A stretch of 64,000 nt of DNA from an uncultured Alphaproteobacteria bacterium (GTDB taxonomy: Bacteria; Pseudomonadota; Alphaproteobacteria; MPNO01; UBA2964). Positions 1-64,000 of the stretch are shown here, piece by piece. The translations under genes were made by a program, and so were the position numbers. Numbering within the stretch: the stretch's first letter is position 1; the number at the start of each line of letters is the position of its first letter. The stretch lies in assembly GCA_951812775.1 (NCBI GenBank), contig OX638326.1, positions 3,887,180-3,951,179 of the forward strand. Reading direction: 5' to 3'. The notes below the pieces were generated by a model that was not told the DNA's origin, searched no databases, and saw nothing but the letters and a program-made list of their open reading frames with translations.

Positions 1-1209
1 GTCGAAAGCCATCTCGTGGAAGCGCTGAGTAAGGCATCCAGCCGGTGCGAAATGGTTTGGCGCGAAGCTCGCCCGAAAAGTGATTTTGCGGCGGTTTCGG
101 AGTCCTTGTCTGAAGTGCTCGGTCTCGTTCGGCAGAAAGCGCAAACCAAGGCAAAGGTTCTCGGTGTTACGCCTTACGAAGCTCTTCTGGATCAGTTTGA
201 GCCCGATACCCGAATAGCGGATATCGAAAACCTTTTCGACGACCTCGCGGCTTATTTGCCTGAATTTCTCGACAGGGCTTTGGCCTGCCAGGAATCGGCG
301 GGAGAGCCGCTTCTACCTGAAGGCCCATTTGATCTTTCGGCACAAAAGGCGCTCGCCGCGAAATTAATGGAACATGTCGGCTTCGATTTTGATCATGGTC
401 GACTGGATATCAGCCTCCATCCCTTTTGTGGCGGCGTACCGGACGATGTACGGATTACCACGCGTTACGAGGAGGACGATTTTGCCCAGAGTTTGATGGG
501 CGTGCTGCATGAAACCGGACACGCCATGTATGAGCGGGGACTTCCCGCAGACTGGCGGTTGCAACCGGTTGGGCAGGCCCGCGGTATGGCGCTCCACGAA
601 AGCCAATCTTTGCTGGTGGAAATGCAAGTATGCCGGGGTATGGAGTTTCTAACATTTGCGGCACCGCTTATGCAAGCGGCGTTCGACGGTGCAGGGCCTG
701 CCTGGGATCCAACTAATATGCAGAAATTGCAGGCGCGGGTAGAGCGCGGCTTTATTCGGGTCGATGCAGATGAAGTGACCTATCCGGCACATGTGATTTT
801 AAGGTATCGGCTCGAACGGGCATTGATTGCCGGTGATATGGAAATTGCCGATCTTCCAGCTGCGTGGAACGATGGTATGCAGGAACTATTGGGTATTGTG
901 CCGGATAGTGACCGGGTCGGTTGTTTGCAGGATATCCACTGGTTCGATGGCGCATTTGGGTATTTCCCGACCTACACCATGGGCGCCCTTGCCGCCGCTC
1001 AGATTTTCCAGGCGGCTTGTGCTGCGGATCCGGCGATATTGTCCGGTATTGAGAAGGGTGACTTTGGCGCCCTCATGGTCTGGTTAAGAAGTAATATTCA
1101 TGGCAAAGGCTCCTTTGGGACCACAGAGGAGATTCTCGTAGAAGCGACCGGTGCGCCTTTAGGTACCGAGGCCTTTAAATCGCATCTCGAAAGCCGTTAT
1201 CTCAATTGA
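1..1209 (+). CDS. Carboxypeptidase Taq-type metallopeptidase (M32), 5' end outside window
   Basis: Zinc carboxypeptidase of family M32, a cytoplasmic enzyme that removes C-terminal residues from peptides. The zinc motif HETGH is encoded at 508-522, and the C-terminal half carries the family's conserved run ending in the GTTEEILVEATG segment. The reading frame is open back to base 1, so the GTG at 16 is not a real start. About 400 residues are visible, against roughly 500 for the family, so the first hundred or so lie outside the window. The next gene, thrC, starts 110 bases downstream on the same strand. No terminator is obvious between them. Confidence 0.9.
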   Translation, partial: VESHLVEALSKASSRCEMVWREARPKSDFAAVSESLSEVLGLVRQKAQTKAKVLGVTPYEALLDQFEPDTRIADIENLFDDLAAYLPEFLDRALACQESAGEPLLPEGPFDLSAQKALAAKLMEHVGFDFDHGRLDISLHPFCGGVPDDVRITTRYEEDDFAQSLMGVLHETGHAMYERGLPADWRLQPVGQARGMALHESQSLLVEMQVCRGMEFLTFAAPLMQAAFDGAGPAWDPTNMQKLQARVERGFIRVDADEVTYPAHVILRYRLERALIAGDMEIADLPAAWNDGMQELLGIVPDSDRVGCLQDIHWFDGAFGYFPTYTMGALAAAQIFQAACAADPAILSGIEKGDFGALMVWLRSNIHGKGSFGTTEEILVEATGAPLGTEAFKSHLESRYLN

Positions 1210-1319
1210 TTCCGTTGGCAAAATGAAGTGCGACGATGTATTGCTCCACGCGGGCGACGCCGATAATCTGTGCCGCCTTCAAAACCCGGATTACGCCGGG
1301 GTAGGGCAAGGAGAATAGA

Positions 1320-2717
1320 TTGCGGTATGTGAGCACAAGGGGCACAGCGCCTGTCCTTGAATTTGAAGATGCAGTCCTCGCGGGGTTAGCGCGTGATGGC
1401 GGTCTTTATGTGCCGGAGGAATGGCCGCAATTTTCAGCGGTTCAGTTCCGCGCCATGCGTGGCCAGCCATATGCTGACATAGCCTTTCAAATCATGCAGC
1501 CCTTTGTCGATGGCGCGGTTGATGACGACACGCTGAAATCGATTTGTGATGAGTCCTACAATGGCTTTAGCCACGACGCTGTCGCGCCCTTTCAACAGCT
1601 CGACGATAATCTCTTTCTGCTGGAGCTGTTCCACGGTCCAACTTTGGCGTTTAAGGATTTTGCGTTGCAAGTCCTGGGACGATTATTTGATACTATTCTC
1701 GCACGACGAGGTGAGCGCATAACGATTGTCGGCGCGACCTCTGGTGATACAGGCTCCGCCGCTATTGAGGCCTGTCGCGGCCGTGAGGCTATCGAAATTT
1801 TTATTCTACATCCTAAAGGGCGGGTTTCTGACATTCAGCGGTGTCAGATGACGAGTGTGACGGAAGCGAATGTCCACAATATCGCTATCCAAGGCACGTT
1901 TGATGATTGTCAGGATCTCGTCAAAGAAATGTTCAATGACGAGGATTTCCGATCAGAGCAGAATCTCTCTGCGGTAAACTCGATCAATTGGGCAAGGATT
2001 ATGGCCCAGGTGGTTTATTACGTCTCTTCTGCTCTGAGCCTCGGGGCTCCTGATCGGTCAATCGCCTATGCGGTTCCGACGGGCAACTTTGGCGATATCT
2101 TTGCCGGATATGTTGCCTCCAAAATCGGTTTACCGATCGAACGATTGATCATTGGAACCAACACAAACGATATTCTGGCGCGATTTATGGAAACTGGCGC
2201 AATGGAGGCGCGCGACGTTGTGCCGACACTGAGTCCAGCAATGGATATCCAGGTATCGAGTAATTTCGAACGCCTGCTGTTTGATCTTTATGGTCGCGAT
2301 GGACGGATCGTTAGCCAGGCGCTGACGGCTTTTCGGGAAAGCGGGACGATGACAGCTCCTAGCGATGTTTTGGACAAAGCCCGGGAATTGTTTGCAGCGG
2401 CACGGTTGGACGATGACGGTATCAAGGCTCAGATCGCGGCGACGTATGAGAAGTCGGGTGTTATTGTCGACCCTCACACCGCGACTGGCTTGCATGCGGC
2501 ACAAATCTGTGCGCCAGATCCTTCGGTGCCTGTGGTTTCTTTATCCACTGCGCACCCGGCAAAATTCCCGGACGCTGTTGAAACGGCGATTGGTATAAAG
2601 CCATCTTTGCCGCCAAGTCTTGTTGATTTACTTGAGCGGCCTGAAAGGCTGGATACCTTACCCAACGATCTTTCGGTCGTTCAGAAATTTGTTCGGGAAC
2701 GGGCAACCAATAAATGA
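1320..2717 (+). CDS. thrC: Threonine synthase
   Basis: PLP-dependent enzyme converting O-phosphohomoserine to threonine, the last step of threonine synthesis. The protein has 465 residues, normal for the long (E. coli-like) class. The PLP lysine is K112 in LAFKDFA, and the phosphate-binding GATSGDTGSAA loop follows at about residue 140. The start is TTG at 1320, chosen because AAGGAG at 1308-1313 sits 6 bases ahead and the product then begins MRYVSTRG as in homologues. The stop overlaps the next start (ATGA at 2714-2717), so thrC and the M16 peptidase were translationally coupled. The partner homoserine kinase gene lies in another operon of this window (11781-12749). Confidence 0.95.
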   Translation: MRYVSTRGTAPVLEFEDAVLAGLARDGGLYVPEEWPQFSAVQFRAMRGQPYADIAFQIMQPFVDGAVDDDTLKSICDESYNGFSHDAVAPFQQLDDNLFLLELFHGPTLAFKDFALQVLGRLFDTILARRGERITIVGATSGDTGSAAIEACRGREAIEIFILHPKGRVSDIQRCQMTSVTEANVHNIAIQGTFDDCQDLVKEMFNDEDFRSEQNLSAVNSINWARIMAQVVYYVSSALSLGAPDRSIAYAVPTGNFGDIFAGYVASKIGLPIERLIIGTNTNDILARFMETGAMEARDVVPTLSPAMDIQVSSNFERLLFDLYGRDGRIVSQALTAFRESGTMTAPSDVLDKARELFAAARLDDDGIKAQIAATYEKSGVIVDPHTATGLHAAQICAPDPSVPVVSLSTAHPAKFPDAVETAIGIKPSLPPSLVDLLERPERLDTLPNDLSVVQKFVRERATNK

Positions 2718-3895
2718 CAGTCGAAACTACTAAGCTTGCCAACGGCCTGACTATTGTCACTGACCGTCTCGAGACTGTTGAGACGGTGTCGCTCGGGGTG
2801 TGGGTACAGGCCGGTGCGCGATTTGAAACCGCCGCCAATAACGGTGTCTCGCATTTGCTTGAGCATATGGCCTTTAAAGGCACCTCCCGCCGTAGTGCGC
2901 GCGACATCGCAGAAGAAATTGAAGCAGTTGGCGGGCATCTGAATGCCTTTACATCGCGGGAGATTACGGCGTTTCATGCCACGATCCTGAAAGACAATGT
3001 CGACGTTGCCATCGATATTATTGGCGATATTTTGCAGAACTCAATTTTTGATCAACAGGAGCTGGAGCGCGAGCGGGCGGTCGTGCTGCAGGAAATCGGT
3101 CAGGCATTTGATACTCCTGATGATATTGTCTTTGATCATTTCCAAAGCACAGCATTTCCTGATCAACCCTTAGGGCGATCCGTTCTGGGACCACCGGAAA
3201 TCGTTGCCTCCATGACCCGCGATACGTTGATGGGATATATGGGCACGCATTATACGCCGCCACGAATGATTTTTGCGGCCGCTGGAAAGCTTGATCACGA
3301 AGCCGTTGTTGCGATGGTTGAAGGGCAGTTTGGTGGAATTAATGCCGGTGAACTGGAGCAACCGGCTGCTGCATTGTATACCGGTGGCAACAGGCGAGAG
3401 GCTCGAGATTTAGAACAGGTGCATTTTGTGCTTGGGTTCGAGTCCGCTAGTTTCCACGATCCCGACTACTATGCCATTGCCGTCGCCGCTTCGACGCTTG
3501 GCGGTGGAATGTCCTCTCGGCTTTTTCAGGAAATACGCGAGAAACGCGGTCTGGTTTATTCGATATACGGGTTTAACTCGGCCTATGCCGATGGCGGTCT
3601 TTTTGGCATCTACGCCGGAACTGGTGAGGAGGGCTTGGCCGAATTGGTTCCGGTTCTGTGTGAAGAGCTGATCAAATCAACAGGGTCAATTGAAGAAAAA
3701 GAACTGAGCCGCGCTCGCGCGCAAATGCGTACTGGCGTTGTGATGTCTCTTGAAAATACGGCAGCTCGGGCTGAACAAATCGCACGGCAAATGGCAGTCT
3801 TTGGACGCGTGCTACCAATCGAAGAACTGATCGAGGAAGTAGAAGCGCTGAGCTGTAAAGATATTGAGATGGCGATTAGCCGGTTGGGCGCCTCT

Positions 3896-5171
3896 AAACA
3901 CCTCGTCATTTTGGCCATGATCTGCTTCACTTCTCTCATCGGCTTGATGGAGGATGGAATGTCGGCTCAGCCCGGTTTTTTCGATCTTGATGAGCGTTAC
4001 GCGGCGCTGTCGGCGGCGGGTGATCCGTTGCTTCGGCTTGGTGAGTTGGTCGATTTCGAGTTGTTTCGCCGGCCCTTGATCCGGGCGCTACGTCGCTCGG
4101 ACCGGCGCCAGGGTGGCCGGCCTCCCTATGACCCCGTTCTGATGTTCAAGATCCTGGTGTTGCAGGCACTATACAATCTCTCGGATGATCAAACCGAGTT
4201 CCAGATCCGCGACCGGCTGTCTTTCATGCGGTTCCTGGGCCTGGGGCTTCACGCCCGGGTGCCGGACGCCAAGACGATCTGGCTGTTCCGTGAGTTGCTG
4301 GTGCAGGCCAAGGCGATCGAGGCGTTGTTCGATCGCTTCGACGAACACCTGCGCGGCCATGGCTACCTGGCGCTGTCGGGCCAGATCGTCGATGCCACGA
4401 TCGTCGCGGCGCCCAGGCAGCGCAACAGCGTTCCGGAGAAGGTGGCGTTGAAGGCCGGCAAGGTGCCAGAGGAGTGGAAGGACAAGCCGGCCAAGCTGGC
4501 CCAGAAAGACCGGGATGCGCGCTGGACCATGAAGCGTGGCCGAGTGAAGCGTCTGGAGGATGGGCACCCCAAGGGGCCGGAGATCATGGTGCCGGCGTTT
4601 GGCTACAAGAACCACATCTCCACGGACCGGCGGCACGGGTTGATCCGCAAGTGGCGCGTCACCGATGCCGCCGCCAATGACGGCCGCCAGCTCGCCGGTC
4701 TGATCGATCCGGAGAACACGGCGAGCCCGGTCTGGGCGGATACCGCCTATCGGTCCAAGCGTAACGAGAAGATGCTGGCGCGCCAAGGCAAGCGCTCCCA
4801 GATCCACTTCCGCAAGCCGCGCGGCAAGCCGATGCCGGCGACCCTGGCCAAGGCCAACGCGGCGCGCTCGGCGGTACGCTCCGCCGTCGAGCATGTCTTC
4901 GCCCATCAGAAAGGCTTGATGGCGCTCTCGGTTCGGACCATCGGCATCGCCCGGGCCGAGGCCAAGATCGGCATGACCAATCTGGCGTATAACATGCGCC
5001 GTTTCCTCTGGCTCCAGGGGCGAAGTGCGCCCACATGACGCCGGAACGGCCGGTTCGACCGGCTAAACCGATCAAATCGACGCAAAACGGCTCGAAAAAC
5101 CGACACTCAGACGCGCCCACCCGGTCAAATCACGCCGCAAGCGGCCAAACCGAACGTTCTTCGAGGTGTCC
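3896..5171 (+). mobile_element. IS5-family insertion sequence
   Basis: The element is about 1.28 kb. Its ends are marked by an inverted ACACCTCG at 3898-3905 and CGAGGTGT at 5162-5169, with TTTGGCC a short way inside each end. The interior is clearly more GC-rich than the flanks. It encodes one transposase and interrupts the M16 peptidase gene. I could not find a clean target-site duplication. The only shared flank is CCGGTTG at 3880-3886 and 5170-5176, which does not sit symmetrically on the inverted ends, so the outer boundaries are good to about 10 bases only. Confidence 0.8.
3959..5038 (+). CDS. IS5-family DDE transposase
   Basis: Transposase of 359 residues beginning MSAQPGFFDLDERYAAL. 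ATG 3959 is chosen because a ribosome site (ATGGAGGA at 3947-3954) lies just upstream and family members begin the same way. The DDE triad is visible: D in VDATIV (codon 4391), D in WADTAYRS (codon 4739) and E in VEHVFAHQK (codon 4889). The N-terminal GGRPPYDPVLMFK region is the usual helix-turn-helix of this group. The frame is open upstream into the M16 peptidase, so a fused product could be made from the thrC transcript. The gene looks intact and potentially active. Confidence 0.93.
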   Translation: MSAQPGFFDLDERYAALSAAGDPLLRLGELVDFELFRRPLIRALRRSDRRQGGRPPYDPVLMFKILVLQALYNLSDDQTEFQIRDRLSFMRFLGLGLHARVPDAKTIWLFRELLVQAKAIEALFDRFDEHLRGHGYLALSGQIVDATIVAAPRQRNSVPEKVALKAGKVPEEWKDKPAKLAQKDRDARWTMKRGRVKRLEDGHPKGPEIMVPAFGYKNHISTDRRHGLIRKWRVTDAAANDGRQLAGLIDPENTASPVWADTAYRSKRNEKMLARQGKRSQIHFRKPRGKPMPATLAKANAARSAVRSAVEHVFAHQKGLMALSVRTIGIARAEAKIGMTNLAYNMRRFLWLQGRSAPT

Positions 5172-5275
5172 GGTTGCTTTCGAGCAAGCCGACTGTAGCA
5201 GCTTTTGGTCCCGTTAGCTGGTTGCCCGGCTATGAAGAAATTTCAGACTGTTTGAAAGCTGCCTGAGCTCAGGCG

Positions 5276-5860
5276 TTAAGCGTGACCGGCTTCACCGGAT
5301 AGCATGTTGAAATCGATACCGATTTTGCCCATTGCCTTTTCCCATTTGGTATCGGGGTCGATCCCGAAGACCAGATCGTTGTCAGCAGGCACACAAAGCC
5401 ATCCATTCGCCTGGATTTCCTGATCGAGTTGCCCAGGTGCCCAACCGGCATAGCCCAGCGCGAGTATGCTTTTATTGGGGCCATCACCATCGGCAATGGA
5501 TTTAAGAATGTCGACAGTCGCTGTTAAAGCAACGCTATCATCGATGACCAGTGTTGCGTCCTGAACATAATCGGCTGAATGGAGTACGAAACCCCGACCT
5601 GTTTCAACGGGGCCACCAAAATGCACGCGAATTTCTCTATTGCTCGCGCCGGAATCAATATTCAACTGGTCGAGGAGCTCCGGGAAGCTGACGCTCTCGA
5701 CGATTTTATTGATCACCAACCCCATTGCGCCATCAGAGGTGTGAGTGCAGACATAGACAACAGAGCGGGTAAACCGGTCGTCACGCATTTGCGGCATGGC
5801 GATAAGCAGGTTCCCAGTAAGATAGCTGGAGGTGTCTTCGTTTTCCAGTGTATCAGTCAT
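5276..5860 (-). CDS. yqgE: YqgE/AlgH family protein (UPF0301)
   Basis: Protein of 194 residues with the family's opening [15 protein letters not shown], then [26 protein letters not shown] and, near the C-terminus, the [15 protein letters not shown] block. Length and architecture are normal. The family's biochemical role is not established. In many proteobacteria yqgE neighbours redox or Holliday-junction genes; here it is divergent from a ScsB-type disulfide reductase, with 117 bases between the starts. It converges on the tail of the interrupted M16 gene, with the stops 10 bases apart. Confidence 0.93.
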
Positions 5861-5977
5861 GCCAATTCCAATGATAGTGCAGTCTAGCGAGAATCGTTAG
5901 AACACGCACATTTTACCGATAAGTTACGCGTTGATGCCTATATAATATCCTAACAATGATTCAATAACGAAAAAGCT

Positions 5978-8125
5978 TTGGCAATTTTAAGGCAAATATC
6001 AGTGTTTCGCGGTTTAATTGGCATAATTTCTGTTGTTTTGGGGCTTTTGACGGCGTTTGGCGCCGCTTTTGCGGCTGCGGGTCCCTGGTGGTCGACGGAT
6101 CATGGCGCGGTTCGCCTGATCGCAGAGAGCAATGCAGTCGGTTCGGCAAACACCGTCCGGCTTGGACTTCATTTCAAGATGAAGCCAGGCTGGAAGATTT
6201 ATTGGCGGTCACCGGGTGATGCAGGCTTTCCTCCCCGGCCGAATTGGGCAGGATCAAAAAACCTCGGTGATATAAAAATTGATTGGCCGGCTCCAACTCG
6301 CTTCAGCGTTCTAGGGTTGGAAACCATTGGCTATAAGAAGGAGGTGGTTTTACCGTTGACGTTGAAGCCAATTGAACCCGGTAAGCCCCTCAGCATTAAC
6401 GCTTCCGTTCCGTATCTCACCTGTGAAGAAATTTGTGTGCCGTACGAGGCAAAGTTGACGCTGGCCCTACCGGCCGGACCTGAAACGTCTTCAATAGAAG
6501 GCTTTCTGGTCAACAAATTTGTGTCATTAGTGCCAAAGAAAGTGACAGGCGCGACTAGCCAAATTGACTCGGTGTCGGTCATCGGACCAGCTGGTAAGCA
6601 AACTCTTCAGATTGCTGCTGCGACCTCCGGAAAGCTGGACCTTTTGATTGAAGGACCGCGCGGCTTTCGTTTCAGCAAAGCTAAAATCGTTACGCGAAAT
6701 AGTGATGGGAAAACGGTATTTGCTTCGCTTGTTTCGCCGCCGATTAAATCAGTAAAAGCGGGAAATCCGTTAGATATCGCTGGCAAAGAAATAATCCTGA
6801 CACTGCTAGGCGATACCAAGGGCGCTATTGAGCTAAAAACGAAACCAGCGGCGCAGACGATCATTCAAACGCCGCCGCCGGTATCCATTGGAACGTTTCT
6901 GAGCATCCTGGCGCTGGCTGTGCTCGGCGGGTTGATCCTCAACCTGATGCCCTGCGTGTTGCCAGTTCTGTCTCTGAAATTGTTATCGGTGATTGGTCAT
7001 GGCGGGGAAGAACCGCGCGTCGTGCGCAAGGGCTTTCTGGCTGCGGCGGCGGGTATTTTAGTGTCCTTTCTAATCTTGGGATCAGCCGCTGTTATCCTGA
7101 AGGCCGCAGGTCAGGCAACTGGCTGGGGTATTCAGTTCCAGCAACCAGCCTTTCTGACGGCTATGGCCGTTATTGTGGCGCTTTTTGCCGCCAACCTCTG
7201 GGGGCTTTTTGAAATACGCTTACCATCATTTCTATCTGATCGTGCCGCGACGGCAGGACAAGGGCAGGGGATGGCAGGCCATTTTGCGACCGGCGCCTTT
7301 GCAGCTTTGCTGGCAACGCCCTGTTCGGCACCGTTTCTTGGCACAGCCGTCGGTTTCGCTTTGGCGCGTGGTGCGTTTGATATCTACGCGATCTTCACGG
7401 CTCTTGGATTAGGTTTGGCTCTTCCGTATTTGCTCGTTGCGGCGTTTCCCGCAATGGCGAACAGATTTCCCAAGCCCGGCGCCTGGATGATCACGCTACG
7501 GAAAATTCTGGCTTTTGTGTTGGTCTCCACAGCGGTGTGGTTGCTAACCGTGCTGGACACGCAGATTGGCCGAACCGCGGCATTTGCGACAGCTGGTTTG
7601 CTGATTGTTATGGTATCGGTCATTGCCTTTCATCATCGCGTTTCGGAAACGCAACGCAAATTGGTCACGTCTGGCGCCGTTGTCTTTGGTCTCCTGGCAA
7701 TTCTGGTGCCACCCCAACTAGGTCAGACTACCGACCGACCCGTGTCAGAAGCCGCAGCCCATTGGCAGCCATTTGATCCTCAGGCAATTGATCGTCATGT
7801 CGCGGCCGGCAAAACTGTTTTTGTAGATGTCACAGCGGATTGGTGCGTGACATGCAAGGTCAACAAGGCATTGGTTCTCGATACGGCAGAGATCAGCAAA
7901 CGGTTAAAAGACAAAAACATTGTGGCGATGCAAGCGGATTGGACGCGGCCCGACCCCGTTATCACAGCCTTCCTGCAACGGTTTATGCGTTACGGTATTC
8001 CGTTCAATGTGGTTTTTGGGCCGAAGGCCCCGCGAGGTATCGTCCTTCCTGAATTGCTGCGCCGGGACTCTGTGCTCACAGCGCTTGATGGTGCAGGAAC
8101 TGGAAAAGCACTCGTAAAGAAATAA
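5978..8125 (+). CDS. ScsB/DsbD-type protein-disulfide reductase
   Basis: Membrane protein of 715 residues that passes electrons from cytoplasmic thioredoxin to periplasmic thiol proteins. Order: signal/anchor segment (about 12-34); periplasmic DsbD-like domain with paired cysteines in LTCEEICVP (about residue 150); a hydrophobic DsbD core from about residue 305, with its redox cysteines in LMPCVLPVLS and ATPCSAPFLG; and a C-terminal thioredoxin domain with WCVTC (about residue 623). All expected cysteines are present. The start is TTG 5978, followed by a short basic segment and a membrane segment; a GTG 24 bases later is an alternative. The gene lies between yqgE and a peroxiredoxin, an arrangement that fits a cell-envelope redox role. 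Confidence 0.9.
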   Translation: MAILRQISVFRGLIGIISVVLGLLTAFGAAFAAAGPWWSTDHGAVRLIAESNAVGSANTVRLGLHFKMKPGWKIYWRSPGDAGFPPRPNWAGSKNLGDIKIDWPAPTRFSVLGLETIGYKKEVVLPLTLKPIEPGKPLSINASVPYLTCEEICVPYEAKLTLALPAGPETSSIEGFLVNKFVSLVPKKVTGATSQIDSVSVIGPAGKQTLQIAAATSGKLDLLIEGPRGFRFSKAKIVTRNSDGKTVFASLVSPPIKSVKAGNPLDIAGKEIILTLLGDTKGAIELKTKPAAQTIIQTPPPVSIGTFLSILALAVLGGLILNLMPCVLPVLSLKLLSVIGHGGEEPRVVRKGFLAAAAGILVSFLILGSAAVILKAAGQATGWGIQFQQPAFLTAMAVIVALFAANLWGLFEIRLPSFLSDRAATAGQGQGMAGHFATGAFAALLATPCSAPFLGTAVGFALARGAFDIYAIFTALGLGLALPYLLVAAFPAMANRFPKPGAWMITLRKILAFVLVSTAVWLLTVLDTQIGRTAAFATAGLLIVMVSVIAFHHRVSETQRKLVTSGAVVFGLLAILVPPQLGQTTDRPVSEAAAHWQPFDPQAIDRHVAAGKTVFVDVTADWCVTCKVNKALVLDTAEISKRLKDKNIVAMQADWTRPDPVITAFLQRFMRYGIPFNVVFGPKAPRGIVLPELLRRDSVLTALDGAGTGKALVKK

Positions 8126-8149
8126 GCGGCGAATAGCTCCCCTGATGGG

Positions 8150-8259
8150 GTGACATTCACACTTTCATACCCTATCTATTTGTCGAGATACCGTCAGGCT
8201 GGGCAATGACTGTTGATTGAGTGACATTCACACTTTCATACCCTATCTATTTGTCGAGA
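8150..8259. repeat. 39-bp perfect direct repeat, two copies 71 bp apart
   Basis: Identical 39-base copies lie at 8150-8188 and 8221-8259, in the 199-base gap between the ScsB-type reductase and the peroxiredoxin. The unit starts GTGACATTCACACTTTC and ends TTTGTCGAGA. Similarity extends weakly upstream (TGATnGn precedes both copies), as expected of an ageing tandem duplication with a period of about 71. The second copy ends 65 bases before the peroxiredoxin start, so the duplication lies in that gene's leader or promoter. A weak sigma-70-like pair could be drawn inside each copy, but I would not rely on it. Confidence 0.9.
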
Positions 8260-8324
8260 AACGATAACCTGGGCCTGGTTCTGCCGGGCATACCCAACAT
8301 CAATTTATTTGAAGGAGATCAGCA

Positions 8325-8804
8325 ATGGCAGTCCAAGAAGGCGACAAAGTACCAGCGGCAACTTTTAAGGTAATGGGAGCAGAGGGCCCACAGGATATAA
8401 CCAGCGAAGAGCTTTTTGCCGAAAAGACTGTGGCGCTGTTTTCTGTACCGGGTGCTTTTACACCGACCTGTTCCGCCAAGCATCTTCCAGGCTTTGTTGA
8501 AAAGGCCGCTGATCTCAAATCAAAAGGCGTTGATGCCATCGCCTGTACCGCCGCCAATGACGTCTTTGTCATGGATGCGTGGGGTAAAGATCAAAACGTT
8601 GGTGATATCGCGATGCTGGCGGATGGCAGTGCCGATTTCGCGAAAGCGCTGGGACTTGAGCTTGATCTGACGGCTCGTGGCATGGGCATGCGGGCGCAAC
8701 GTTACTCAATGGTCGTCAAAGATGGTGTCATCGAAAAGCTTAACGTCGAAGAAGGCGGTGCCTTTGAGGTTTCCAGCGCCGAACATATGCTTGGACAGCT
8801 CTAA
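8325..8804 (+). CDS. Peroxiredoxin, Prx5/AhpE-like (hybrid glutaredoxin-type) family
   Basis: Cytoplasmic thiol peroxidase of 159 residues that reduces H2O2 and organic hydroperoxides. The peroxidatic cysteine is C49 in the signature PGAFTPTCS; a second cysteine, C74 (IACTAAND), is in the usual place. A strong ribosome site (AAGGAGATC near 8311) precedes ATG 8325. The duplicated 39-bp leader segment just upstream suggests its own regulation. A clear terminator follows. The gene sits downstream of the envelope disulfide reductase on the same strand. Confidence 0.94.
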   Translation: MAVQEGDKVPAATFKVMGAEGPQDITSEELFAEKTVALFSVPGAFTPTCSAKHLPGFVEKAADLKSKGVDAIACTAANDVFVMDAWGKDQNVGDIAMLADGSADFAKALGLELDLTARGMGMRAQRYSMVVKDGVIEKLNVEEGGAFEVSSAEHMLGQL

Positions 8805-8828
8805 TACATTCCGAGAAATTTGAGTTTT

Positions 8829-8866
8829 TACGGCGGTGTCCTTTTAGGGTGCCGCCGTATTTCTTT
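8829..8866 (+). terminator. Rho-independent terminator after peroxiredoxin
   Basis: An 8-bp stem (TACGGCGG at 8829-8836 with CCGCCGTA at 8852-8859) is closed by a loop and followed by TTTCTTT. It lies 25 bases past the peroxiredoxin stop. Confidence 0.8.
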
Positions 8867-8881
8867 CAGGAAAGATAAAAA

Positions 8882-8953
8882 ATGCGCGCTATTGGCATAA
8901 TGGAGTTTGGCGGTCCAGAGGCACTTGAGCAGTTGAAGTGCCGAGGCTTATAA
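8882..8953 (+). pseudogene. N-terminal stub of a zinc-type alcohol dehydrogenase/quinone oxidoreductase
   Basis: ATG 8882 opens a 23-codon frame beginning MRAIGIMEFGGPEALEQL, the characteristic start of medium-chain NAD(P)H:quinone oxidoreductases. It then diverges and stops at TAA 8951. A purine-rich site (GGAAAGATAAAA) precedes it. Nothing of the remaining 300 or so codons is visible before the next gene, so this is a truncated remnant left by a deletion. Confidence 0.6.
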
Positions 8954-9070
8954 AAGGCCGGAAGCAGGCGGTACACGGGGTCGATTGGTAATCGAATTTT
9001 GAGAAATCAAACAAGTCCGTTCGGGCATAAACTTCGACATGCCAATGTCTTGCAGATTAAAGTCTCTTAT

Positions 9071-10811
9071 ATGGAACGTAGGTTAGCCGCTATCGTTGCT
9101 GCCGACATGGTCGGCTTTAGCCGTCAGATGCAATCTGACGAAACCGGTACGCTCGAAAAATTAAAACGGGTTATGGCAGAAATCGTTGACCCGACAATAT
9201 CCCATAACCGCGGGCGTATTTTTAAAACCATGGGGGATGGCTTTCTGGCAGAGTTTGCCAGCGCAATTGATGCGCTTAACGCCGCCGTTCAGATTCAAAA
9301 CGCAATCAACGAAGAAAATCTGAAATTAACACCACCGCAACGATGCTTGTTTCGCATAGGCATCAATATTGGCGATATCATTGTTGATGAAAATGGCGAC
9401 TTATTTGGAGATGGTGTGAATATCGCTGCTCGATTAGAGCCACTGGCCTCTTCTGGGGGGATTGTCGTTTCCGACGCGCTTCGGGCTCAACTCTGGAACA
9501 AGGTGGGTGTGGATTTTCAGCCGTTGGGCCGACAACAGCTCAAAAATATTATAGAAGGTATTGATGTTTTTCTTGTCATCGATAAAGAGTCAACGGCAGT
9601 AATTACCAGTTTTAAAGATGCCGAAGGCGAGGAAATCAGGGAAAAGCCGGGTCTCGCCATACTTCCTTTCGATAATATGAGTGCGGATGCTGAACAGGAG
9701 TATCTAGGTGACGGGATTACAGAGGACTTGATTGCGTCCATAGCGAACGTCGAGCAAATCTCGGTAGTCTCCCGAAATTCATCCTTTGCGCTCAAAGGCC
9801 GGTCGGTATCGGCAGCAGATATTCGAGCGGAATTGGGAGCAGAATATTTTGTGACCGGCAGTTTGCGGAGAGCGGGAAATAAAATTCGGGTGACAGCGCA
9901 ATTAACGAATGCGGAGACGGATACTCAGATATGGTCGGCCCGATATGACCGTGAGCTTGAAGACCTGTTTGAGGTGCAGGATGAAATTACCCTTACAATA
10001 GCGACAGAGCTGCAAGTAGAGCTGACGGACGGAGAACAAGCGAAACTACGCTATACGACAACCAATAACATTCCTGCCTGGATGGCGTTTACACGTGGTG
10101 TGAGCCATTTTCGAAATGTTAGTGCCGAAAGTTATCGGCACGCTCGGCAGAATTTTGAGGAAGCGCTCACCGCCGACCCAACGTCGGCGCAAATCCATGC
10201 AATGCTCGCCTGTACGCACGCCATCGAAGGACGATTTTCCTGGACCGGTGATCAGGATGCTTCACTCGATCTGGCGAAGGATATCGCTGAAAAAGCACTG
10301 TTAATCGACAGCGAGAATGCCGATGCGTGGGGCGCACTCGGCTATCGACATATGTGTCGGTCAGAGTTGGACCACATACAAACGGGCTGTTGATATAGCG
10401 CCGGGGCACGCGGACCTACACGCCTTATACGCTTTGGCACTAACATTTGCAGAGCAGCCGGAGGAAGCTATCCAGCAGATGATGGTCGCCATGCGGCTGA
10501 ATCCACTGGATCCTGGTTGGTATTGCGGCGTTCTTGGTCACGCATACCGCTATGCTGGGAAATATGAGGAGGCCTTGAATATCTTGCAGGATTATAACCA
10601 GCAGAACGCTGGTTTCGGTCTTGTAGATATTGTTCTTACCTACGCAGACATCGGCGATAAACAGTCAGCGGCTTCTTTTGCAAAGAAATTAATTGAAGCG
10701 CGGCCAGAATTTTCAGTTTCCGCCTAGGAGAAAACGCAAAACTGTCTAGACCCTTTGCGCCTTGAGAAAGATCGAGAGGCTTTTTGGACGCAAGTTTGCC
10801 CGCTTAGGTGA
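9071..10811 (+). pseudogene. Class III adenylate/guanylate cyclase with TPR region, frameshifted and with a nonsense codon
   Basis: The N-terminal half encodes a class III nucleotidyl cyclase domain (VAADMVGFSR, MGDGFLAEF, GINIGDIIV and FGDGVNIAARLE blocks), then the FLVIDKE linker, a GLAILPFDNMS segment typical of this family, and TPR-like helices. The frame from ATG 9071 ends at 10393, but the TPR region continues in another frame (about 10370 to 10727, reading YKRAVDIAPGHADLHALY). A second lesion is a TAG at 10725 where homologues carry tryptophan (SVSA-W-EKTQNC). Reading through it continues to TGA 10809. An upstream in-frame ATA/TTG start at 8999 is less likely than ATG 9071, which begins MERRLAAIVAAD. 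A truncated but active cyclase domain could still be made. Confidence 0.82.
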
Positions 10812-10816
10812 AGGAC

Positions 10817-11305
10817 CTAAATCCAGCGGCGAACCTTGCTACAATAGTTTCGGTACTGATCGCCGAATTTTGCTTCGAGATAGCGTTCTTCCCGAACAAT
10901 TACACCGTAATGCAGGACGATCAGACACGGGATAAGACAGGCCAGTGTCACCGTTTTGCCGAAGCTAACAGCAATTCCCGCATAGAGCAGCGTTGCGGCG
11001 AGATACATCGGATTCCGGGAGAATTTGTACGGACCGTCCGTCACGATAGTGGTCGCCGGTTTTCTGACATCTACATGGGTCTTTGCTTTGACAAACCGGG
11101 CAACAGCCCAAGCGACGATCAGCGTACCGATTAGAACCAGTGCCCAGCCGGACGGGTGTCGAAACCCGTAGAACTCCATTGAATGGCTCAGGTCCCGGTC
11201 CGTGATGATGCCGATAATGAAAAATGTGGCGTATATCACTGGGGGAAAGGTCAGGACGTCCGGCGAGTCAGCCGCAGTTGATGGGTCAGGTTGCTGCTCG
11301 GTCAT
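10817..11305 (-). CDS. Isoprenylcysteine carboxyl methyltransferase-like membrane methyltransferase
   Basis: Protein of 162 residues with about four hydrophobic segments and the C-terminal signature of the ICMT/phospholipid methyltransferase superfamily: [14 protein letters not shown], then a hydrophobic stretch, [10 protein letters not shown] and [12 protein letters not shown]. Such bacterial proteins are SAM-dependent methyltransferases of uncertain substrate. Its start overlaps the rnhA stop by 4 bases, so it is the last gene of the ispH-thrB-rnhA unit. Its stop lies 5 bases from the end of the broken cyclase. Confidence 0.85.
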
Positions 11306-11781
11306 AGCTCGTTCTGAACCTCGCTTACGCCGCGTCTTGCCAGCTCATCAGCCCGCTCATTTTCCGGGTGCCCGGCATGACCTTTGACCCAGCGCCACTC
11401 AACGTCATGTTTGTTCACGGCTTCATCAAGCGCCTGCCAGAGATCGACATTTTTCACTGGTTTTTTTGCTGCCGTTCTCCAGTTGCGGGCCTTCCATCCG
11501 CTGATCCAGCTGGTAATTCCGTCCTTCACATAGGTGCTGTCTGTATACAGCACTGCGGTTACGGGTCGTTTCAGGCTTTCCAGGGCTTTGATAGCCGCCG
11601 TAAGCTCCATACGGTTATTAGTGGTATCCGGCTCGCCGCCCCAAATTTCGCGTTCTTCACTACGCCAGCGCAGAATGGCCCCCCAGCCGCCCGGGCCGGG
11701 GTTTCCGCTGCACGCCCCGTCGGTAAAGATTTCTACCGAACCGGTATCGTCCTGATTATCTGTCGAATTTTCATCGGCCAT
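11302..11781 (-). CDS. rnhA: Ribonuclease HI
   Basis: Enzyme of 159 residues that cuts RNA in RNA-DNA hybrids. The catalytic carboxylates are visible in [15 protein letters not shown] (Asp), MELTAAI (Glu), [11 protein letters not shown] (Asp) and ENERADELA (Asp), with the histidine in GHAGHPEN. Its start overlaps the thrB stop by 1 base, and its stop overlaps the methyltransferase start. The thrB-rnhA pairing is common in alphaproteobacteria. Confidence 0.96.
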
Positions 11782-12749
11782 TAAGGCTTCCCCAGACCGT
11801 ACGCACCGGGTCCTTTGGCAGATTGATGGAATTTCAGTTTTTTAAGGTACTCCAACGGGTCTTTGGGATTTACCAACGCACCCTCAGGGTGATTCAACAA
11901 ATCATATAGCCGGGTCAGTAGAAAACGCAGTGCACTACCCCGCGCCAATAATGGCAGGGCTGCGATTTCAGCGGGGGTTAGAGGACGTACTGCATTATAG
12001 CCGTCGATCAGGTTTGCCGCCTTGGTGACGTTAAAACCGCCATCGTCTTCGAAACACCAGGCATTGAGACAGATCGCAATCTCGTAGGCAAAGGAACCAT
12101 TACAAGCGAAATAGAAATCGATGACCCCGCTGAGGTCATTGTGATGAAAAAATACATTGTCGGGAAACAGGTCGGCGTGAATGATTCCGCTCGGTAGTTT
12201 AGCAGGCCAGTTATTGTCCAGAAAATTCAACTCGGCTTCGATTTTTGCTGCCAGACCGGTCTCGATTTCGTTTGCACGTTCCTTCGTTTGCAAAAACAGG
12301 CCTTGCCAGGTGGCGCGATCCAATCCGTTCTTACGGGTCAGTTTGAAGCCGTCGGCGGCGATGTGCATTTTCGCAGCCGCACCGCCAACGCCCTTACAAT
12401 GTTCTGGTGCAACCCGTTTGGGCCACAGGCCAGAGAGGAAGCTAATCAATGCGGCGGGTTTACCACAAAGGTGACGCAGGGCCTTGCCGTCTCGACCATG
12501 AATTGGTGTTGGGCACGGAAAATCTTTTGCCGCGAGATGGTCCATGAGACCCAGAAAGAAAGGAAGGTCCGCGGGGTCAACGCGCTTTTCGTAAAGCGTC
12601 AGTATGAAATTACCCCGTTCCGTACTAAGCAGATAGTTTGAGTTCTCGACCCCTTCCGCAATTCCTTTGCAAGACTGGACGTCACCGATGTCATATTCCG
12701 CGACGAAGGTCTCTAAATCTTCATCGGAAACTTCGGTATAAACAGCCAT
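11781..12749 (-). CDS. thrB: Homoserine kinase (aminoglycoside phosphotransferase fold)
   Basis: Makes O-phosphohomoserine, the substrate of ThrC encoded at 1320-2717. The protein has 322 residues and belongs to the APH/choline-kinase fold class rather than the GHMP class. Visible blocks are [10 protein letters not shown] (nucleotide loop), [11 protein letters not shown] (catalytic Brenner motif with Asp and Asn) and [19 protein letters not shown] (metal-binding Asp). It lies 55 bases downstream of ispH on the same strand and overlaps rnhA by 1 base. Confidence 0.95.
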
Positions 12750-12804
12750 GGGATCAATTAGGGTTTATTCGGAACGATCAAGTGCAGGATAATCTGCCAT
12801 TGTT

Positions 12805-13749
12805 CTATGCGGACAGGGCGCTTGGGAGACTGAAATGCACATCTTCGGAGGTAACCGTTATTTCCTTAAGTTCTACTTCAAAATTTTCCCTCAAGGTTGA
12901 AATCAGTTCCTGAACCAGCAATTCAGGTGCCGAAGCACCTGCCGTTACGCCAATAGTATCGACCCCTTCCAGCCAGTTGATGTCTAGTTCGCTGGCGCGT
13001 TCTATTAGGATTGATTTCGGGCATCCTACGGCTTTCGCGACCTCTGCTAATCGATTGGAGTTTGAAGAGTTTGGTGCTCCGAGGACGACAAAGGCATCGC
13101 AATCAGGTGTTAAGGCTTTGACCGCTGCCTGACGATTGGTCGTCGCGTAGCAAATGTCTTCCTTGCGGGGGGATTCGATATCAGGAAAACGCTTCTCAAG
13201 GGCAGCGATAATTTCTGCCGTGTCGTCGACTGAAAGTGTTGTCTGGGTAACGAATGAAAGATTGTCCGGGTTAGAGACCTCTACCGTTTCGGCCTGTTCG
13301 ACATTTTCGACCAACAGGATCTGGCCTTCCGGCAACTGACCGAGCGTTCCAATCACTTCTGGATGGCCAGCATGGCCAATTAGAATGACGGTCCGGCCTT
13401 CGCCGCGATGCCGTTTAGCATCAACATGAACCTTTGTAACTAACGGGCAGGTCGCATCGATATGCACCATGTTGCGGCGTTGCGCGGCTTCTGGAACCGA
13501 TTTGGGAACGCCATGCGCTGAAAAAATAACCGGCGCGTCATCTGGCACTTCATCCAGTTCTTCCACAAAGATTGCACCTTTTTGGCGCAGCTCATCGACA
13601 ACGTATTTGTTATGAACGATTTCATGGCGGACATAGACCGGAGCGCCGAATTTCTCGAGAGATCGCTCGACAATCTCAATTGCGCGGTCGACTCCGGCAC
13701 AAAATCCGCGTGGACCGGCAAGTTGGACGGTGAGTTTTCGTTTTGACAT
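12805..13749 (-). CDS. ispH: 4-hydroxy-3-methylbut-2-enyl diphosphate reductase
   Basis: Iron-sulfur enzyme for the last step of the MEP isoprenoid pathway, giving IPP and DMAPP. The three cluster cysteines are in [25 protein letters not shown] and [18 protein letters not shown]; the substrate-binding NSSNSNRL block is also present. The 314-residue length is normal. It leads a minus-strand unit ispH-thrB-rnhA-methyltransferase and is divergent from the CDGSH protein gene. IspE is also encoded in this window (39334-40218). Confidence 0.96.
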
Positions 13750-13826
13750 GCTGCGGTATTGTCCCTTCGCTCAAAGATAGGCGTAATATGTTGCTTTGCT
13801 TGAGAAAACTCAACACCTCCTCTAGA

Positions 13827-13841
13827 GTTTACCGTATAAAC
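13827..13841. promoter_or_regulatory. Palindrome between ispH and the CDGSH gene
   Basis: GTTTA at 13827-13831 and TAAAC at 13837-13841 form a perfect inverted repeat around CCGTA, in the 142-base divergent intergenic region. It could be an operator serving either promoter. No factor can be named from the sequence. Confidence 0.3.
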
Positions 13842-13891
13842 ATTGATGCCACGGTGTAGTTGTATGCCGATGGCGAGTGAAAGGATTTAGA

Positions 13892-14131
13892 ATGTCAGAA
13901 CCCGTAATTGCCCAGAAAGAACCCTGCGGTGTCGATGTTGAGGAAGGCAACGAATATTGGTGGTGTGCCTGCGGCAAAAGCGCCTCTCAGCCATTCTGTG
14001 ATGGGTCACATAAAGGGACAGGGCTTTCACCGATGCAATATGTCGCCAAGCGGGATCAGACGGTATGGTTCTGTGGTTGCAAGAAGACCGCAACAGCGCC
14101 GACATGCGACGGCACTCATAACGACCTCTAA
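13892..14131 (+). CDS. CDGSH iron-sulfur domain protein (two motifs)
   Basis: Small 79-residue protein with two CDGSH-type [2Fe-2S] motifs: CACGKSASQPFCDGSH and CGCKKTATAPTCDGTH, each with three cysteines and one histidine. Likely a soluble electron-transfer or cluster-transfer protein. The start is ATG 13892, with AAAGGA at 13880-13885; the GTG at 13877 overlaps that ribosome site and is rejected. It is divergent from ispH and followed closely by a lipoprotein gene. Confidence 0.92.
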   Translation: MSEPVIAQKEPCGVDVEEGNEYWWCACGKSASQPFCDGSHKGTGLSPMQYVAKRDQTVWFCGCKKTATAPTCDGTHNDL

Positions 14132-14146
14132 GATTGGTTCTAACGC

Positions 14147-14731
14147 GTGACTTTATTTTTTTCCGAGGGGCAGGGCCAACTTTTACGGCGTCGTTTGCTT
14201 AGTTGGTGCGTTTTAGCCGCTATATTTCCTCTGTTGTCCGCTTGTGGTGCTTTTGGGTCAAAAAAACCGGCGCCGCGCTGTCCGGCGGTTTTGCTCTTAA
14301 AGCATGCCAATAGTGTCAGCTATTTTAAACCGGGGCCGGGTAGGGATATTACTGATGTTCTCGCAACCATTGCGATCACCGATTTTAAAGGGGAGTGCGA
14401 GTACAACAGAAAACGGACAGAAGTGAATATCAAGCTGAATGTCGCTTTTGACGTAAGGCGTGGCCCCGCTGATCGAAGCAAGGTTACGGATTTCCGCTAT
14501 TTTGTTGCTATTCCGAAATTTCACCCTGCACCACAGGGAAAAAGCGTTTTCCCGTTGCAGGCACAGTTTCGCGGAAATCAGACCCGTTTAAATCTCATCG
14601 ACGAGGTGAATCTTAAAATTCCAATGCCGCCTTATCCCAAGGTAGATGAATATACGATTTATATGGGTATTCAGCTCACGCCCCAGCAACTCAAATATAA
14701 CCAATCCCAGGCGAACCGGCAGCGACGGTGA
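14147..14731 (+). CDS. Putative lipoprotein, function unknown
   Basis: Protein of 194 residues with a basic, hydrophobic export signal ending in a lipobox (LLSACG, Cys at about residue 33) and a periplasmic domain I cannot assign to a named family. The body is basic and beta-rich in appearance (ITDFKGECEYNRKRTEVNIKL, then DFRYFVAIPKFHPAP). The start is GTG 14147, 15 bases after the CDGSH stop. No ATG lies before the signal, so GTG is required to keep it. It resembles conserved alphaproteobacterial hypothetical lipoproteins. Confidence 0.75.
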   Translation: MTLFFSEGQGQLLRRRLLSWCVLAAIFPLLSACGAFGSKKPAPRCPAVLLLKHANSVSYFKPGPGRDITDVLATIAITDFKGECEYNRKRTEVNIKLNVAFDVRRGPADRSKVTDFRYFVAIPKFHPAPQGKSVFPLQAQFRGNQTRLNLIDEVNLKIPMPPYPKVDEYTIYMGIQLTPQQLKYNQSQANRQRR

Positions 14732-14785
14732 TGAATGATTCTGGCTAGATAAACTCGGGCAGTCTAGCGAACGAGAGAAGAGTTT

Positions 14786-15324
14786 ATGTTTCGATTTAAT
14801 ATTCTTTTTGTTGCCCTCGTCGTTGCCTCTTGCGCGACTGGCCCGATGGCTACCTACGAGACTACGAATCTTGTCAAAGGAAATCACGGTCCTCTCAGCA
14901 ACGGCGCTGTCTTTGCAGTGGCCGTAAAAGGCGATGGTGATATAACTACAAGTTAAAGCCCGGTAGCGGTGCCAAAACACGCAATACGATGGTCGCTGCT
15001 CTTGCAAAGTACGTTGATCACGTTCAGCCCATTACAGAGGGCTTGTCTGAGAACCAAGCGAAGCAGTCTGCCGGTAAGATGAAAGCGGCGTACATGGTTT
15101 ATTTGCAAATAATTAATTGGGAAGAACGTGCCACGGAATGGTCTGGAAGACCGGATCGTATGGAGGTCGAAATCCGTTTGATTGATGTTGCGAAAAATAA
15201 AGTTTTAAAGTCATTGAGTGTTAAAGGTACAAGCTATCGATTCCCTCAGGTTGAAAATCTTCTTCCTGAACCCTTTGGGGATTACGCGGCGAATTTGTTT
15301 GGTATTCGCGTTAAAAATAAATAG
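14786..15324 (+). pseudogene. DUF4823-like lipoprotein, frameshifted
   Basis: ATG 14786 opens a lipoprotein signal (VALVVASCATG) and continues to TAA 14954. The rest of the protein continues in another frame from about 14944 to 15324, with the family's INWEERATEWSGRPDRMEV block, the VAKNKVLKSLSV strand and the NLLPEPFGDY end. The break lies at about 14944-14950, where a one-base change would join GDGDIT to YKLKPGSG. Upstream purines GAGAGAAG precede the ATG. The full product would be about 179 residues. Confidence 0.75.
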
Positions 15325-15411
15325 TCAGATGTATCTGCAGCTAGTAAGCGGAAAAGAAGAACTCGAATATCTAGTCACCAGCTTTCCGGCGTTGATGCGG
15401 CGGCACTACGG

Positions 15412-15789
15412 CTAATTTTCAAGCCGTCGGAAAGTTCCGAAGACATCCAGGTTCATGATCCGGTCGCGGGCAGCCATAGAGCACCCGGTACTTACTTTTT
15501 CGGAAGCAAGATAAATTTCCAGGCTGAGCGCCGTTTTGACGTTTCGTTCCACCTGCCAGGCGATCAGCTTGCCGCCTTTCTTGTAGGAGCAGTTGCCGCT
15601 ACATAACAGAAGTCCGCCTTCTAGAAACTCCCATACCATGTTGGCCGCGGTGTGCTGCCACTGCCCTTGCATTTTTTCGACAGGGCATCCCGATCCGACG
15701 CCTAGTCCAGGAAAAGCCTGTGTGGGATTTCCAAATGACAAGGAAACGGCAAGGACGATCAGGAAAATTTTAGTGAGTCTAACGGTCAT
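15412..15789 (-). CDS. Small exported protein, function unknown
   Basis: Start ATG 15789 (MTVRLTKIFLIVLAVSL) gives a 125-residue product with a signal peptide, likely cleaved after TQA or similar, and a mature part with several cysteines (GCPVEKMQ, LLCSGNCSYKKGG, STGCSMAA). The frame is open further upstream, but that extension overlaps atpF out of frame and has no signal logic. Disulfide bonding in the periplasm is likely. I do not recognise the family. Confidence 0.65.
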   Translation of the reverse strand: MTVRLTKIFLIVLAVSLSFGNPTQAFPGLGVGSGCPVEKMQGQWQHTAANMVWEFLEGGLLLCSGNCSYKKGGKLIAWQVERNVKTALSLEIYLASEKVSTGCSMAARDRIMNLDVFGTFRRLEN

Positions 15790-15859
15790 ATTCGGCACCA
15801 CTGGAACAAGGATACCAAAACTATAATTGCTAAACGTTCCGACGGATAGATATTTGGAA

Positions 15860-16348
15860 TTAGTGGAGCTTGGCGGGAAGCTCGGCGATAGCATTATCGA
15901 TGAGCTGCGCAGTTGCAGCGTCATCAAGCTGGTCGGCGAGAATACGCTGAGTAGCGGAAACCGCAACGTCAATGGCGGTATTCCGAACCGCCTGCATCGC
16001 ATCCGCTTCCGCCTGAGCGATTTTATCGATTGCCAGCTGTTCACGGCGTTTCAGGGAAGCCGCTAAAGCATCCGCTGCTTCTTTGGCTGTGCGTTCGGCT
16101 TCCGCCTGGGCATTGGCCAGCATTTCATCAACTTCACGCGTGGCATCACGCTGTTTACGCTGGTAATCGGCCAGTAGATGCTGAACCTCTTCCCGCAAAC
16201 TCGCGGCCTCATCAAGGCTCTTTCTGATATTTTCGGCCCGACCATCAAGGCTGCTCGTGATTGCTTTCCATGCCGGTTTGGCAATGGCTGCCATCAATAG
16301 CAGAAAGCCAACAGCAACCCAGAAATCAGGTGTTTGTATAGCGGCCAT
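15860..16348 (-). CDS. atpF: ATP synthase F0 subunit b
   Basis: Protein of 162 residues with one N-terminal membrane segment (PDFWVAVGFLLLMAAIA) and a long charged coiled coil, forming with b-prime the peripheral stalk that holds F1. It is the last gene of the atpI-B-E-F'-F operon; its start overlaps the b-prime stop by 1 base. Confidence 0.94.
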   Translation of the reverse strand: MAAIQTPDFWVAVGFLLLMAAIAKPAWKAITSSLDGRAENIRKSLDEAASLREEVQHLLADYQRKQRDATREVDEMLANAQAEAERTAKEAADALAASLKRREQLAIDKIAQAEADAMQAVRNTAIDVAVSATQRILADQLDDAATAQLIDNAIAELPAKLH

Positions 16349-16842
16349 CAGTGACGCTCCCCGTCAAGAATTGAGGCGACCGCTTTTTCAGCTTCAGATT
16401 CAGAAATATCCCGACCGATCAGCTTGCCGGCAGCAGCCTGGGTAACTTCCGTCGCGACGGTCCGAATATTTGCCAACGCCTCTTCCTTCGCGGCTGTGAT
16501 CCGGGCTTCCGCCTCTGTCGTCTGGGCTTTGAGCTTTTCAGTTAGGGCGTCATGTTGCGATGCGGCTTCCGCGGCCATCTTTTCACTCGCCGCGCGAATT
16601 GTTTCTTGAGCCTTGTTGCGACCTTCAGCGACCGCTTTTTCATAGGCCTCACGGACATCTTCGGCTTCCTTCTTGAGCATTTCTGCCTTTTCGAGATCGT
16701 CGTCGATACGCTCTTGTCGATCCTGAAGAATGCCGCCAATTTTGGGTATGACGACTTTCCACATGATCAGATAGAGCAGGACAAACGTGATCAACAGCCA
16801 GAAAAGCTGAGAAGGGAATGACGTTGGGTCTAGTTGTGGCAT
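16348..16842 (-). CDS. atpF': ATP synthase F0 subunit b-prime
   Basis: Protein of 164 residues with the membrane segment FPSQLFWLLITFVLLYLIMW followed by a coiled coil. The second b-type subunit is typical of alphaproteobacteria and cyanobacteria. Sequence and order (c, then b-prime, then b) match the usual F0 operon. Confidence 0.94.
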   Translation of the reverse strand: MPQLDPTSFPSQLFWLLITFVLLYLIMWKVVIPKIGGILQDRQERIDDDLEKAEMLKKEAEDVREAYEKAVAEGRNKAQETIRAASEKMAAEAASQHDALTEKLKAQTTEAEARITAAKEEALANIRTVATEVTQAAAGKLIGRDISESEAEKAVASILDGERH

Positions 16843-16900
16843 GGCTCGTTAATCTCCGCGCTGGGTGCCGGTAAAACCGGCACCACTGATCGAATGGTGA

Positions 16901-17128
16901 TCAGAATGCGAAGAGCAAAAGCAGCGCAACAACCAAGGCGTAAAGCGCGATAGCTTCAACCAGCGCGAAGCCAATCCAAGTCATGGCCGTTACGTTTTCG
17001 GCAGCAGCCGGATTACGGGCAACTGATGAAATGAAGGCGGCAAAAATATTACCGATACCAATACCAGCACCAATAACGCCGATTGCGGCGAGGCCCGCAC
17101 CGATTAGTTTAGCTGCAGCAGCTTCCAT
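16901..17128 (-). CDS. atpE: ATP synthase F0 subunit c
   Basis: Proteolipid of 75 residues that forms the rotor ring. Two membrane helices flank the polar loop ARNPAAAEN. The proton-carrying carboxylate is E58 in GFALVEAIALYALV, and the glycine-rich first helix (GAGIGIGN) is intact. The motif is proton-type, without the extra ligand residues expected of Na+ rings. Confidence 0.96.
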   Translation of the reverse strand: MEAAAAKLIGAGLAAIGVIGAGIGIGNIFAAFISSVARNPAAAENVTAMTWIGFALVEAIALYALVVALLLLFAF

Positions 17129-17170
17129 TGTATTAATCCTTTCTTCTTCCGTCCTTATCCCACACTGCGG

Positions 17171-17908
17171 CTAATGCAGATGCAGGGCATCATTAATGTA
17201 AAAGCAGGTCAAAATTGTGAACACATAGGCCTGCAGGAAAGCGATCAGCAGCTCAAGCCCGGTCAGGGCAACGACGAAGGCCAAGGGTAAAATCCCTCCG
17301 ACAACGCCTAGGCTGATGATAAAGCCGGCAAACACTTTCAACATCGTGTGGCCAGCGGTCAAATTCGCAAACAACCGGACCGAGAGGCTGATTGGTCGCG
17401 ACAAATAGGAAATAATTTCGATCGGGATCATCAGCGGCCAAAGAACCACCGAAAGACCCGGCGGAACGAAGAAGCTGAAAAAATGAAGCCCGTGCTTCAC
17501 GAATCCCAGAATTGTAACGCCGATAAAAACAACCATGGCCATCGCGAAAGTGACGATGACATGACTTGCGAAAGTAAAGCTGTAAGGAATCATGCCCAGC
17601 ATGTTGCCGAACAGAATAAACATGAAGAGGGTGAAAACGAACGGGAAGTATTTACGGCCCTCATTACCGACTGTGTCGCGCAGCAGATTGGCGACAAATT
17701 CGTATGATATTTCCGCCATTGATTGCCAACGTCCCGGCACCAAAGCGCGTTGGCGCATGCCCAAGACCAGAAAAAGAGTCACCAGCACTAGGGTGAGGGA
17801 CATAAAGAGCGCAGAATTTGTGAAAGACACATCAAGCTCGCCCATTTTAAGGGGGATCAGCGTCTTGATCTCAAACTGTGCGAGCGGGCTGTTGCCTTCC
17901 GCTGCCAA
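17171..17908 (-). CDS. atpB: ATP synthase F0 subunit a
   Basis: Polytopic membrane protein of 245 residues providing the proton half-channels. The essential arginine is in LSVRLFANLTAGH, and the C-terminal FILTCFYINDALH end is typical. It lies between atpI and atpE in the F0 operon, 17 bases after the atpI stop. Confidence 0.95.
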   Translation of the reverse strand: MAAEGNSPLAQFEIKTLIPLKMGELDVSFTNSALFMSLTLVLVTLFLVLGMRQRALVPGRWQSMAEISYEFVANLLRDTVGNEGRKYFPFVFTLFMFILFGNMLGMIPYSFTFASHVIVTFAMAMVVFIGVTILGFVKHGLHFFSFFVPPGLSVVLWPLMIPIEIISYLSRPISLSVRLFANLTAGHTMLKVFAGFIISLGVVGGILPLAFVVALTGLELLIAFLQAYVFTILTCFYINDALHLH

Positions 17909-17925
17909 TTTAACCTCTCTGCCGG

Positions 17926-18282
17926 CTATTGCGCCGGACCGTCAGAATTATCACTTCCGTCTTCTCGCTTGTAACCGACACCTTGTCCAATGCCTGTTGC
18001 CACGCGATAAACATTCATAAACCCGGCTGCCGCGCCCAAAACAAAGAACAGCAGCATGAACCAGGGCTTTGTGTCGAGCCAGTAATCGAGCAGTAATCCA
18101 ACACCAACGCCGATTACCAATGCCGAAACTATCTCAACACCAAGTCGCATGGCCAAGGCGAGGCCGCTGCGACGGGACCCTTTGGGACCGGATTTGGCTA
18201 CCGATTGATCGGCTGCCTGGCGTGCTTGCTTTAACCTAGCGTCAATATCCTGCTCAGTCGCGGATTTCTTTTGCTCGGTCAT
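17926..18282 (-). CDS. atpI: AtpI-family protein of the F0 operon
   Basis: Protein of 118 residues with a basic N-terminal part and two membrane hairpins (VSALVIGVGVGLLLDYWL and FMLLFFVLGAAAGFMNVYR), the usual AtpI/AtpZ layout. It is thought to help assemble the c-ring or carry Mg2+/Ca2+. It is the first gene of the operon, behind a recognisable promoter. Confidence 0.9.
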   Translation of the reverse strand: MTEQKKSATEQDIDARLKQARQAADQSVAKSGPKGSRRSGLALAMRLGVEIVSALVIGVGVGLLLDYWLDTKPWFMLLFFVLGAAAGFMNVYRVATGIGQGVGYKREDGSDNSDGPAQ

Positions 18283-18298
18283 GGCTGAATGCGCCTTT

Positions 18299-18348
18299 CC
18301 CGCCCCTTAAGGCGGGGGCACCATAGGGGGCGACCCTGACCCTGTCAA
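18299..18348 (-). promoter_or_regulatory. Sigma-70-type promoter of the F0 operon with a leader hairpin
   Basis: On the minus strand, TTGACA (18348-18343) and TATGGT (18325-18320) are 17 bases apart. This places the transcription start near 18312 and gives a leader of about 30 bases before atpI. The leader would open with an inverted repeat (CCCGCC 18299-18304 with GGCGGG 18311-18316), able to fold into a GC hairpin at the RNA 5' end. Confidence 0.6.
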
Positions 18349-18413
18349 GGCTCAAAACTTAAAACGTAAGTTATTGAAATATATTGTGAAAACAGATTGT
18401 AGACTGGAATCGA

Positions 18414-21400
18414 TCAGGCGCTTTCGCGAAGCTCTTCTGCGGCCTGTAAATCGACAGAAACAAGCTGCGATACACCACGTTCACTCATCGTGACGCCGAA
18501 CAGGCGATCCATCCGCGCCATTGTCAGGCGATGATGCGTGACAATCAGGAAACGCGTGCCAGTTTGACCCGCAATTTCACTGATCAACAAGCAGAAACGT
18601 TCAACATTGGCGTCGTCGAGAGGCGCATCAACCTCATCCAGGACACAAATCGGTGCCGGATTGGTCAAAAAGACCGCAAAGAGCAGGGCTATGGCAGTCA
18701 ATGCCTGCTCACCACCGGAAAGCAAAGACAAAGTCTGCATTTTCTTGCCAGGTGGACTCGCCATGATTTCCAAGCCGGCTTCGAGCGGGTCTTCCGCTTC
18801 GGTCAAGGCGAGATGCGCTTTACCGCCGCCAAACAACCTTGTGAAGAGCTCAGTGAAGTGCGAATTGACCTCTTCGAATGCTGCCAGCAGACGCGTTCTT
18901 CCTTCACGATTGAGGCTCGCGATGCCCTGACGCAGTCTGGCGATGGCAGAGATCAGGTCTTCACGTTCAGCCAACATAACCTGAATGCGTTCATCGAGCT
19001 CTTCAGCTTCGGCTTCTGCTCGTAAATTGACGGCACCCATATTCTCGCGTTCGCGTTTGAGGCGCTCTACGCGCACTTCAATTGCATCACGCGTGGGCAG
19101 CTTGTCGTCATCGGCAACGCCAACTTCTTCAAGGGCGTTGCCTGGCGCACAATTGATCCGCTCTTCGGCGCGTTTAACGAGGACCGTCATTGACTGATCA
19201 ATCTGTTCCTGGGTAGCTTCACACCGTACCCGTTCTTCGCGGGCTTCACCAAGTTTTGCCTCTACGTCGCGCAACGCTTTGCCAGCCGCCGCCAGCCGGG
19301 TTTCCCCTTCTGCCAGCGCATCTGCCGCTGTTCCGCGCGATTGTTCTGCAACGGCAATTTTTTCAAACAACTCAGTGCGTTGTTCGGTGATTTCTTCCGG
19401 GCGTGCCGTCACCTTGGCAAGTGCCGCCTCCCCTATTTCAAGACGTTTCTGGAGAGCATCGATCTGTTCAGCCGCATTATCTGCCCGGCGTTTCCAGGAG
19501 TCTTTTGCTTCTCCCATATCCGCAAGGCGCTGACGCCGGGATCCGGCTTCGCCAATGAGACGATCATAGGCACTTTGCCGTTCCGTCGCCGCAGCACGGG
19601 TTTCGCTCAGCTCCGCCCGTAACTTGGTTGCGGCTTCGCGGCGCTCCGGAATATTGATCAGGGCGCTAAGTTCACGATTGGCCTGTTCGATCACGGCTTG
19701 CAATTCTGCGTCATCAGCACGCAGGGCTTCGGCATTTTCATCCGCAGAAACAATTTTGGAGCGTGCTTCTGACAATGTCCGGTTCTGTGCTGCTTCGCGA
19801 TCGCGGATTTCCTGAAATGCGCGATCTGCACCCCGGACGGCGTCACGCGCTGCTTGCTCTGCAGCTGTTGCTGCCTGAGCGGCAGATTGACTGTTTTCAA
19901 ATTTTGCTTTTGCGTCGTCGACGGTGCGCGTCGCGCGATCAACCTCAGCGTGGATATCTTTCAGACGGTTGCGTTGCGTCAAGCGTGCAGCGGATCCTTC
20001 GCTGGCATCGCCCAGCATTGTATACCCATCCCAACGCCAGAGCCCGCCATCACGGCTTACAAGTCGCTGGCCCTGAACAAGATCGTTGGCCAGACGATTT
20101 CCTTCGGCTTCGTCATCGACAAGACCAATTTGAGAAAGTCGTCGGGACAGTTCGGCTGGTGCGCTCACCACATTAGAGAGAGGGGCGGCCCCACCCGGTA
20201 AGGCGGCTGGGGCTGCAAAGGGCGAAAGGGCGCGCCAGTGAACCGGGGCCGCTTCATCGTTGGGCGCGTTGAGATCGTCGCCCAATGCCGTTGCGAGTGC
20301 GAGTTCGTATCCAGGTTCAACACTGAGCGCATCGATCATTGGTGGCCAGAGGTCAGGGTCACCAACAGTGAGGAGTGCTTCAAGTGCTTCTTCCTCTGCC
20401 TTCAGACGGGCTCGGCGGGATTCCACTTCCTGCAAGGCGCTGCGGGCGTCGTTCTCCGTCGCCATGGCATTTGTGCGGTTTTCTTCACAGTCGTCAGCTG
20501 TCTTGCGGGCTGCTTCTAAGGTCGCGCGCAGTTTTTCCATTTCGGCGGTAAATTCTGCCCCCGCGCCCTGTTCTTCTATTGTCTTCTGAGCGGCTTCGCG
20601 CTCGGTTCGCAATTCTTCAAGCCGTTGGGCAATGCGCGACCTGCGGCCTTCGGATTCACTCACGCGACGGTTAAGCGACTCGTGGCGCGTTTCATCTGCC
20701 GCGATGCCTTCTGAGACTTCTGTAAGGTTTTGTTCCAGTCGACTGACCTCGGCATTGGCCGTCGTCAGCGTTTCTTTGGCAGCTGCTATATCCTGTTCCT
20801 GATTTTCTTCTGCCTGTTCGAGAGCGGCGATTTCGCTGGTCAGACGTGCTAGAGCCGCTTCAGCATCTTCCTTGAGGTTGATCTCACGATCCCGGTCGCC
20901 CTTGATCTGGGCGATGCGCGCCACGATCTCCTGATGTTCTGCCTCTATGCGTTTTTCTTCCTGTTCCAGCTCATTGCGGGCAATAATCAAATGTTGTAGG
21001 GCGGCGGCCTCGCGTGCTTCCGCTTCGCGCAGGGTCGGCACTGCATTGGCCGCTTCCGTTTCCACTGTCGTCGCTGCCGCAACTTCTTGAGTGAGAGCTG
21101 CGACGGCTTCTTCCGCTTTGGTCATCCGCTCTACTGCGGCATCACGCCCTGCGTTTGCTTCCGACCATTGGTGATGGATAGCGATCACTTCAGCGCGACG
21201 GATGTGATCGCTCAAGTTACGGTAGCGGGTGGCCTGTCGGGCCTGTTTCTTGAGACCCTTGATCTGTTCTTCGAGGGACCCAAGAACATCGTCGAGCCGC
21301 TCGAGATTGGTTTCTGCCGCTCGCAGCCGCAGCTCAGCTTCGTGCCGCCGGGAATGGAGACCGGTAATGCCGGCAGCTTCTTCCAGCAGATGTCGTCGGT

Positions 21401-21875
21401 CTGTGGGTTTTGCTGCGATCAGGGCGCCGATGCGCCCCTGGCTGACAAGTGCCGTTGAACGGGCGCCAGACGCCGCATCAGCAAACAATGTTTGTACATC
21501 GCGTGCCCGGACATCATTGCCATTGACCCGGTAATTTGATCCATCGCCACGCTCAATACGCCGGACAATGTCCAATTCGTCGCTGGTGTTATATTGCGGC
21601 GGCGCATCGCGTTCGGCATTGTCGATTGAGAGTATAACCTCTGCGATGTTACGCGGTGGGCGGCGATCTGTGCCGCCAAAGATGACATCTTCCATGCCAC
21701 CGCCACGCATCTGCTTGGCAGAGGTTTCGCCCATGACCCAGCGCAGTGCCTCAACAAGATTGGATTTACCACAACCGTTAGGTCCAACCACACCTGTGAG
21801 GCCTGGTTCGATCCAAAGCTCGGTGGGATCAACAAACGATTTGAACCCGGTGAGTTTTAGTTTGGTAAATTGCAC
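18414..21875 (-). CDS. smc: Chromosome segregation ATPase SMC
   Basis: Protein of 1153 residues with the full SMC layout: Walker A GPNGCGKSN (31-39), a long coiled coil, a hinge at about 510-640, the return coiled coil, ABC signature LSGGEQALTA and Walker B VLDEVDAPLDD near the C-terminus. Works with ScpA/ScpB (not in this window) to compact and separate origins. The start ATG 21875 gives the standard MQFTKLKLTGFKSF opening. The 48-base gap before it holds a duplicated 19-bp unit, and the best AAGGAG lies about 16 bases from the ATG, farther than usual. Preceded on the same strand by a DsbA-like gene. Confidence 0.96.
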   Translation of the reverse strand: MQFTKLKLTGFKSFVDPTELWIEPGLTGVVGPNGCGKSNLVEALRWVMGETSAKQMRGGGMEDVIFGGTDRRPPRNIAEVILSIDNAERDAPPQYNTSDELDIVRRIERGDGSNYRVNGNDVRARDVQTLFADAASGARSTALVSQGRIGALIAAKPTDRRHLLEEAAGITGLHSRRHEAELRLRAAETNLERLDDVLGSLEEQIKGLKKQARQATRYRNLSDHIRRAEVIAIHHQWSEANAGRDAAVERMTKAEEAVAALTQEVAAATTVETEAANAVPTLREAEAREAAALQHLIIARNELEQEEKRIEAEHQEIVARIAQIKGDRDREINLKEDAEAALARLTSEIAALEQAEENQEQDIAAAKETLTTANAEVSRLEQNLTEVSEGIAADETRHESLNRRVSESEGRRSRIAQRLEELRTEREAAQKTIEEQGAGAEFTAEMEKLRATLEAARKTADDCEENRTNAMATENDARSALQEVESRRARLKAEEEALEALLTVGDPDLWPPMIDALSVEPGYELALATALGDDLNAPNDEAAPVHWRALSPFAAPAALPGGAAPLSNVVSAPAELSRRLSQIGLVDDEAEGNRLANDLVQGQRLVSRDGGLWRWDGYTMLGDASEGSAARLTQRNRLKDIHAEVDRATRTVDDAKAKFENSQSAAQAATAAEQAARDAVRGADRAFQEIRDREAAQNRTLSEARSKIVSADENAEALRADDAELQAVIEQANRELSALINIPERREAATKLRAELSETRAAATERQSAYDRLIGEAGSRRQRLADMGEAKDSWKRRADNAAEQIDALQKRLEIGEAALAKVTARPEEITEQRTELFEKIAVAEQSRGTAADALAEGETRLAAAGKALRDVEAKLGEAREERVRCEATQEQIDQSMTVLVKRAEERINCAPGNALEEVGVADDDKLPTRDAIEVRVERLKRERENMGAVNLRAEAEAEELDERIQVMLAEREDLISAIARLRQGIASLNREGRTRLLAAFEEVNSHFTELFTRLFGGGKAHLALTEAEDPLEAGLEIMASPPGKKMQTLSLLSGGEQALTAIALLFAVFLTNPAPICVLDEVDAPLDDANVERFCLLISEIAGQTGTRFLIVTHHRLTMARMDRLFGVTMSERGVSQLVSVDLQAAEELRESA

Positions 21876-21878
21876 TTT

Positions 21879-21916
21879 CTTTTAGGCTCCTTACTACCTT
21901 TTAGGCTCCTTACTAC
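21879..21916. repeat. 19-bp perfect tandem duplication in the smc leader
   Basis: Two adjoining identical 19-base units (21879-21897 and 21898-21916) fill most of the gap between smc and the DsbA-like gene. On the coding (minus) strand each unit contains AAGGAG, so the ribosome-binding-like segment itself has been duplicated. Confidence 0.95.
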
Positions 21917-21923
21917 GCGTCTT

Positions 21924-22631
21924 CTACTTCAACAGCGGCGCAACGACAGCCCGGAACTGCTCGAGGGTTAGTCCGCCGCTATATCGTTTGCCGTTGATAA
22001 TGACAGTTGGCGTTGCGTTGATGCCAAACTTCTTGTCACCATCAAGACGTTGTTGGACAACCGCATCGGCTATTTTCCTGTTTTTGATGCAGGCGTCGAA
22101 CTCCGCCTGCGACATGCCACCAAGCCTGGCGATTCGGGACAAGGCTGTAAGTGGGTTTGTGTCACGGGCCCAAGTCGCCTGTTGGGCGAACATGACATCG
22201 ATAAAAGCGAAATATCTGTCTCGTCCCGCGCAACGCGCGATCATGGATCCTGACAATGCCAGCTGATCGAGCGGGAAATCGCGATAAACCAGTTTTACTT
22301 TGCCAGTCTCAATGAACTCTTTTTTGATTCCGGGCAGAGTGTTTTGATGAAACTGTGCACAATGCGGACAGGTCAGCGACGCATATTCAACAAGTGTAAC
22401 CGGTGCTGAGTCCTTTCCCAGTACAAAATCATCCTTGGTAATTTCGACCTTGTCGAAGGAAGCATCAGGTTTGGGTGCCTCAACTTTCGCCGGTGCTGCA
22501 TTCGCTGTCGCAGCCGCCTGGTTGCGGGCAGCATTTTGCGAATTTTCGTTTTCGCCAATGACGCCTTTGATTGAAACAATTGCGCCGATCACGACCATTC
22601 CGCCAACGACATATATCCATATATTCCGCAT
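21924..22631 (-). CDS. DsbA-family thioredoxin-fold protein, membrane-anchored
   Basis: Protein of 235 residues with an N-terminal membrane anchor (IYVVGGMVVIGAIVSI), an Ala/Pro/Lys-rich linker and a DsbA-type thioredoxin domain with active site CPHC in ASLTCPHCAQFH and the cis-proline loop NATPTVIING. Most likely a periplasmic thiol oxidoreductase. It is upstream of smc on the same strand. The envelope reductase at 5978-8125 could be its electron partner, but that is inference. Confidence 0.92.
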   Translation of the reverse strand: MRNIWIYVVGGMVVIGAIVSIKGVIGENENSQNAARNQAAATANAAPAKVEAPKPDASFDKVEITKDDFVLGKDSAPVTLVEYASLTCPHCAQFHQNTLPGIKKEFIETGKVKLVYRDFPLDQLALSGSMIARCAGRDRYFAFIDVMFAQQATWARDTNPLTALSRIARLGGMSQAEFDACIKNRKIADAVVQQRLDGDKKFGINATPTVIINGKRYSGGLTLEQFRAVVAPLLK

Positions 22632-22701
22632 TTAGTCCTCCTAACCACAAGATATAGCGTATATTACAGTCCTTGGTCCAGCCCTGCCTGTGGCTGGGGA
22701 C

Positions 22702-23271
22702 TCACTGAGATTTATTGGAATTCCTTGATTTAAGCTTTGTTCGGTCGCGTTCGACTGCTTCGCCAAGTTGATGAAGAGCCTGCCGTAACGCCGGTTCGGA
22801 AATGATGCTGGTTTCCGATTCTATTCTTTCAATTTGTTCGGGTTCAGGATCAATAGGGGGCTGTGTGTCCGCTTCAACCGGTTTTGGCTTAAATGATGCC
22901 TGCGAAATTGAAAGTTTCGCCACGGCGCTATAGCCGAAATACGTATTGATCCGCTGCAGGATTGACGGCTCCTGATGTTGAATTTGTAAGGCGACAGATC
23001 CCGAAGCCGCAATATATAGGGTGCCGCCTTGTCGAGCTCCTTTTGGAAAGCTGAGATGGTCTGGCACACTGCCGGCGGCTAATTCGTCACCGGCGATCTC
23101 CGCCCAACGCGTAACAATTTCCGCCGCAGCAAATCCGCGTTTACGGAGGGCGGGTTCGGCGACTCTTGGTAATACCGCCGCTAGCGCTCTCGGGCCGCTA
23201 AATTTGCGCCGTTTGTCTTTTGTGGCGCCGACAGTTTTCGAGCCTTCTTTTGAAGATTTTTTAGCTGCCAT
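22702..23271 (-). CDS. DUF721/DciA-like protein
   Basis: The start ATG 23271 (MAAKKSSKEG) is preferred over ATG 23307 because AAAGGGA lies 6-7 bases ahead. The product has about 189 residues: a lysine-rich N-terminus, then the DUF721 core (ALAAVLPRVAEPALRKRGFAAAE, VTRWAEIAGDELAAGS and TLYIAASGSVALQIQHQEP) and an acidic tail. DciA-type proteins load the replicative helicase DnaB in many bacteria; the assignment to that role is by family only. Divergent from mutY. Confidence 0.82.
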   Translation of the reverse strand: MAAKKSSKEGSKTVGATKDKRRKFSGPRALAAVLPRVAEPALRKRGFAAAEIVTRWAEIAGDELAAGSVPDHLSFPKGARQGGTLYIAASGSVALQIQHQEPSILQRINTYFGYSAVAKLSISQASFKPKPVEADTQPPIDPEPEQIERIESETSIISEPALRQALHQLGEAVERDRTKLKSRNSNKSQ

Positions 23272-23375
23272 GGCATTCCCTTTAGCGATTTGTGAAACCG
23301 CAGCCATTCCCGTGTCATACGTAAGACCTTAAGGTAGGGTGCCACCCTGTCGGGAACAAGCAACGATGACGTGAT

Positions 23376-24455
23376 ATGGCGTATAAAATTGTCACATCCC
23401 CTGCGGCAATGCGCCGCGAGATGCTCGCCTGGTATGACCGCCATCGTCGGGTGTTGCCTTGGCGAGCGGTTGCCGGTGAGATATCTGATCCGTATCTCGT
23501 GTGGCTAAGCGAAATCATGCTGCAACAGACAACAGTTGCCACAGTTGGACCCTATTTTACGAGATTCGTAGAGCGTTGGCCGACGGTTTTTGACCTTGCC
23601 GCAGCAAATCTTGATGAAGTTCTGCATGGTTGGCAGGGTCTCGGCTACTATGCCCGGGCCCGCAATATGCATAAATGCGCAAAGGTGGTTGCCCAAGACC
23701 TTGACGGAAAATTTCCTGAAACAGAAAGCGGATTGAGCACGCTGCCCGGCATAGGACCGTATACCGCGGCGGCGATATCGGCGATTGCCTTTGGCGAGCC
23801 TGCCAATGTTGTGGATGGCAATATAGAACGCGTTATGGCTCGGTTTTTCGCGGTCGAGCAACCTTTGCCGGATTGCAAAGAGGTCCTGCGTGACTTAGCG
23901 GGAGACGTGGCACCAAAGACTGTGCGCGGGAGACCCGGTGATTTTGCCCAGGCTGTCATGGATCTGGGGGCGACGGTCTGCACCCCGCGAAAACCCAAAT
24001 GTCTGATCTGTCCCTGGCAACGCAGCTGTGCCGCCAAAGATGCAGGCCTTCAGGAAGAGTTACCACGCAAGGCTCGCAAGAAAGCGAAGCCAGTCCGCCG
24101 CGGGGTCGCTTTTTGGGTGATGCGTGATGATGGTGCCGTTTTACTCCGGCGCCGCCCCGAAAAAGGACTGCTTGGTGGAATGATAGAAGTGCCGTCGACG
24201 GATTGGCTTGAAGGCGAATGGACTGAAAACAAGGCGCGCAAAGTGGCACCCCTAAAATCTGATTGGACAGCGCTACCCGGAATAGTCCGTCATACCTTTA
24301 CCCATTTTCATCTGGAGCTTTCAATTCTCGCGACACGCGTTGGTGTAGCGGAATCACTTACCGATGCAATTTGGTCGACACCAGACCGGCTTGGCGAGCA
24401 CGCCTTGCCGACCGTTATGAAAAAAGTAGTGAATTTGGCGCTAAAGGCGGGTTAG
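23376..24455 (+). CDS. mutY: A/G-specific adenine glycosylase
   Basis: Removes adenine mispaired with 8-oxoguanine. Protein of 359 residues with catalytic Glu in SEIMLQQTTV, the helix-hairpin-helix LPGIGPYTAAAI with the following catalytic Asp in VVDGNIERV, the [4Fe-4S] ligands C-x6-C-x2-C-x5-C in VCTPRKPKCLICPWQRSC, and a C-terminal Nudix-like domain that reads the oxidised base. The convergent neighbour is ccrM, with the stops 10 bases apart. Confidence 0.96.
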   Translation: MAYKIVTSPAAMRREMLAWYDRHRRVLPWRAVAGEISDPYLVWLSEIMLQQTTVATVGPYFTRFVERWPTVFDLAAANLDEVLHGWQGLGYYARARNMHKCAKVVAQDLDGKFPETESGLSTLPGIGPYTAAAISAIAFGEPANVVDGNIERVMARFFAVEQPLPDCKEVLRDLAGDVAPKTVRGRPGDFAQAVMDLGATVCTPRKPKCLICPWQRSCAAKDAGLQEELPRKARKKAKPVRRGVAFWVMRDDGAVLLRRRPEKGLLGGMIEVPSTDWLEGEWTENKARKVAPLKSDWTALPGIVRHTFTHFHLELSILATRVGVAESLTDAIWSTPDRLGEHALPTVMKKVVNLALKAG

Positions 24456-24465
24456 CGGATCGAGC

Positions 24466-25704
<1,239 letters not shown>

Positions 25705-25717
<13 letters not shown>

Positions 25718-26313
25718 AATATCTTGATTATAGGGGCAAAACTTTTTCGGTGATGTGGCGTGACCCCGATCTCTTCCAGCGCCTTACTATGCTGTGCCGT
25801 GCCGTAACCTGAATTTCGATCCCAGCCATAACCCGGATAACGCCGCGACAGACTGGTCATGATGCGGTCGCGGGTAACCTTCGCAATTATAGAAGCCGCG
25901 GCGATGGACAGGGAGATCGAGTCCCCTTTGACAATGGTTCGGGCAGGGCAGGGCAGCTTCGGGAGTCGGTTGCCGTCAACCAGCGCGAATTGTGGTGTGG
26001 TTGGCAACGCCGTTACAGCACGTTCCATGGCCCGAAAGGTTGCTCCCAGAATATTCAGCTCGGCGATTTCTGCGGGCGTCGCAGCGCCAATTCCAATTTC
26101 CGCACAAGAGGGCAATTGCCGTGCGACTTCCTCTCGTCGTTTGGCGCTTAGTTTTTTGGAATCATCAATTCGACTGGCAAGCTCATCAGGCAAATTGTCC
26201 GGGTCGAAAATAACTGCCGCGGCGACGACCGGGCCAGCCCACGGACCTCGGCCTACCTCATCGATACCGGCGACAATACCGCCCGCTTCTTTTTCAAACT
26301 GAAGGTCGGCCAT
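25705..26313 (-). CDS. rnhB: Ribonuclease HII
   Basis: Cuts RNA at RNA-DNA junctions, including single ribonucleotides. Product of 202 residues from ATG 26313 (MADLQFEKEAGG), with catalytic GIDEVGRGPWAGP (Asp18, Glu19), the DDSKKLS block, and later carboxylates in FALVDGNRLP and SIIAKVTRDRIM. A longer in-frame reading upstream lies inside the antiporter gene and is rejected. The start overlaps the antiporter stop by 20 bases. RnhA is encoded at 11302-11781. Confidence 0.95.
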
Positions 26314-27715
26314 CGTTATCGGTTCCCGTTTTGGGCTGTTCGTTCTTCGGTTTCTCACTTTGATCGGTAAGTTTTGGCTGGGGAGGCAATGCAAGGGCCT
26401 TTTTCTCCGCCCGTCTTTCCGCCGCCTTTTCCCTAATCGAATGGGCCTGTGTCCAAAGACTTTCGGCCACGCGGCGGGTCCAGCGTGAGCTCCGACGCGC
26501 CAGCAGGCGTTCGCCAACAAAGGTCGCTTCAAAGACCAGCTTGAGCGTCGACAGACGGCGTTCGGCAATACGTTGCAGGCGCCGCGCGGTGGACAGCCAG
26601 AATGGACTCAAGGCCAGACTCAGCACAGTGACTGAAATGATGAGTTTGGATTCGTGTGGGGATATTGCTGCCACTGCCGTCGCCGATGCGGCAAGCAAAA
26701 AGGAGAATTCTCCGATCTGAGAAATCAGGACACCGGACATAAATGAGCGCTGCCAGGTTTCCCGCAAGAGCCGAAAAATAGCGATATTGAGCGCGCTCTT
26801 GAACAGGGTGACGATCAGAAACAGGAATAGAACCGTGCTCAAATTGTCCCAGACGAACTGCAAATCAAGGAGCAGGCCTATGGACAAAAAGAACACCATT
26901 AACATGACACTTTGAATTGGTCGGACGACAGCGAGCATCGGTTCGCGTTCAGCGCTGTTGCCGATGGCAAGCCCCGCAAGAAAAGCGCCATAGGCCGGAG
27001 ACAGCCCGATCGCGCCCATTAAGGCGCCTGCGCCGAAGCAGTAAACCAGGCCAGCTAATGGAGAGAGATCAACATGGCCAACAATAATTTTGTAAAACGG
27101 CAAGTGCTGTCGGCCCTGCTTGAGCAGCAACCTAACCAGTCCAAAGAGAAGCAGGACGGATACGCCGATTTGAGTCGCCGCGGCCATGTCGAAACCATCA
27201 CTACCAAGGTTTTCGACGATAAGGAGCATGGGCAGGAAGGCGAGGTCCTGCGCTATGAGAACAGCAACAGTGATGCGCCCGACCCGCGCCCGGAGCGCGC
27301 CAATTTCCTCCAGTAATTTTACGGCAACGGCGGTTGAAGAAAGGGCGACAACAAACCCCAGCAGGATTGCTGACGAATTTGAAATGCCGAGAAGCGACGA
27401 CGCGGCGAACATGACGAGCAAGCTGGCGCCTGTTTGCATGGCGACAGCGGGCAAAGCAAGACGCCATGTGTATTTCAAAGTCCGGACGCTAAGTTCCATA
27501 CCGACGATAAAGAGCAGCATCAGGACACCGATTTCGGCGAAGCCCTTGATCATCCCTTCGCTTTGAACAAGTTCGAACCCTGTCGGCCCGAGAAGAACGC
27601 CAGCCAACAAATACCCGACCAGCGGTGGCTGGCGGAAATGGGCAAACACCATGCCGCAGGCGAGTGCCGTTATGACGACATAGGCGAGTCCGGTGAGATC
27701 AGTTGCGTGTTCCAT
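26294..27715 (-). CDS. Monovalent cation:proton antiporter (CPA2 family)
   Basis: Membrane protein of 473 residues with about a dozen hydrophobic segments. Diagnostic stretches are FRQPPLVGYLLAGVLLGPTG, FIVGMELSVRTL, ALSSTAVAVKLLEE and FFLSIGLLLDL. It resembles the membrane half of KefB/KefC or YbaL-type antiporters but lacks the C-terminal TrkA-N/NAD-binding domain. Instead the tail is a charged, lysine-rich helix and linker. Upstream of its start is a 19-bp tandem duplication. Ion specificity cannot be told. Confidence 0.88.
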   Translation of the reverse strand: MEHATDLTGLAYVVITALACGMVFAHFRQPPLVGYLLAGVLLGPTGFELVQSEGMIKGFAEIGVLMLLFIVGMELSVRTLKYTWRLALPAVAMQTGASLLVMFAASSLLGISNSSAILLGFVVALSSTAVAVKLLEEIGALRARVGRITVAVLIAQDLAFLPMLLIVENLGSDGFDMAAATQIGVSVLLLFGLVRLLLKQGRQHLPFYKIIVGHVDLSPLAGLVYCFGAGALMGAIGLSPAYGAFLAGLAIGNSAEREPMLAVVRPIQSVMLMVFFLSIGLLLDLQFVWDNLSTVLFLFLIVTLFKSALNIAIFRLLRETWQRSFMSGVLISQIGEFSFLLAASATAVAAISPHESKLIISVTVLSLALSPFWLSTARRLQRIAERRLSTLKLVFEATFVGERLLARRSSRWTRRVAESLWTQAHSIREKAAERRAEKKALALPPQPKLTDQSEKPKNEQPKTGTDNDGRPSV

Positions 27716-27754
27716 TGAAGGACGAAGTTTAACACGGCCGGCTGAGTCGTCCTT

Positions 27755-27792
27755 AATGTTGCAGTTATGCCGTAATGTTGCAGTTATGCCGT
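27755..27792. repeat. 19-bp perfect tandem duplication upstream of the antiporter gene
   Basis: Two adjoining identical units (27755-27773 and 27774-27792; core GTTGCAGTTATGCCGT) lie 40 bases before the antiporter start and end 4 bases from the radical SAM stop. Confidence 0.95.
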
Positions 27793-27796
27793 GCCG

Positions 27797-28939
27797 TTAG
27801 AAAAGGGCGAGCTGTCCGTCTTTCTGCAAGGGCGCGTTGAACTGGCTAATATCGAGTTCAAACCGTCGATCCAAATATCCCAGCCGTTTGCTCATTATCT
27901 CAAAGCGTTTTTTGAGAAGAGACGCATATTCGCCCGTGCCTTTCATACGCGTCCCAATTTCGGACTGATAGACTTTTCCGCCATGCGTGCTGGCGAGCAG
28001 ATTCATGACATGCTTGGCCTTATCGGGCTCATGCGTTACCAGCCATTCTTTGAACAGCTCGGCAATTTCAAGCGGTAGACGCAGGAGAATATAAGATGCG
28101 AGCGACGCGCCAGCATCACGACCGGCGGTGAGGATAGATTCCATCTCGTGATCGTTTAGTGCCGGAATCACCGGGGCGGCCATCACACCACAGGGTATCC
28201 CGGCATCGGCGAGCGCGCGGATCGCTGCCAGTCGTTTCATCGGGGTAGAGGCCCGTGGCTCAAGGGTATTGGCAAGGCGGTGGTCCAGGGTCGTCACCGA
28301 GAGACAGATCTGCGCCAGTCCTTTTTCTGCCATAGGTCCGAGAATATCGAGATCGCGCAGGACCAGAGCCGATTTGGTGACGATACCAACCGGATGGTTA
28401 AACGCGGACAGCACTTCGAGAATCCCCCGTGTCAGCCGCAGCGTTTTCTCGACCGGTTGATAGGGGTCGGTATTCGTGCCCATCGCCATGGTCCGGCATT
28501 GATAGCTGGGTTTACGCAATTCTTTTTCGAGCAATCGGGCGGCGTCAGGCTTGTAGAAGAGCTTGGTTTCAAAATCGAGTCCTGGCGACATGCCGAGATA
28601 GGCATGGGTCGGTCGCGCGAAACAATAGACACAGCCATGTTCACAACCGCGATAGGGGTTGATGGAGCGGTCAAAGGGTACATCCGGTGAAGTATTGCGG
28701 GCGATAATTGTCTTGGTCGTGTCCTTTATCAGAGTGGTTTGCGGCTTGGGGGGCGAAAGCAATTCCTCATCACGGACCCAACCATCATGAATGGCCTCGC
28801 CGGTATGTTTTTCAAAACGACCTGTGCGGTTTGTGACAGCCCCGCGACCTTTTGTGGGGGTGGGGGCAATCTGGTCAATGGCACTGTTATCAGCACCAAT
28901 TTCGCCAAATTCTGTATCGATATGCGGGTTATTCATCAT
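27797..28939 (-). CDS. PA0069-type radical SAM protein
   Basis: Protein of 380 residues with the radical SAM cluster motif C-x3-C-x2-C in RGCEHGCVYCFARPTH, followed by the family's MGTNTDPYQPVEK segment and a GIVTKSALVLRDLD strand. This clade is related to spore photoproduct lyase/SplB-like proteins, but its reaction is not established. Length and motifs are normal. It is divergent from the glycosyltransferase at 29042. Confidence 0.9.
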   Translation of the reverse strand: MMNNPHIDTEFGEIGADNSAIDQIAPTPTKGRGAVTNRTGRFEKHTGEAIHDGWVRDEELLSPPKPQTTLIKDTTKTIIARNTSPDVPFDRSINPYRGCEHGCVYCFARPTHAYLGMSPGLDFETKLFYKPDAARLLEKELRKPSYQCRTMAMGTNTDPYQPVEKTLRLTRGILEVLSAFNHPVGIVTKSALVLRDLDILGPMAEKGLAQICLSVTTLDHRLANTLEPRASTPMKRLAAIRALADAGIPCGVMAAPVIPALNDHEMESILTAGRDAGASLASYILLRLPLEIAELFKEWLVTHEPDKAKHVMNLLASTHGGKVYQSEIGTRMKGTGEYASLLKKRFEIMSKRLGYLDRRFELDISQFNAPLQKDGQLALF

Positions 28940-29041
28940 GGTTTATCATTGACTCAAAAAAGAACAAATCAAGAACATTTTCCTAAAGTCGGGATGTTTG
29001 AGAATTCGTGTTATGAAAGTGTCATCTCATGAGGAGAAGGC

Positions 29042-29716
29042 GTGTCTTTGGAAGGAACAATTAGCGTTGTGATACCGGCCCTGGAAGTCGGTGAGGCTAT
29101 GCGACCGACGCTGGACTCAATAAAGGGATGCGTTGATGACATCGTCGTCAGCGATGGCAGATCTACTGATCACACTGCTGACTTTGCCGAAAAATCCGGT
29201 GCCAAGGTGATTGTCGGAGATCGCGGCAGAGGGCAGCAACTGCGCCGGGGCGCTGAGATCGCAACCGGCGACTGGCTGTTGTTTCTCCATGCCGATACCG
29301 TTCTTGAAGAGGGCTGGATTGAAGAAGTGCGGCGGGTCATTGCCAAAGGGACGGGCATGGCTGCTGTTTTTCAATTTGCCCTGGATGATCCCAGCGGTTG
29401 GGCGCGGATGATTGAGAAGGGCGTTGCATTGCGATGCAGGCTGTTGGCGTTGCCGTATGGCGATCAGGGGCTTCTCGTAAGTCGGGCTCTTTACGACTCC
29501 ATCGGGGGGTATAAGCCCATCCCGCTTTATGAGGATGTCGATATTATCAGACGGCTGGGGCGAAAACGATTGACCTATTTGACCAGCAAGGCAATGACCT
29601 CTGCGGTGCGTTATCAACGAGGTGGTTTTTTACGCCGACCCTTAAAAAATTTAACGCTGTTGCTATTTTATTACCTAGGTGTCTCGCCAGAAAAATTGGC
29701 GCAAATTTATAAGTGA
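29042..29716 (+). CDS. Family 2 glycosyltransferase (TIGR04283 type)
   Basis: Protein of 224 residues starting at GTG 29042, with AGGAGAAGGC just before it. Nucleotide-binding VSDGRSTDHT, acceptor DxD-like LHADT, and the LPYGDQGLLVSRALYD and PLYEDVDIIRRLGR blocks are typical. The C-terminus has one hydrophobic segment. It pairs with the next gene, a TIGR04282-type protein; in many genomes the two are neighbours and have been linked by annotation to arsenosugar-like synthesis. The true substrate is unknown. A paralogue is at 58741-59460. Confidence 0.88.
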   Translation: MSLEGTISVVIPALEVGEAMRPTLDSIKGCVDDIVVSDGRSTDHTADFAEKSGAKVIVGDRGRGQQLRRGAEIATGDWLLFLHADTVLEEGWIEEVRRVIAKGTGMAAVFQFALDDPSGWARMIEKGVALRCRLLALPYGDQGLLVSRALYDSIGGYKPIPLYEDVDIIRRLGRKRLTYLTSKAMTSAVRYQRGGFLRRPLKNLTLLLFYYLGVSPEKLAQIYK

Positions 29717-29723
29717 CCGATCC

Positions 29724-30323
29724 ATGAAACGTCCTCCGGTTCTCATCATGTTTGCCCGCGCGCCCTATCTCGGGACGGTGAAAAAAAGACTAGCCGCCGG
29801 GATCGGTCCGATTGCGGCGCGAGCGTTCTATGTCAAAACCACTGCGCGAGTTCTTGCCACAATATCGTCCAATGCGCCCTGGCAAACGGTGATGTCGGTA
29901 ACACCCGATGCATCGGCGACCCGCGGGCGATATTGGCCACCGGATATTTTGCAAATACCGCAAGGGTTTGGCGATCTGGGTGACCGGATGGAACGCACCT
30001 TGTTGCAGTTCTACGACCGCCCGGTAGCAACTATCGGCAGTGATATTCCAGCCATCGAACAGCATCATATTCAGGAGGCATTCGAAGCTCTCGGACAATC
30101 CGATCTCGTATTTGGTCCATCTCCCGATGGCGGTTACTGGCTGGTTGGTGCCCGGGTCGGAAATCTGGCGCGCGGGCTTTTTCGGAATGTCCGCTGGTCG
30201 TCGGAACACACCTTGTCAGACACGCTGGCTAATATTGGAAGTAAACGGGCCGCGCTCATCGACGAGCTTGATGACGTTGATAATGCGGATGACCTCGCGC
30301 GATGGCGGGCTCAACGCTCCTGA
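29724..30323 (+). CDS. TIGR04282-type glycosyltransferase/nucleotidyltransferase-fold protein
   Basis: Start ATG 29724 ([14 protein letters not shown]) gives 199 residues; an upstream TTG reading overlaps the previous gene and is rejected. The opening [19 protein letters not shown] is the family's nucleotide-binding loop, with [12 protein letters not shown] and [13 protein letters not shown] as later signature blocks. It is 7 bases behind the GT2 gene and forms an operon with it. The 3' end overlaps the convergent moaB gene by 13 bases. Confidence 0.88.
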
Positions 30324-30841
30324 AGCCGCGGCAATAGTTCGGCGAAGTTGCAGGGCCTGTGACGTATATCCAGCTGTGACAGCAGGATACTGTCCCAGGC
30401 ATCCCGGCAGGCGCCGGTAGACCCCGGCAAGGCGAACAGATAGGTGCCACCTGCAACGCCCGCAGTTGCGCGGGACTGGATGGTTGAGGTGCTGATCAGA
30501 TCATAACTCAGCAACCGAAACAGCTCGCCAAAGCCCGGGATTTCTTTCTCATAAACTTCGAAGAATGCTTCCGGGGTGACATCGCGTCCGGTGACGCCCG
30601 TGCCGCCGGTCGCGAGAACGACTTCCACGGCGGGATCACTGATCCATTGACGCAGCTTGGCAACAATGGCGGCTTGTTCATCCTGAACAATGGCTTTCTC
30701 CGCCAGCGTGTGGCCCACCTCTGTCAGCTTTTCGATGAGCAGGGCGCCAGACTTGTCGGTTTCTTCGGTGCGTGTGTCTGACACTGTTAGGACCGCAATA
30801 TTCACCGGTGCAAACGGGATCGATTCATCAAGTCCAGCCAT
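30311..30841 (-). CDS. moaB: Molybdenum cofactor biosynthesis protein MoaB
   Basis: Protein of 176 residues with the MogA/MoaB fold: [17 protein letters not shown] at the N-terminus, [16 protein letters not shown] as the molybdopterin-binding loop, and [15 protein letters not shown] near the end. Probably adenylates molybdopterin before molybdenum insertion. No other moa genes are in the window. It lies just downstream of the lytic transglycosylase gene on the same strand (15-base gap). Confidence 0.93.
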
Positions 30842-30856
30842 GTTTCTTCTCAGCTT

Positions 30857-32602
30857 CTACTGTGTGTCGACTGATTTGTAGACTGGCGGTTCGCCCGCCG
30901 CAATGGCGTCGAGTGTTGGGGCGGTCTGGCCGAACCGATCACGATAAATCCAGAAATTCGACAGAACCCTTTCGACAAAGTCCCGGGTTTCACGTGACGG
31001 CATGCTTTCGATAAACATCAACGTGTCGCTGGTTCGTTTGAGGATTCGGCGTTGCCACTTCGAGAGATTCCCCGGCCCGCCATTATAGGCTGCCGCCATC
31101 ATCAGAATATTCCCGTTGACGGTATCGTGTTGCAGCAGATAGCCGAGATATTTCTGCCCTAATGTTAAATTCAACCCGGGATCATAGAGTTTGTTCCGTG
31201 CCCGACCACGGAACCGTTTGCGCGCCATATAACCGGCGGTTCCGGGCATTAACTGCATCAGACCACGCGCGCCGGCATGGCTTTTGGCGCGGGTGTTAAA
31301 GGCGGATTCCTGACGCATGACGGCATAAACCAAGGCACGATCAATTTTAAATCCATTCGTTGGTGCCCAGCGCGGTACCGGGTACAGGCCGCGATCAATC
31401 CGGGTCTGGTTGTTCCGCATCAAAGCGATAGCCGTTTTGAGGGCGAGCGATGGCAGGCCAAGCTGATCGGCGATATTCAGCAAAGCGATGCGGGTATCAG
31501 AATCCCCGCTGAGGCTCAAATAGCGCAGTTCACGTTCAGCTCGAGGTTGATTGTTCGCCTGCAAAAGCGCCAGGGCGCGTTGCGTGCGCTGGCTTTTGAG
31601 AGCGTTGGCAACCGCCTGCTGCTGCGCTCTCGGCGCCGTCCATTTCAACGGTGAGTCGATGCCCAGCATACGCCGTGCCAGCACGCCATAGAATGTGCGC
31701 GGGTGGCTGGCTGCGAGCCGAAGCCAGCGGCTGACGCGATCGGGCCGCTGCGCAACCAGATTGGCCCGCGCTGCCCAAAAGGCGGCAGCAGATTGTGACC
31801 AACGCGACAGACCACCAATTGCCGCCATGGCCTGGAAGTGGTCGGCGGCGTTGATGTAGCGCCCGGATCGATAGGATGCCAATCCGGCATACCAGTGGCC
31901 AAGCGGATAGTATTTTCCAGACCGGTGGGCTGCCCGGCTAACTGTATTAAAGGCTTTTCGATCTTCTCCAAGATAGAACCAGCCGCTGCCAATACGCATC
32001 TTGGCGATATCGACATGGGCCTGTCCCAGACGCCGGAAGCGTCTTTGTTTGATAAGATTGGAAGCCGCGGTAAGGCGTTTTCGATGCACGAGGCGTCGGA
32101 CCTGCTTGTGGAGCCGACGGGCGGACCGGGTGTAGCGGAGCCCGCGACGTCCTGTGCGCACAATGCCGCCATTTCCACTTTCCGAATAGATCGCCCGCCG
32201 AGGTAGGACAGGGCGGCGGGGCGCTCGATAGCGGCGCGGTTTGCGTCTTAGCGCCAGCTTATAAATTCGCCGGGCATCGGGGTGGTCGGCGTAATCCTTG
32301 AGCCATGCCGCAAGTTCTACATAGCGTGAACGGTAGCGCGTCGGATGCAGATAGCGTTGCGCCTGTACATGACCCAGTAAAATCCGGTTTGATAGTTTCT
32401 TGATTAGCTGGTTGGCGCGCCGCCAGTCACCCTTTTGCTGGACAGAAAATATTTGGCGATAGAGCGCAGCGTCGGATTTTGAGAGCGGTGTTGGAATTGC
32501 GGCAATGATCGGGTTTGGTGGAGACGCTGCCTTTCCACTCGCGGCCGCCATCGCAATGCACGAACAAATGACAGCCAAGGCTGTCATCGCGCATTTAGTC
32601 AT
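30857..32602 (-). CDS. Soluble lytic murein transglycosylase
   Basis: Cleaves peptidoglycan glycan strands in the periplasm. ATG 32602 (MTKCAMTALAVICSC) is chosen because it starts a signal peptide; the longer in-frame reading adds an unlikely cytoplasmic leader. About 581 residues: an alpha-helical superhelix (Slt70-like U/L domains) and a C-terminal GEWL-like catalytic domain with the glutamate in MRQESAFN, then GLMQLMPGTA and AAYNGGPGN. Highly basic overall. Not next to other division genes. Confidence 0.92.
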   Translation of the reverse strand: MTKCAMTALAVICSCIAMAAASGKAASPPNPIIAAIPTPLSKSDAALYRQIFSVQQKGDWRRANQLIKKLSNRILLGHVQAQRYLHPTRYRSRYVELAAWLKDYADHPDARRIYKLALRRKPRRYRAPRRPVLPRRAIYSESGNGGIVRTGRRGLRYTRSARRLHKQVRRLVHRKRLTAASNLIKQRRFRRLGQAHVDIAKMRIGSGWFYLGEDRKAFNTVSRAAHRSGKYYPLGHWYAGLASYRSGRYINAADHFQAMAAIGGLSRWSQSAAAFWAARANLVAQRPDRVSRWLRLAASHPRTFYGVLARRMLGIDSPLKWTAPRAQQQAVANALKSQRTQRALALLQANNQPRAERELRYLSLSGDSDTRIALLNIADQLGLPSLALKTAIALMRNNQTRIDRGLYPVPRWAPTNGFKIDRALVYAVMRQESAFNTRAKSHAGARGLMQLMPGTAGYMARKRFRGRARNKLYDPGLNLTLGQKYLGYLLQHDTVNGNILMMAAAYNGGPGNLSKWQRRILKRTSDTLMFIESMPSRETRDFVERVLSNFWIYRDRFGQTAPTLDAIAAGEPPVYKSVDTQ

Positions 32603-32891
32603 ACCGGCAATCAGCTCACCCAAAAGAACAATGCTCCTGCAAAATTTGATGCGGCAGTCACAAACTGCGCCCAACCGCAGTTCTAAATGGTTAACGGCTC
32701 GTTCCCAGGAAGGCAAGCGAGGCACGCCATCCTGGGAGGGAACCTGCCAAAATTCGATCTTTAGGGATGTTATCCACAGCTTCGGGCCATAAAAAGGTCA
32801 AGCTATGTCACAAATTTGACCCTCGACCCGCTTTGCCAATTGCGTCATTGCTGGTTGTTGCTATGATCGCTGGACTAACAGGGCGGATGAC

Positions 32892-33314
32892 ATATTTTCG
32901 AAGAAGAATGACGGCAAGGCTGGTCGTAAGGACAAGGCCTGTGCACCAACGATAATCAGTGAAGATATGATCGTTACCGGCGCTATTGATAGCGAAGGTG
33001 AGGTGATGCTGGATGGCCAGGTCGAGGGCGAAGTGGCCGGTGGCCGTATTAATGTCGGGGCGACAGGCAAAATTGTTGGGTCGCTAAGCGCTGAACAAAT
33101 TTTCATTCATGGCGTCGTTGAAGGACAGATTCGGGGTGGTGAAGTTACACTCTCCGACACGGCGACAGTTATTGGTGATGTTTATCATGAAACGCTGGTC
33201 GTAGAGCCTGGCGCTCAGTTTGATGGCCAGTGCCGTCCTTTGAGTATGCTTGATGAAGAGGATTCCCCGGCACTCAATCTCGTCGTTTCGGACGGCGTCG
33301 CCGCTAAGTCTTAA
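32892..33314 (+). CDS. Bactofilin, start codon uncertain
   Basis: Beta-helical cytoskeletal protein. From ATG 32967 the frame gives 115 residues with the repeated DUF583 pattern (GEVMLDGQVEGEVAGG, GKIVGSLSAEQIFIHG and ATVIGDVYHETLVVEPG). In-frame codons upstream also fit a bactofilin N-terminus (FSKKNDGKAGRKDK, PTIISED), but no ATG, GTG or TTG occurs between the stop at 32817 and 32967. Homologues begin MFSKK; here the codon in that place is ATA (32892). Either ATA is used, the start was lost by mutation, or a shorter form from 32967 is made. An M23-like peptidase gene is nearby, a frequent bactofilin partner. Confidence 0.75.
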   Translation: MFSKKNDGKAGRKDKACAPTIISEDMIVTGAIDSEGEVMLDGQVEGEVAGGRINVGATGKIVGSLSAEQIFIHGVVEGQIRGGEVTLSDTATVIGDVYHETLVVEPGAQFDGQCRPLSMLDEEDSPALNLVVSDGVAAKS

Positions 33315-33333
33315 TACCTCGTATCTCTGACGC

Positions 33334-33816
33334 ATGGCTCAGTGTCCCTGTAATTCGGGCTCTGATTTTGCCCATTGCTGCCAACCTTACATCGATGGCA
33401 ACCCGGCTCCGACAGCGCTGGCTCTTATGCGTTCGCGGTTTTCGGCATTCGCTGTGGGTAAACTCGACCACATCGAACGGACATTTGCGAAAGCTAAACG
33501 ACAGGATTTTACTTTGTTGACGTCTGCGGAAACCCCGGCACCAGTGGAGTGGGTCAGTTTAAAAATTCTGAATACCGAGTCGGGTGGCGAAGAAGATGAC
33601 ACCGGGGTCGTCGAGTTTGCGGCGTTATATAAAAAGGACAATAAACTCCAGGTCCATATGGAGCGCTCAAACTTTTGTCGTGAAGATGGCGAATGGGTTT
33701 ATGTTGACGGTGAGGTCAGGGCCGATGACCCGGGCAGCTTCCTGGGAAAGGTCGGGCGAAATGATCTTTGTCTCTGCCGCTCCGGGAAAAAATACAAAAA
33801 ATGCTGTGGTGTATAA
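33334..33816 (+). CDS. ychJ: YchJ-family SEC-C metal-binding protein
   Basis: Protein of 160 residues with a SEC-C-type zinc motif at each end (CPCNSGSDFAHCC and CLCRSGKKYKKCC) and the NTF2-like YchJ middle domain containing ALMRSRFSAFAVG. Function is not established. It follows the bactofilin gene by 19 bases on the same strand and converges on the M23-like gene. Confidence 0.92.
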   Translation: MAQCPCNSGSDFAHCCQPYIDGNPAPTALALMRSRFSAFAVGKLDHIERTFAKAKRQDFTLLTSAETPAPVEWVSLKILNTESGGEEDDTGVVEFAALYKKDNKLQVHMERSNFCREDGEWVYVDGEVRADDPGSFLGKVGRNDLCLCRSGKKYKKCCGV

Positions 33817-33841
33817 CGGTGGTGGTGGCGTCGGACCGTGA

Positions 33842-34525
33842 TCACTGAAACCGCGTTGGGCTACAATGGATGTCGCCGGTTTTCAGAATATAGAAAGTCT
33901 TACTCTTGCAGCCCTTTTTGGTGATCGTGCCGGTGCGCGTAAAAACCATAGGCAAGAGGGTTGCTGTGAAATCCAACGGTTCTTTGTTTGATTGCATATG
34001 GACATGAACATGTGAGGCGCTGGCTTGACCGGAACTGCCACACTCTGCCAACGGCTCACCAATTTTTACTTTTTGTCCAACGCCAACTTGAATCGTGTGC
34101 GGCGACAGGTGCGCCAGGATCACGAATTCATTACCGCGGCGATGGATGACGATGTGATTTCCGGCCGGGTGTCCGGTTGGGCGTTTGCCTTTGACCCGAT
34201 TGGGGTGGTGATCGACGACGGTAACGATAGTCCCGTTCGTTGGAGAGATTATCGTCGTGCCCAGACAGCTGGTTGGCTGGCCGCGCTTGTCCAGTTTTAT
34301 AAAATCGTGGGCAAATTTCTGGCTGTTGATTTTACAGTGATGGTTGGTTTTGGATGGGCAGGGAGGCCCGGCGACAACATACCAGTTGCCGGTGATCGGA
34401 GGTTGAAGTTTGAGGTACTTGGTAGCGGTCTGGCGCACGATCTGGGTCTCGGCATACACCGTGCTGGTGAGGAAGCCGAGAGCGCTGATCAATAAACCGG
34501 CAAGGGCAATTCGTCGGAAATTCAT
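33842..34525 (-). CDS. M23-like (LytM-fold) exported protein
   Basis: Protein of 227 residues with a signal peptide (LAGLLISALGFLTSTVYA) and a LytM-like beta domain. The zinc-site elements are FAHDFIKLD (His and Asp) and HVHVH near the C-terminus; the GNHIVIHRRGNEFVILAHLSPHTI core is typical. Four or more cysteines (PPCPSKTNHHCKI, KKGCKSK, DIHCSP) suggest disulfides. Likely acts on, or binds to, peptidoglycan. Confidence 0.85.
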   Translation of the reverse strand: MNFRRIALAGLLISALGFLTSTVYAETQIVRQTATKYLKLQPPITGNWYVVAGPPCPSKTNHHCKINSQKFAHDFIKLDKRGQPTSCLGTTIISPTNGTIVTVVDHHPNRVKGKRPTGHPAGNHIVIHRRGNEFVILAHLSPHTIQVGVGQKVKIGEPLAECGSSGQASASHVHVHMQSNKEPLDFTATLLPMVFTRTGTITKKGCKSKTFYILKTGDIHCSPTRFQ

Positions 34526-34559
34526 CTATGTCGCTAGTCGCCGCTAAACGGTCCGAGTT

Positions 34560-34784
34560 TTAATTTTTAACAGGGACACAGGACCAGTCATTTTGCCGGT
34601 AGGCTCGATAGTAACCACCGCGCTGACTCTGCAGCGCCTTGATATTGTCGTTAACATCGCCCAGTTGGTCGTCGGCTTCTTTTACGCATCGATCCCAGCT
34701 ATGGAAGCGCAGTTGAGTATCATACACCACCGGCGTGCCAACGGCGTTGTTTCCCAGAAATATCATTAAAAGAGCCCATTTCAT
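34560..34784 (-). CDS. Small exported hypothetical protein
   Basis: 74 residues with a short hydrophobic N-terminus (MKWALLMIFLGNNAVG) and two cysteines (DRCVKEAD, DWSCVPVKN) that could pair in the periplasm. It lies in an intergenic stretch between the M23-like gene and the uracil-DNA glycosylase, in the same direction as both. No family is recognised, but the codon use and the signal-like start support a real gene. Confidence 0.6.
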   Translation of the reverse strand: MKWALLMIFLGNNAVGTPVVYDTQLRFHSWDRCVKEADDQLGDVNDNIKALQSQRGGYYRAYRQNDWSCVPVKN

Positions 34785-34811
34785 TTAACGCGTCCCTGCA
34801 GAATTTATTTT

Positions 34812-35678
34812 CTAATTTGTAGTTTCGTCCAGACGTTGCCGGATTTCCAGCAAATCCATCCAGGTCTCCCGTTTTTGCGCTGGCGAGCGGAGCAGATAGG
34901 CGGGGTGCAATATTGCCTGTGCTGGCAACGGTGCGGCCATGCCATCCCGTGAGTAGTCAAACCATTTCCCACGTGTCCGCATGATTCCCTGTGTTGTATT
35001 GAGCAATGTCTTGGCGGACGTACCGCCCACTAATATCAAAATCTCTGGTGCGACCAGTTCGATGTGGCGCTCGATAAAGGGGATACAGGCGGCAATTTCC
35101 GAATCAGTGGGCGTTCGATTGCCAGGGGGACGCCAGGGTAGAATGTTAGTGATATAGATATCGCTGCGTTGAAGAGAGATGGCAGCGAGCATTTTATCCA
35201 AGAGCTGTCCCGCGGGCCCGACAAAGGGCAGACCTTGCCGGTCTTCCTGGGCGCCAGGTGCTTCGCCGACAAACATTAGCTTTGCACTGACTGTGCCATC
35301 CCCGAACACCAGACTCTTTGCTGTGTGTTTTAGCGGGCACCCGTCAAAAGCTGCGATTGCTTCCTGCAATGCGTCAAGCGAGTCCGCCGCTTTCGCGGCT
35401 GCACGTGCTGACTTCGTTGCTTCATCGCGGGAAACCAGTTCGGCGGGTGGGCGCGGTGTGGGCGGTGAAGCTGGTGGTGTTGAAATTGTCGGTGGCGTCG
35501 CTGATGCATCTGCGACGCCAGTTTGTTCTGGCAGAGGGGGTGTAGGAAGAGACGCCGACTCGGCTTCGTTGGTTTCAGGCGCAACGAAACGATTGACGGG
35601 TTTGTCTTCCAGCGCTTCGTCAATGCCGCTTTCGACATACCATCTCAGGAGTTCGGTTGCGTTGTTTTCCTGAACCAT
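34812..35678 (-). CDS. Uracil-DNA glycosylase (type 4-like), lacking two cluster cysteines
   Basis: Protein of 288 residues: a long Pro/Thr/Ala-rich N-terminal extension (about 90 residues), then the UDG fold with GEAPGAQEDRQGLPFVGPAG (motif A), the WRPPGNRTPT block and HPAYLLRSP (motif B). Classical family-4 enzymes bind [4Fe-4S] through four cysteines. Here only two are present (GCPLKH and AACIPF); the CxxC partner and the cysteine before RPPGNR (tryptophan here) are absent. The cluster is therefore probably missing. Confidence 0.88.
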   Translation of the reverse strand: MVQENNATELLRWYVESGIDEALEDKPVNRFVAPETNEAESASLPTPPLPEQTGVADASATPPTISTPPASPPTPRPPAELVSRDEATKSARAAAKAADSLDALQEAIAAFDGCPLKHTAKSLVFGDGTVSAKLMFVGEAPGAQEDRQGLPFVGPAGQLLDKMLAAISLQRSDIYITNILPWRPPGNRTPTDSEIAACIPFIERHIELVAPEILILVGGTSAKTLLNTTQGIMRTRGKWFDYSRDGMAAPLPAQAILHPAYLLRSPAQKRETWMDLLEIRQRLDETTN

Positions 35679-35740
35679 GAGAAAACGGTATCATGACTAT
35701 GCGCTGTTAAACAGCACCAGAAGAATTTGAAGAGGGTATT

Positions 35741-37372
35741 ATGGAACGCGAATCGATGGAGGTGGATGTTGTTATAGTTGGGGCAGGGCCCTCTGGCCTC
35801 TCAGCTGCCATCCGTCTTGCGCAACTAGCAGCCGAGAATGAAACTGAACTGACTATCTGTCTGCTCGAAAAAGGCTCTGAGGTCGGTGCGCATATTTTAT
35901 CGGGTGCGGTGCTGGAGCCAAAAGCCCTCGATGAACTTATTCCCGACTGGAAAGAAAAAGGGGCACCTCTAAATACCGAAGCGTTGGATGACAATTTTCT
36001 TTTCCTGACCAAGACCGGTTCCATTCGGATGCCGACGCCGCCCCAGATGCACAATAAGGGGAACTATATTGTCAGTTTGGGCAATGTCTGCCGCTGGCTT
36101 AAGGACCAGGCGGAAGAACTGGGTGTTCAGGTCTTTGAGGGATTTGCAGCTGCTGAAATTTTATATGACGAAGATGGTGCTGTGGCCGGCGTGGCGACCG
36201 GTGATATGGGTGTTGGCGAAGACGGTGAGAAAAAAGACGGATTTACGCCGGGGTATGAGCTGCAAGCCAAATACACCTTCTTCGCAGAGGGATGTCGCGG
36301 TTCGCTGACTAAAGAGCTTTTTGAAAAATTTGAAATGCGGTCCGAGGCTGATCCGCAATCCTATGCGATCGGGATCAAGGAATTGTGGGAAATTGACCCC
36401 GAACAGCATCAGCAGGGACGAATTCTGCATACCATTGGCTGGCCACTTGATACCAAAACATATGGCGGCTCGTTCCTTTATCATCTGGAAGATAATCAGG
36501 TCGCCGTCGGTTTTGTCACCGGGTTGGATTATCGTAATCCGCATCTTTCACCCTTTGAAGAATTCCAGCGTTTCAAGACCCACCCGTCAATCCGTCCTGT
36601 TTTTGAGGGGGGACGCAGGATTGCCTATGGCGCGCGAGCTTTGAATGAAGGCGGTTTTCAATCCATTCCCGAACTTACCTGTCCCGGCGGCGCTATCATC
36701 GGCTGTGCCGCGGGATTTTTGAATGTTCCGAAAATCAAGGGCAGTCACAACGCGATGAAGACCGGCATGATTGCCGCGGAGGCGGCGTTTGCTGCGCTAA
36801 CCAATGATGGCGGCAAGGTCTTGGAAGAGTACCCGGCGACATTAAAGAAGAGCTGGGTTTGGGACGAGCTGTATCGGGTACGAAATATTCGGCCGTCATT
36901 CCGTTGGGGGCTTTTGGCAGGGCTTATCTATTCCGCGATTGACACTTTCCTGTTTCGGGGGCGGGCGCCGTGGACATTTAAGCAGCATGCTGATCACTCG
37001 ACTTTGTTGCCTGCATCCGAGGCGCCTAAAATCGAGTATCCGAAACCCGACGGTGAGGTGTCATTTGACCGGTTGTCTTCGGTGTATATTTCCAACACCA
37101 ACCATGAAGAAGACCAGCCGGTTCATCTCACCTTAAAAGATCCGACGGTGCCGATTTCAGTTAATCTGGAGAAATATGATGCGCCGGAACAACGCTATTG
37201 CCCGGCGGGGGTTTATGAAATTGTAGAAGACGATGCTGACATCGGCCCCCGTCTTCAGATCAATGCGCAAAACTGCGTGCACTGTAAGACCTGTGATATC
37301 AAGGATCCCACGCAAAATATCAATTGGGTGGTACCTGAAGGTGGCGGTGGGCCAAATTATCCCAATATGTAA
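35741..37372 (+). CDS. Electron-transfer flavoprotein:ubiquinone oxidoreductase
   Basis: Inner-membrane-associated flavoprotein of 543 residues that passes electrons from ETF (fatty acid, choline and amino acid oxidation) to ubiquinone. FAD-binding [18 protein letters not shown] is near the N-terminus. The C-terminal ferredoxin domain has the [4Fe-4S] cysteines in RYCPAGVYE and [13 protein letters not shown]. The family-typical end, [12 protein letters not shown], is complete. Divergent from the uracil-DNA glycosylase gene. Confidence 0.96.
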
Positions 37373-37392
37373 TTGAGTTGGGCATTAGCTAC

Positions 37393-37425
37393 CGGGTAAG
37401 CAGGTGGCTTGTTACTCGCTTTTTA
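37393..37425 (+). terminator. Probable terminator after the ETF-ubiquinone oxidoreductase gene
   Basis: CGGGTAA (37393-37399) pairs with TTACTCG (37412-37418, one G-T pair) and is followed by CTTTTT. Confidence 0.5.
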
Positions 37426-37528
37426 ACCCCTTTGGGACTATGATTACTGTTCGAGTTCCATCGATGGTGGCGATTGTCAGTTGCTCCCACCGAACCGCAT
37501 GAAACAGATAGCGTTCAGTTGTTAGGCT

Positions 37529-39337
37529 ATGAAGAATCTTAAGTTTCTCAAATCGGCATGCCCTTCGCCTGCAGTATTGAAATCCGGACCAGCCGCGTTT
37601 CGTGCTCGGTTCTTTACAATACCTTTAATTGCATCGATTGCGCTGGTTTCAGCCTGTATTGAAGGTGACGATTCTACAATAATTGCGACTGTTAATGGTC
37701 CGCAGTCTTCAGGACAGTCAGCGCCTGGCCTGCAGCTCGTTTCTGCGTCTGGGAAATATCTTGCCGGACGCTATGCTCGCCGCAGCCGCGATTTTGGAAC
37801 TGCGGCAGATTATCTGTCGGATGCGTTGTCGATTGATGCCAGCAACCGTCAAATTCGGCGGCAAACATTTTTCGCTCTTGTCGCAGGCGGACGGATGCAG
37901 GAAGCGGCAGTTCTGGCCAAAGAGATCGTTGCTGCCGATAAAGGGGCAGCCGTCGCGAATTTGAGTTTGATTGTCGAAGATGCCTTAGCTTCTAAATTTG
38001 ATGCGGCCGCAAAACGGCTTGATACCATGCCGCGTCGGGGCATGAGCACGTTCGCAGCTCCCCTGCTGTTGGCATGGGCAAAAGCTGCTCTTGGCGACGT
38101 CGATGGTGCGATAAAGTCTCTCGATACGCTCAAGAAGATCGCTTCTTTTTCAGCGCTGCGAAATATGCATATCGGTCTTATTTATGAGCAAGCGGGTAAA
38201 ACGGAACTGGCCGAACAGTCTCTTAAAAAAGCGTCAGAAGGGACCGATTCCATCCGCGTTGTTATGGAATACGGATATTTCCTGGAACGTCAGGGCCGCG
38301 TAGCAGAGGCGGAAGCGCTTTATAAGCGATATATCGCAAAGAACAGTAGTGATGCGCTGGAAGGAACGCTGGAACGCATTGCGGCAAAAAAACCACCACC
38401 CGCCTTTGTGGCGACCGCCAAGGATGGTTTGGCAGAGGTGTTTTTCAATCTTGCGGGAACGTTGGCTCAAGGCCGCTCGTCAGATCTTGCGTTGATTTAT
38501 GGCAGGATGGCTCTCCGCCTTCGACCGGATTTTCCCCTTGCACAGCTGTTGCTGGGCGGATTGCTGGAGTCCCTGTCGCGTGGTGCTGATGCCATCGCTC
38601 TTTATAGAAAGGTAGATCCGAATTCTTCAGTTTCCTGGTCTGCACGGTTACGACAGGCGTCCAGCCTGGACGAGTTGGGTAAAACGGAAGAAGCAATCAC
38701 ATTGCTCGACAAGATGGCGGCGGAACGCAAGGACCGGTTTGAACCCCTTATCCGGATTGGTGACTTACATCGTTCAAAGAAAAATTTTGAAGAAGCGATC
38801 AGTGCCTATGACCGGGCCATAAAACGCGTTGGCACATTAGAAAAAAATCACTGGTCACTCTTGTACGCACGCGGTATTGCGTTTGAACGCTCCAAGAACT
38901 GGCCAAATGCCGAGAAAGACTTTTTACGTGCTTTGGAGCTTAGCCCTGAACAGCCGTTTGTGTTGAACTATCTTGGCTATTCCTGGGTTGATCAGGGGAT
39001 AAAGCTCGAACGGGCTAAAAAGATGATCCGGCGTGCGGTGGAGCTTCGTCCAAATGATGGCTATATCGTCGATAGTCTTGGATGGGTTTTGTATCGCCTT
39101 GGAGATTATGCCGGCGCGGCAAAGAATCTCGAACGTGCCGTCGTCTTACGGCCCGAAGACCCGACAATTAACGATCATCTTGGGGACGCGTATTGGCGCG
39201 TTGGTCGAAAGTTTGAGGCCCGGTTTCAGTGGAAGCGCGCCTTGTCGCTTGATCCTGAAAAGGACCTTATTCCTCAGATTGAAAAAAAATTGCGCGATGG
39301 GCTGAAAAGTAAAGACGACGGAGATGGTCGCAGTTGA
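37529..39337 (+). CDS. TPR-repeat lipoprotein
   Basis: 602 residues: N-terminal export signal with a lipobox (VSAC, Cys43), followed almost wholly by tetratricopeptide repeats (for example EAISAYDRAIKRV, NAEKDFLRALELSPEQPFVL and GAAKNLERAVVLRPEDPTI). Likely an outer-membrane-attached scaffold for protein complexes. The stop overlaps the ispE start, so the two are translationally coupled. The exact role is unknown. Confidence 0.88.
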   Translation: MKNLKFLKSACPSPAVLKSGPAAFRARFFTIPLIASIALVSACIEGDDSTIIATVNGPQSSGQSAPGLQLVSASGKYLAGRYARRSRDFGTAADYLSDALSIDASNRQIRRQTFFALVAGGRMQEAAVLAKEIVAADKGAAVANLSLIVEDALASKFDAAAKRLDTMPRRGMSTFAAPLLLAWAKAALGDVDGAIKSLDTLKKIASFSALRNMHIGLIYEQAGKTELAEQSLKKASEGTDSIRVVMEYGYFLERQGRVAEAEALYKRYIAKNSSDALEGTLERIAAKKPPPAFVATAKDGLAEVFFNLAGTLAQGRSSDLALIYGRMALRLRPDFPLAQLLLGGLLESLSRGADAIALYRKVDPNSSVSWSARLRQASSLDELGKTEEAITLLDKMAAERKDRFEPLIRIGDLHRSKKNFEEAISAYDRAIKRVGTLEKNHWSLLYARGIAFERSKNWPNAEKDFLRALELSPEQPFVLNYLGYSWVDQGIKLERAKKMIRRAVELRPNDGYIVDSLGWVLYRLGDYAGAAKNLERAVVLRPEDPTINDHLGDAYWRVGRKFEARFQWKRALSLDPEKDLIPQIEKKLRDGLKSKDDGDGRS

Positions 39338-40218
39338 CGGACCAGTCCGACCGGGCCTCCAAACGCCAAATTTCAGTTCATGCTGCGGCGAAAATAAATC
39401 TTTTTCTGCACGTTACCGGCCGACGTCCGGATGGCTATCACGAACTAGACAGTCTGGTCGGCTTTACCGAATTCGGCGACCAGATTTCGGTTGAACGCGC
39501 GGAAGAGGTTTCTTTAAAAGTTGATGGTCCTTTCAGCGTTGGTTTGCCTGTTAACGAGGACAACCTAGTCTTGAGGGCGGCCAGATCGTTGGCGCGCGAG
39601 ACCGGGTGTCAAAGCGGTGCTGCAATAACGCTGCAAAAGAACCTACCCGTATCTTCAGGTATTGGGGGCGGCTCTGCCGATGCTGCTGCAACGCTGCATG
39701 CACTTAATGAGCTTTGGCAAACTAATCTATCGCCCGAAGAACTGGCACAGATTGGCCTCGGCCTTGGCGCCGATGTGCCGGTGTGTCTTTTGAGCAAGAC
39801 AGCGCGAATGAGCGGTATTGGCGAAGTTATTCGTCCGGTGCCGCCATTGCCCGGTCTTGGCGTCCTGATGATAAATCCCCGTATTCCTGTTTCGACGCCA
39901 CAGGTGTTCAAAGCCCGTCATGGACCGTTTTCGAGTGTTGTCGGAGAAGCGGTACCTGCGGATCGTACAGGTTTTTGTACATTTCTTATGTCTCAAAACA
40001 ACGACCTGCAATACCCGGCTATTGAGTTGGTGCCGGAAATCGCAAAAATACTGGAAACACTATCGGCGCAAGCGGGGTGCCATGTGGCCCGACTGTCTGG
40101 CAGTGGCGCAACCAGTTTCGGATTGTTTGATGATCAAGAGGTAGCAGCAGAGGCAGGCAGAACACTTTCTACACAGCATGTTGATTGGTGGTTTCAGCCG
40201 ACACGTTTCCTGTCGTAA
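39334..40218 (+). CDS. ispE: 4-diphosphocytidyl-2-C-methyl-D-erythritol kinase
   Basis: GHMP kinase of the MEP isoprenoid pathway; 294 residues. Diagnostic parts are AAAKINLFLHVTGRRPDGYHE at the start (shown in part), the ATP loop PVSSGIGGGSADAAA and the closing RLSGSGATSFGLF. The start is TTG 39334, overlapping the stop of the TPR gene by 4 bases; the product opens with a short polar leader before ISVHAAAKINL, as expected. Ends 15 bases from the convergent PodJ-like gene. Confidence 0.95.
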   Translation: MTDQSDRASKRQISVHAAAKINLFLHVTGRRPDGYHELDSLVGFTEFGDQISVERAEEVSLKVDGPFSVGLPVNEDNLVLRAARSLARETGCQSGAAITLQKNLPVSSGIGGGSADAAATLHALNELWQTNLSPEELAQIGLGLGADVPVCLLSKTARMSGIGEVIRPVPPLPGLGVLMINPRIPVSTPQVFKARHGPFSSVVGEAVPADRTGFCTFLMSQNNDLQYPAIELVPEIAKILETLSAQAGCHVARLSGSGATSFGLFDDQEVAAEAGRTLSTQHVDWWFQPTRFLS

Positions 40219-40233
40219 TTAGGTCTTAATATC

Positions 40234-41727
40234 TTAACGATCACCAGGTGCTGGTGCGGATACCTTTACCGGGGCCATGGCGCCAACGACTTGGCGGAGG
40301 TCGCTGAGGAGAGAAGGCGTGGCTTTCCCGTCTACCTTCAACCCAGCGAACCGCTGATACATTTTTATTGCTTCAACTGTTTTTCGTCCTATGACACCGT
40401 CGGGTGTTCCAGGTGCGAGATCGAGGCGGCCTAGCAATCGCTGGATGTCGAAAACCTCTGCTTTGTTTAGGCCGCCTTTGTTAGGCGCGCCAGCAGCCGA
40501 CGCTGTTGCTGTCGCCTGACTAATCTCAGCGGGTGTTGGCGCCGTCTTGGCGACTATAACTGTTTGTTTGAGTTTCTTGGCTGCTTCGGCGCTACCCGCC
40601 GTCAGTGCCTTATTGTAGAAGGCCATCGCGGTCTTGGCATTTTTGGGGACACCAAGCCCATGCTCATGCATAAGGCCGAGACTAAACATGGAATCGGCGA
40701 GGCCACTCTCGCTGCCCTTGCCGAACCAGTGGGCTGCTTTTTTGTAATTTTTCGGCGTTCCCTTCCCCTGCGCATAAAGTGTACCGAGATTATGTTGAGC
40801 TCTGGTATGACCTTTACTGGCTGCTTTCTGGTACCAGGATAATGCTTGAACGGCGTTTTTCTCTACCCCGCTTCCGGTTTCATAAAGAAGGCCAAGATTA
40901 TATTGAGCAGGTGTTATTCCACCTACTGCAGCCTTTTCGAGAAATATCACCGCTTGTTTCGGGTTTTTGGCAACACCCTTTCCACTCAGATAGCGATTGG
41001 CTAACTCGAACTGCGCTTTGTGATTTCCGTTCGCTGCTTCTTGTTTCAGACTTTTTATATCACCGGCATTTCTAATGGGCTCAGCTGTAGGCTTCGTTGG
41101 TACCGCCGCAGCTGTCGATGTCGAAGCTTTGGCGATTGGCTCATGAGCAGGCGTTGGCTTTGGTTTTGCTGCAGCGATCTGTTGTGGTTTTGAGGGCGTT
41201 TGCTCGAGATTGTTGTCGTAAAGCCAAACGCCGCCAAGCACTGCCGCGACGACAGCGCTGCCGAGTAATCCTATTCTGGAAAACCGAGACCCATTGGATG
41301 TCGCCGAGGCCGCAACGACAGTGTTCATATCTGCAGTGTCTATATCTGTAGATGGCGGCCGGTTACCTAACCCGCCCGCTCTGTCATCCTGCTCAGCTGT
41401 TTCCGTTTCGCCACGAGCTGCTTTGAGAGCTTTTTCAACATCAAAGCTCTTCACCGTCGCATCAACGGGCGTTTCATTTATTGAAGTATCTGCTGCGCTC
41501 CGATTAGTAACGTCGCCGGACAGACCAGCCACGCTTGTTGTTTGCTCTGCTTCGTTTACGACTGAAGTTTCAGCTGGCGCAGAAGAAGCTGGGCTTTCGG
41601 CGCGGGCTTTTATCGCACGATCAACCCATGCCCCAATGGTCAGCCCATGACGTTTGGCTGCCTCCCGAGCAATTTGGCGTGCGTCTTGATCAACTCCCTT
41701 AACACTCCAGGGGCTGGACCGTGCCAT
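40234..41727 (-). CDS. PodJ-like membrane protein with Sel1 repeats and peptidoglycan-binding domain
   Basis: ATG 41727 (MARSSPWSVKGVDQDAR) is used, with GGGAGGAG about 8 bases before it. About 497 residues: an N-terminal module (1-45, PWSVKGVDQDARQIAREAAKR then GLTIGAWVDRAI), an acidic/Ser-Thr-rich cytoplasmic linker, one membrane segment (about 152-171), at least four Sel1/TPR-like repeats (AQYNLGLLYETGSGVEKN type), and a C-terminal peptidoglycan-binding domain (IQRLLGRLDLAPGTPDGVIG). This is the topology of Caulobacter PodJ, a cell-pole organiser, in much shorter form and without its long coiled coil. Two neighbours share the N-terminal module. Confidence 0.85.
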   Translation of the reverse strand: MARSSPWSVKGVDQDARQIAREAAKRHGLTIGAWVDRAIKARAESPASSAPAETSVVNEAEQTTSVAGLSGDVTNRSAADTSINETPVDATVKSFDVEKALKAARGETETAEQDDRAGGLGNRPPSTDIDTADMNTVVAASATSNGSRFSRIGLLGSAVVAAVLGGVWLYDNNLEQTPSKPQQIAAAKPKPTPAHEPIAKASTSTAAAVPTKPTAEPIRNAGDIKSLKQEAANGNHKAQFELANRYLSGKGVAKNPKQAVIFLEKAAVGGITPAQYNLGLLYETGSGVEKNAVQALSWYQKAASKGHTRAQHNLGTLYAQGKGTPKNYKKAAHWFGKGSESGLADSMFSLGLMHEHGLGVPKNAKTAMAFYNKALTAGSAEAAKKLKQTVIVAKTAPTPAEISQATATASAAGAPNKGGLNKAEVFDIQRLLGRLDLAPGTPDGVIGRKTVEAIKMYQRFAGLKVDGKATPSLLSDLRQVVGAMAPVKVSAPAPGDR

Positions 41728-41852
41728 ATTCCGAACTCCTCCCACCTGTAACTATACTGGGGTGGCGACACCCTTGTTAAGGGGAAATTCGGCTAAGTAT
41801 GGTTAATAATCCGTAAAAATTTTAAGTAATGCAAAAAACCGAAAGATCGAAA

Positions 41853-41880
41853 AGTTTGAGGAGATTCAAACTCTCAATTC
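41853..41880 (-). terminator. Weak hairpin between the two larger PodJ-module genes
   Basis: AGTTTG and CAAACT (41853-41858, 41867-41872) form a 6-bp stem; on the minus strand a T-rich stretch follows. It could terminate the upstream gene (41924-42652). Weak. Confidence 0.3.
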
Positions 41881-41923
41881 AATTTAGGTTTTGCAGTTAG
41901 CGCGTGAGACGATTTACCTGAGG

Positions 41924-42652
41924 TCAGTCCCGATTCTTCCGCCACCATCCGCCTTCGGATTTTCTCTTCCGTCTATTGGGACTTTCTTCCATTTTATCCA
42001 GCCGCTCAGTGATCCGCATAACGGCCCGTTCTACCGGTGCGGTAGACACTGATTTTTGGGATTGGACTTCTTCGACCTGGGCAGAAAGTTGATTTACCTG
42101 TTCCGCCAATGGCGCTACTGCCGCCGTAGTTTTACGTTCTGCTTCATCAACGCGGTTGCCGAGAGACTGGATGCTCTCAAACAGGGCCTGAATTGTGGGG
42201 GCCGGTAGAGGGGCCTGGCCACTGCCATAGTTGGAGCCTGCCTGTTCGGCAAATCCGTTTTGCTGTGGCGGAGGCGGGGGCGGCATTCCGTAGTCGCCGG
42301 CACTTGGAGGTGGTCCCCCGGCAGGATTAAATTGCTGGTTGGGACCATATTGCTGCGACGGATTATATTGTTGTCCGGAATTATACTGCTGACCGGCATT
42401 ATATTGTTGCCCGGAATTGTATTGCTGAGACGGGTTGTATTGCTGAGACGGGTTGTATTGTTGCTGTGGGTCTGGTTCTGGTGGTGTGTTGGCCTGTTGA
42501 GAGCCGGTTAGCTGCTCCGTCGCAACTGTTCGGATGGTTTGGGTGAGCCACGCGCCCACAGTTTGCCCCGACCGCCGGGCAGCAATTTTGGCGGCCTCGC
42601 GTGCTTCAGGGTCTACGCCCTTAACACTCCAGGGGGAAACATTCGCTGCCAT
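41924..42652 (-). CDS. Protein with PodJ-type N-terminal module, QQYN repeats and coiled coil
   Basis: 242 residues: the shared module at the N-terminus (SPWSVKGVDPEAREAAKIA then GQTVGAWLTQTI), a low-complexity repeat region with six-residue units of the form QQYN-x-x (about residues 68-107), a Pro-rich stretch (PPPPPPQQNG), and a helical coiled-coil-like C-terminus (GNRVDEAERKTTAAVAPLAEQVNQL, shown in part) with a very basic tail. No membrane segment or signal. A soluble scaffold or adaptor fits; the repeats could drive condensation. No named family beyond the module. Confidence 0.78.
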   Translation of the reverse strand: MAANVSPWSVKGVDPEAREAAKIAARRSGQTVGAWLTQTIRTVATEQLTGSQQANTPPEPDPQQQYNPSQQYNPSQQYNSGQQYNAGQQYNSGQQYNPSQQYGPNQQFNPAGGPPPSAGDYGMPPPPPPQQNGFAEQAGSNYGSGQAPLPAPTIQALFESIQSLGNRVDEAERKTTAAVAPLAEQVNQLSAQVEEVQSQKSVSTAPVERAVMRITERLDKMEESPNRRKRKSEGGWWRKNRD

Positions 42653-42731
42653 TGTCCTAAATCACACTCATTTTGGGCCATCAAACGAGGCATTATTTGG
42701 GGGTACCAATAGCCCTACCATCATTCAATTC

Positions 42732-42746
42732 GGCATACCTTATGCC
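42732..42746. promoter_or_regulatory. Palindrome upstream of the QQYN-repeat gene
   Basis: GGCATA (42732-42737) and TATGCC (42741-42746) form a perfect inverted repeat around CCT, about 80 bases ahead of the start at 42652, in a 261-base AT-rich intergenic stretch. Candidate operator. Confidence 0.35.
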
Positions 42747-42913
42747 ATAAAATCAATAAATTGCAAGCATTTGTGGTAGGTCCACCAATCATACCAAGGT
42801 AATATTTGGCCATATTGCCCAGCTAAGATAATCGGATCATCTGATAGCAGTTTTGCGGGTGTTTTAACGCAATCGACCTCTGTCGAGGGGTCTAACAGCG
42901 ATTAAGGGGTGGT

Positions 42914-43162
42914 TTATACGTTTCCGGTCGCAGCGCGCATCATTGCTCGCTCAATTGAGCTCATGCGAGCTATTTGCGGCAACGATTCAGAGATATCTTC
43001 TGAATATCCCGTTTTGCTTTGCTGTTCGACGGCATGCAATTCACGTATCGCGTCGGAGATCCATGTACCAATGGAGACACCTTCCGCTTCCGCGCAAGCC
43101 TTAACAGCCGCACGTGCTTCACTGGAAACGCCTCTTAGGCTCCAACTGGATTTGTCTGACAT
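42914..43162 (-). CDS. Small protein consisting mainly of the PodJ-type N-terminal module
   Basis: ATG 43162 (MSDKSSWSLRGVSSEAR) gives 82 residues; a TTG two codons earlier is less likely. The first 45 residues match the module of the two preceding genes (WSLRGVSSEARAAVKACAEAE, GVSIGTWISDAI), followed by a short polar and helical tail. A beta strand followed by two helices is suggested, which recalls ribbon-helix-helix DNA-binding proteins. Function unknown. It lies just before the tRNA-Gln gene and is on the opposite strand. Confidence 0.72.
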   Translation of the reverse strand: MSDKSSWSLRGVSSEARAAVKACAEAEGVSIGTWISDAIRELHAVEQQSKTGYSEDISESLPQIARMSSIERAMMRAATGNV

Positions 43163-43333
43163 AGCCAACCAATGTCACAAAATAATTACGTTGAGAACAA
43201 TATATACATAACACCGAATATTCTTAACAGCTCGTTAATTATCGGTTGTAGCCATGTTTTTTGAATTTCGGACATGATTTGGCTGGAATCTATTGCGGTA
43301 TGATTTAAACCCCCCTATTTTCCCGCTTCCAAA

Positions 43334-43407
43334 TGGGGCATAGCCAAGCGGTAAGGCAACGGGTTTTGATCCCGTGATCCCTGGTTCGATCCCAGGTGCC
43401 CCAGCCA
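43334..43407 (+). tRNA. trnQ: tRNA-Gln (anticodon TTG)
   Basis: A full cloverleaf can be drawn: acceptor TGGGGCA with TGCCCCA, D arm GCCAAGCGGTAAGGC, anticodon arm ACGGGTTTTGATCCCGT with TTG in the loop, T arm CCTGGTTCGATCCCAGG, discriminator G, and CCA encoded at 43405-43407. Confidence 0.96.
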
Positions 43408-43501
43408 TTTCTCGATTTTCGTGACAATTAGCCAATCTATGGAAACAACTAATTGTCGTGGACACAGTTTTTATAGGAACTGCTAAGCCGCATTTAGGTA
43501 G

Positions 43502-43747
43502 ATGATTGCTGATAACCCGCAAGGTGGCTCGATACTAGATGCTGAGGGATTAAAATGTCCGCTCCCCGTCCTGCGTGCGCGAAAAGCCATTAAATCGCTG
43601 GCAATCGGTGCGGAGCTGACTGTATCGGCCACTGACCCAGCTGCGCCAAAAGACTTTAAGGTTTTTTGCGAACAGGCAGGCCATGAACTGGTCGCGAGCA
43701 CAGAAGCTGATGGTGTGTTTACCTTTGTGCTGCGACGCGGTCGCTAG
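43502..43747 (+). CDS. TusA/YedF-family sulfurtransferase
   Basis: Small 81-residue protein with the family signature DAEGLKCPLPVLRARKAI (catalytic Cys in CPLP) and the closing GVFTFVLRR. Probably a sulfur carrier, for example for tRNA thiolation or molybdenum cofactor sulfuration. Start ATG 43502. The 3' end overlaps the convergent ABC transporter pseudogene by 29 bases. Confidence 0.92.
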   Translation: MIADNPQGGSILDAEGLKCPLPVLRARKAIKSLAIGAELTVSATDPAAPKDFKVFCEQAGHELVASTEADGVFTFVLRRGR

Positions 43748-45221
43748 CCGCAATTCTTCTCTCTGCCCATTCAAACCCGTATTGTGCGATAAGGGCCATA
43801 ATGGCGGCCGGAATAGCACCTTCAAGGATGAGCCCGATATTATCCAGCCGAATGCCTGTCAGGACGGGCTGACCGTAGCCACCAGCGCCGATTAGCGCGC
43901 CCAGGGTCGCTGTTCCGATATTGATGACAGCAGAGGTCTTTATCCCTGCCATGATAGAGGGGATGGCGAGCGGGAGCTCTACCAGCCTCAATCGCGCGCC
44001 GGGGGGCAGGCCAAGGGCAATAGCAGAGTTTGTAAGAGAGGGGGCAATCCCGATTATGCCGGTGTGGGTATTTCTCACGATCGGCAGCAGGCTATAGAGG
44101 AATAAAGCCGCAATCGCTGGTTCGCTGCCAATACCCAGCAGGGGTATCATAAATACCAGCAAAGCAAGTCCTGGAATCGTCTGGATAATCCCGGTAATCG
44201 ACAGTATGACCTGGCCAGCCCTACGGCGTCTTACCGCGAGTATGCCCAGGGGTATGGCTATTAAGATCGCAGAAAACAACGAAATTCCAACGAGAAACAG
44301 ATGTTCGGTCGTTCGCGTATAAATCCGCTGCCACATACTATCCGGCGTCGCGTTCGCGGCGATTTTGAACGTTTCTTTGAGGAATTCAGCGGCTACGGTG
44401 CTTTCGCTCTGCTGGTTTAGTTTTACCCCGGCGTTCAACCCGGCCATCGAAGTCTCATCGAGTTTGCCTGGAAGATTGTTAAAGGCAGTAACGGATGCCG
44501 GTGCGCTCGTCTTCAATGCTGATCGGTAAAGTATGACGGCGTCATACCTCGGAAAATGCTGCTGATCGTCGGTCAGCAGTTTTAAACCGTAATACGCGAT
44601 CTCGGCATCCGTCGTATAAACGTCGATTACATCGATATCGCCCGATTTTAGACCGCGATAAGCAAGGTCATGATCGAGCCCACGAGCGTCGGTATGGGTG
44701 AGGCCATAGCGCTTTTTCAGAGCCGGCCAGCCGTCGCCTCTATCCATAAATTCATTGCTGAAGCCCAGCTTGAGCTTCTGATAACGTTTCAGGTCCGAAA
44801 TGGATTTCAGGGAATATTGTTCGGCGGTTTTGGCCATGACGGCCAGGGCATAGGTATTATTGAACCCGAGCGGAGCGGTCATCGTGATGCCCTTGGCGGC
44901 CAGCGCGTTGATCATTGATTGTCGTGACGTGATGTTTTGTTTTGCCAGAATTTCTCGGACAATCGTGCCAGTATATTCCGGATAGGCGTCGATTTCGCCA
45001 CGCAAAAGGGCGTTCCAAAGAATTCTGGTGCCCCCCAGCTATTTTCGATGGTGGGCTGTGGCGCCGACTTCTCTGGCGAGCCCAGCCAATATTTCTCCCA
45101 ATACAACGGATTCAGTGAAACTTTTCGATCCAACGGTAACGGAGGGGGCTTGTCCGGCAGCTATCGAGGTTGCGAAAAAGGTCGTTAGGATCAGCGCGGC
45201 GGTGACAATGGGCTTTCTCAT
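43719..45221 (-). pseudogene. Glycine betaine/choline-type ABC transporter, binding protein fused to permease, with an in-frame amber codon
   Basis: From ATG 45221: signal peptide (MRKPIVTAALILTTFFA), then a periplasmic OpuAC-like binding domain starting VGSKSFTESVVLGEIL. A TAG at 45039-45041 follows HHRK. The same frame then continues with LGGTRILWNALLRGEIDAYP, the expected next block, to the C-terminal permease domain (IIQTIPGLALLVFM, GIKTSAVINIGTATLGALIG). So one point change (CAG to TAG would suffice) interrupts an otherwise complete 500-codon gene. The binding domain precedes the permease domain. The start overlaps the ATPase gene end by 4 bases. Confidence 0.85.
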
Positions 45222-45985
45222 TCGTCACGCCTGTCGTTTGCATCGGACGCTAAATGATCCGCGACGGTTCTCTGAGCCGTAACAAATCTCTGAACAAAGT
45301 CATCATTAGGCCGGGTCAGAATGTCAGAAACAGCTCCTGATTGGACTATTTGACCATCGCGAAGAAGAACCAGCGTGTCCCCAAAATATACCGCTTCGCC
45401 GATATCATGAGTAACCATGACCACGGTTTTTCTCAAAGCCTGGAAGATTTCCCGCAGCTCTTCCTGAAGATCGAACCGGACCAAAGGATCAAGGGCGCCC
45501 AATGGTTCATCTAGCAACAAAACGTCGGGGTTGAGCATGAGGCCCCGCATGAGGGCAACACGCTGACATTGTCCCCCGGAAAGCTCGCCGGGCGAGCGAT
45601 CAAGTGCCTCTGTAGGAAAATGGGTCAGTTCACATAAGTAATTGAGCCGCTCATCAATTTTCTGGGGCTCATGGTCTAGATACTCCGCCATCAAGGCTAC
45701 GTTGCGTCGTGCCGTCATATGGGGGAAGAGCCCACCATCCTGAATGACATAGCCGATGCGTTGTCGTACTTGTTCCAGGTTGCTCGAAGTTATTGCCGCG
45801 CCGTCGAAACGGATTTCACCGCTATCTGGGCTGACTAGCCCGATCATCATGCCAAGTATGGTTGATTTTCCACAGCCGCTGGGTCCAATCAACACGTTGG
45901 TGTTCCCCGGAGAGATCGACAGGGAAAGATCCTTAACCACTGGCACAGCGCCGTAGGCTTTGGTGATATTCGAAAGCTCAAACAT
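45218..45985 (-). CDS. ABC transporter ATP-binding protein (betaine/choline/ergothioneine type)
   Basis: ATG 45985 (MFELSNITKAYGAV) gives 255 residues; a TTG 36 bases earlier is less convincing. Walker A GPSGCGKST, signature LSGGQCQRVALMRG, Walker B DVLLLDEPLGALD and the H-loop MVTHDIGEA are all intact. It powers the transporter whose membrane/binding subunit follows it with a 4-base overlap. That partner carries a nonsense codon, so the ATPase may now be an orphan. No regulatory CBS domains are present. Confidence 0.93.
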   Translation of the reverse strand: MFELSNITKAYGAVPVVKDLSLSISPGNTNVLIGPSGCGKSTILGMMIGLVSPDSGEIRFDGAAITSSNLEQVRQRIGYVIQDGGLFPHMTARRNVALMAEYLDHEPQKIDERLNYLCELTHFPTEALDRSPGELSGGQCQRVALMRGLMLNPDVLLLDEPLGALDPLVRFDLQEELREIFQALRKTVVMVTHDIGEAVYFGDTLVLLRDGQIVQSGAVSDILTRPNDDFVQRFVTAQRTVADHLASDANDRRDE

Positions 45986-46120
45986 AGGCGCTATATCACA
46001 GGATGGTGTGAGCAACGACAAGGCCGTTCATTGAATTAGATATCGGCATTGGGCTTGCCCACCAGGAGATAGGCGCTTAGAAAGGGCCGCCATCACCGAA
46101 AATTATTTAGCACTGCCAAT

Positions 46121-47409
46121 ATGAACGCATCGGTTACACCAACTGCCGAGACGGGACCGGGATCGAACGGGTGGCATGATTACCCGCGCGACTTCCGTTG
46201 ATGGGTTACACCAGCTGCCGAGACGGGACCGGGATCGAACGGGCGGCAAATAGCCGTGATCGGATTGATTGGTGCGGGCCATTTTGTCAGCCATTTCTAT
46301 GTAATATGTCTGGCACCTTTGCTGCCCTCGATGGCCGTCGACCTCATAACGACGAGTTTCTTCCTGGCAGGTGCTGCCCTGCAAATGCCGGCAGGTATGT
46401 TGGTAGATCGTATCGGCGCCAAGCGAGTCCTGTTTGTGGGCATGTTTATATTGTCCGGTGCCATCACACTCACTGGTCTGACGGACTCTTACTGGGCATT
46501 GCTCGCTCTGTTCATGGTCGCAGGTGCCGGGAACTGTGTTTTCCATCCCTGCGACTATGTGATCATGTCCTCATCAATTGAGGAAAGTAAGCTCGGCCGC
46601 GCTTTTAGCATCCACAGTTTTAGTGGTTCCTCAGGATTTTTTGCCGTGCCACTGGTGATGCCGTTCTTGTTAGGTATTACAGATTGGCAAACATCTCTAT
46701 TTATTGTCGGTCTCTGTGGGCTGGGGATTGCTGGCATCATATTGGTTCTTCAGGGTGTTCTGGTTGATACCGCTTCCCGTAAGAAAAAAGAGCCCGGACA
46801 GCTTCGCCGTACCAAGGATGCCCTGCTGACCAAGCGTATTCTCTCTCATTTTGTCTATTTCATTACATCCTCGGCAGCGACGAGCGCCCTGGCCGGAATG
46901 ACAATCGTCGTTTTGGTCGCCCATTATGGGGTAACGGAACAGCTCGCAGGCTATATTTTGCTGGCCTATCTGATCGCCGCTTCTGTAGGTGTCATTGCCG
47001 GGAGTGCCTTGGCAGATAAAACAAAACGTCACGATCTGGTTCTGATTATCACAATGCTGGTTGCGGCTGTTGTGACAGCAATCGCGGCGACCGGTTTGGT
47101 TACATTCTGGGTGTGCGTTTTAATGCTGGTCATTGCTGGCATTACCAAAGGCGTTGTCGCGCCGTCGCGCCGTCGCGTGATCTGATGGTGCGCAATGATG
47201 CGCCGCCCGCTTTGCTGGGCGGCGTTGTGGCCTTTGTGACCATCGGATTCACCATTGGCAATGGAACGGCCCCGGCGATTGCAGAATGGCTGGTCGATTT
47301 GGGGTCACCTCCCAATGTGTTCTGGTTTGCTGCCGTAACGTCCTTGGCCGCAATCGCCTGTGTCCTGGTGGCGCGTCAGGACCGGCCGGGCCCGGTTGAT
47401 CAAAATTAA
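46121..47409 (+). pseudogene. MFS transporter, broken by duplications and a deletion
   Basis: Original start is probably ATG 46121 (MNASVTPTAETGPGSNG). A 72-bp imperfect tandem duplication (copies from 46132 and 46204) inserts a TGA at 46199. The frame then continues IAVIGLIGAGHFVSHFY as in the two MFS paralogues at 52412 and 53617. About 15-20 residues present in those paralogues are missing between SMAVDL and ITTSFFLAG. An 8-bp tandem duplication (GCCGTCGC at 47161-47168 and 47169-47176) then shifts the frame, giving an early stop at 47183. The correct frame continues as DLMVRNDAPPALLGGVV to 47409. Confidence 0.88.
46132..46248. repeat. Imperfect 72-bp-period tandem duplication in the MFS pseudogene
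   Basis: Two 45-base copies (46132-46176 and 46204-46248) differ at two positions; 27 unrelated bases separate them. Both read VTP-[TA]-AETGPGSNG in the MFS frame, so the segment is duplicated coding sequence. Confidence 0.85.
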
Positions 47410-47482
47410 CAAGTTGAGTTTGTCGATTCGATGAAGTCTGCAGTATCTAACTATCACCGCTTGGCGTTGGAAGCAGGCTCGG

Positions 47483-48394
47483 ATGGATTCCTATTACATG
47501 AATAACGTCGATATTCCCTGGCGCCGGGCTGTTATGTCAGTAGATCAGTTCTCAAGAGCGGATATTGACGAGATTTTCGCGCTGGCGGCGCGTCTTGCGG
47601 TTGGGCGGACAATGCCTTTGACCGGGAAATCTATCGTTAATCTGTTTTACGAGCCTTCAACCCGGACATCCTCCAGCTTTTATGCTGCGATGACCCGCCT
47701 CGGCGGCAGTGTTATTCCGATTAATGAGGTCAATTACTCGTCCGTGACCAAAGGCGAGTCACTCGAAGATACGATCCGTACCCTTGAATGCTATGCCGAT
47801 GCGCTGGTGCTACGACATTACGATGAAGATGCGACGGAACGCACGGTATCGGTTGCATCGGTGCCGATTATCAATGCCGGCAATGGCGCTGGCGAACATC
47901 CCACGCAAGCGCTGCTTGATCTTTACACAATCTCGAAAGAACGCGGCGGCATTGATGGGCTGACAATTACCCTGATGGGCGATCTCAAACACGGCCGGAC
48001 GGTTCATAGCCTGGTCAAATTGCTGCGAATGTATGACGTAAAACTGAACTTTGTGTCGCCCCAGGAGCTCAATATGCCCGCTCCATATGTTGCGAGTAGC
48101 GATAAACAGTATGAGGACCTCGACCCGATCATTGAGGACACAGACATCCTCTATGTCACCCGGGTCCAGCGAGAAAGACTGGCGGATACGAACGTGATCG
48201 ATTTTTCCTATGCGGTGACGCGGGAAGATATGGACCGTGCCAAAACGAATATGGTGCTGATGCATCCATTGCCGCGTGTCGGTGAAATCCCCCCTGAGCT
48301 GGATTCTGATCCGCGGGCCGCCTATTTCCGCCAGATGAAATACGGGCTGCATGTCAGAATGGCGCTGCTGGTCTCGATGATCGGGCGCGATTGA
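47483..48394 (+). CDS. pyrB: Aspartate carbamoyltransferase, catalytic chain
   Basis: First committed step of pyrimidine synthesis; 303 residues. Carbamoyl-phosphate site FYEPSTRTSSSF, the mobile-loop SVTKGESLEDT, HPTQALLDLYTI, the GDLKHGRTVHSL block that separates it from ornithine transcarbamylase, and HPLPRVGEI are all present. No pyrI or dihydroorotase-like pyrC is next to it, unlike many alphaproteobacteria where pyrB precedes pyrC. A hydrolase gene follows 16 bases later. Confidence 0.94.
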   Translation: MDSYYMNNVDIPWRRAVMSVDQFSRADIDEIFALAARLAVGRTMPLTGKSIVNLFYEPSTRTSSSFYAAMTRLGGSVIPINEVNYSSVTKGESLEDTIRTLECYADALVLRHYDEDATERTVSVASVPIINAGNGAGEHPTQALLDLYTISKERGGIDGLTITLMGDLKHGRTVHSLVKLLRMYDVKLNFVSPQELNMPAPYVASSDKQYEDLDPIIEDTDILYVTRVQRERLADTNVIDFSYAVTREDMDRAKTNMVLMHPLPRVGEIPPELDSDPRAAYFRQMKYGLHVRMALLVSMIGRD

Positions 48395-48410
48395 TCCCGT
48401 CGCCTCAGCG

Positions 48411-49199
48411 ATGAAACTTCATTTCAACGATTTTGATAAGGGCCCTCATACCGGGCCTGCCATTGTCGTGTTGCACGGTCTTTTTGGGTCGGGACGAAAT
48501 TGGGCGAGCTTCGCCAAACAATTCTCAACAGCACATCGTGTTTTGACGGTTGATCTTCGTAATCACGGTTCGTCGCCGTGGGACGATGAGATGACCTATC
48601 TGGCGATGGCCAATGATGTGATTGAGATGATCGAAGAGGAAGGGCTGGAGAAACCGGTTTTGCTTGGCCATTCGATGGGTGGCAAGGTCGCGATGACGGC
48701 GGCCTTAACGCAGCCGAAAGCTGTCGCGGGCCTGATCCTCGCTGATATCGCGCCGGTCCACTACACCCACAGCCACGCCTACCTTGTCGACCTCCTGCAA
48801 GCACTAGATATCAAAAACTATACACGTCGCGCGGAGGCTGATGCTGATCTCGCGAAGTCGATTGAGGACTCAACACTTCGCGGCTTTTTGCTGCACAACC
48901 TTTTATTTGAAGAAGACGGCCCTCGTTGGCAGATCAATCTGGATGTCATCCCGCCGAATATGGCCGGGCTGATGAAGTTTCCCTATGACGCCGGAAGTCG
49001 ACAATTCGATGGCCCTTGCTTAGTCATCTCGGGCGCAAAATCAGACTTTGTTTTGCCGGAATATCATGACGTGGTGCGGTTGTTTTTCCCGTCAGTGGAT
49101 ATTTATTCTATCCAAGAGGCTGGCCATTGGGTCCACGCCCAAAAGCCGGAAGAGTTTGCCGGATACGTGTCAGACTTTTTGGCAAAGCTCTCCCCATAG
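48411..49199 (+). CDS. Alpha/beta hydrolase (YbfF-like esterase)
   Basis: Protein of 262 residues with LHGLFGSGRNW (oxyanion region), nucleophile elbow GHSMGGKVAMT with its serine, and the catalytic histidine in QEAGHWVHAQKPEEF. Similar to YbfF-type short-chain acyl esterases. It follows pyrB by 16 bases, so the two are likely cotranscribed. The physiological substrate is unknown. Confidence 0.9.
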   Translation: MKLHFNDFDKGPHTGPAIVVLHGLFGSGRNWASFAKQFSTAHRVLTVDLRNHGSSPWDDEMTYLAMANDVIEMIEEEGLEKPVLLGHSMGGKVAMTAALTQPKAVAGLILADIAPVHYTHSHAYLVDLLQALDIKNYTRRAEADADLAKSIEDSTLRGFLLHNLLFEEDGPRWQINLDVIPPNMAGLMKFPYDAGSRQFDGPCLVISGAKSDFVLPEYHDVVRLFFPSVDIYSIQEAGHWVHAQKPEEFAGYVSDFLAKLSP

Positions 49200-49227
49200 A
49201 AAAAGGGCCGCCCCATAGGGACGGCCC
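49199..49227 (-). terminator. Terminator between convergent genes, strongest on the minus strand
   Basis: GGGCCG (49205-49210) and CGGCCC (49222-49227) extend to a longer GC stem with one mismatch. On the minus strand it is followed by TTTTTC, so it serves the binding-protein gene ending at 49251. It may also act on the hydrolase transcript. Confidence 0.75.
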
Positions 49228-49250
49228 AATCTCAAATCAATCGGTAAAGC

Positions 49251-50291
49251 TTAGGAGCTTTTGCCAAAGATGATTTTGCGAACTTTAGAAATAACTTCAG
49301 GTGAAGTTTCTTTCATCGCTTTGTTGACGATGCCTTGGACCGTCTTGCCATCGCTGGCAATCAGACGCAGACGTTTGCGATTAAGTTCTTTCGCGAAGTC
49401 TTTGTCCTTGTTCATGGCGCTATAGGCCGCACGCATCGTCTTGATGACGTCGCCCTTTACCCCAGGAGGCATGGCAAGGCCACGGCCCAAAGGACCAGCA
49501 GACGCGAGGAAGTTGACCAAAGGCTTCTGTTCAGCCGATACGATGTCGTTCAGCATCGGGACGTCAGGCAGAGCCGGATCCTTGAACACGCCAACCTGGA
49601 CAATGGCTTTGGCAAAAGGCTTTTTACCAGTGAACCAATGCGGGACTTTTGAATCCCAGGCGAGCCAGTTAAAGGCGGCCATCTGGGCTTCACCCTGCTC
49701 CATCGCGAGGATGGAACGTGAAGAACCCTTGTAACCGGTAACCATACGGCCTTTTAGACCCAGCAGACCCATGACCAGTTTCGGTGTCAGGTAGCCGCTG
49801 GAGAATTTACCGCTGGTGGCACCGATAACAGCGATATTCTTCATGTCGTTAACGCTATTTACGCCGGTGTCAGTACGAGTGACCAGGATGATATTGGTCT
49901 GGTTGCTTGAACCAAGATAGTTAAACTCGTTCGCCTTGTACTTCATCTTCTTCGGACGAAGCAGCTGGTTGATAACGATGTTGTCGAGCGGCACAACCAT
50001 GTTGAGGCCGTTCTTTGCCATGACGTTGTATGTGTAGTTCATGGCTTTGGCACCACCGGCACCCGGCATGTGCTGCAGGATAACGGTCGGTTTACCAGGA
50101 ATGTGTTTACCAATATGGCGAGAGAAGGTGTGACCATACTTATCGTATGTACCACCGGGGCCATAAGGAATGACGATCTTCATCGTCTTGCCTTTAAAAT
50201 GAGACGCGTCCGCCGCAATTACTGGGGTGGCGCCGAGACCCAAAGCCGCAACGGCTGCGAGGGGAAGGGCCTTTTTCATCACTGAATACAT
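49251..50291 (-). CDS. Tripartite tricarboxylate-type (Bug/TctC) substrate-binding protein
   Basis: Start ATG 50291 is chosen by GGGAGGAAAC just before it; the ATG at 50303 overlaps that site. Product of 346 residues with a signal peptide (LPLAAVAALGLGATPVIAA), then the Bug-fold pattern (IVIPYGPGGTYDKYG, VILQHMPGAGGAKAMNY and VIGATSGKFSSGYLTP). Binds small carboxylates in the periplasm. No TctA/TctB membrane genes are in the window, so it is an orphan receptor here. The adjacent genes suggest a catabolic context. Confidence 0.9.
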   Translation of the reverse strand: MYSVMKKALPLAAVAALGLGATPVIAADASHFKGKTMKIVIPYGPGGTYDKYGHTFSRHIGKHIPGKPTVILQHMPGAGGAKAMNYTYNVMAKNGLNMVVPLDNIVINQLLRPKKMKYKANEFNYLGSSNQTNIILVTRTDTGVNSVNDMKNIAVIGATSGKFSSGYLTPKLVMGLLGLKGRMVTGYKGSSRSILAMEQGEAQMAAFNWLAWDSKVPHWFTGKKPFAKAIVQVGVFKDPALPDVPMLNDIVSAEQKPLVNFLASAGPLGRGLAMPPGVKGDVIKTMRAAYSAMNKDKDFAKELNRKRLRLIASDGKTVQGIVNKAMKETSPEVISKVRKIIFGKSS

Positions 50292-50421
50292 GTTTCCTCC
50301 CATGGGAAATTAATTAACAGCATATAAACCTAGCCACCGAAATGCGGCCAAATTCAGGCACGCACAATAGTTATGGCGACCTGTGAGGGCAAGCGCAGAA
50401 ATGTCACGATATGTTTATGGG

Positions 50422-50811
50422 TTAAGTTATTACAGCTATTGCGTTTATTTCGACCAAAAGCTCGGGGCGATTCAGGGCAGCAGCGGTAATTAAAGTGGAT
50501 GCAGGGTAATCGGGGTCGTCAAAAAACTCTTTCCGCAGTTCCACAAAACGCGTGTTGTTGGCGACATCGGTCAGGAAGATCGTCATCGTGACGATATCAG
50601 CCAGTTTGCCCCCCGCCTCCTGCAACGTCGCATTGAGCTTTCGGAAGATGCAGCGTACCTGCCCATCAAAGTCGCCGGCGAGGGAATTGCCATCTTCATC
50701 TTCCCAGGCAAGGTGGCCGGCAAGCCAGACGGTTTTGCCCCCCTCGGTGATGACAGCGGGGGAATAGGAACGGGACCGCTGATAGGCCGATGAAATATTG
50801 GTGCGTTTCAT
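50422..50811 (-). CDS. RidA-family protein
   Basis: Protein of 129 residues of the RidA/YjgF/Rut C superfamily: YSPAVITEGGKTVWLAGHLA, VTMTIFLTDVANNTRF and PASTLITAAALNRPELLVEI (in part). Such proteins hydrolyse reactive enamine/imine intermediates or act in specific pathways. The arginine common in deaminating members (RP) is replaced by NRPELLVE context, close to the usual form. It is 9 bases downstream of the VOC gene on the same strand. Confidence 0.9.
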   Translation of the reverse strand: MKRTNISSAYQRSRSYSPAVITEGGKTVWLAGHLAWEDEDGNSLAGDFDGQVRCIFRKLNATLQEAGGKLADIVTMTIFLTDVANNTRFVELRKEFFDDPDYPASTLITAAALNRPELLVEINAIAVIT

Positions 50812-50820
50812 GATTTATGT

Positions 50821-51207
50821 TTAGCGCTTGGCGCCATCCCATCCGTGGGTCGAGATATCAAAGACGATGCCATTAGGGTCACGGAATTTGACTTCGGCAT
50901 TTTTGGTGTCTTCAGGGCCGGGGTGATATTCACCACCATGCTCTTCGATTTCAGAAATAGCGGTATCGGCGTCATCGACCCAAAATCCAAAATGATGCAC
51001 GCCGACAAAATCCTTGCCGCGCTCATCGCCGGCATCTTCCTGGGTTTGAAATTGAAGGAGGGTCAAATTCATTACGCCATCGGTGAGTCGCGTTGCGACA
51101 CGCGATTCAGAAACACGTTCCAGACCAAACGTGTCTTCGTAGAATTTCGCTGCGGCATCTTTGTCCGGCACCGAGATTGCGATATGTCTGAGTTGACCTT
51201 TTGCCAT
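50821..51207 (-). CDS. VOC-family (glyoxalase/dioxygenase fold) protein
   Basis: 128 residues with paired beta-alpha-beta modules: GQLRHIAISVPDKDAAAKFY at the N-terminus (metal His in RHIAI) and VHHFGFWVDDADTA, then VKFRDPNGIVFDIS near the end. Candidate metal ligands are a His in the first module, a His in the second, and a C-terminal Asp/Glu. The reaction is not assignable. Confidence 0.88.
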   Translation of the reverse strand: MAKGQLRHIAISVPDKDAAAKFYEDTFGLERVSESRVATRLTDGVMNLTLLQFQTQEDAGDERGKDFVGVHHFGFWVDDADTAISEIEEHGGEYHPGPEDTKNAEVKFRDPNGIVFDISTHGWDGAKR

Positions 51208-51272
51208 AGCTGCCTCCTATGTGTGACGTGCCAATCGTGCCGTCTGGAGCGCATTGACGCAACTGCCTGACA

Positions 51273-52196
51273 TTAACAGTCATTGGCGGGTTTGCGAATT
51301 TCAGATCCAACGAAATGCTCATACCAGCGCACCCATTCGATGCTTTGCTTATCGCTGGTGTCGCCAATCCAACTATTCGCGGATTCATAAAGCTGAAAAC
51401 CGAGTGCGCTAAACGGGACCGGGGTTTGTGTGATGCGGGCAAGTTCCATCGCGATTTTGTAATCCTTGAATTTTATATCCCAGGCAAATCCACCACCAAA
51501 TTTTCGCGAGATGACATGTTCTTTCATATTGCGTTTGGTCGATGAATTCATGCCGGTCGATTCATTGATGACATCGCACATCACTTCAGGATCGAGGCCA
51601 AATCTTGTGCCAATCATCAGCGCCTCCGCAGCGGCGACTGTATTGAGGCCGCTTAGAAGATTGTTAAGCGTCTTGAGTGCGTGGCCTGAACCAACTTTGC
51701 CAGTACGGAAAATATGGCCTGCCATGGGCTCAAGAACGGGTAGGCATCGTTCTACATCTTCATCGCCCCCGCCAATCATCAATGTAAGTGTGCCTGCATC
51801 AGCACCCCGCGTGCCACCGGATACCGGGGCATCGATCATATCTACGCCCTTCGCGGCCAACGCTTCGGAAAGCTCGACCGTCATCCATGGCTGTGACGAA
51901 CTCATATCGATCAAGATGTCGCCTTCGGAGAATCCTGCCACCAAACCGTTCTCACCGAGTGCACATAGATTTACGTCGGGCCCGGCAGGCAACATTGTAA
52001 TGACAGCGTCTGCTGCTTTGGCGACGGCCGCGGCGGACTCTTCGACAATGATGTTGTTGTGTGAGCGCGCGAGCGACTTGGACGCTTCATCATTGAGGTC
52101 AAAAATATGGATGGGAATACCGGTCGCCGCGATGTGCGGCACCATCCGCGCACCCATATTGCCAATGCCAATAAACCCAAGTGTTTTAATAGTCAT
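51273..52196 (-). CDS. 3-hydroxyisobutyrate dehydrogenase-like NAD(P)-dependent enzyme
   Basis: 307 residues: Rossmann start LGFIGIGNMGARMVPHI, substrate loop DAPVSGGTRGADAGTLTLMI and catalytic lysine in GSGHALKTLNNLL. This superfamily includes 3-hydroxyisobutyrate dehydrogenase, tartronate semialdehyde reductase and glyoxylate reductase; I cannot choose between them. Together with the VOC and RidA genes it forms a minus-strand series. It is divergent from the MFS pair, with 215 bases between. Confidence 0.9.
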   Translation of the reverse strand: MTIKTLGFIGIGNMGARMVPHIAATGIPIHIFDLNDEASKSLARSHNNIIVEESAAAVAKAADAVITMLPAGPDVNLCALGENGLVAGFSEGDILIDMSSSQPWMTVELSEALAAKGVDMIDAPVSGGTRGADAGTLTLMIGGGDEDVERCLPVLEPMAGHIFRTGKVGSGHALKTLNNLLSGLNTVAAAEALMIGTRFGLDPEVMCDVINESTGMNSSTKRNMKEHVISRKFGGGFAWDIKFKDYKIAMELARITQTPVPFSALGFQLYESANSWIGDTSDKQSIEWVRWYEHFVGSEIRKPANDC

Positions 52197-52411
52197 TTTT
52201 GATCTCCTTGCCGCTGAAAAGGTTGTCGCCTGAAACTGACATTGGTGAAGGCACGGAATGTTCGATTAATTCATACCGACACCATATCCCGAAAATTGAT
52301 AGGGATAAATTGTCACCGCCGTTGTCACAAATCGGTTAACCGCCTAATTTAGAGCGTTGCGGCGTTGCCGCCTTATCTCAAACCGATCATTAATCAGACC
52401 GGGAGTCCTTA

Positions 52412-53620
52412 ATGGAAGCTGTCGCTGGCTTTCCAAGACGCGAAGTGCAGGCCATTGGGCTGATTGGCTTTGCCCATATGCTTAGCCATCTTTACTGGCT
52501 GGCCCTGGCACCACTCGCCCCGTCGATGATTGACGAGATGCAGATCACCGCCGTCGATTGGGGATTGGCGCTTGGCGCGTTTTCGGTGACGACCGGTATC
52601 TTTCAGACGCCGATGGGGTTGCTGGTAGAACGCGTTGGTGGCCGACGGGTTCTGATTGGTGGCTTGTTGCTCACGGCGGTATCCGTTTTTGCCATCGGTG
52701 CCATCGCCTCGTCCTATTGGTCTTTGATTATCCTGATGGCCATCGCCGGTATTGGGAATTCCGTCTTTCATCCGGCGGATTACTCACTGCTAAATGCGTC
52801 GATCAGTGAGAAGCGGATTGGACGCGCTTTCTCTCTGCATAATTTCTCGGGGCAAATTGGTTTTATTGTCGGTCCAATCCTTACCGTTGCCCTCGAACCG
52901 TTCCTGGGGTGGCGAGGTGCGATTATGGTCCTCGGTGTAATCGGCATGATCATGACGGTGTTGCTGATTATTTATGGCGGCACCGCGATCATCGAAGGGA
53001 ACAAGGTCAAAAAGCAGTCTCCTATTTTGGATAGCCTCCGTGATCTGGTGACCTCAAAACCCGTGATGCTGTTTTTCATATTTTATGTGTGTTCATCGTT
53101 GGGCAATTTTGGCGTGACCCAGTTTTCAGTCCTGGCCTTCCAGCCGATGTATGGACTTGAAAAGGTGGCGGTCGTCGTCGCGCTAACGGCCTATCAGATC
53201 GGGACGCTGATACTGATTATTCCCGGCGGCATGCTGGCGGATAAGGTTGAACGGTATGACATCATCATGCTGGCCGGATTTGGTGTCGCCGCGGCGTCGA
53301 CTTATCTTGTGGGAACCGGCGTCATGCCGTTCTGGCTGGTCGTCGGCACTCTATGCCTTGCAGGGGTGATGCGGGGAGGCGTCAATGCGACGCGAGATGT
53401 TGCCGTAAGGCGGGTCATCGAACATCTGCCCGTGGGGACAGTCTTCGCCTTTGTCAGTACAGGCTTTACTGTTGGTCAGGCCTTTGGCGGCGCGATCTAC
53501 GGCTATTTGTTTGATAACTTTCCGCCAAATTATATTTTTTATGTTTCGGCGCTGTTTATGATGATCGGCGCATCGACTGTGCTGCTGAATAAGGGCACCC
53601 GCAAGGCGAGCCCCTCATGA
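52412..53620 (+). CDS. MFS transporter, first of a coupled pair
   Basis: 402 residues with about 12 membrane segments. The N-terminal IGLIGFAHMLSHLYWLALAPL, MGLLVERVGGRRVLIGG (loop 2-3 motif) and GNSVFHPADYSLLN are shared with the next gene and with the broken copy at 46121. A permease of the major facilitator type, possibly for a small carboxylate, but the substrate is unknown. The stop overlaps the next start by 4 bases (ATGA). Confidence 0.92.
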   Translation: MEAVAGFPRREVQAIGLIGFAHMLSHLYWLALAPLAPSMIDEMQITAVDWGLALGAFSVTTGIFQTPMGLLVERVGGRRVLIGGLLLTAVSVFAIGAIASSYWSLIILMAIAGIGNSVFHPADYSLLNASISEKRIGRAFSLHNFSGQIGFIVGPILTVALEPFLGWRGAIMVLGVIGMIMTVLLIIYGGTAIIEGNKVKKQSPILDSLRDLVTSKPVMLFFIFYVCSSLGNFGVTQFSVLAFQPMYGLEKVAVVVALTAYQIGTLILIIPGGMLADKVERYDIIMLAGFGVAAASTYLVGTGVMPFWLVVGTLCLAGVMRGGVNATRDVAVRRVIEHLPVGTVFAFVSTGFTVGQAFGGAIYGYLFDNFPPNYIFYVSALFMMIGASTVLLNKGTRKASPS

Positions 53621-54843
53621 CTACCGTTGCATCATCGACGCTTGAGCCGCGCGAGCATGGCGCGATCTGGCTCATTGGGGCGGCGCATTTTGTCAGCCAC
53701 TTTTATCATCTTGCCTTGCCGCCGCTGTACCTGCTGGTGACGAAGGATTTGGGGCTGACCTGGGTTCAGGTCGGGATTCCGATGATCCTCTACTTTGTGG
53801 CCACGGCAATTGTCCAAGTGCCCATCGGATTGCTGGTCGATAAGGTCGGTGCCCGGCTGGTTCTTGTCGTCGGGCTTGTCTTGATGGGGCTTGCTCTTGT
53901 CGTCGCTGGCATGGTGCCAAATTATTATGTGCTGTCGGCGACGTTCTTTGTGGCGGGAATTGGTAATGCCGTGTTTCATCCTGCCGACTTTTCTATTCTG
54001 TCGGCCAGCATCCGCGAAAGCCATCTTGGTCGGGCCTTTGCCTATCACAGCTTTGGCGGGTCCATCGGATATGCCTGTGCCCCGTTTGCCATGGTGTTGC
54101 TCGGCAATCAGTATGGCTGGCAGAACGCATTGATCTTTGCCGGCATATTAGGGGTCGTGATGGGCGGTATCATCGCCGTTTTTGGAGCTTCTCTGCGGGA
54201 TTATTCCGGAGAAGCCGCTGGCAAGGAAAAATCGTCGGATGAAAAGAAAGAACCCGCCAGTTGGCGGGTTATGTTGACCCGACCGATGCTGCTGTTCTTT
54301 TTGTTTTATGTTGTTACTTCGGCGTCGGGCACAGGAATGACAGCCTACACCATTCCGGCTTTGCCACTGGTTTATGACGGGGTTTCGACTGAACTCGCTG
54401 GTACACTCCTGACCTGTTTTCTGATCGCCGCAATCGTTGGTGCTATTCCCGGTGGCTGGCTGGCGGATTGGGCCAGGCTGGAATATCTGGTTGTCGTCGC
54501 CTGTTTTCTGACGATGGCGCTCTGCATTGTGTTGATCGGGTCGGGGACGCTGACCCTTTGGCTTCTATTTGGGATCATGATCGTCGCCGGGTTTATGCGC
54601 GGACTTTACAACGCCTCACGGGATGTTCTTGTGCGCCGGGCCTCACCATCGAGCAGCGTTGGCACCGCTTTCGGGTTCATCACATTGGGCTATACGCTGG
54701 GGCAGGGAGGTACGCCGATCTTGTATGGTTGGCTGATGGATAACGGAATGGGCAGCGGTGTATTCTATTTCTCTGCCGGTGCAGCGCTTCTCGCGATGTT
54801 TATCGTGATGATCCCGGGGCAGGGTCAGAAGCCCGCTGACTAG
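53617..54843 (+). CDS. MFS transporter, second of a coupled pair
   Basis: 408 residues, 12 membrane segments, related to the preceding gene (IWLIGAAHFVSHFYHLALPPL, PIGLLVDKVGARLVLV and GNAVFHPADFSILS). Begins with the overlapping ATG of the ATGA junction, so its translation depends on the first. Both are intact. A pair of distinct permeases in one transcript could transport different compounds of the same pathway, or form a heteromeric unit; the latter is speculative. Confidence 0.92.
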   Translation: MTTVASSTLEPREHGAIWLIGAAHFVSHFYHLALPPLYLLVTKDLGLTWVQVGIPMILYFVATAIVQVPIGLLVDKVGARLVLVVGLVLMGLALVVAGMVPNYYVLSATFFVAGIGNAVFHPADFSILSASIRESHLGRAFAYHSFGGSIGYACAPFAMVLLGNQYGWQNALIFAGILGVVMGGIIAVFGASLRDYSGEAAGKEKSSDEKKEPASWRVMLTRPMLLFFLFYVVTSASGTGMTAYTIPALPLVYDGVSTELAGTLLTCFLIAAIVGAIPGGWLADWARLEYLVVVACFLTMALCIVLIGSGTLTLWLLFGIMIVAGFMRGLYNASRDVLVRRASPSSSVGTAFGFITLGYTLGQGGTPILYGWLMDNGMGSGVFYFSAGAALLAMFIVMIPGQGQKPAD

Positions 54844-56448
54844 CTACTATCGTTTGCCAAGGCAGCGTTGCACAGTTCCTGTACCAAATGCACCTGTATC
54901 TTGCCGGCCGGCGTCCGCGGTATTTGATCAACGATGATGATCTCGCGAACACGTTTATAACGTGCGACCTTTTGCGACACGTGATCTAGCAGCGCTTCAA
55001 TGTCAGGACTTGATGTTGACGGAACAATGGCGGCGACGGGAAGCTCGCCCCAGGTTTCGTCTTCAACGCCGATGACGGCACAATCGGCGAAGTCCGGGTG
55101 ACTATTGAGCGCCTCTTTCAGCTCGGCGGGATAAATATTGAGCCCCCCTGACAGGATCATATGTTTGGATCGACCCACGATGGAATAGATGGAATAGTAG
55201 CCATCATGCTTTTCGGCGAGATCACCCACCCACCCCCAATCACCGTCAGTCGACTCCGTTTTAAAAAAAGCTTTCTGGGCTTCAGGGTCTTCCAGGTAGC
55301 GGGTCATAAGATGCGGACCGCGTGTCGCGATTTCGCCGATTTCACCGAGCTGTGCCGGAACGCCGGGCTCTTTGAAAATTTCTATCTCTAGCCGTCCTCC
55401 TGGCTGATTGTAGCCATCGTATATGTCTGTTCGGTTTTCCTTGTTTTGTGCACCCATATGGCTGGTTTCCGAAGAACCAAAGGCGCGTTCGCAGTTTAGC
55501 CAGGGCATCACGGTTTCGATCCGCTCTATCAGTGAACGCGAAATCGGGGCGCCGCCAAACACGATACGGCGCAAGGAGCGTAATCTGTCGGGCGCAAAGA
55601 TCGGGTTGTCGAGTAAGGTGGCGAGTTGGGCCGGTACCGCGAAGATAACGTTAATCTGATGTCGTTCGGTCAAACTCATAATAAAGTTCGGCATCCCATT
55701 TGGGAATGATGACGCCTGAACAACCCGCGAGGACAGCAGGTTGGAACCATGAGAAAAGCCCCGCGGCATGGGTGAAGGGCACAGAAAACCCGCCGATCTT
55801 ATCTGCAGAAATCTGGAAGTCTTCAACGGCGGCCATCGCCGAGATCGTCCGCGCACGGTGAGAGGCCAGAACGGCTTTTGGCTTACCAGTTGTGCCGCCC
55901 GTAAAAACGATCGTGCCCGCCTCATTCGGGTCGATTTTAATTTCGGGTGGTGTGTCAGGCTGATGGCTAAATCTTTGCCAGAAACTGGAACTTGTATCTG
56001 TTGCGCCGTCAGGAATCTCGACGCGGTGCGGGGGATTAGCGAACTGTTCCTGAACAGCATCAATCAAGCCACCGCAACCGCTATCAGCAACAATCAAAGC
56101 GGGTCGGGTTAGGTTTATCGTGTAGGTCAAATCATCTGCAGTGGCTCTGGTGTGCAGATTGACCGAATAGCGACCGCTGCGCGCTATGCCAAAATGCGTG
56201 ACAGCATATTCCGCGGAGTTTTTGCCCATAATCGCAACCGGGCCGTCGCGGTCCTTCAAATTTTCTCGAATATAATGGGCAAAGCGATTGGCCGCTCTGT
56301 CGGGATCAGCATAGCTAAAGCATCGTTCGCCACAGATAAGTCCGATCTTGTCCGGATAGGTCGTTGCAGCATAAGTCAGGATTTCACCTGTCGTGGAAAT
56401 CTCCTGACCAGAATTGAGGCGCTGGTAATTCGGGTGTGAAAAGCTCAA
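54840..56448 (-). pseudogene. AMP-forming acyl-CoA synthetase, frameshifted
   Basis: The N-terminal part (ATG 56448 to 55651) carries the AMP-binding loop FTGGTTGKPKAVLAS and ends at an early stop. From about 55690 the correct sequence runs in another frame (FIMSLTERHQINVIFAVPAQL), with SSETSHMG, GRSKHMILSGGLNIYP and the catalytic lysine RTPAGKIQ to 54840. The junction lies in a T-rich run (GAACTTTATTATG), where a one-base change suffices. A 9-bp tandem duplication (55179-55187, 55188-55196) also adds YSI before VGRSKHM. The last 4 bases overlap the convergent MFS gene. Confidence 0.88.
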
Positions 56449-56483
56449 ATGCTCACCTGATCTGTCTGTTGTTCAAAATGAAC

Positions 56484-58660
56484 TCAGGCGCTCTTTTCTG
56501 ACTCGTAGCTCGGAATATAGGTTGACGGTTTTTCGCCGCCACGCGCGCGTCGGGCAAGAGCCTCTTCGACAGTTTCTGCTTCGGCGGCATGTTTGAGACC
56601 TTGTTTGCGATCCAGGGGAAACGCGGCCAACAGATCAGGCGTTGGCAGGGTCGAGGCAGGGTAATAGGCCATTTTCTGCTGTTTCGGAATCTTCTTCTTG
56701 GGATTGATGTTGGGGCGGTTCGCGTCTTTTGCAGCGACGGTGTAATTCCTGGCGTCGTATTTGAATGTCTTGTCGCCCATGACTTCCAGATCCAGCCACC
56801 ACTTTTTAGTGTTGATCGGATTGCCATGGCCGAGAACGTCGTCAAGCCAGATGGCGATAAGTGCCAGCACGGGTTTTAACCACATAGCGTGAACACCAAG
56901 CCAACTGCCAAGCTGATGTAACAAAGGGCCGTCGAGAGTTATGTCTTTGGTCAGTGGGCATATGTGGATACAGCGACCGCATGATGATCCCTTGAGGTTG
57001 GTTGCCCGATAGCTGGTGCAGCGCTCCGTGTCCGGCTTCCAGGTTTCGTATCCATTGAACATAACCTTGTCGCCATAGGGGATGGCCTGGCTGGGACACT
57101 CGCGGGCGCATTTCAGACAGCTGCCGCAGAAAGTCTGGAGACCGACATCGATGGGCTTGTCGGTGGTTAGTGGCATATCGGTTGTCAGTACGGTGGTTTT
57201 GAACCGTATACCGAGGAACGGGTTGAGCGCGCTTTCTCCGATGCGGCTTTGTTCGCCCAGCCCGCTATTAAGAACCAGGGGAACATGCAGCACGTGACTA
57301 TCGAGGCTGGAATGGGCGCGGGCAGGATAGCCCATCGCGCGGATCATCGCCGCCATCACACCGACGACTTCTGCGCCACGAAGATAAGAGCGCATGATTG
57401 GGCACCGGATATCCAGTCATTGCCTGATGCGCCGAGGACAGTTTCATGGCCCTGGTCAATCAGAACGGTGAGGGCATATTTGTGATAAGGATCGATGGGC
57501 TGGCCGCGCTTGTCATGCGAATACCAGCAATAGTCCGGTATTTCGCAAATACCGGTAATAGATGATCCCATATAGTGGCTGAGTGCTTTTAGGGCTTTGG
57601 CGTTTTCCTCAGCGTCATTGACGCCGTCGGCGACTTTCTCGGCGGTCTGTCCTTCCTGCAGCGGTTTGACTCCCCACATGGGCCTGACAATACCTTGAGC
57701 GACCGGTTGTTTCTGTGACCAACGATTGGCCTGTCCTTTGGTCTTCTCACTAAGATCGCCAAGCGCTGTTCGCATATAGAAATTGGCGCGGCTTGGAACA
57801 CGTGGCACTTCGTCATCAATGATCAATGTCGTAGGTCGGTCGACACGTTTGAGATCTTCGACGGGATAGGGACCCAGATGCGAGGGTCGACGTTTTCGGC
57901 GCCAACGCTCAAGGCCGGAGACAGCGCCGGTAAGGCCAAGCTGATAGCTTAAGTCGCGTCCATTGCTGGCATCGGCGTGTAATGGCGTATCGCAGTCGAG
58001 GACATAGTTGGTGGTGATAACCGCAACAGCAAATCGGCGTTCCACGAAGGGATTGACGAGTTCTTCGCCTTGACGGACGGCGAGACCGGCGAGGACTGTA
58101 AGCTTGTCGAGATCAACTTCGCTGGCGCCTGTCCAATGGCATTTTGAGATGAATCCTATGCTTGAAATCTGGCCACTGACGCACGCCGCAATTTCGGCGG
58201 TTCGAAGCGTCGCAATCAAGTGCGCATTCCCATCGACCCAACCAGCGGCAATGTTGCTGGAGTCTATCGGTGCGGAATATTCAACCAGAATGACAACAGC
58301 GTGGGATCCAACCCCTTTGTGTCCATCCAGCCATGCGCTATCCAGCATTTCGCAAATACCTATTTGAGAGGCATCGAGGAAATATCCGGCTCCTTTGATG
58401 TCGGCGCTGTGGCGCGACAGTTCGTCTGGAACAGGGGCCTCTTTGGAAAACGGTTCTGGTTCGTGTAACTCTTCATAGGCGGTGAGGTGCTGGTTAATTG
58501 CCTCGACAAGATATTTGCTACCACCGCTTGTCATGGGTTTTGGCGCAATCGCCGGGCGCACTTTTTCAGCGCGGATTATGTTGGAATCCCGGCGCAGCCG
58601 TTCCAACGGATAAGGACCAAAATCAACCGGACGGCTAAGACGTTTTCTCTTACGAAACAT
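56484..58660 (-). pseudogene. Reductive dehalogenase-like protein with duplicated N-terminal domain, frameshifted
   Basis: ATG 58660 begins a frame in which a B12-binding-type N-terminal region occurs twice: RPVDFGPYPLERLRR (about 10-24), QIGICEM and LVNPFVERRF, and again RPSHLGPYPVEDLKR (258-272) and SITGICEIPDYC. The first frame ends at 57356. The same protein continues in another frame from MRSYLRGAEVVGVMA (57395) with two [4Fe-4S] motifs, FCGSCLKCARECPSQAI and CGRCIHICPLTK, and the KKWWLDLE block. One inserted base between the serine codon and the ATG restores a single protein of about 725 residues. Homologues are cytoplasmic-looking, with no Tat signal; none is seen here. Confidence 0.85.
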
Positions 58661-58740
58661 AGTGTGACCTTTTGGCGTTAAATCGCCTATTTAGTTTTCT
58701 AAGCCTCGATGAAATTTGATATCAAATGATACTAAATTCG

Positions 58741-59460
58741 TCAAGGTTTAGTATGGTTCCTGTTGCCCTTGCCGTAATAAAGGCGCGCCAGTGTTTCAGG
58801 TTTAACGCCAAGATACCAAAGGGCATGAATGAACAGCCAGCCCCAGACAATCGCAATCGGGTGCCGCCCATGGAATTTTCGGGAAGATGTGATGAGCGGT
58901 GGCTCCTGAATACAGATCGTTGGGCCGTGGCATTCCAATCGTCGGGTGAACTCAAAATCCTCCATCAACGGAATGGCCTTGATCGGGCCGATTTCGTCAT
59001 ACACTGAACGAGGTACAAAGACACCGGAATCACCGTAATAAAGCCCCTGAGACCGTATCCAACGGTAAAAACCGATTAGCCAGCGGGCAAACCTGGTGTC
59101 GCCGTCAAAGAGCAGACGAAAATTTCCACCGCCTGCATCTGTACGCGCGTTCAACTCACTCTGAATTGCTGCAATTGCGCCGTCTGGCAGATCAGTGTCG
59201 GCATGCACAAAAAACAGAACGTCGCCGGTTGCGATTGCGGCTCCCTGGAATAGCTGGTTGCCGCGGCCCGGTTCACGCTCAATCAAGATTGCGTCGAAAT
59301 TCCGTACCAGTTCGACTGTGCCGTCAGTGCTTCCGCCATCGGCGATGATAATTTCCGTTACGAACCGATTGTTGGAAAGCGCAGAAAGGACATTTTTGAT
59401 CCGCTCAGCCTCGTTGAGGGTCGGCGTAATGACAGAGAGCGATGTGACCGGTGCCGTCAC
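58741..59460 (-). CDS. Family 2 glycosyltransferase (TIGR04283 type), second copy
   Basis: 239 residues: SVITPTLNEAERIKNVL, IIADGGSTDGT, FFVHADTDLPDGA (DxD), GDSGVFVPRSVYD, IPLMEDFEFTRRL and a C-terminal hydrophobic segment. It is paralogous to the gene at 29042-29716 but not closely so. Substrate unknown. It lies between the dehalogenase-like pseudogene and the TerB-like gene, on the same strand as both. Confidence 0.9.
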   Translation of the reverse strand: MTAPVTSLSVITPTLNEAERIKNVLSALSNNRFVTEIIIADGGSTDGTVELVRNFDAILIEREPGRGNQLFQGAAIATGDVLFFVHADTDLPDGAIAAIQSELNARTDAGGGNFRLLFDGDTRFARWLIGFYRWIRSQGLYYGDSGVFVPRSVYDEIGPIKAIPLMEDFEFTRRLECHGPTICIQEPPLITSSRKFHGRHPIAIVWGWLFIHALWYLGVKPETLARLYYGKGNRNHTKP

Positions 59461-59501
59461 GGAACAGTCATAAACCTGTTTCTGCCGGATCTAGACCCAT
59501 A

Positions 59502-59912
59502 TTAGCTATTAGCGCATAGCTGATCAATTGCGTTTTTTTCGCTTTCAGAAAATTCATCGTCTGATTTTCCAATGGCTACACATACTTTGATCAGCAGCCG
59601 GGCGGCATGTTCGTCGTCGGAAATTTTACGGACAAGACGGAGTATTTTTTCTCGTGCGGCACCGGGGTCAGCCGTTAGCGCTTCGGCATGCTCACGGTAG
59701 ATATCAACGGCATCATGGGGATCATAAATATTCAGCTCATTGATCGCTTCTAATGCCTGATCAAGCATTGAAAGCTCAGCAATATTAATTTCGCCATCGA
59801 CTGATGCAACCAAAGCACTCGCTGCCATTGTCGCCTCCAGGAAGGAACGGTTACGGAACTTCTGAAGTTCCTGTGACAGGACAGCGCGCGCCTGTTGAAA
59901 AAATCCGGACAT
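59502..59912 (-). CDS. TerB-like tellurite-resistance-family protein
   Basis: 136 residues, wholly helical in appearance, with the acidic ASVDGEINIAELSML and AIGKSDDEFSESEK blocks typical of TerB/DjlA-N-like metal-binding proteins. No other ter genes nearby. The leader in front of ATG 59912 holds a duplicated 17-bp unit containing its GGGGGAGG ribosome site. Confidence 0.83.
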   Translation of the reverse strand: MSGFFQQARAVLSQELQKFRNRSFLEATMAASALVASVDGEINIAELSMLDQALEAINELNIYDPHDAVDIYREHAEALTADPGAAREKILRLVRKISDDEHAARLLIKVCVAIGKSDDEFSESEKNAIDQLCANS

Positions 59913-59946
59913 AAATTATTGCCTCCCCCAAATTATTGCCTCCCCC
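59913..59946. repeat. 17-bp perfect tandem duplication containing the ribosome site of the TerB-like gene
   Basis: Units at 59913-59929 and 59930-59946 are identical. On the minus strand each holds GGGGGAGGCAATAATTT, so the nearest GGAGG lies about 9 bases from the ATG at 59912 and a spare copy lies just upstream. Confidence 0.95.
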
Positions 59947-59979
59947 AAAGGCAGTTTAGCACAATTTGGAGACTCGTTA

Positions 59980-60429
59980 TTGTCATTCAACACTCACTCC
60001 GAATATGGTCCTGTTCTCATGAATGACGACCCAACCAACAAAAATGTTACTCTGGCGAGCCGTGTCACCCGCCCCTTTTTGCTTGCGTTGGGTTGGGTGG
60101 CAGTAGGGCTTGGCGTTTTTGGCGTTTTTGTTCCTGGCCTGCCGACAACACCGTTTCTGCTGATTGCGTTGTGGGCCTTTTCGAAGACCTCCAAGAGGTT
60201 CCACGATTGGCTCTACAATCATCCCCGTCTTGGTCCTCCGCTGCGCGACTGGCGCCAGCATGGCGTGATACCCGTGTGGGCAAAAATCCTTGCTATCGCG
60301 ACGATGTCGATAAGCCTGCTCTGGATTATATTCGGGATCGCCGAGGACTGGGTGTTGCCGGCAGTTGTTGCTGCGTGTCTCGTGCCCCCGGCAATTTTTA
60401 TTTTAACCCGACCCAGTCAGCCGCGATGA
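59980..60429 (+). CDS. YbaN/DUF454-family membrane protein
   Basis: Up to 149 residues from TTG 59980, which has GGAG 8 bases ahead; ATG 60019 (MNDDPTNKN) is the alternative start. Family pattern LGWVAVGLGVFGVFVPGLPTTPFLL with ALWAFSKTSKRFHDWLYNH, then two further hydrophobic helices. Function unknown; in E. coli the gene is a minor membrane protein. Confidence 0.85.
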   Translation: MSFNTHSEYGPVLMNDDPTNKNVTLASRVTRPFLLALGWVAVGLGVFGVFVPGLPTTPFLLIALWAFSKTSKRFHDWLYNHPRLGPPLRDWRQHGVIPVWAKILAIATMSISLLWIIFGIAEDWVLPAVVAACLVPPAIFILTRPSQPR

Positions 60430-60474
60430 TGTGTCTTTGCACCTTTCGTAACGTTCTGGCATCTTCATAAAATC

Positions 60475-62172
60475 ATGAAATATGACTTTATTATTGCTGG
60501 TGGTGGCTCTGCGGGATGCGTTCTCGCCAGCCGACTATCCGAACATTCAAAAAACAATGTCCTTCTGATTGAGGCTGGCAAAGACTTTAAGCCAGGGGCA
60601 GAACCAGCGGACATCTTGTCATCCTATCCGATGGCGTCGTCGTTCAACCCCGCCTATCACTGGACAAATTTGAAAGTTCGTCAGGCGGAAAGTGGCAGCA
60701 ACCGTCCAGGTGGTACGCCCTTGCGATTTATGGAGCAGGCACGTGTGGTTGGTGGCGGTTCGAGCATTAATGCACAGATGGCCAATCGTGGATCACCGGA
60801 AGATTACAATGAGTGGGCCGATCTTGGTGCTGACGGCTGGAGTTGGGACGAGGTTCTGCCGTTTTTCAGAAAACTGGAATCAGATCAGGATTTTGACGGG
60901 GAGCTACACGGCAAAGACGGGCCGATTACCATTCGCCGCGTAAAGGAAGATCGGTGGTGCGGGTTCTCCCACGCGGCCACGCGCGTCCTGGAGAATGCCG
61001 GTTTCCAAAAGCAGGAGGATCAGAACGGTCCCTATGTCGATGGCTGGTTTCCGACAGCTATTTCCAACCACCCCGACGATCACCGTCAATCGGCTGCGAT
61101 GGGTTATCTCAATCCTGATGTTCGGCAGCGAACCAATTTACATATCCGGTCGGAAACACATGTTGAATCCGTTGTTTTTGAGGGGACAAGAGCGACAGGG
61201 GTTCGTGTTCGACAAAATGGTCAGACCGAAACGATTTCAGCAAATGAAGTGATCCTGTCTTCAGGCGCCCTCCATACACCGGCCACTTTGATGCGGTCTG
61301 GTGTTGGTCGTGCCGCCCATTTGCGGGAACATGGTATTGACGTCGTGACCGATCGGGCTGGAGTAGGGATGAACCTCAATGAACACCCAACCATCGCGGT
61401 GTCGTCTTACCTGCATTCTAAATCGCGGCTCCATGAATTGGGCCGAGGCCATGCTCAGGTCGCCTTTCGCTATAGTTCGGGCATCGAAGGTTGCGGCGCT
61501 CAGGATATGTATGTTTCCGCCAGCGCAAAGTCGGGCTGGCATGCCGTTGGCCAACGGCTTGGTTCATTCCTGTTGTGGTGCAACAAACCCTATTCGCGGG
61601 GAACGGTCGGATTGATGTCAGCCGATCCGCTCGCCGAACCAGACGTTGCGTTCGAATTGTTGTCTGACCGACGGGATATGGAACGGCTTAAGGATGCCAT
61701 TCGTCGGATGGCGGCCCTATTCGCTGACCCGGCCATGGAAAATATCGCTTCTGATCCTTTTCCGTCCAACTATTCAGAACGGGTGCGCCGGATAGGGAGA
61801 GTGACGACAAAGAATAAAATACTGACATCCATATTGGGCTTTCTAATGGATGCGCCAGGCCCTCTCCGCCGGGCCGCTATTCACGGGTTTATCACGCAGG
61901 GAGTGACCCTAAAAGGGTTGTTGGAAGATGAAGTGGCGATGGAAGACTGGATTCGCGATGGCGTAACCGGTTGCTGGCACCCGTCGGGAACCTGCCGAAT
62001 GGGCCGGTCAGATGATCCATTGGCAGTCGCCGATAATCAGGGACGGGTTTATGGTGTTGAAGGGTTGCGTGTCTGTGATGCTTCGATCTTCCCATGTGTT
62101 CCTAGGGCGAATACCAACATTCCAACGATCATGTGTGCTGAGAAAATCGCCGACGCGATAACCAGCAGCTAG
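60475..62172 (+). CDS. GMC-family flavin oxidoreductase (choline/alcohol dehydrogenase-like)
   Basis: 565 residues: FAD-binding IIAGGGSAGCVLASRLSE at the N-terminus, VVGGGSSINAQMANRGSPED, the GMC signature region SSGALHTPATLMRSGVG, and the C-terminal active-site residues in GCWHPSGTCRMG (His) and NTNIPTIMCAEKIAD (Asn). Oxidises a primary alcohol. The substrate cannot be told; the nearby UbiD-type gene, 89 bases downstream on the same strand, suggests aromatic or aryl-alcohol breakdown. Confidence 0.92.
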   Translation: MKYDFIIAGGGSAGCVLASRLSEHSKNNVLLIEAGKDFKPGAEPADILSSYPMASSFNPAYHWTNLKVRQAESGSNRPGGTPLRFMEQARVVGGGSSINAQMANRGSPEDYNEWADLGADGWSWDEVLPFFRKLESDQDFDGELHGKDGPITIRRVKEDRWCGFSHAATRVLENAGFQKQEDQNGPYVDGWFPTAISNHPDDHRQSAAMGYLNPDVRQRTNLHIRSETHVESVVFEGTRATGVRVRQNGQTETISANEVILSSGALHTPATLMRSGVGRAAHLREHGIDVVTDRAGVGMNLNEHPTIAVSSYLHSKSRLHELGRGHAQVAFRYSSGIEGCGAQDMYVSASAKSGWHAVGQRLGSFLLWCNKPYSRGTVGLMSADPLAEPDVAFELLSDRRDMERLKDAIRRMAALFADPAMENIASDPFPSNYSERVRRIGRVTTKNKILTSILGFLMDAPGPLRRAAIHGFITQGVTLKGLLEDEVAMEDWIRDGVTGCWHPSGTCRMGRSDDPLAVADNQGRVYGVEGLRVCDASIFPCVPRANTNIPTIMCAEKIADAITSS

Positions 62173-62261
62173 CGAATTTCGTCCACAGCGATATGGTTGT
62201 CGGGGTGTGGGTCGGGTGGTAGGTTCCCGCCCAATTATTTACCCATACCGGAAACTGAATT

Positions 62262-63860
62262 ATGTCCACCAGCTTTAGGCAGTTTGTAGAGTATCTCCGC
62301 AGTGAAGGCCATATCCGCGAAATCACCAAACCTACAGATATTCGCCATATCGCGGCCCTTGTTGACCAATCTGAAACGGCGCTGATGTTCAGCAACATCA
62401 TCGGGTACGACATACCCGTGGTCTCTGGTTTGACGAATAGCCGCGACCGGCTTGCAATCGCGATGGGATGCGAGTTCGATGAAATCGAAGGGCGTCTTCG
62501 TGCTGGTATAGATCGACCCATTCCTCCCCGCATGGTCAATTCTGGACCCGCTCGCGAAATCCTTTTCGAAGGCGATGATGTCGATCTCTATAATTTGCCG
62601 GTGCCGCTGTTCTCGGTTCGTGATGGTGGTCCGATGATGACGGCTGGAATCACGCTGACAGAGGACCCTGACCTCGGCCTCAATGCCGGTATCTACAGAC
62701 TATTGGTGAAAGATCGAAACACCACCGGAATCGACGTCGTGACACCGAACAATCTTCGCAAATTAGCAGAGAAAGCCTTCGCCAAGGGCGAACCTCTTCC
62801 GATCTCGGTCAATATTGGAACGCATCCTTCTGCCCTGATTACCGGCTGCTTTAAAGCGGCGGCGGGCGTTGATGAAATTGCCATGGCGGGCGGCATGCTC
62901 GGTGAGGCAGTTGAGCTCACACCTTGCAAAACGGTGAGCACGCCGTGCATTGCAGATGCAGAAATCGTCCTCGAAGCGGAGTTGCTACCAACTGGTTGGA
63001 CAAAACCAGAAGGACGGTTCGGTGAATTTACCCGGCTTATGGGCGGTCTTCATTGGAACCCACATGTTCGGATTAAGGCGATCTCAATGCGCAAGAACCC
63101 GATGTATTACGCGCTGCATATGCCGTGGGAGAATATCTGGCCGAGTGGGCCGATCTATGAAGCCGCCGTTCGGCGTGCATTGCACGAAGCTGGTGTTACA
63201 GTCACCGCCGTCAACATTACGCCGGGCGGGTGTTGCCACTGGCATGCCGTGATCGCTGTGAAACCGTTACCCGGTGATGGCAAGAACGCCATTCTCGCGG
63301 CGCTGTCTGTCGCAGACATGAAACATGTTGTCGTCGTGGACGAAGATATTGATGTTTTTGACGGTATGGATGTCGAGTGGGCTATTGCCACCCGGGTGCA
63401 AGCTGACAAAGATGTAACGATCATCTCTGGCGCTCGATCCAAACCTCTTGATCCAAGTCTAACCATTGTCCCCGGCAAGATACCGACAACGGCCAAGATG
63501 GGAATTGACGCGACAATTAGTGATGACCTGCCCCGTGAAAGGTTTGAACGGATCAGCTATGCCTATGCAGATGAAGTCAATTTGGACGATATGCTGGGCG
63601 ATGGTCCGGCAAAGGAAGCACCTTTAGAAATATCTGACGAAGAGGTCGAGGCCCTGGCTGGCAAAATTCGTGAGGCAATCTCTGAGCAACCGCTTTACTT
63701 TGCCGAACTGGCTGAACGTTTTTCGAGCGATGGTTTCCAGACCGTCGCGCGTGCTCTTGGAACAATCCACGAGGCTGAAGAACTTTGGCAGGATAAAGTC
63801 GGTAAATTCTGTCTCGTCGGGTCAGAGTTCGCCGCCCAACCTCCTAAAGGGCGCGGCTAG
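62262..63860 (+). CDS. UbiD-family decarboxylase
   Basis: 532 residues, prenylated-FMN-dependent aromatic or alpha,beta-unsaturated acid (de)carboxylase family. Blocks: LALNAGIYR-type strand, SVNIGTHPSALITG, PEGRFGEFTRLMGG (prFMN region with conserved Glu) and the C-terminal IPTTAKMGIDAT. UbiX, which makes the cofactor, is not in the window. Genomic UbiD paralogues outside ubiquinone loci often act in catabolism. Ends 2 bases from the stop of the convergent histidine kinase. Confidence 0.9.
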   Translation: MSTSFRQFVEYLRSEGHIREITKPTDIRHIAALVDQSETALMFSNIIGYDIPVVSGLTNSRDRLAIAMGCEFDEIEGRLRAGIDRPIPPRMVNSGPAREILFEGDDVDLYNLPVPLFSVRDGGPMMTAGITLTEDPDLGLNAGIYRLLVKDRNTTGIDVVTPNNLRKLAEKAFAKGEPLPISVNIGTHPSALITGCFKAAAGVDEIAMAGGMLGEAVELTPCKTVSTPCIADAEIVLEAELLPTGWTKPEGRFGEFTRLMGGLHWNPHVRIKAISMRKNPMYYALHMPWENIWPSGPIYEAAVRRALHEAGVTVTAVNITPGGCCHWHAVIAVKPLPGDGKNAILAALSVADMKHVVVVDEDIDVFDGMDVEWAIATRVQADKDVTIISGARSKPLDPSLTIVPGKIPTTAKMGIDATISDDLPRERFERISYAYADEVNLDDMLGDGPAKEAPLEISDEEVEALAGKIREAISEQPLYFAELAERFSSDGFQTVARALGTIHEAEELWQDKVGKFCLVGSEFAAQPPKGRG

Positions 63861-63862
63861 CT

Positions 63863-64000
63863 CTAGTTAAGGAGGCGCGAGGCTGGCAGGGTTACAGTAA
63901 CGGTCGTCCCTTTATTCGGGCCCTCGGTCTCGCTTCGAAGGGAAATTGAACCACCGTGAAGTTCCGTTAGGGCTTTGGTCAATGAAAGTCCAAGGCCTGT
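63863..64000 (-). CDS. Histidine kinase, C-terminal end only
   Basis: Read from the minus strand, the last 45 codons before TAG 63863 are [17 protein letters not shown], then [22 protein letters not shown] and RLLN (each given in part). This is the G2 box and terminal strand of an HATPase_c domain. The rest lies beyond the window. It reads toward the UbiD gene. Confidence 0.85.

Follow-up and report, generated by a model that had tools for sequence, protein, structure and literature searches.

Caulobacter PodJ is a condensate-forming scaffold (PMC9684454). Its cytoplasmic part, residues 1-601/635, comprises ~600 residues with the coiled coils CC1-6 and a disordered region (PMC9684454, PMC8980812). 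Without residues 1-249, the cytoplasmic part no longer accumulates at the pole, and this role of the region has been credited to the coiled coils (PMC8980812). Loss of PodJ also affects the chromosome, with origins displaced from the pole or loosened there (PMC9239152, PMC10127582). Specifically, deletion of podJ in Agrobacterium causes origins to move off the old pole, and GFP-PodJ is barely enriched at origins in ChIP-seq; the authors consider the effect of PodJ indirect, perhaps exerted via "other unknown origin-anchoring proteins" (PMC9239152).

Here we analyse a locus of three genes, one of which resembles PodJ in layout. It lies in a 64,000-nucleotide stretch of DNA from an uncultured Alphaproteobacteria bacterium, hereinafter designated the window; all positions given for the three genes are window positions. 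In searches of the openly accessible literature, we found no description of a ribbon-helix-helix (RHH) module in PodJ or of a PodJ-ParB gene trio.

Architecture of the three genes and their shared module

The first-pass annotation proposed that three consecutive minus-strand genes begin with one N-terminal module. Consistent with this proposal, the minus strand contains ORFs at 43162-42914, 42652-41924, and 41727-40234, hereinafter designated gene S, gene M, and gene L, respectively. The N-terminal ~45 residues of the three products form a nearly gapless alignment, with 52% and 35% identity to the first, and follow a common pattern: S-x-W-S-[VL]-[KR]-G-V, a helix containing E-A-R or D-A-R, and G-x-[ST]-[IV]-G-x-W. 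The positions occupied by W, S, G, V, A, R, A, G, G, W, I, and A are invariant. The module copies are encoded, all on the minus strand, at 43025..43162 in gene S (MSDKSSWSLRGVSSEAR...IGTWISDAIRELHAVE), at 42512..42652 in gene M (ANVSPWSVKGVDPEAREAAKIAARRSGQTVGAWLTQTIRTVATEQ), and at 41590..41727 in gene L (MARSSPWSVKGVDQDARQIAREAAKRHGLTIGAWVDRAIKARAESP); across families, the copy in gene M is the best conserved. A whole-genome search with the second module as query recovers the other two at E values of 8e-11 and 2e-6, followed by noise at 0.7. The three copies, located together, are all that the genome-wide search finds in the 4.15-Mb genome.

The intergenic gaps of the trio are ~200–270 bp here, which makes a single transcript uncertain. 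A promoter-like site, TTAACA-18-TATAGT (10/12), is located at 41780-41751 on the minus strand, just upstream of gene L, so gene L may be transcribed separately. A convergent gene at 39334..40218 on the plus strand, named ispE from a reading of its sequence, is a conserved neighbour that has a relative in 16 of the 27 loci sampled; we treat it as context outside the system.

Gene S (42914..43162, minus strand) encodes 82 aa, namely the RHH-like module and a short tail ending SSIERAMMRAATGNV. On first reading, this product was thought to be little more than the module. That description does not hold, as in four genera of the family the small proteins also keep the C-terminal tail SSIERAMMR. The tail resembles a C-terminal motif of the gene M product, APVERAVMR.

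Gene M (41924..42652, minus strand) encodes 242 aa in the order of module, QQYN/P-rich linker, helical coiled-coil-like region, conserved PxERAxxRxxERLxxxE helix, and basic/aromatic C-terminus. The QQYN repeats that had been noted in this product occupy 42323..42469 and are also found in two relatives (loci L005 and L104); matches to the repeats from Clostridia and Eubacterium were of low complexity and were discarded. The coiled coil that had been proposed corresponds to a helical, coiled-coil-like region with weak matches to coiled-coil Pfam families, which together with the conserved APVERAVMRITERLDKME helix spans 41981..42193. A motif of the type P-x-E-R-A-x-x-R-[LIM]-x-E-R-[LVM] occurs ~27–46 residues from the end in 23 of 24 medium-sized proteins and in 0.8% of control ORFs. 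The C-terminal tip here is GGWWRKNRD (41927..41953), while the tips in relatives are peptides resembling G-[FL]-x-x-R-L-F-x-R (14 of 24 medium-sized proteins by a simple pattern, versus 3.8% of control ORFs). These C-terminal peptides may resemble membrane tips of the MinD/FtsA type, and the tip of the gene M product may likewise bind membrane. A plasmid search with the module of the medium-sized protein gave no match.

Gene L (40234..41727, minus strand) encodes 497 aa and contains, after the module, a ~100-aa linker of low-complexity sequence (residues 47–148), a membrane segment, Sel1 repeats, and a peptidoglycan-binding domain. This composition agrees with the first reading of the product. 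Specifically, a hydropathy scan predicts the membrane segment near residue 149 (41218..41283), four Sel1 repeats at 40570..41040 match Pfam (PF08238, E = 5.8e-40) and solved Sel1 chains, and PG_binding_1 is matched at 40294..40473 (PF01471, E = 3.4e-13). The PHROGs matches of this product (P0001) fall on its Sel1 and peptidoglycan-binding parts.

Frame breaks are seen in close relatives. In two genomes of the genus, the gene L orthologue (L005, 6924-8493; L104, 6537-7094) is broken between the module and the membrane segment, reflecting either sequencing error in metagenome-assembled genomes (MAGs) or real decay; the gene is intact in the window and in L006. The gene M orthologue of L006 (5992-6705) is broken within the QQYN repeats, probably by an assembly error in the repeat.

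Fold of the module

The module represents a domain family missing from Pfam. None of the Pfam or NCBIfam models matches it at cut-off, PADLOC and PHROGs return no convincing match to the module itself, and a PDB sequence search with a single sequence or a profile yields designed proteins and chance matches only. The weak Pfam matches of module sequences are largely to RHH families, including HicB, PSK_trans_fac, FitA-like_RHH, TacA1, and NikA. A RuvA_C Pfam match to P0003 (E = 0.002, below cut-off) was discounted, as it is restricted to the helices and occurs in few members.

In hhalign, the module aligns without gaps to a set of FitA-type RHH sequences built from genomes of the class, with a score of 21.7 and a probability of 66%, while 200 column shuffles reach at most 14.6. 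The score against RHH_1 is 17.6 (shuffles at most 13.1), and the reference comparison of FitA with RHH_1 scores 24.5. Thus, at profile level, the module resembles a known RHH family more closely than its column-shuffled controls do. The AlphaFold2 (AF2) model of the small protein contains helices at residues 14–27 and 31–52 with pLDDT >90, and its strand is unpaired, as expected of a monomer. Foldseek searches point in the same direction, with RHH proteins, counted by title, making up ~40 of the 50 rows listed, each at an E value above 1. VIA-align gives Z scores up to 6.0, middling by that tool's own note. A natural tandem-module protein was modelled as a possible single-chain dimer; its AF2 model has a low pTM (0.39) and shows no strand pairing.

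Because independent lines (profile–profile comparison, AF2 model, and structure searches) agree, the module is most likely a divergent RHH fold, closest to the FitA type, an assignment that we regard as strongly supported. The same fold had been suspected at first sight from the strand-helix-helix pattern, and none of the AF2, Foldseek, and VIA comparisons points to a structure unlike RHH. The assignment suggests how the start of proteins of PodJ layout, so far uncharacterised, might fold; this start lies inside the kind of region that is needed for polar accumulation.

Could the module be a working DNA-binding RHH domain? Its strand, S-[VL]-[KR]-G, matches T-I-R-N of FitA and might contact an operator or the nucleoid, in which case the proteins would be autorepressors or DNA-to-membrane tethers. 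In the gapless alignment, the strand arginine of FitA is matched by K/R, and the RHH structural matches include DNA-bound repressors and MatP. However, the strand is acidic or non-basic in many module copies (for example, FNLTDL and IERL), and the nearly invariant W and G are atypical of RHH operators. Fusion of the module to whole ParB in relatives, described below, suggests that other domains supply the DNA contact. GFP-PodJ, moreover, is not clearly enriched at origins in ChIP-seq (PMC9239152), which is relevant only if Agrobacterium PodJ has the module. We therefore regard DNA binding by the module as unlikely and favour a role in pairing. RHH domains are obligate dimers, and the modules would thus be expected to pair, homotypically or heterotypically, bringing the S and M products to the L product.

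Distribution and conservation of the trio

In a first survey of relatives, several genomes of the family proved to have three modules side by side. In a survey of 387 genomes of the class, the module is present in 97. Counted from the survey table, there are three copies in 22 genomes, two in 14, five in one, and one in 60. In genomes with exactly three copies, the coordinates listed by the class survey place them close together and on one strand.

We read 40 loci and then 20 more, several of them from MAGs with possible frame errors. In the 25 loci that contain at least three module genes, these genes are consecutive and share a strand. The largest protein, encoded by the membrane/Sel1 gene, is last in 23 of the 25 rows; in L005 and L104, where it is not, the gene is interrupted by frame breaks. 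The order of the trio is kept in at least ten families of Alphaproteobacteria. The first-pass annotation named absence of the trio from relatives as evidence against a common system; instead, adjacent modules are kept in order across families, and the trio is a conserved unit and no peculiarity of this genome.

For 22 trio loci from nine families, we compared each module with the modules outside its own family. In 79% of cases the best match comes from the equivalent position in the row of genes, versus 33% when labels are permuted per family, and none of 5000 shuffles reaches as high a value. An ispE-like gene and a TPR gene are located beside the locus in 16–17 of 27 sampled loci. The same-position matching and the conserved ispE-like and TPR neighbours together indicate that the trio order is ancient. 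Position-specific matching rules out a recent tandem duplication in this lineage; as judged from sequence, the position-specific paralogy of the modules is ancient.

In genomes with a single copy, the module starts proteins of ~900–1200 aa that have a membrane segment and, in most cases, Sel1-like repeats. Four sampled single-copy loci have a common neighbourhood, which is different from that of the trio locus. In three other loci (L109, L112, and L113), the module, with the sequence YWKLDGVSP, follows an unrelated N-terminal part of ~60–100 residues; these proteins possibly form a separate regulator family.

ParB fusions and comparison with described systems

In eight genomes from five families, a module gene of this locus is fused to ParB (G130, G354, and G217 of family f107; G042 of f20; G390 and G083 of f60; G033 of f11; G098 of f75). 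The fusion is the first gene in all rows with at least two module genes, i.e., in all carriers but G083. In a Pfam scan of seven fused proteins, six have ParB_N and HTH_ParB over both cut-offs, and the fused protein of locus L121 has ParB_N over cut-off and HTH_ParB just below. The ParB dimerisation domain is also matched in three of the seven, one just below cut-off. The G354 fusion was recognised by similarity. A separate canonical ParB is present in seven of the eight genomes, the exception being the MAG G042, in which none was found.

R173 and G201 of ParB are parS-contact residues that are absolutely conserved in orthologues (PMC7383237). The fused ParBs of G130, G354, G217, and G042 keep the equivalents of both residues together with the CTP-binding motifs. 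In the fused ParBs of G390 and G033, CTP-binding motifs, parS-contact motifs, or both are altered; in those of G083 and G098, which were read for CTP binding, the CTP-binding motifs are altered. Resolution of the ParB tree is insufficient either to date the fusion or to tell one event from several.

Two further arrangements were seen. In L114 (6977-8149), ParB stands between one module before it and a second module after it, with an ispE-like gene adjoining and no PodJ-like gene detected beside it. In L079 (5111-10124), from the MAG G042, there is a row of four module genes, one encoding a two-module chain and one fused to ParB.

Gene S of the window has no ParB part. The window genome encodes a canonical ParB, with parS palindromes close by, and a PopZ family member (PF10691) as a separate gene, indicating that the usual polar machinery is present. 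Among 11 genomes scanned, parS-like palindromes are present near canonical parB and none was seen at the trio locus. The suggestion of the first-pass annotation that membrane, wall, and DNA might be linked thus gains indirect support from the ParB fusions that relatives carry at this locus, but not from the small gene here.

That the small gene lacks ParB could mean that gene S is what is left of an ancestral module-ParB fusion and that its partner role has gone in this genome. The fusions always take first place in rows with at least two module genes, which is the place of gene S here, and their erosion is graded. However, the small proteins of four genera keep both module and C-terminal motif, which implies selection, and the ParB tree, being poorly resolved, does not place the origin of the fusion. 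We consider a remnant decidedly improbable.

The trio could instead be an ordinary polar organiser of PodJ type with two tandem paralogues and no connection to DNA, the module serving only for polar targeting or self-assembly and the ParB fusions being lineage-specific accidents. Single-copy genomes, where the module starts ~900–1200-aa proteins of PodJ layout, and the eroded state of several fused ParBs are in line with such an organiser. Recurrence of the fusion at this locus in five families speaks against accidents, as does the retention of CTP-binding motifs, R173, and G201 in four of the eight fused ParBs. Overall, we find this explanation rather unlikely.

The reading that we put forward, with confidence that is evenly balanced, is that the trio forms an envelope-anchored scaffold joined by its shared RHH-type dimerisation module and, in some lineages, tethers the chromosome via ParB. 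The gene L product would fix the scaffold to the inner membrane and, through the Sel1 repeats and the peptidoglycan-binding domain, to the wall. The gene M product, as the soluble member, would combine a disordered linker and a coiled-coil-like region with a C-terminal tip, basic and amphipathic, that possibly touches the membrane. The gene S product may be a small adaptor or capping subunit. The assembly would most likely be located at the cell pole. In relatives with ParB on the first module gene of the row, the complex could tether the chromosome origin to the envelope, whereas in the window genome any chromosome link would be indirect.

A bolder version, which we advance tentatively and consider less likely than not, is that the trio represents an undescribed envelope-to-chromosome tether of Alphaproteobacteria. 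An RHH fold would have been turned from DNA binding to heterotypic pairing, so that a membrane protein anchored to the wall is joined to a soluble scaffold and, in several lineages, to a second, dedicated ParB that binds parS. Such a tether could supply the proposed origin-anchoring partner of PodJ. The conserved trio and the module-joined ParB in several families make a direct link between envelope and origin testable.

Compared with the polar hubs PopZ and HubP, the trio is similar in its proposed role, as a scaffold that would hold the chromosome origin at the pole, but no sequence relation was seen. With RHH antitoxins of the FitA/VapB type, the module shares its predicted strand-helix-helix order, the gapless profile alignment, and a G-x-S/T turn between the helices. 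Unlike these antitoxins, it has a nearly invariant W before the strand and another W in helix B, and it is fused to scaffold, wall-binding, or ParB domains; among the ORFs adjoining the trio, no toxin gene was seen. The fused proteins of relatives resemble ParB in containing ParB_N, HTH_ParB, and, in some cases, ParB_C. They differ from it in that they start with the module, sit in the trio locus, and, in seven of eight genomes, add to a canonical ParB.

In layout, the likeness is to PodJ, the type to which the 497-aa protein was initially referred. In both the gene L product and PodJ, a single membrane segment precedes periplasmic Sel1/TPR repeats and a peptidoglycan-binding domain, and in relatives the N-terminal module is found in large proteins of PodJ layout. 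However, the predicted cytoplasmic part of the gene L product is only ~150 residues long and contains neither the coiled-coil nor the disordered region of PodJ. Because this long cytoplasmic region is lacking, we retain the resemblance in layout and do not class the protein as PodJ. The trio locus differs further in its two extra module genes and in its position beside ispE, whereas the four sampled single-copy loci share another neighbourhood.
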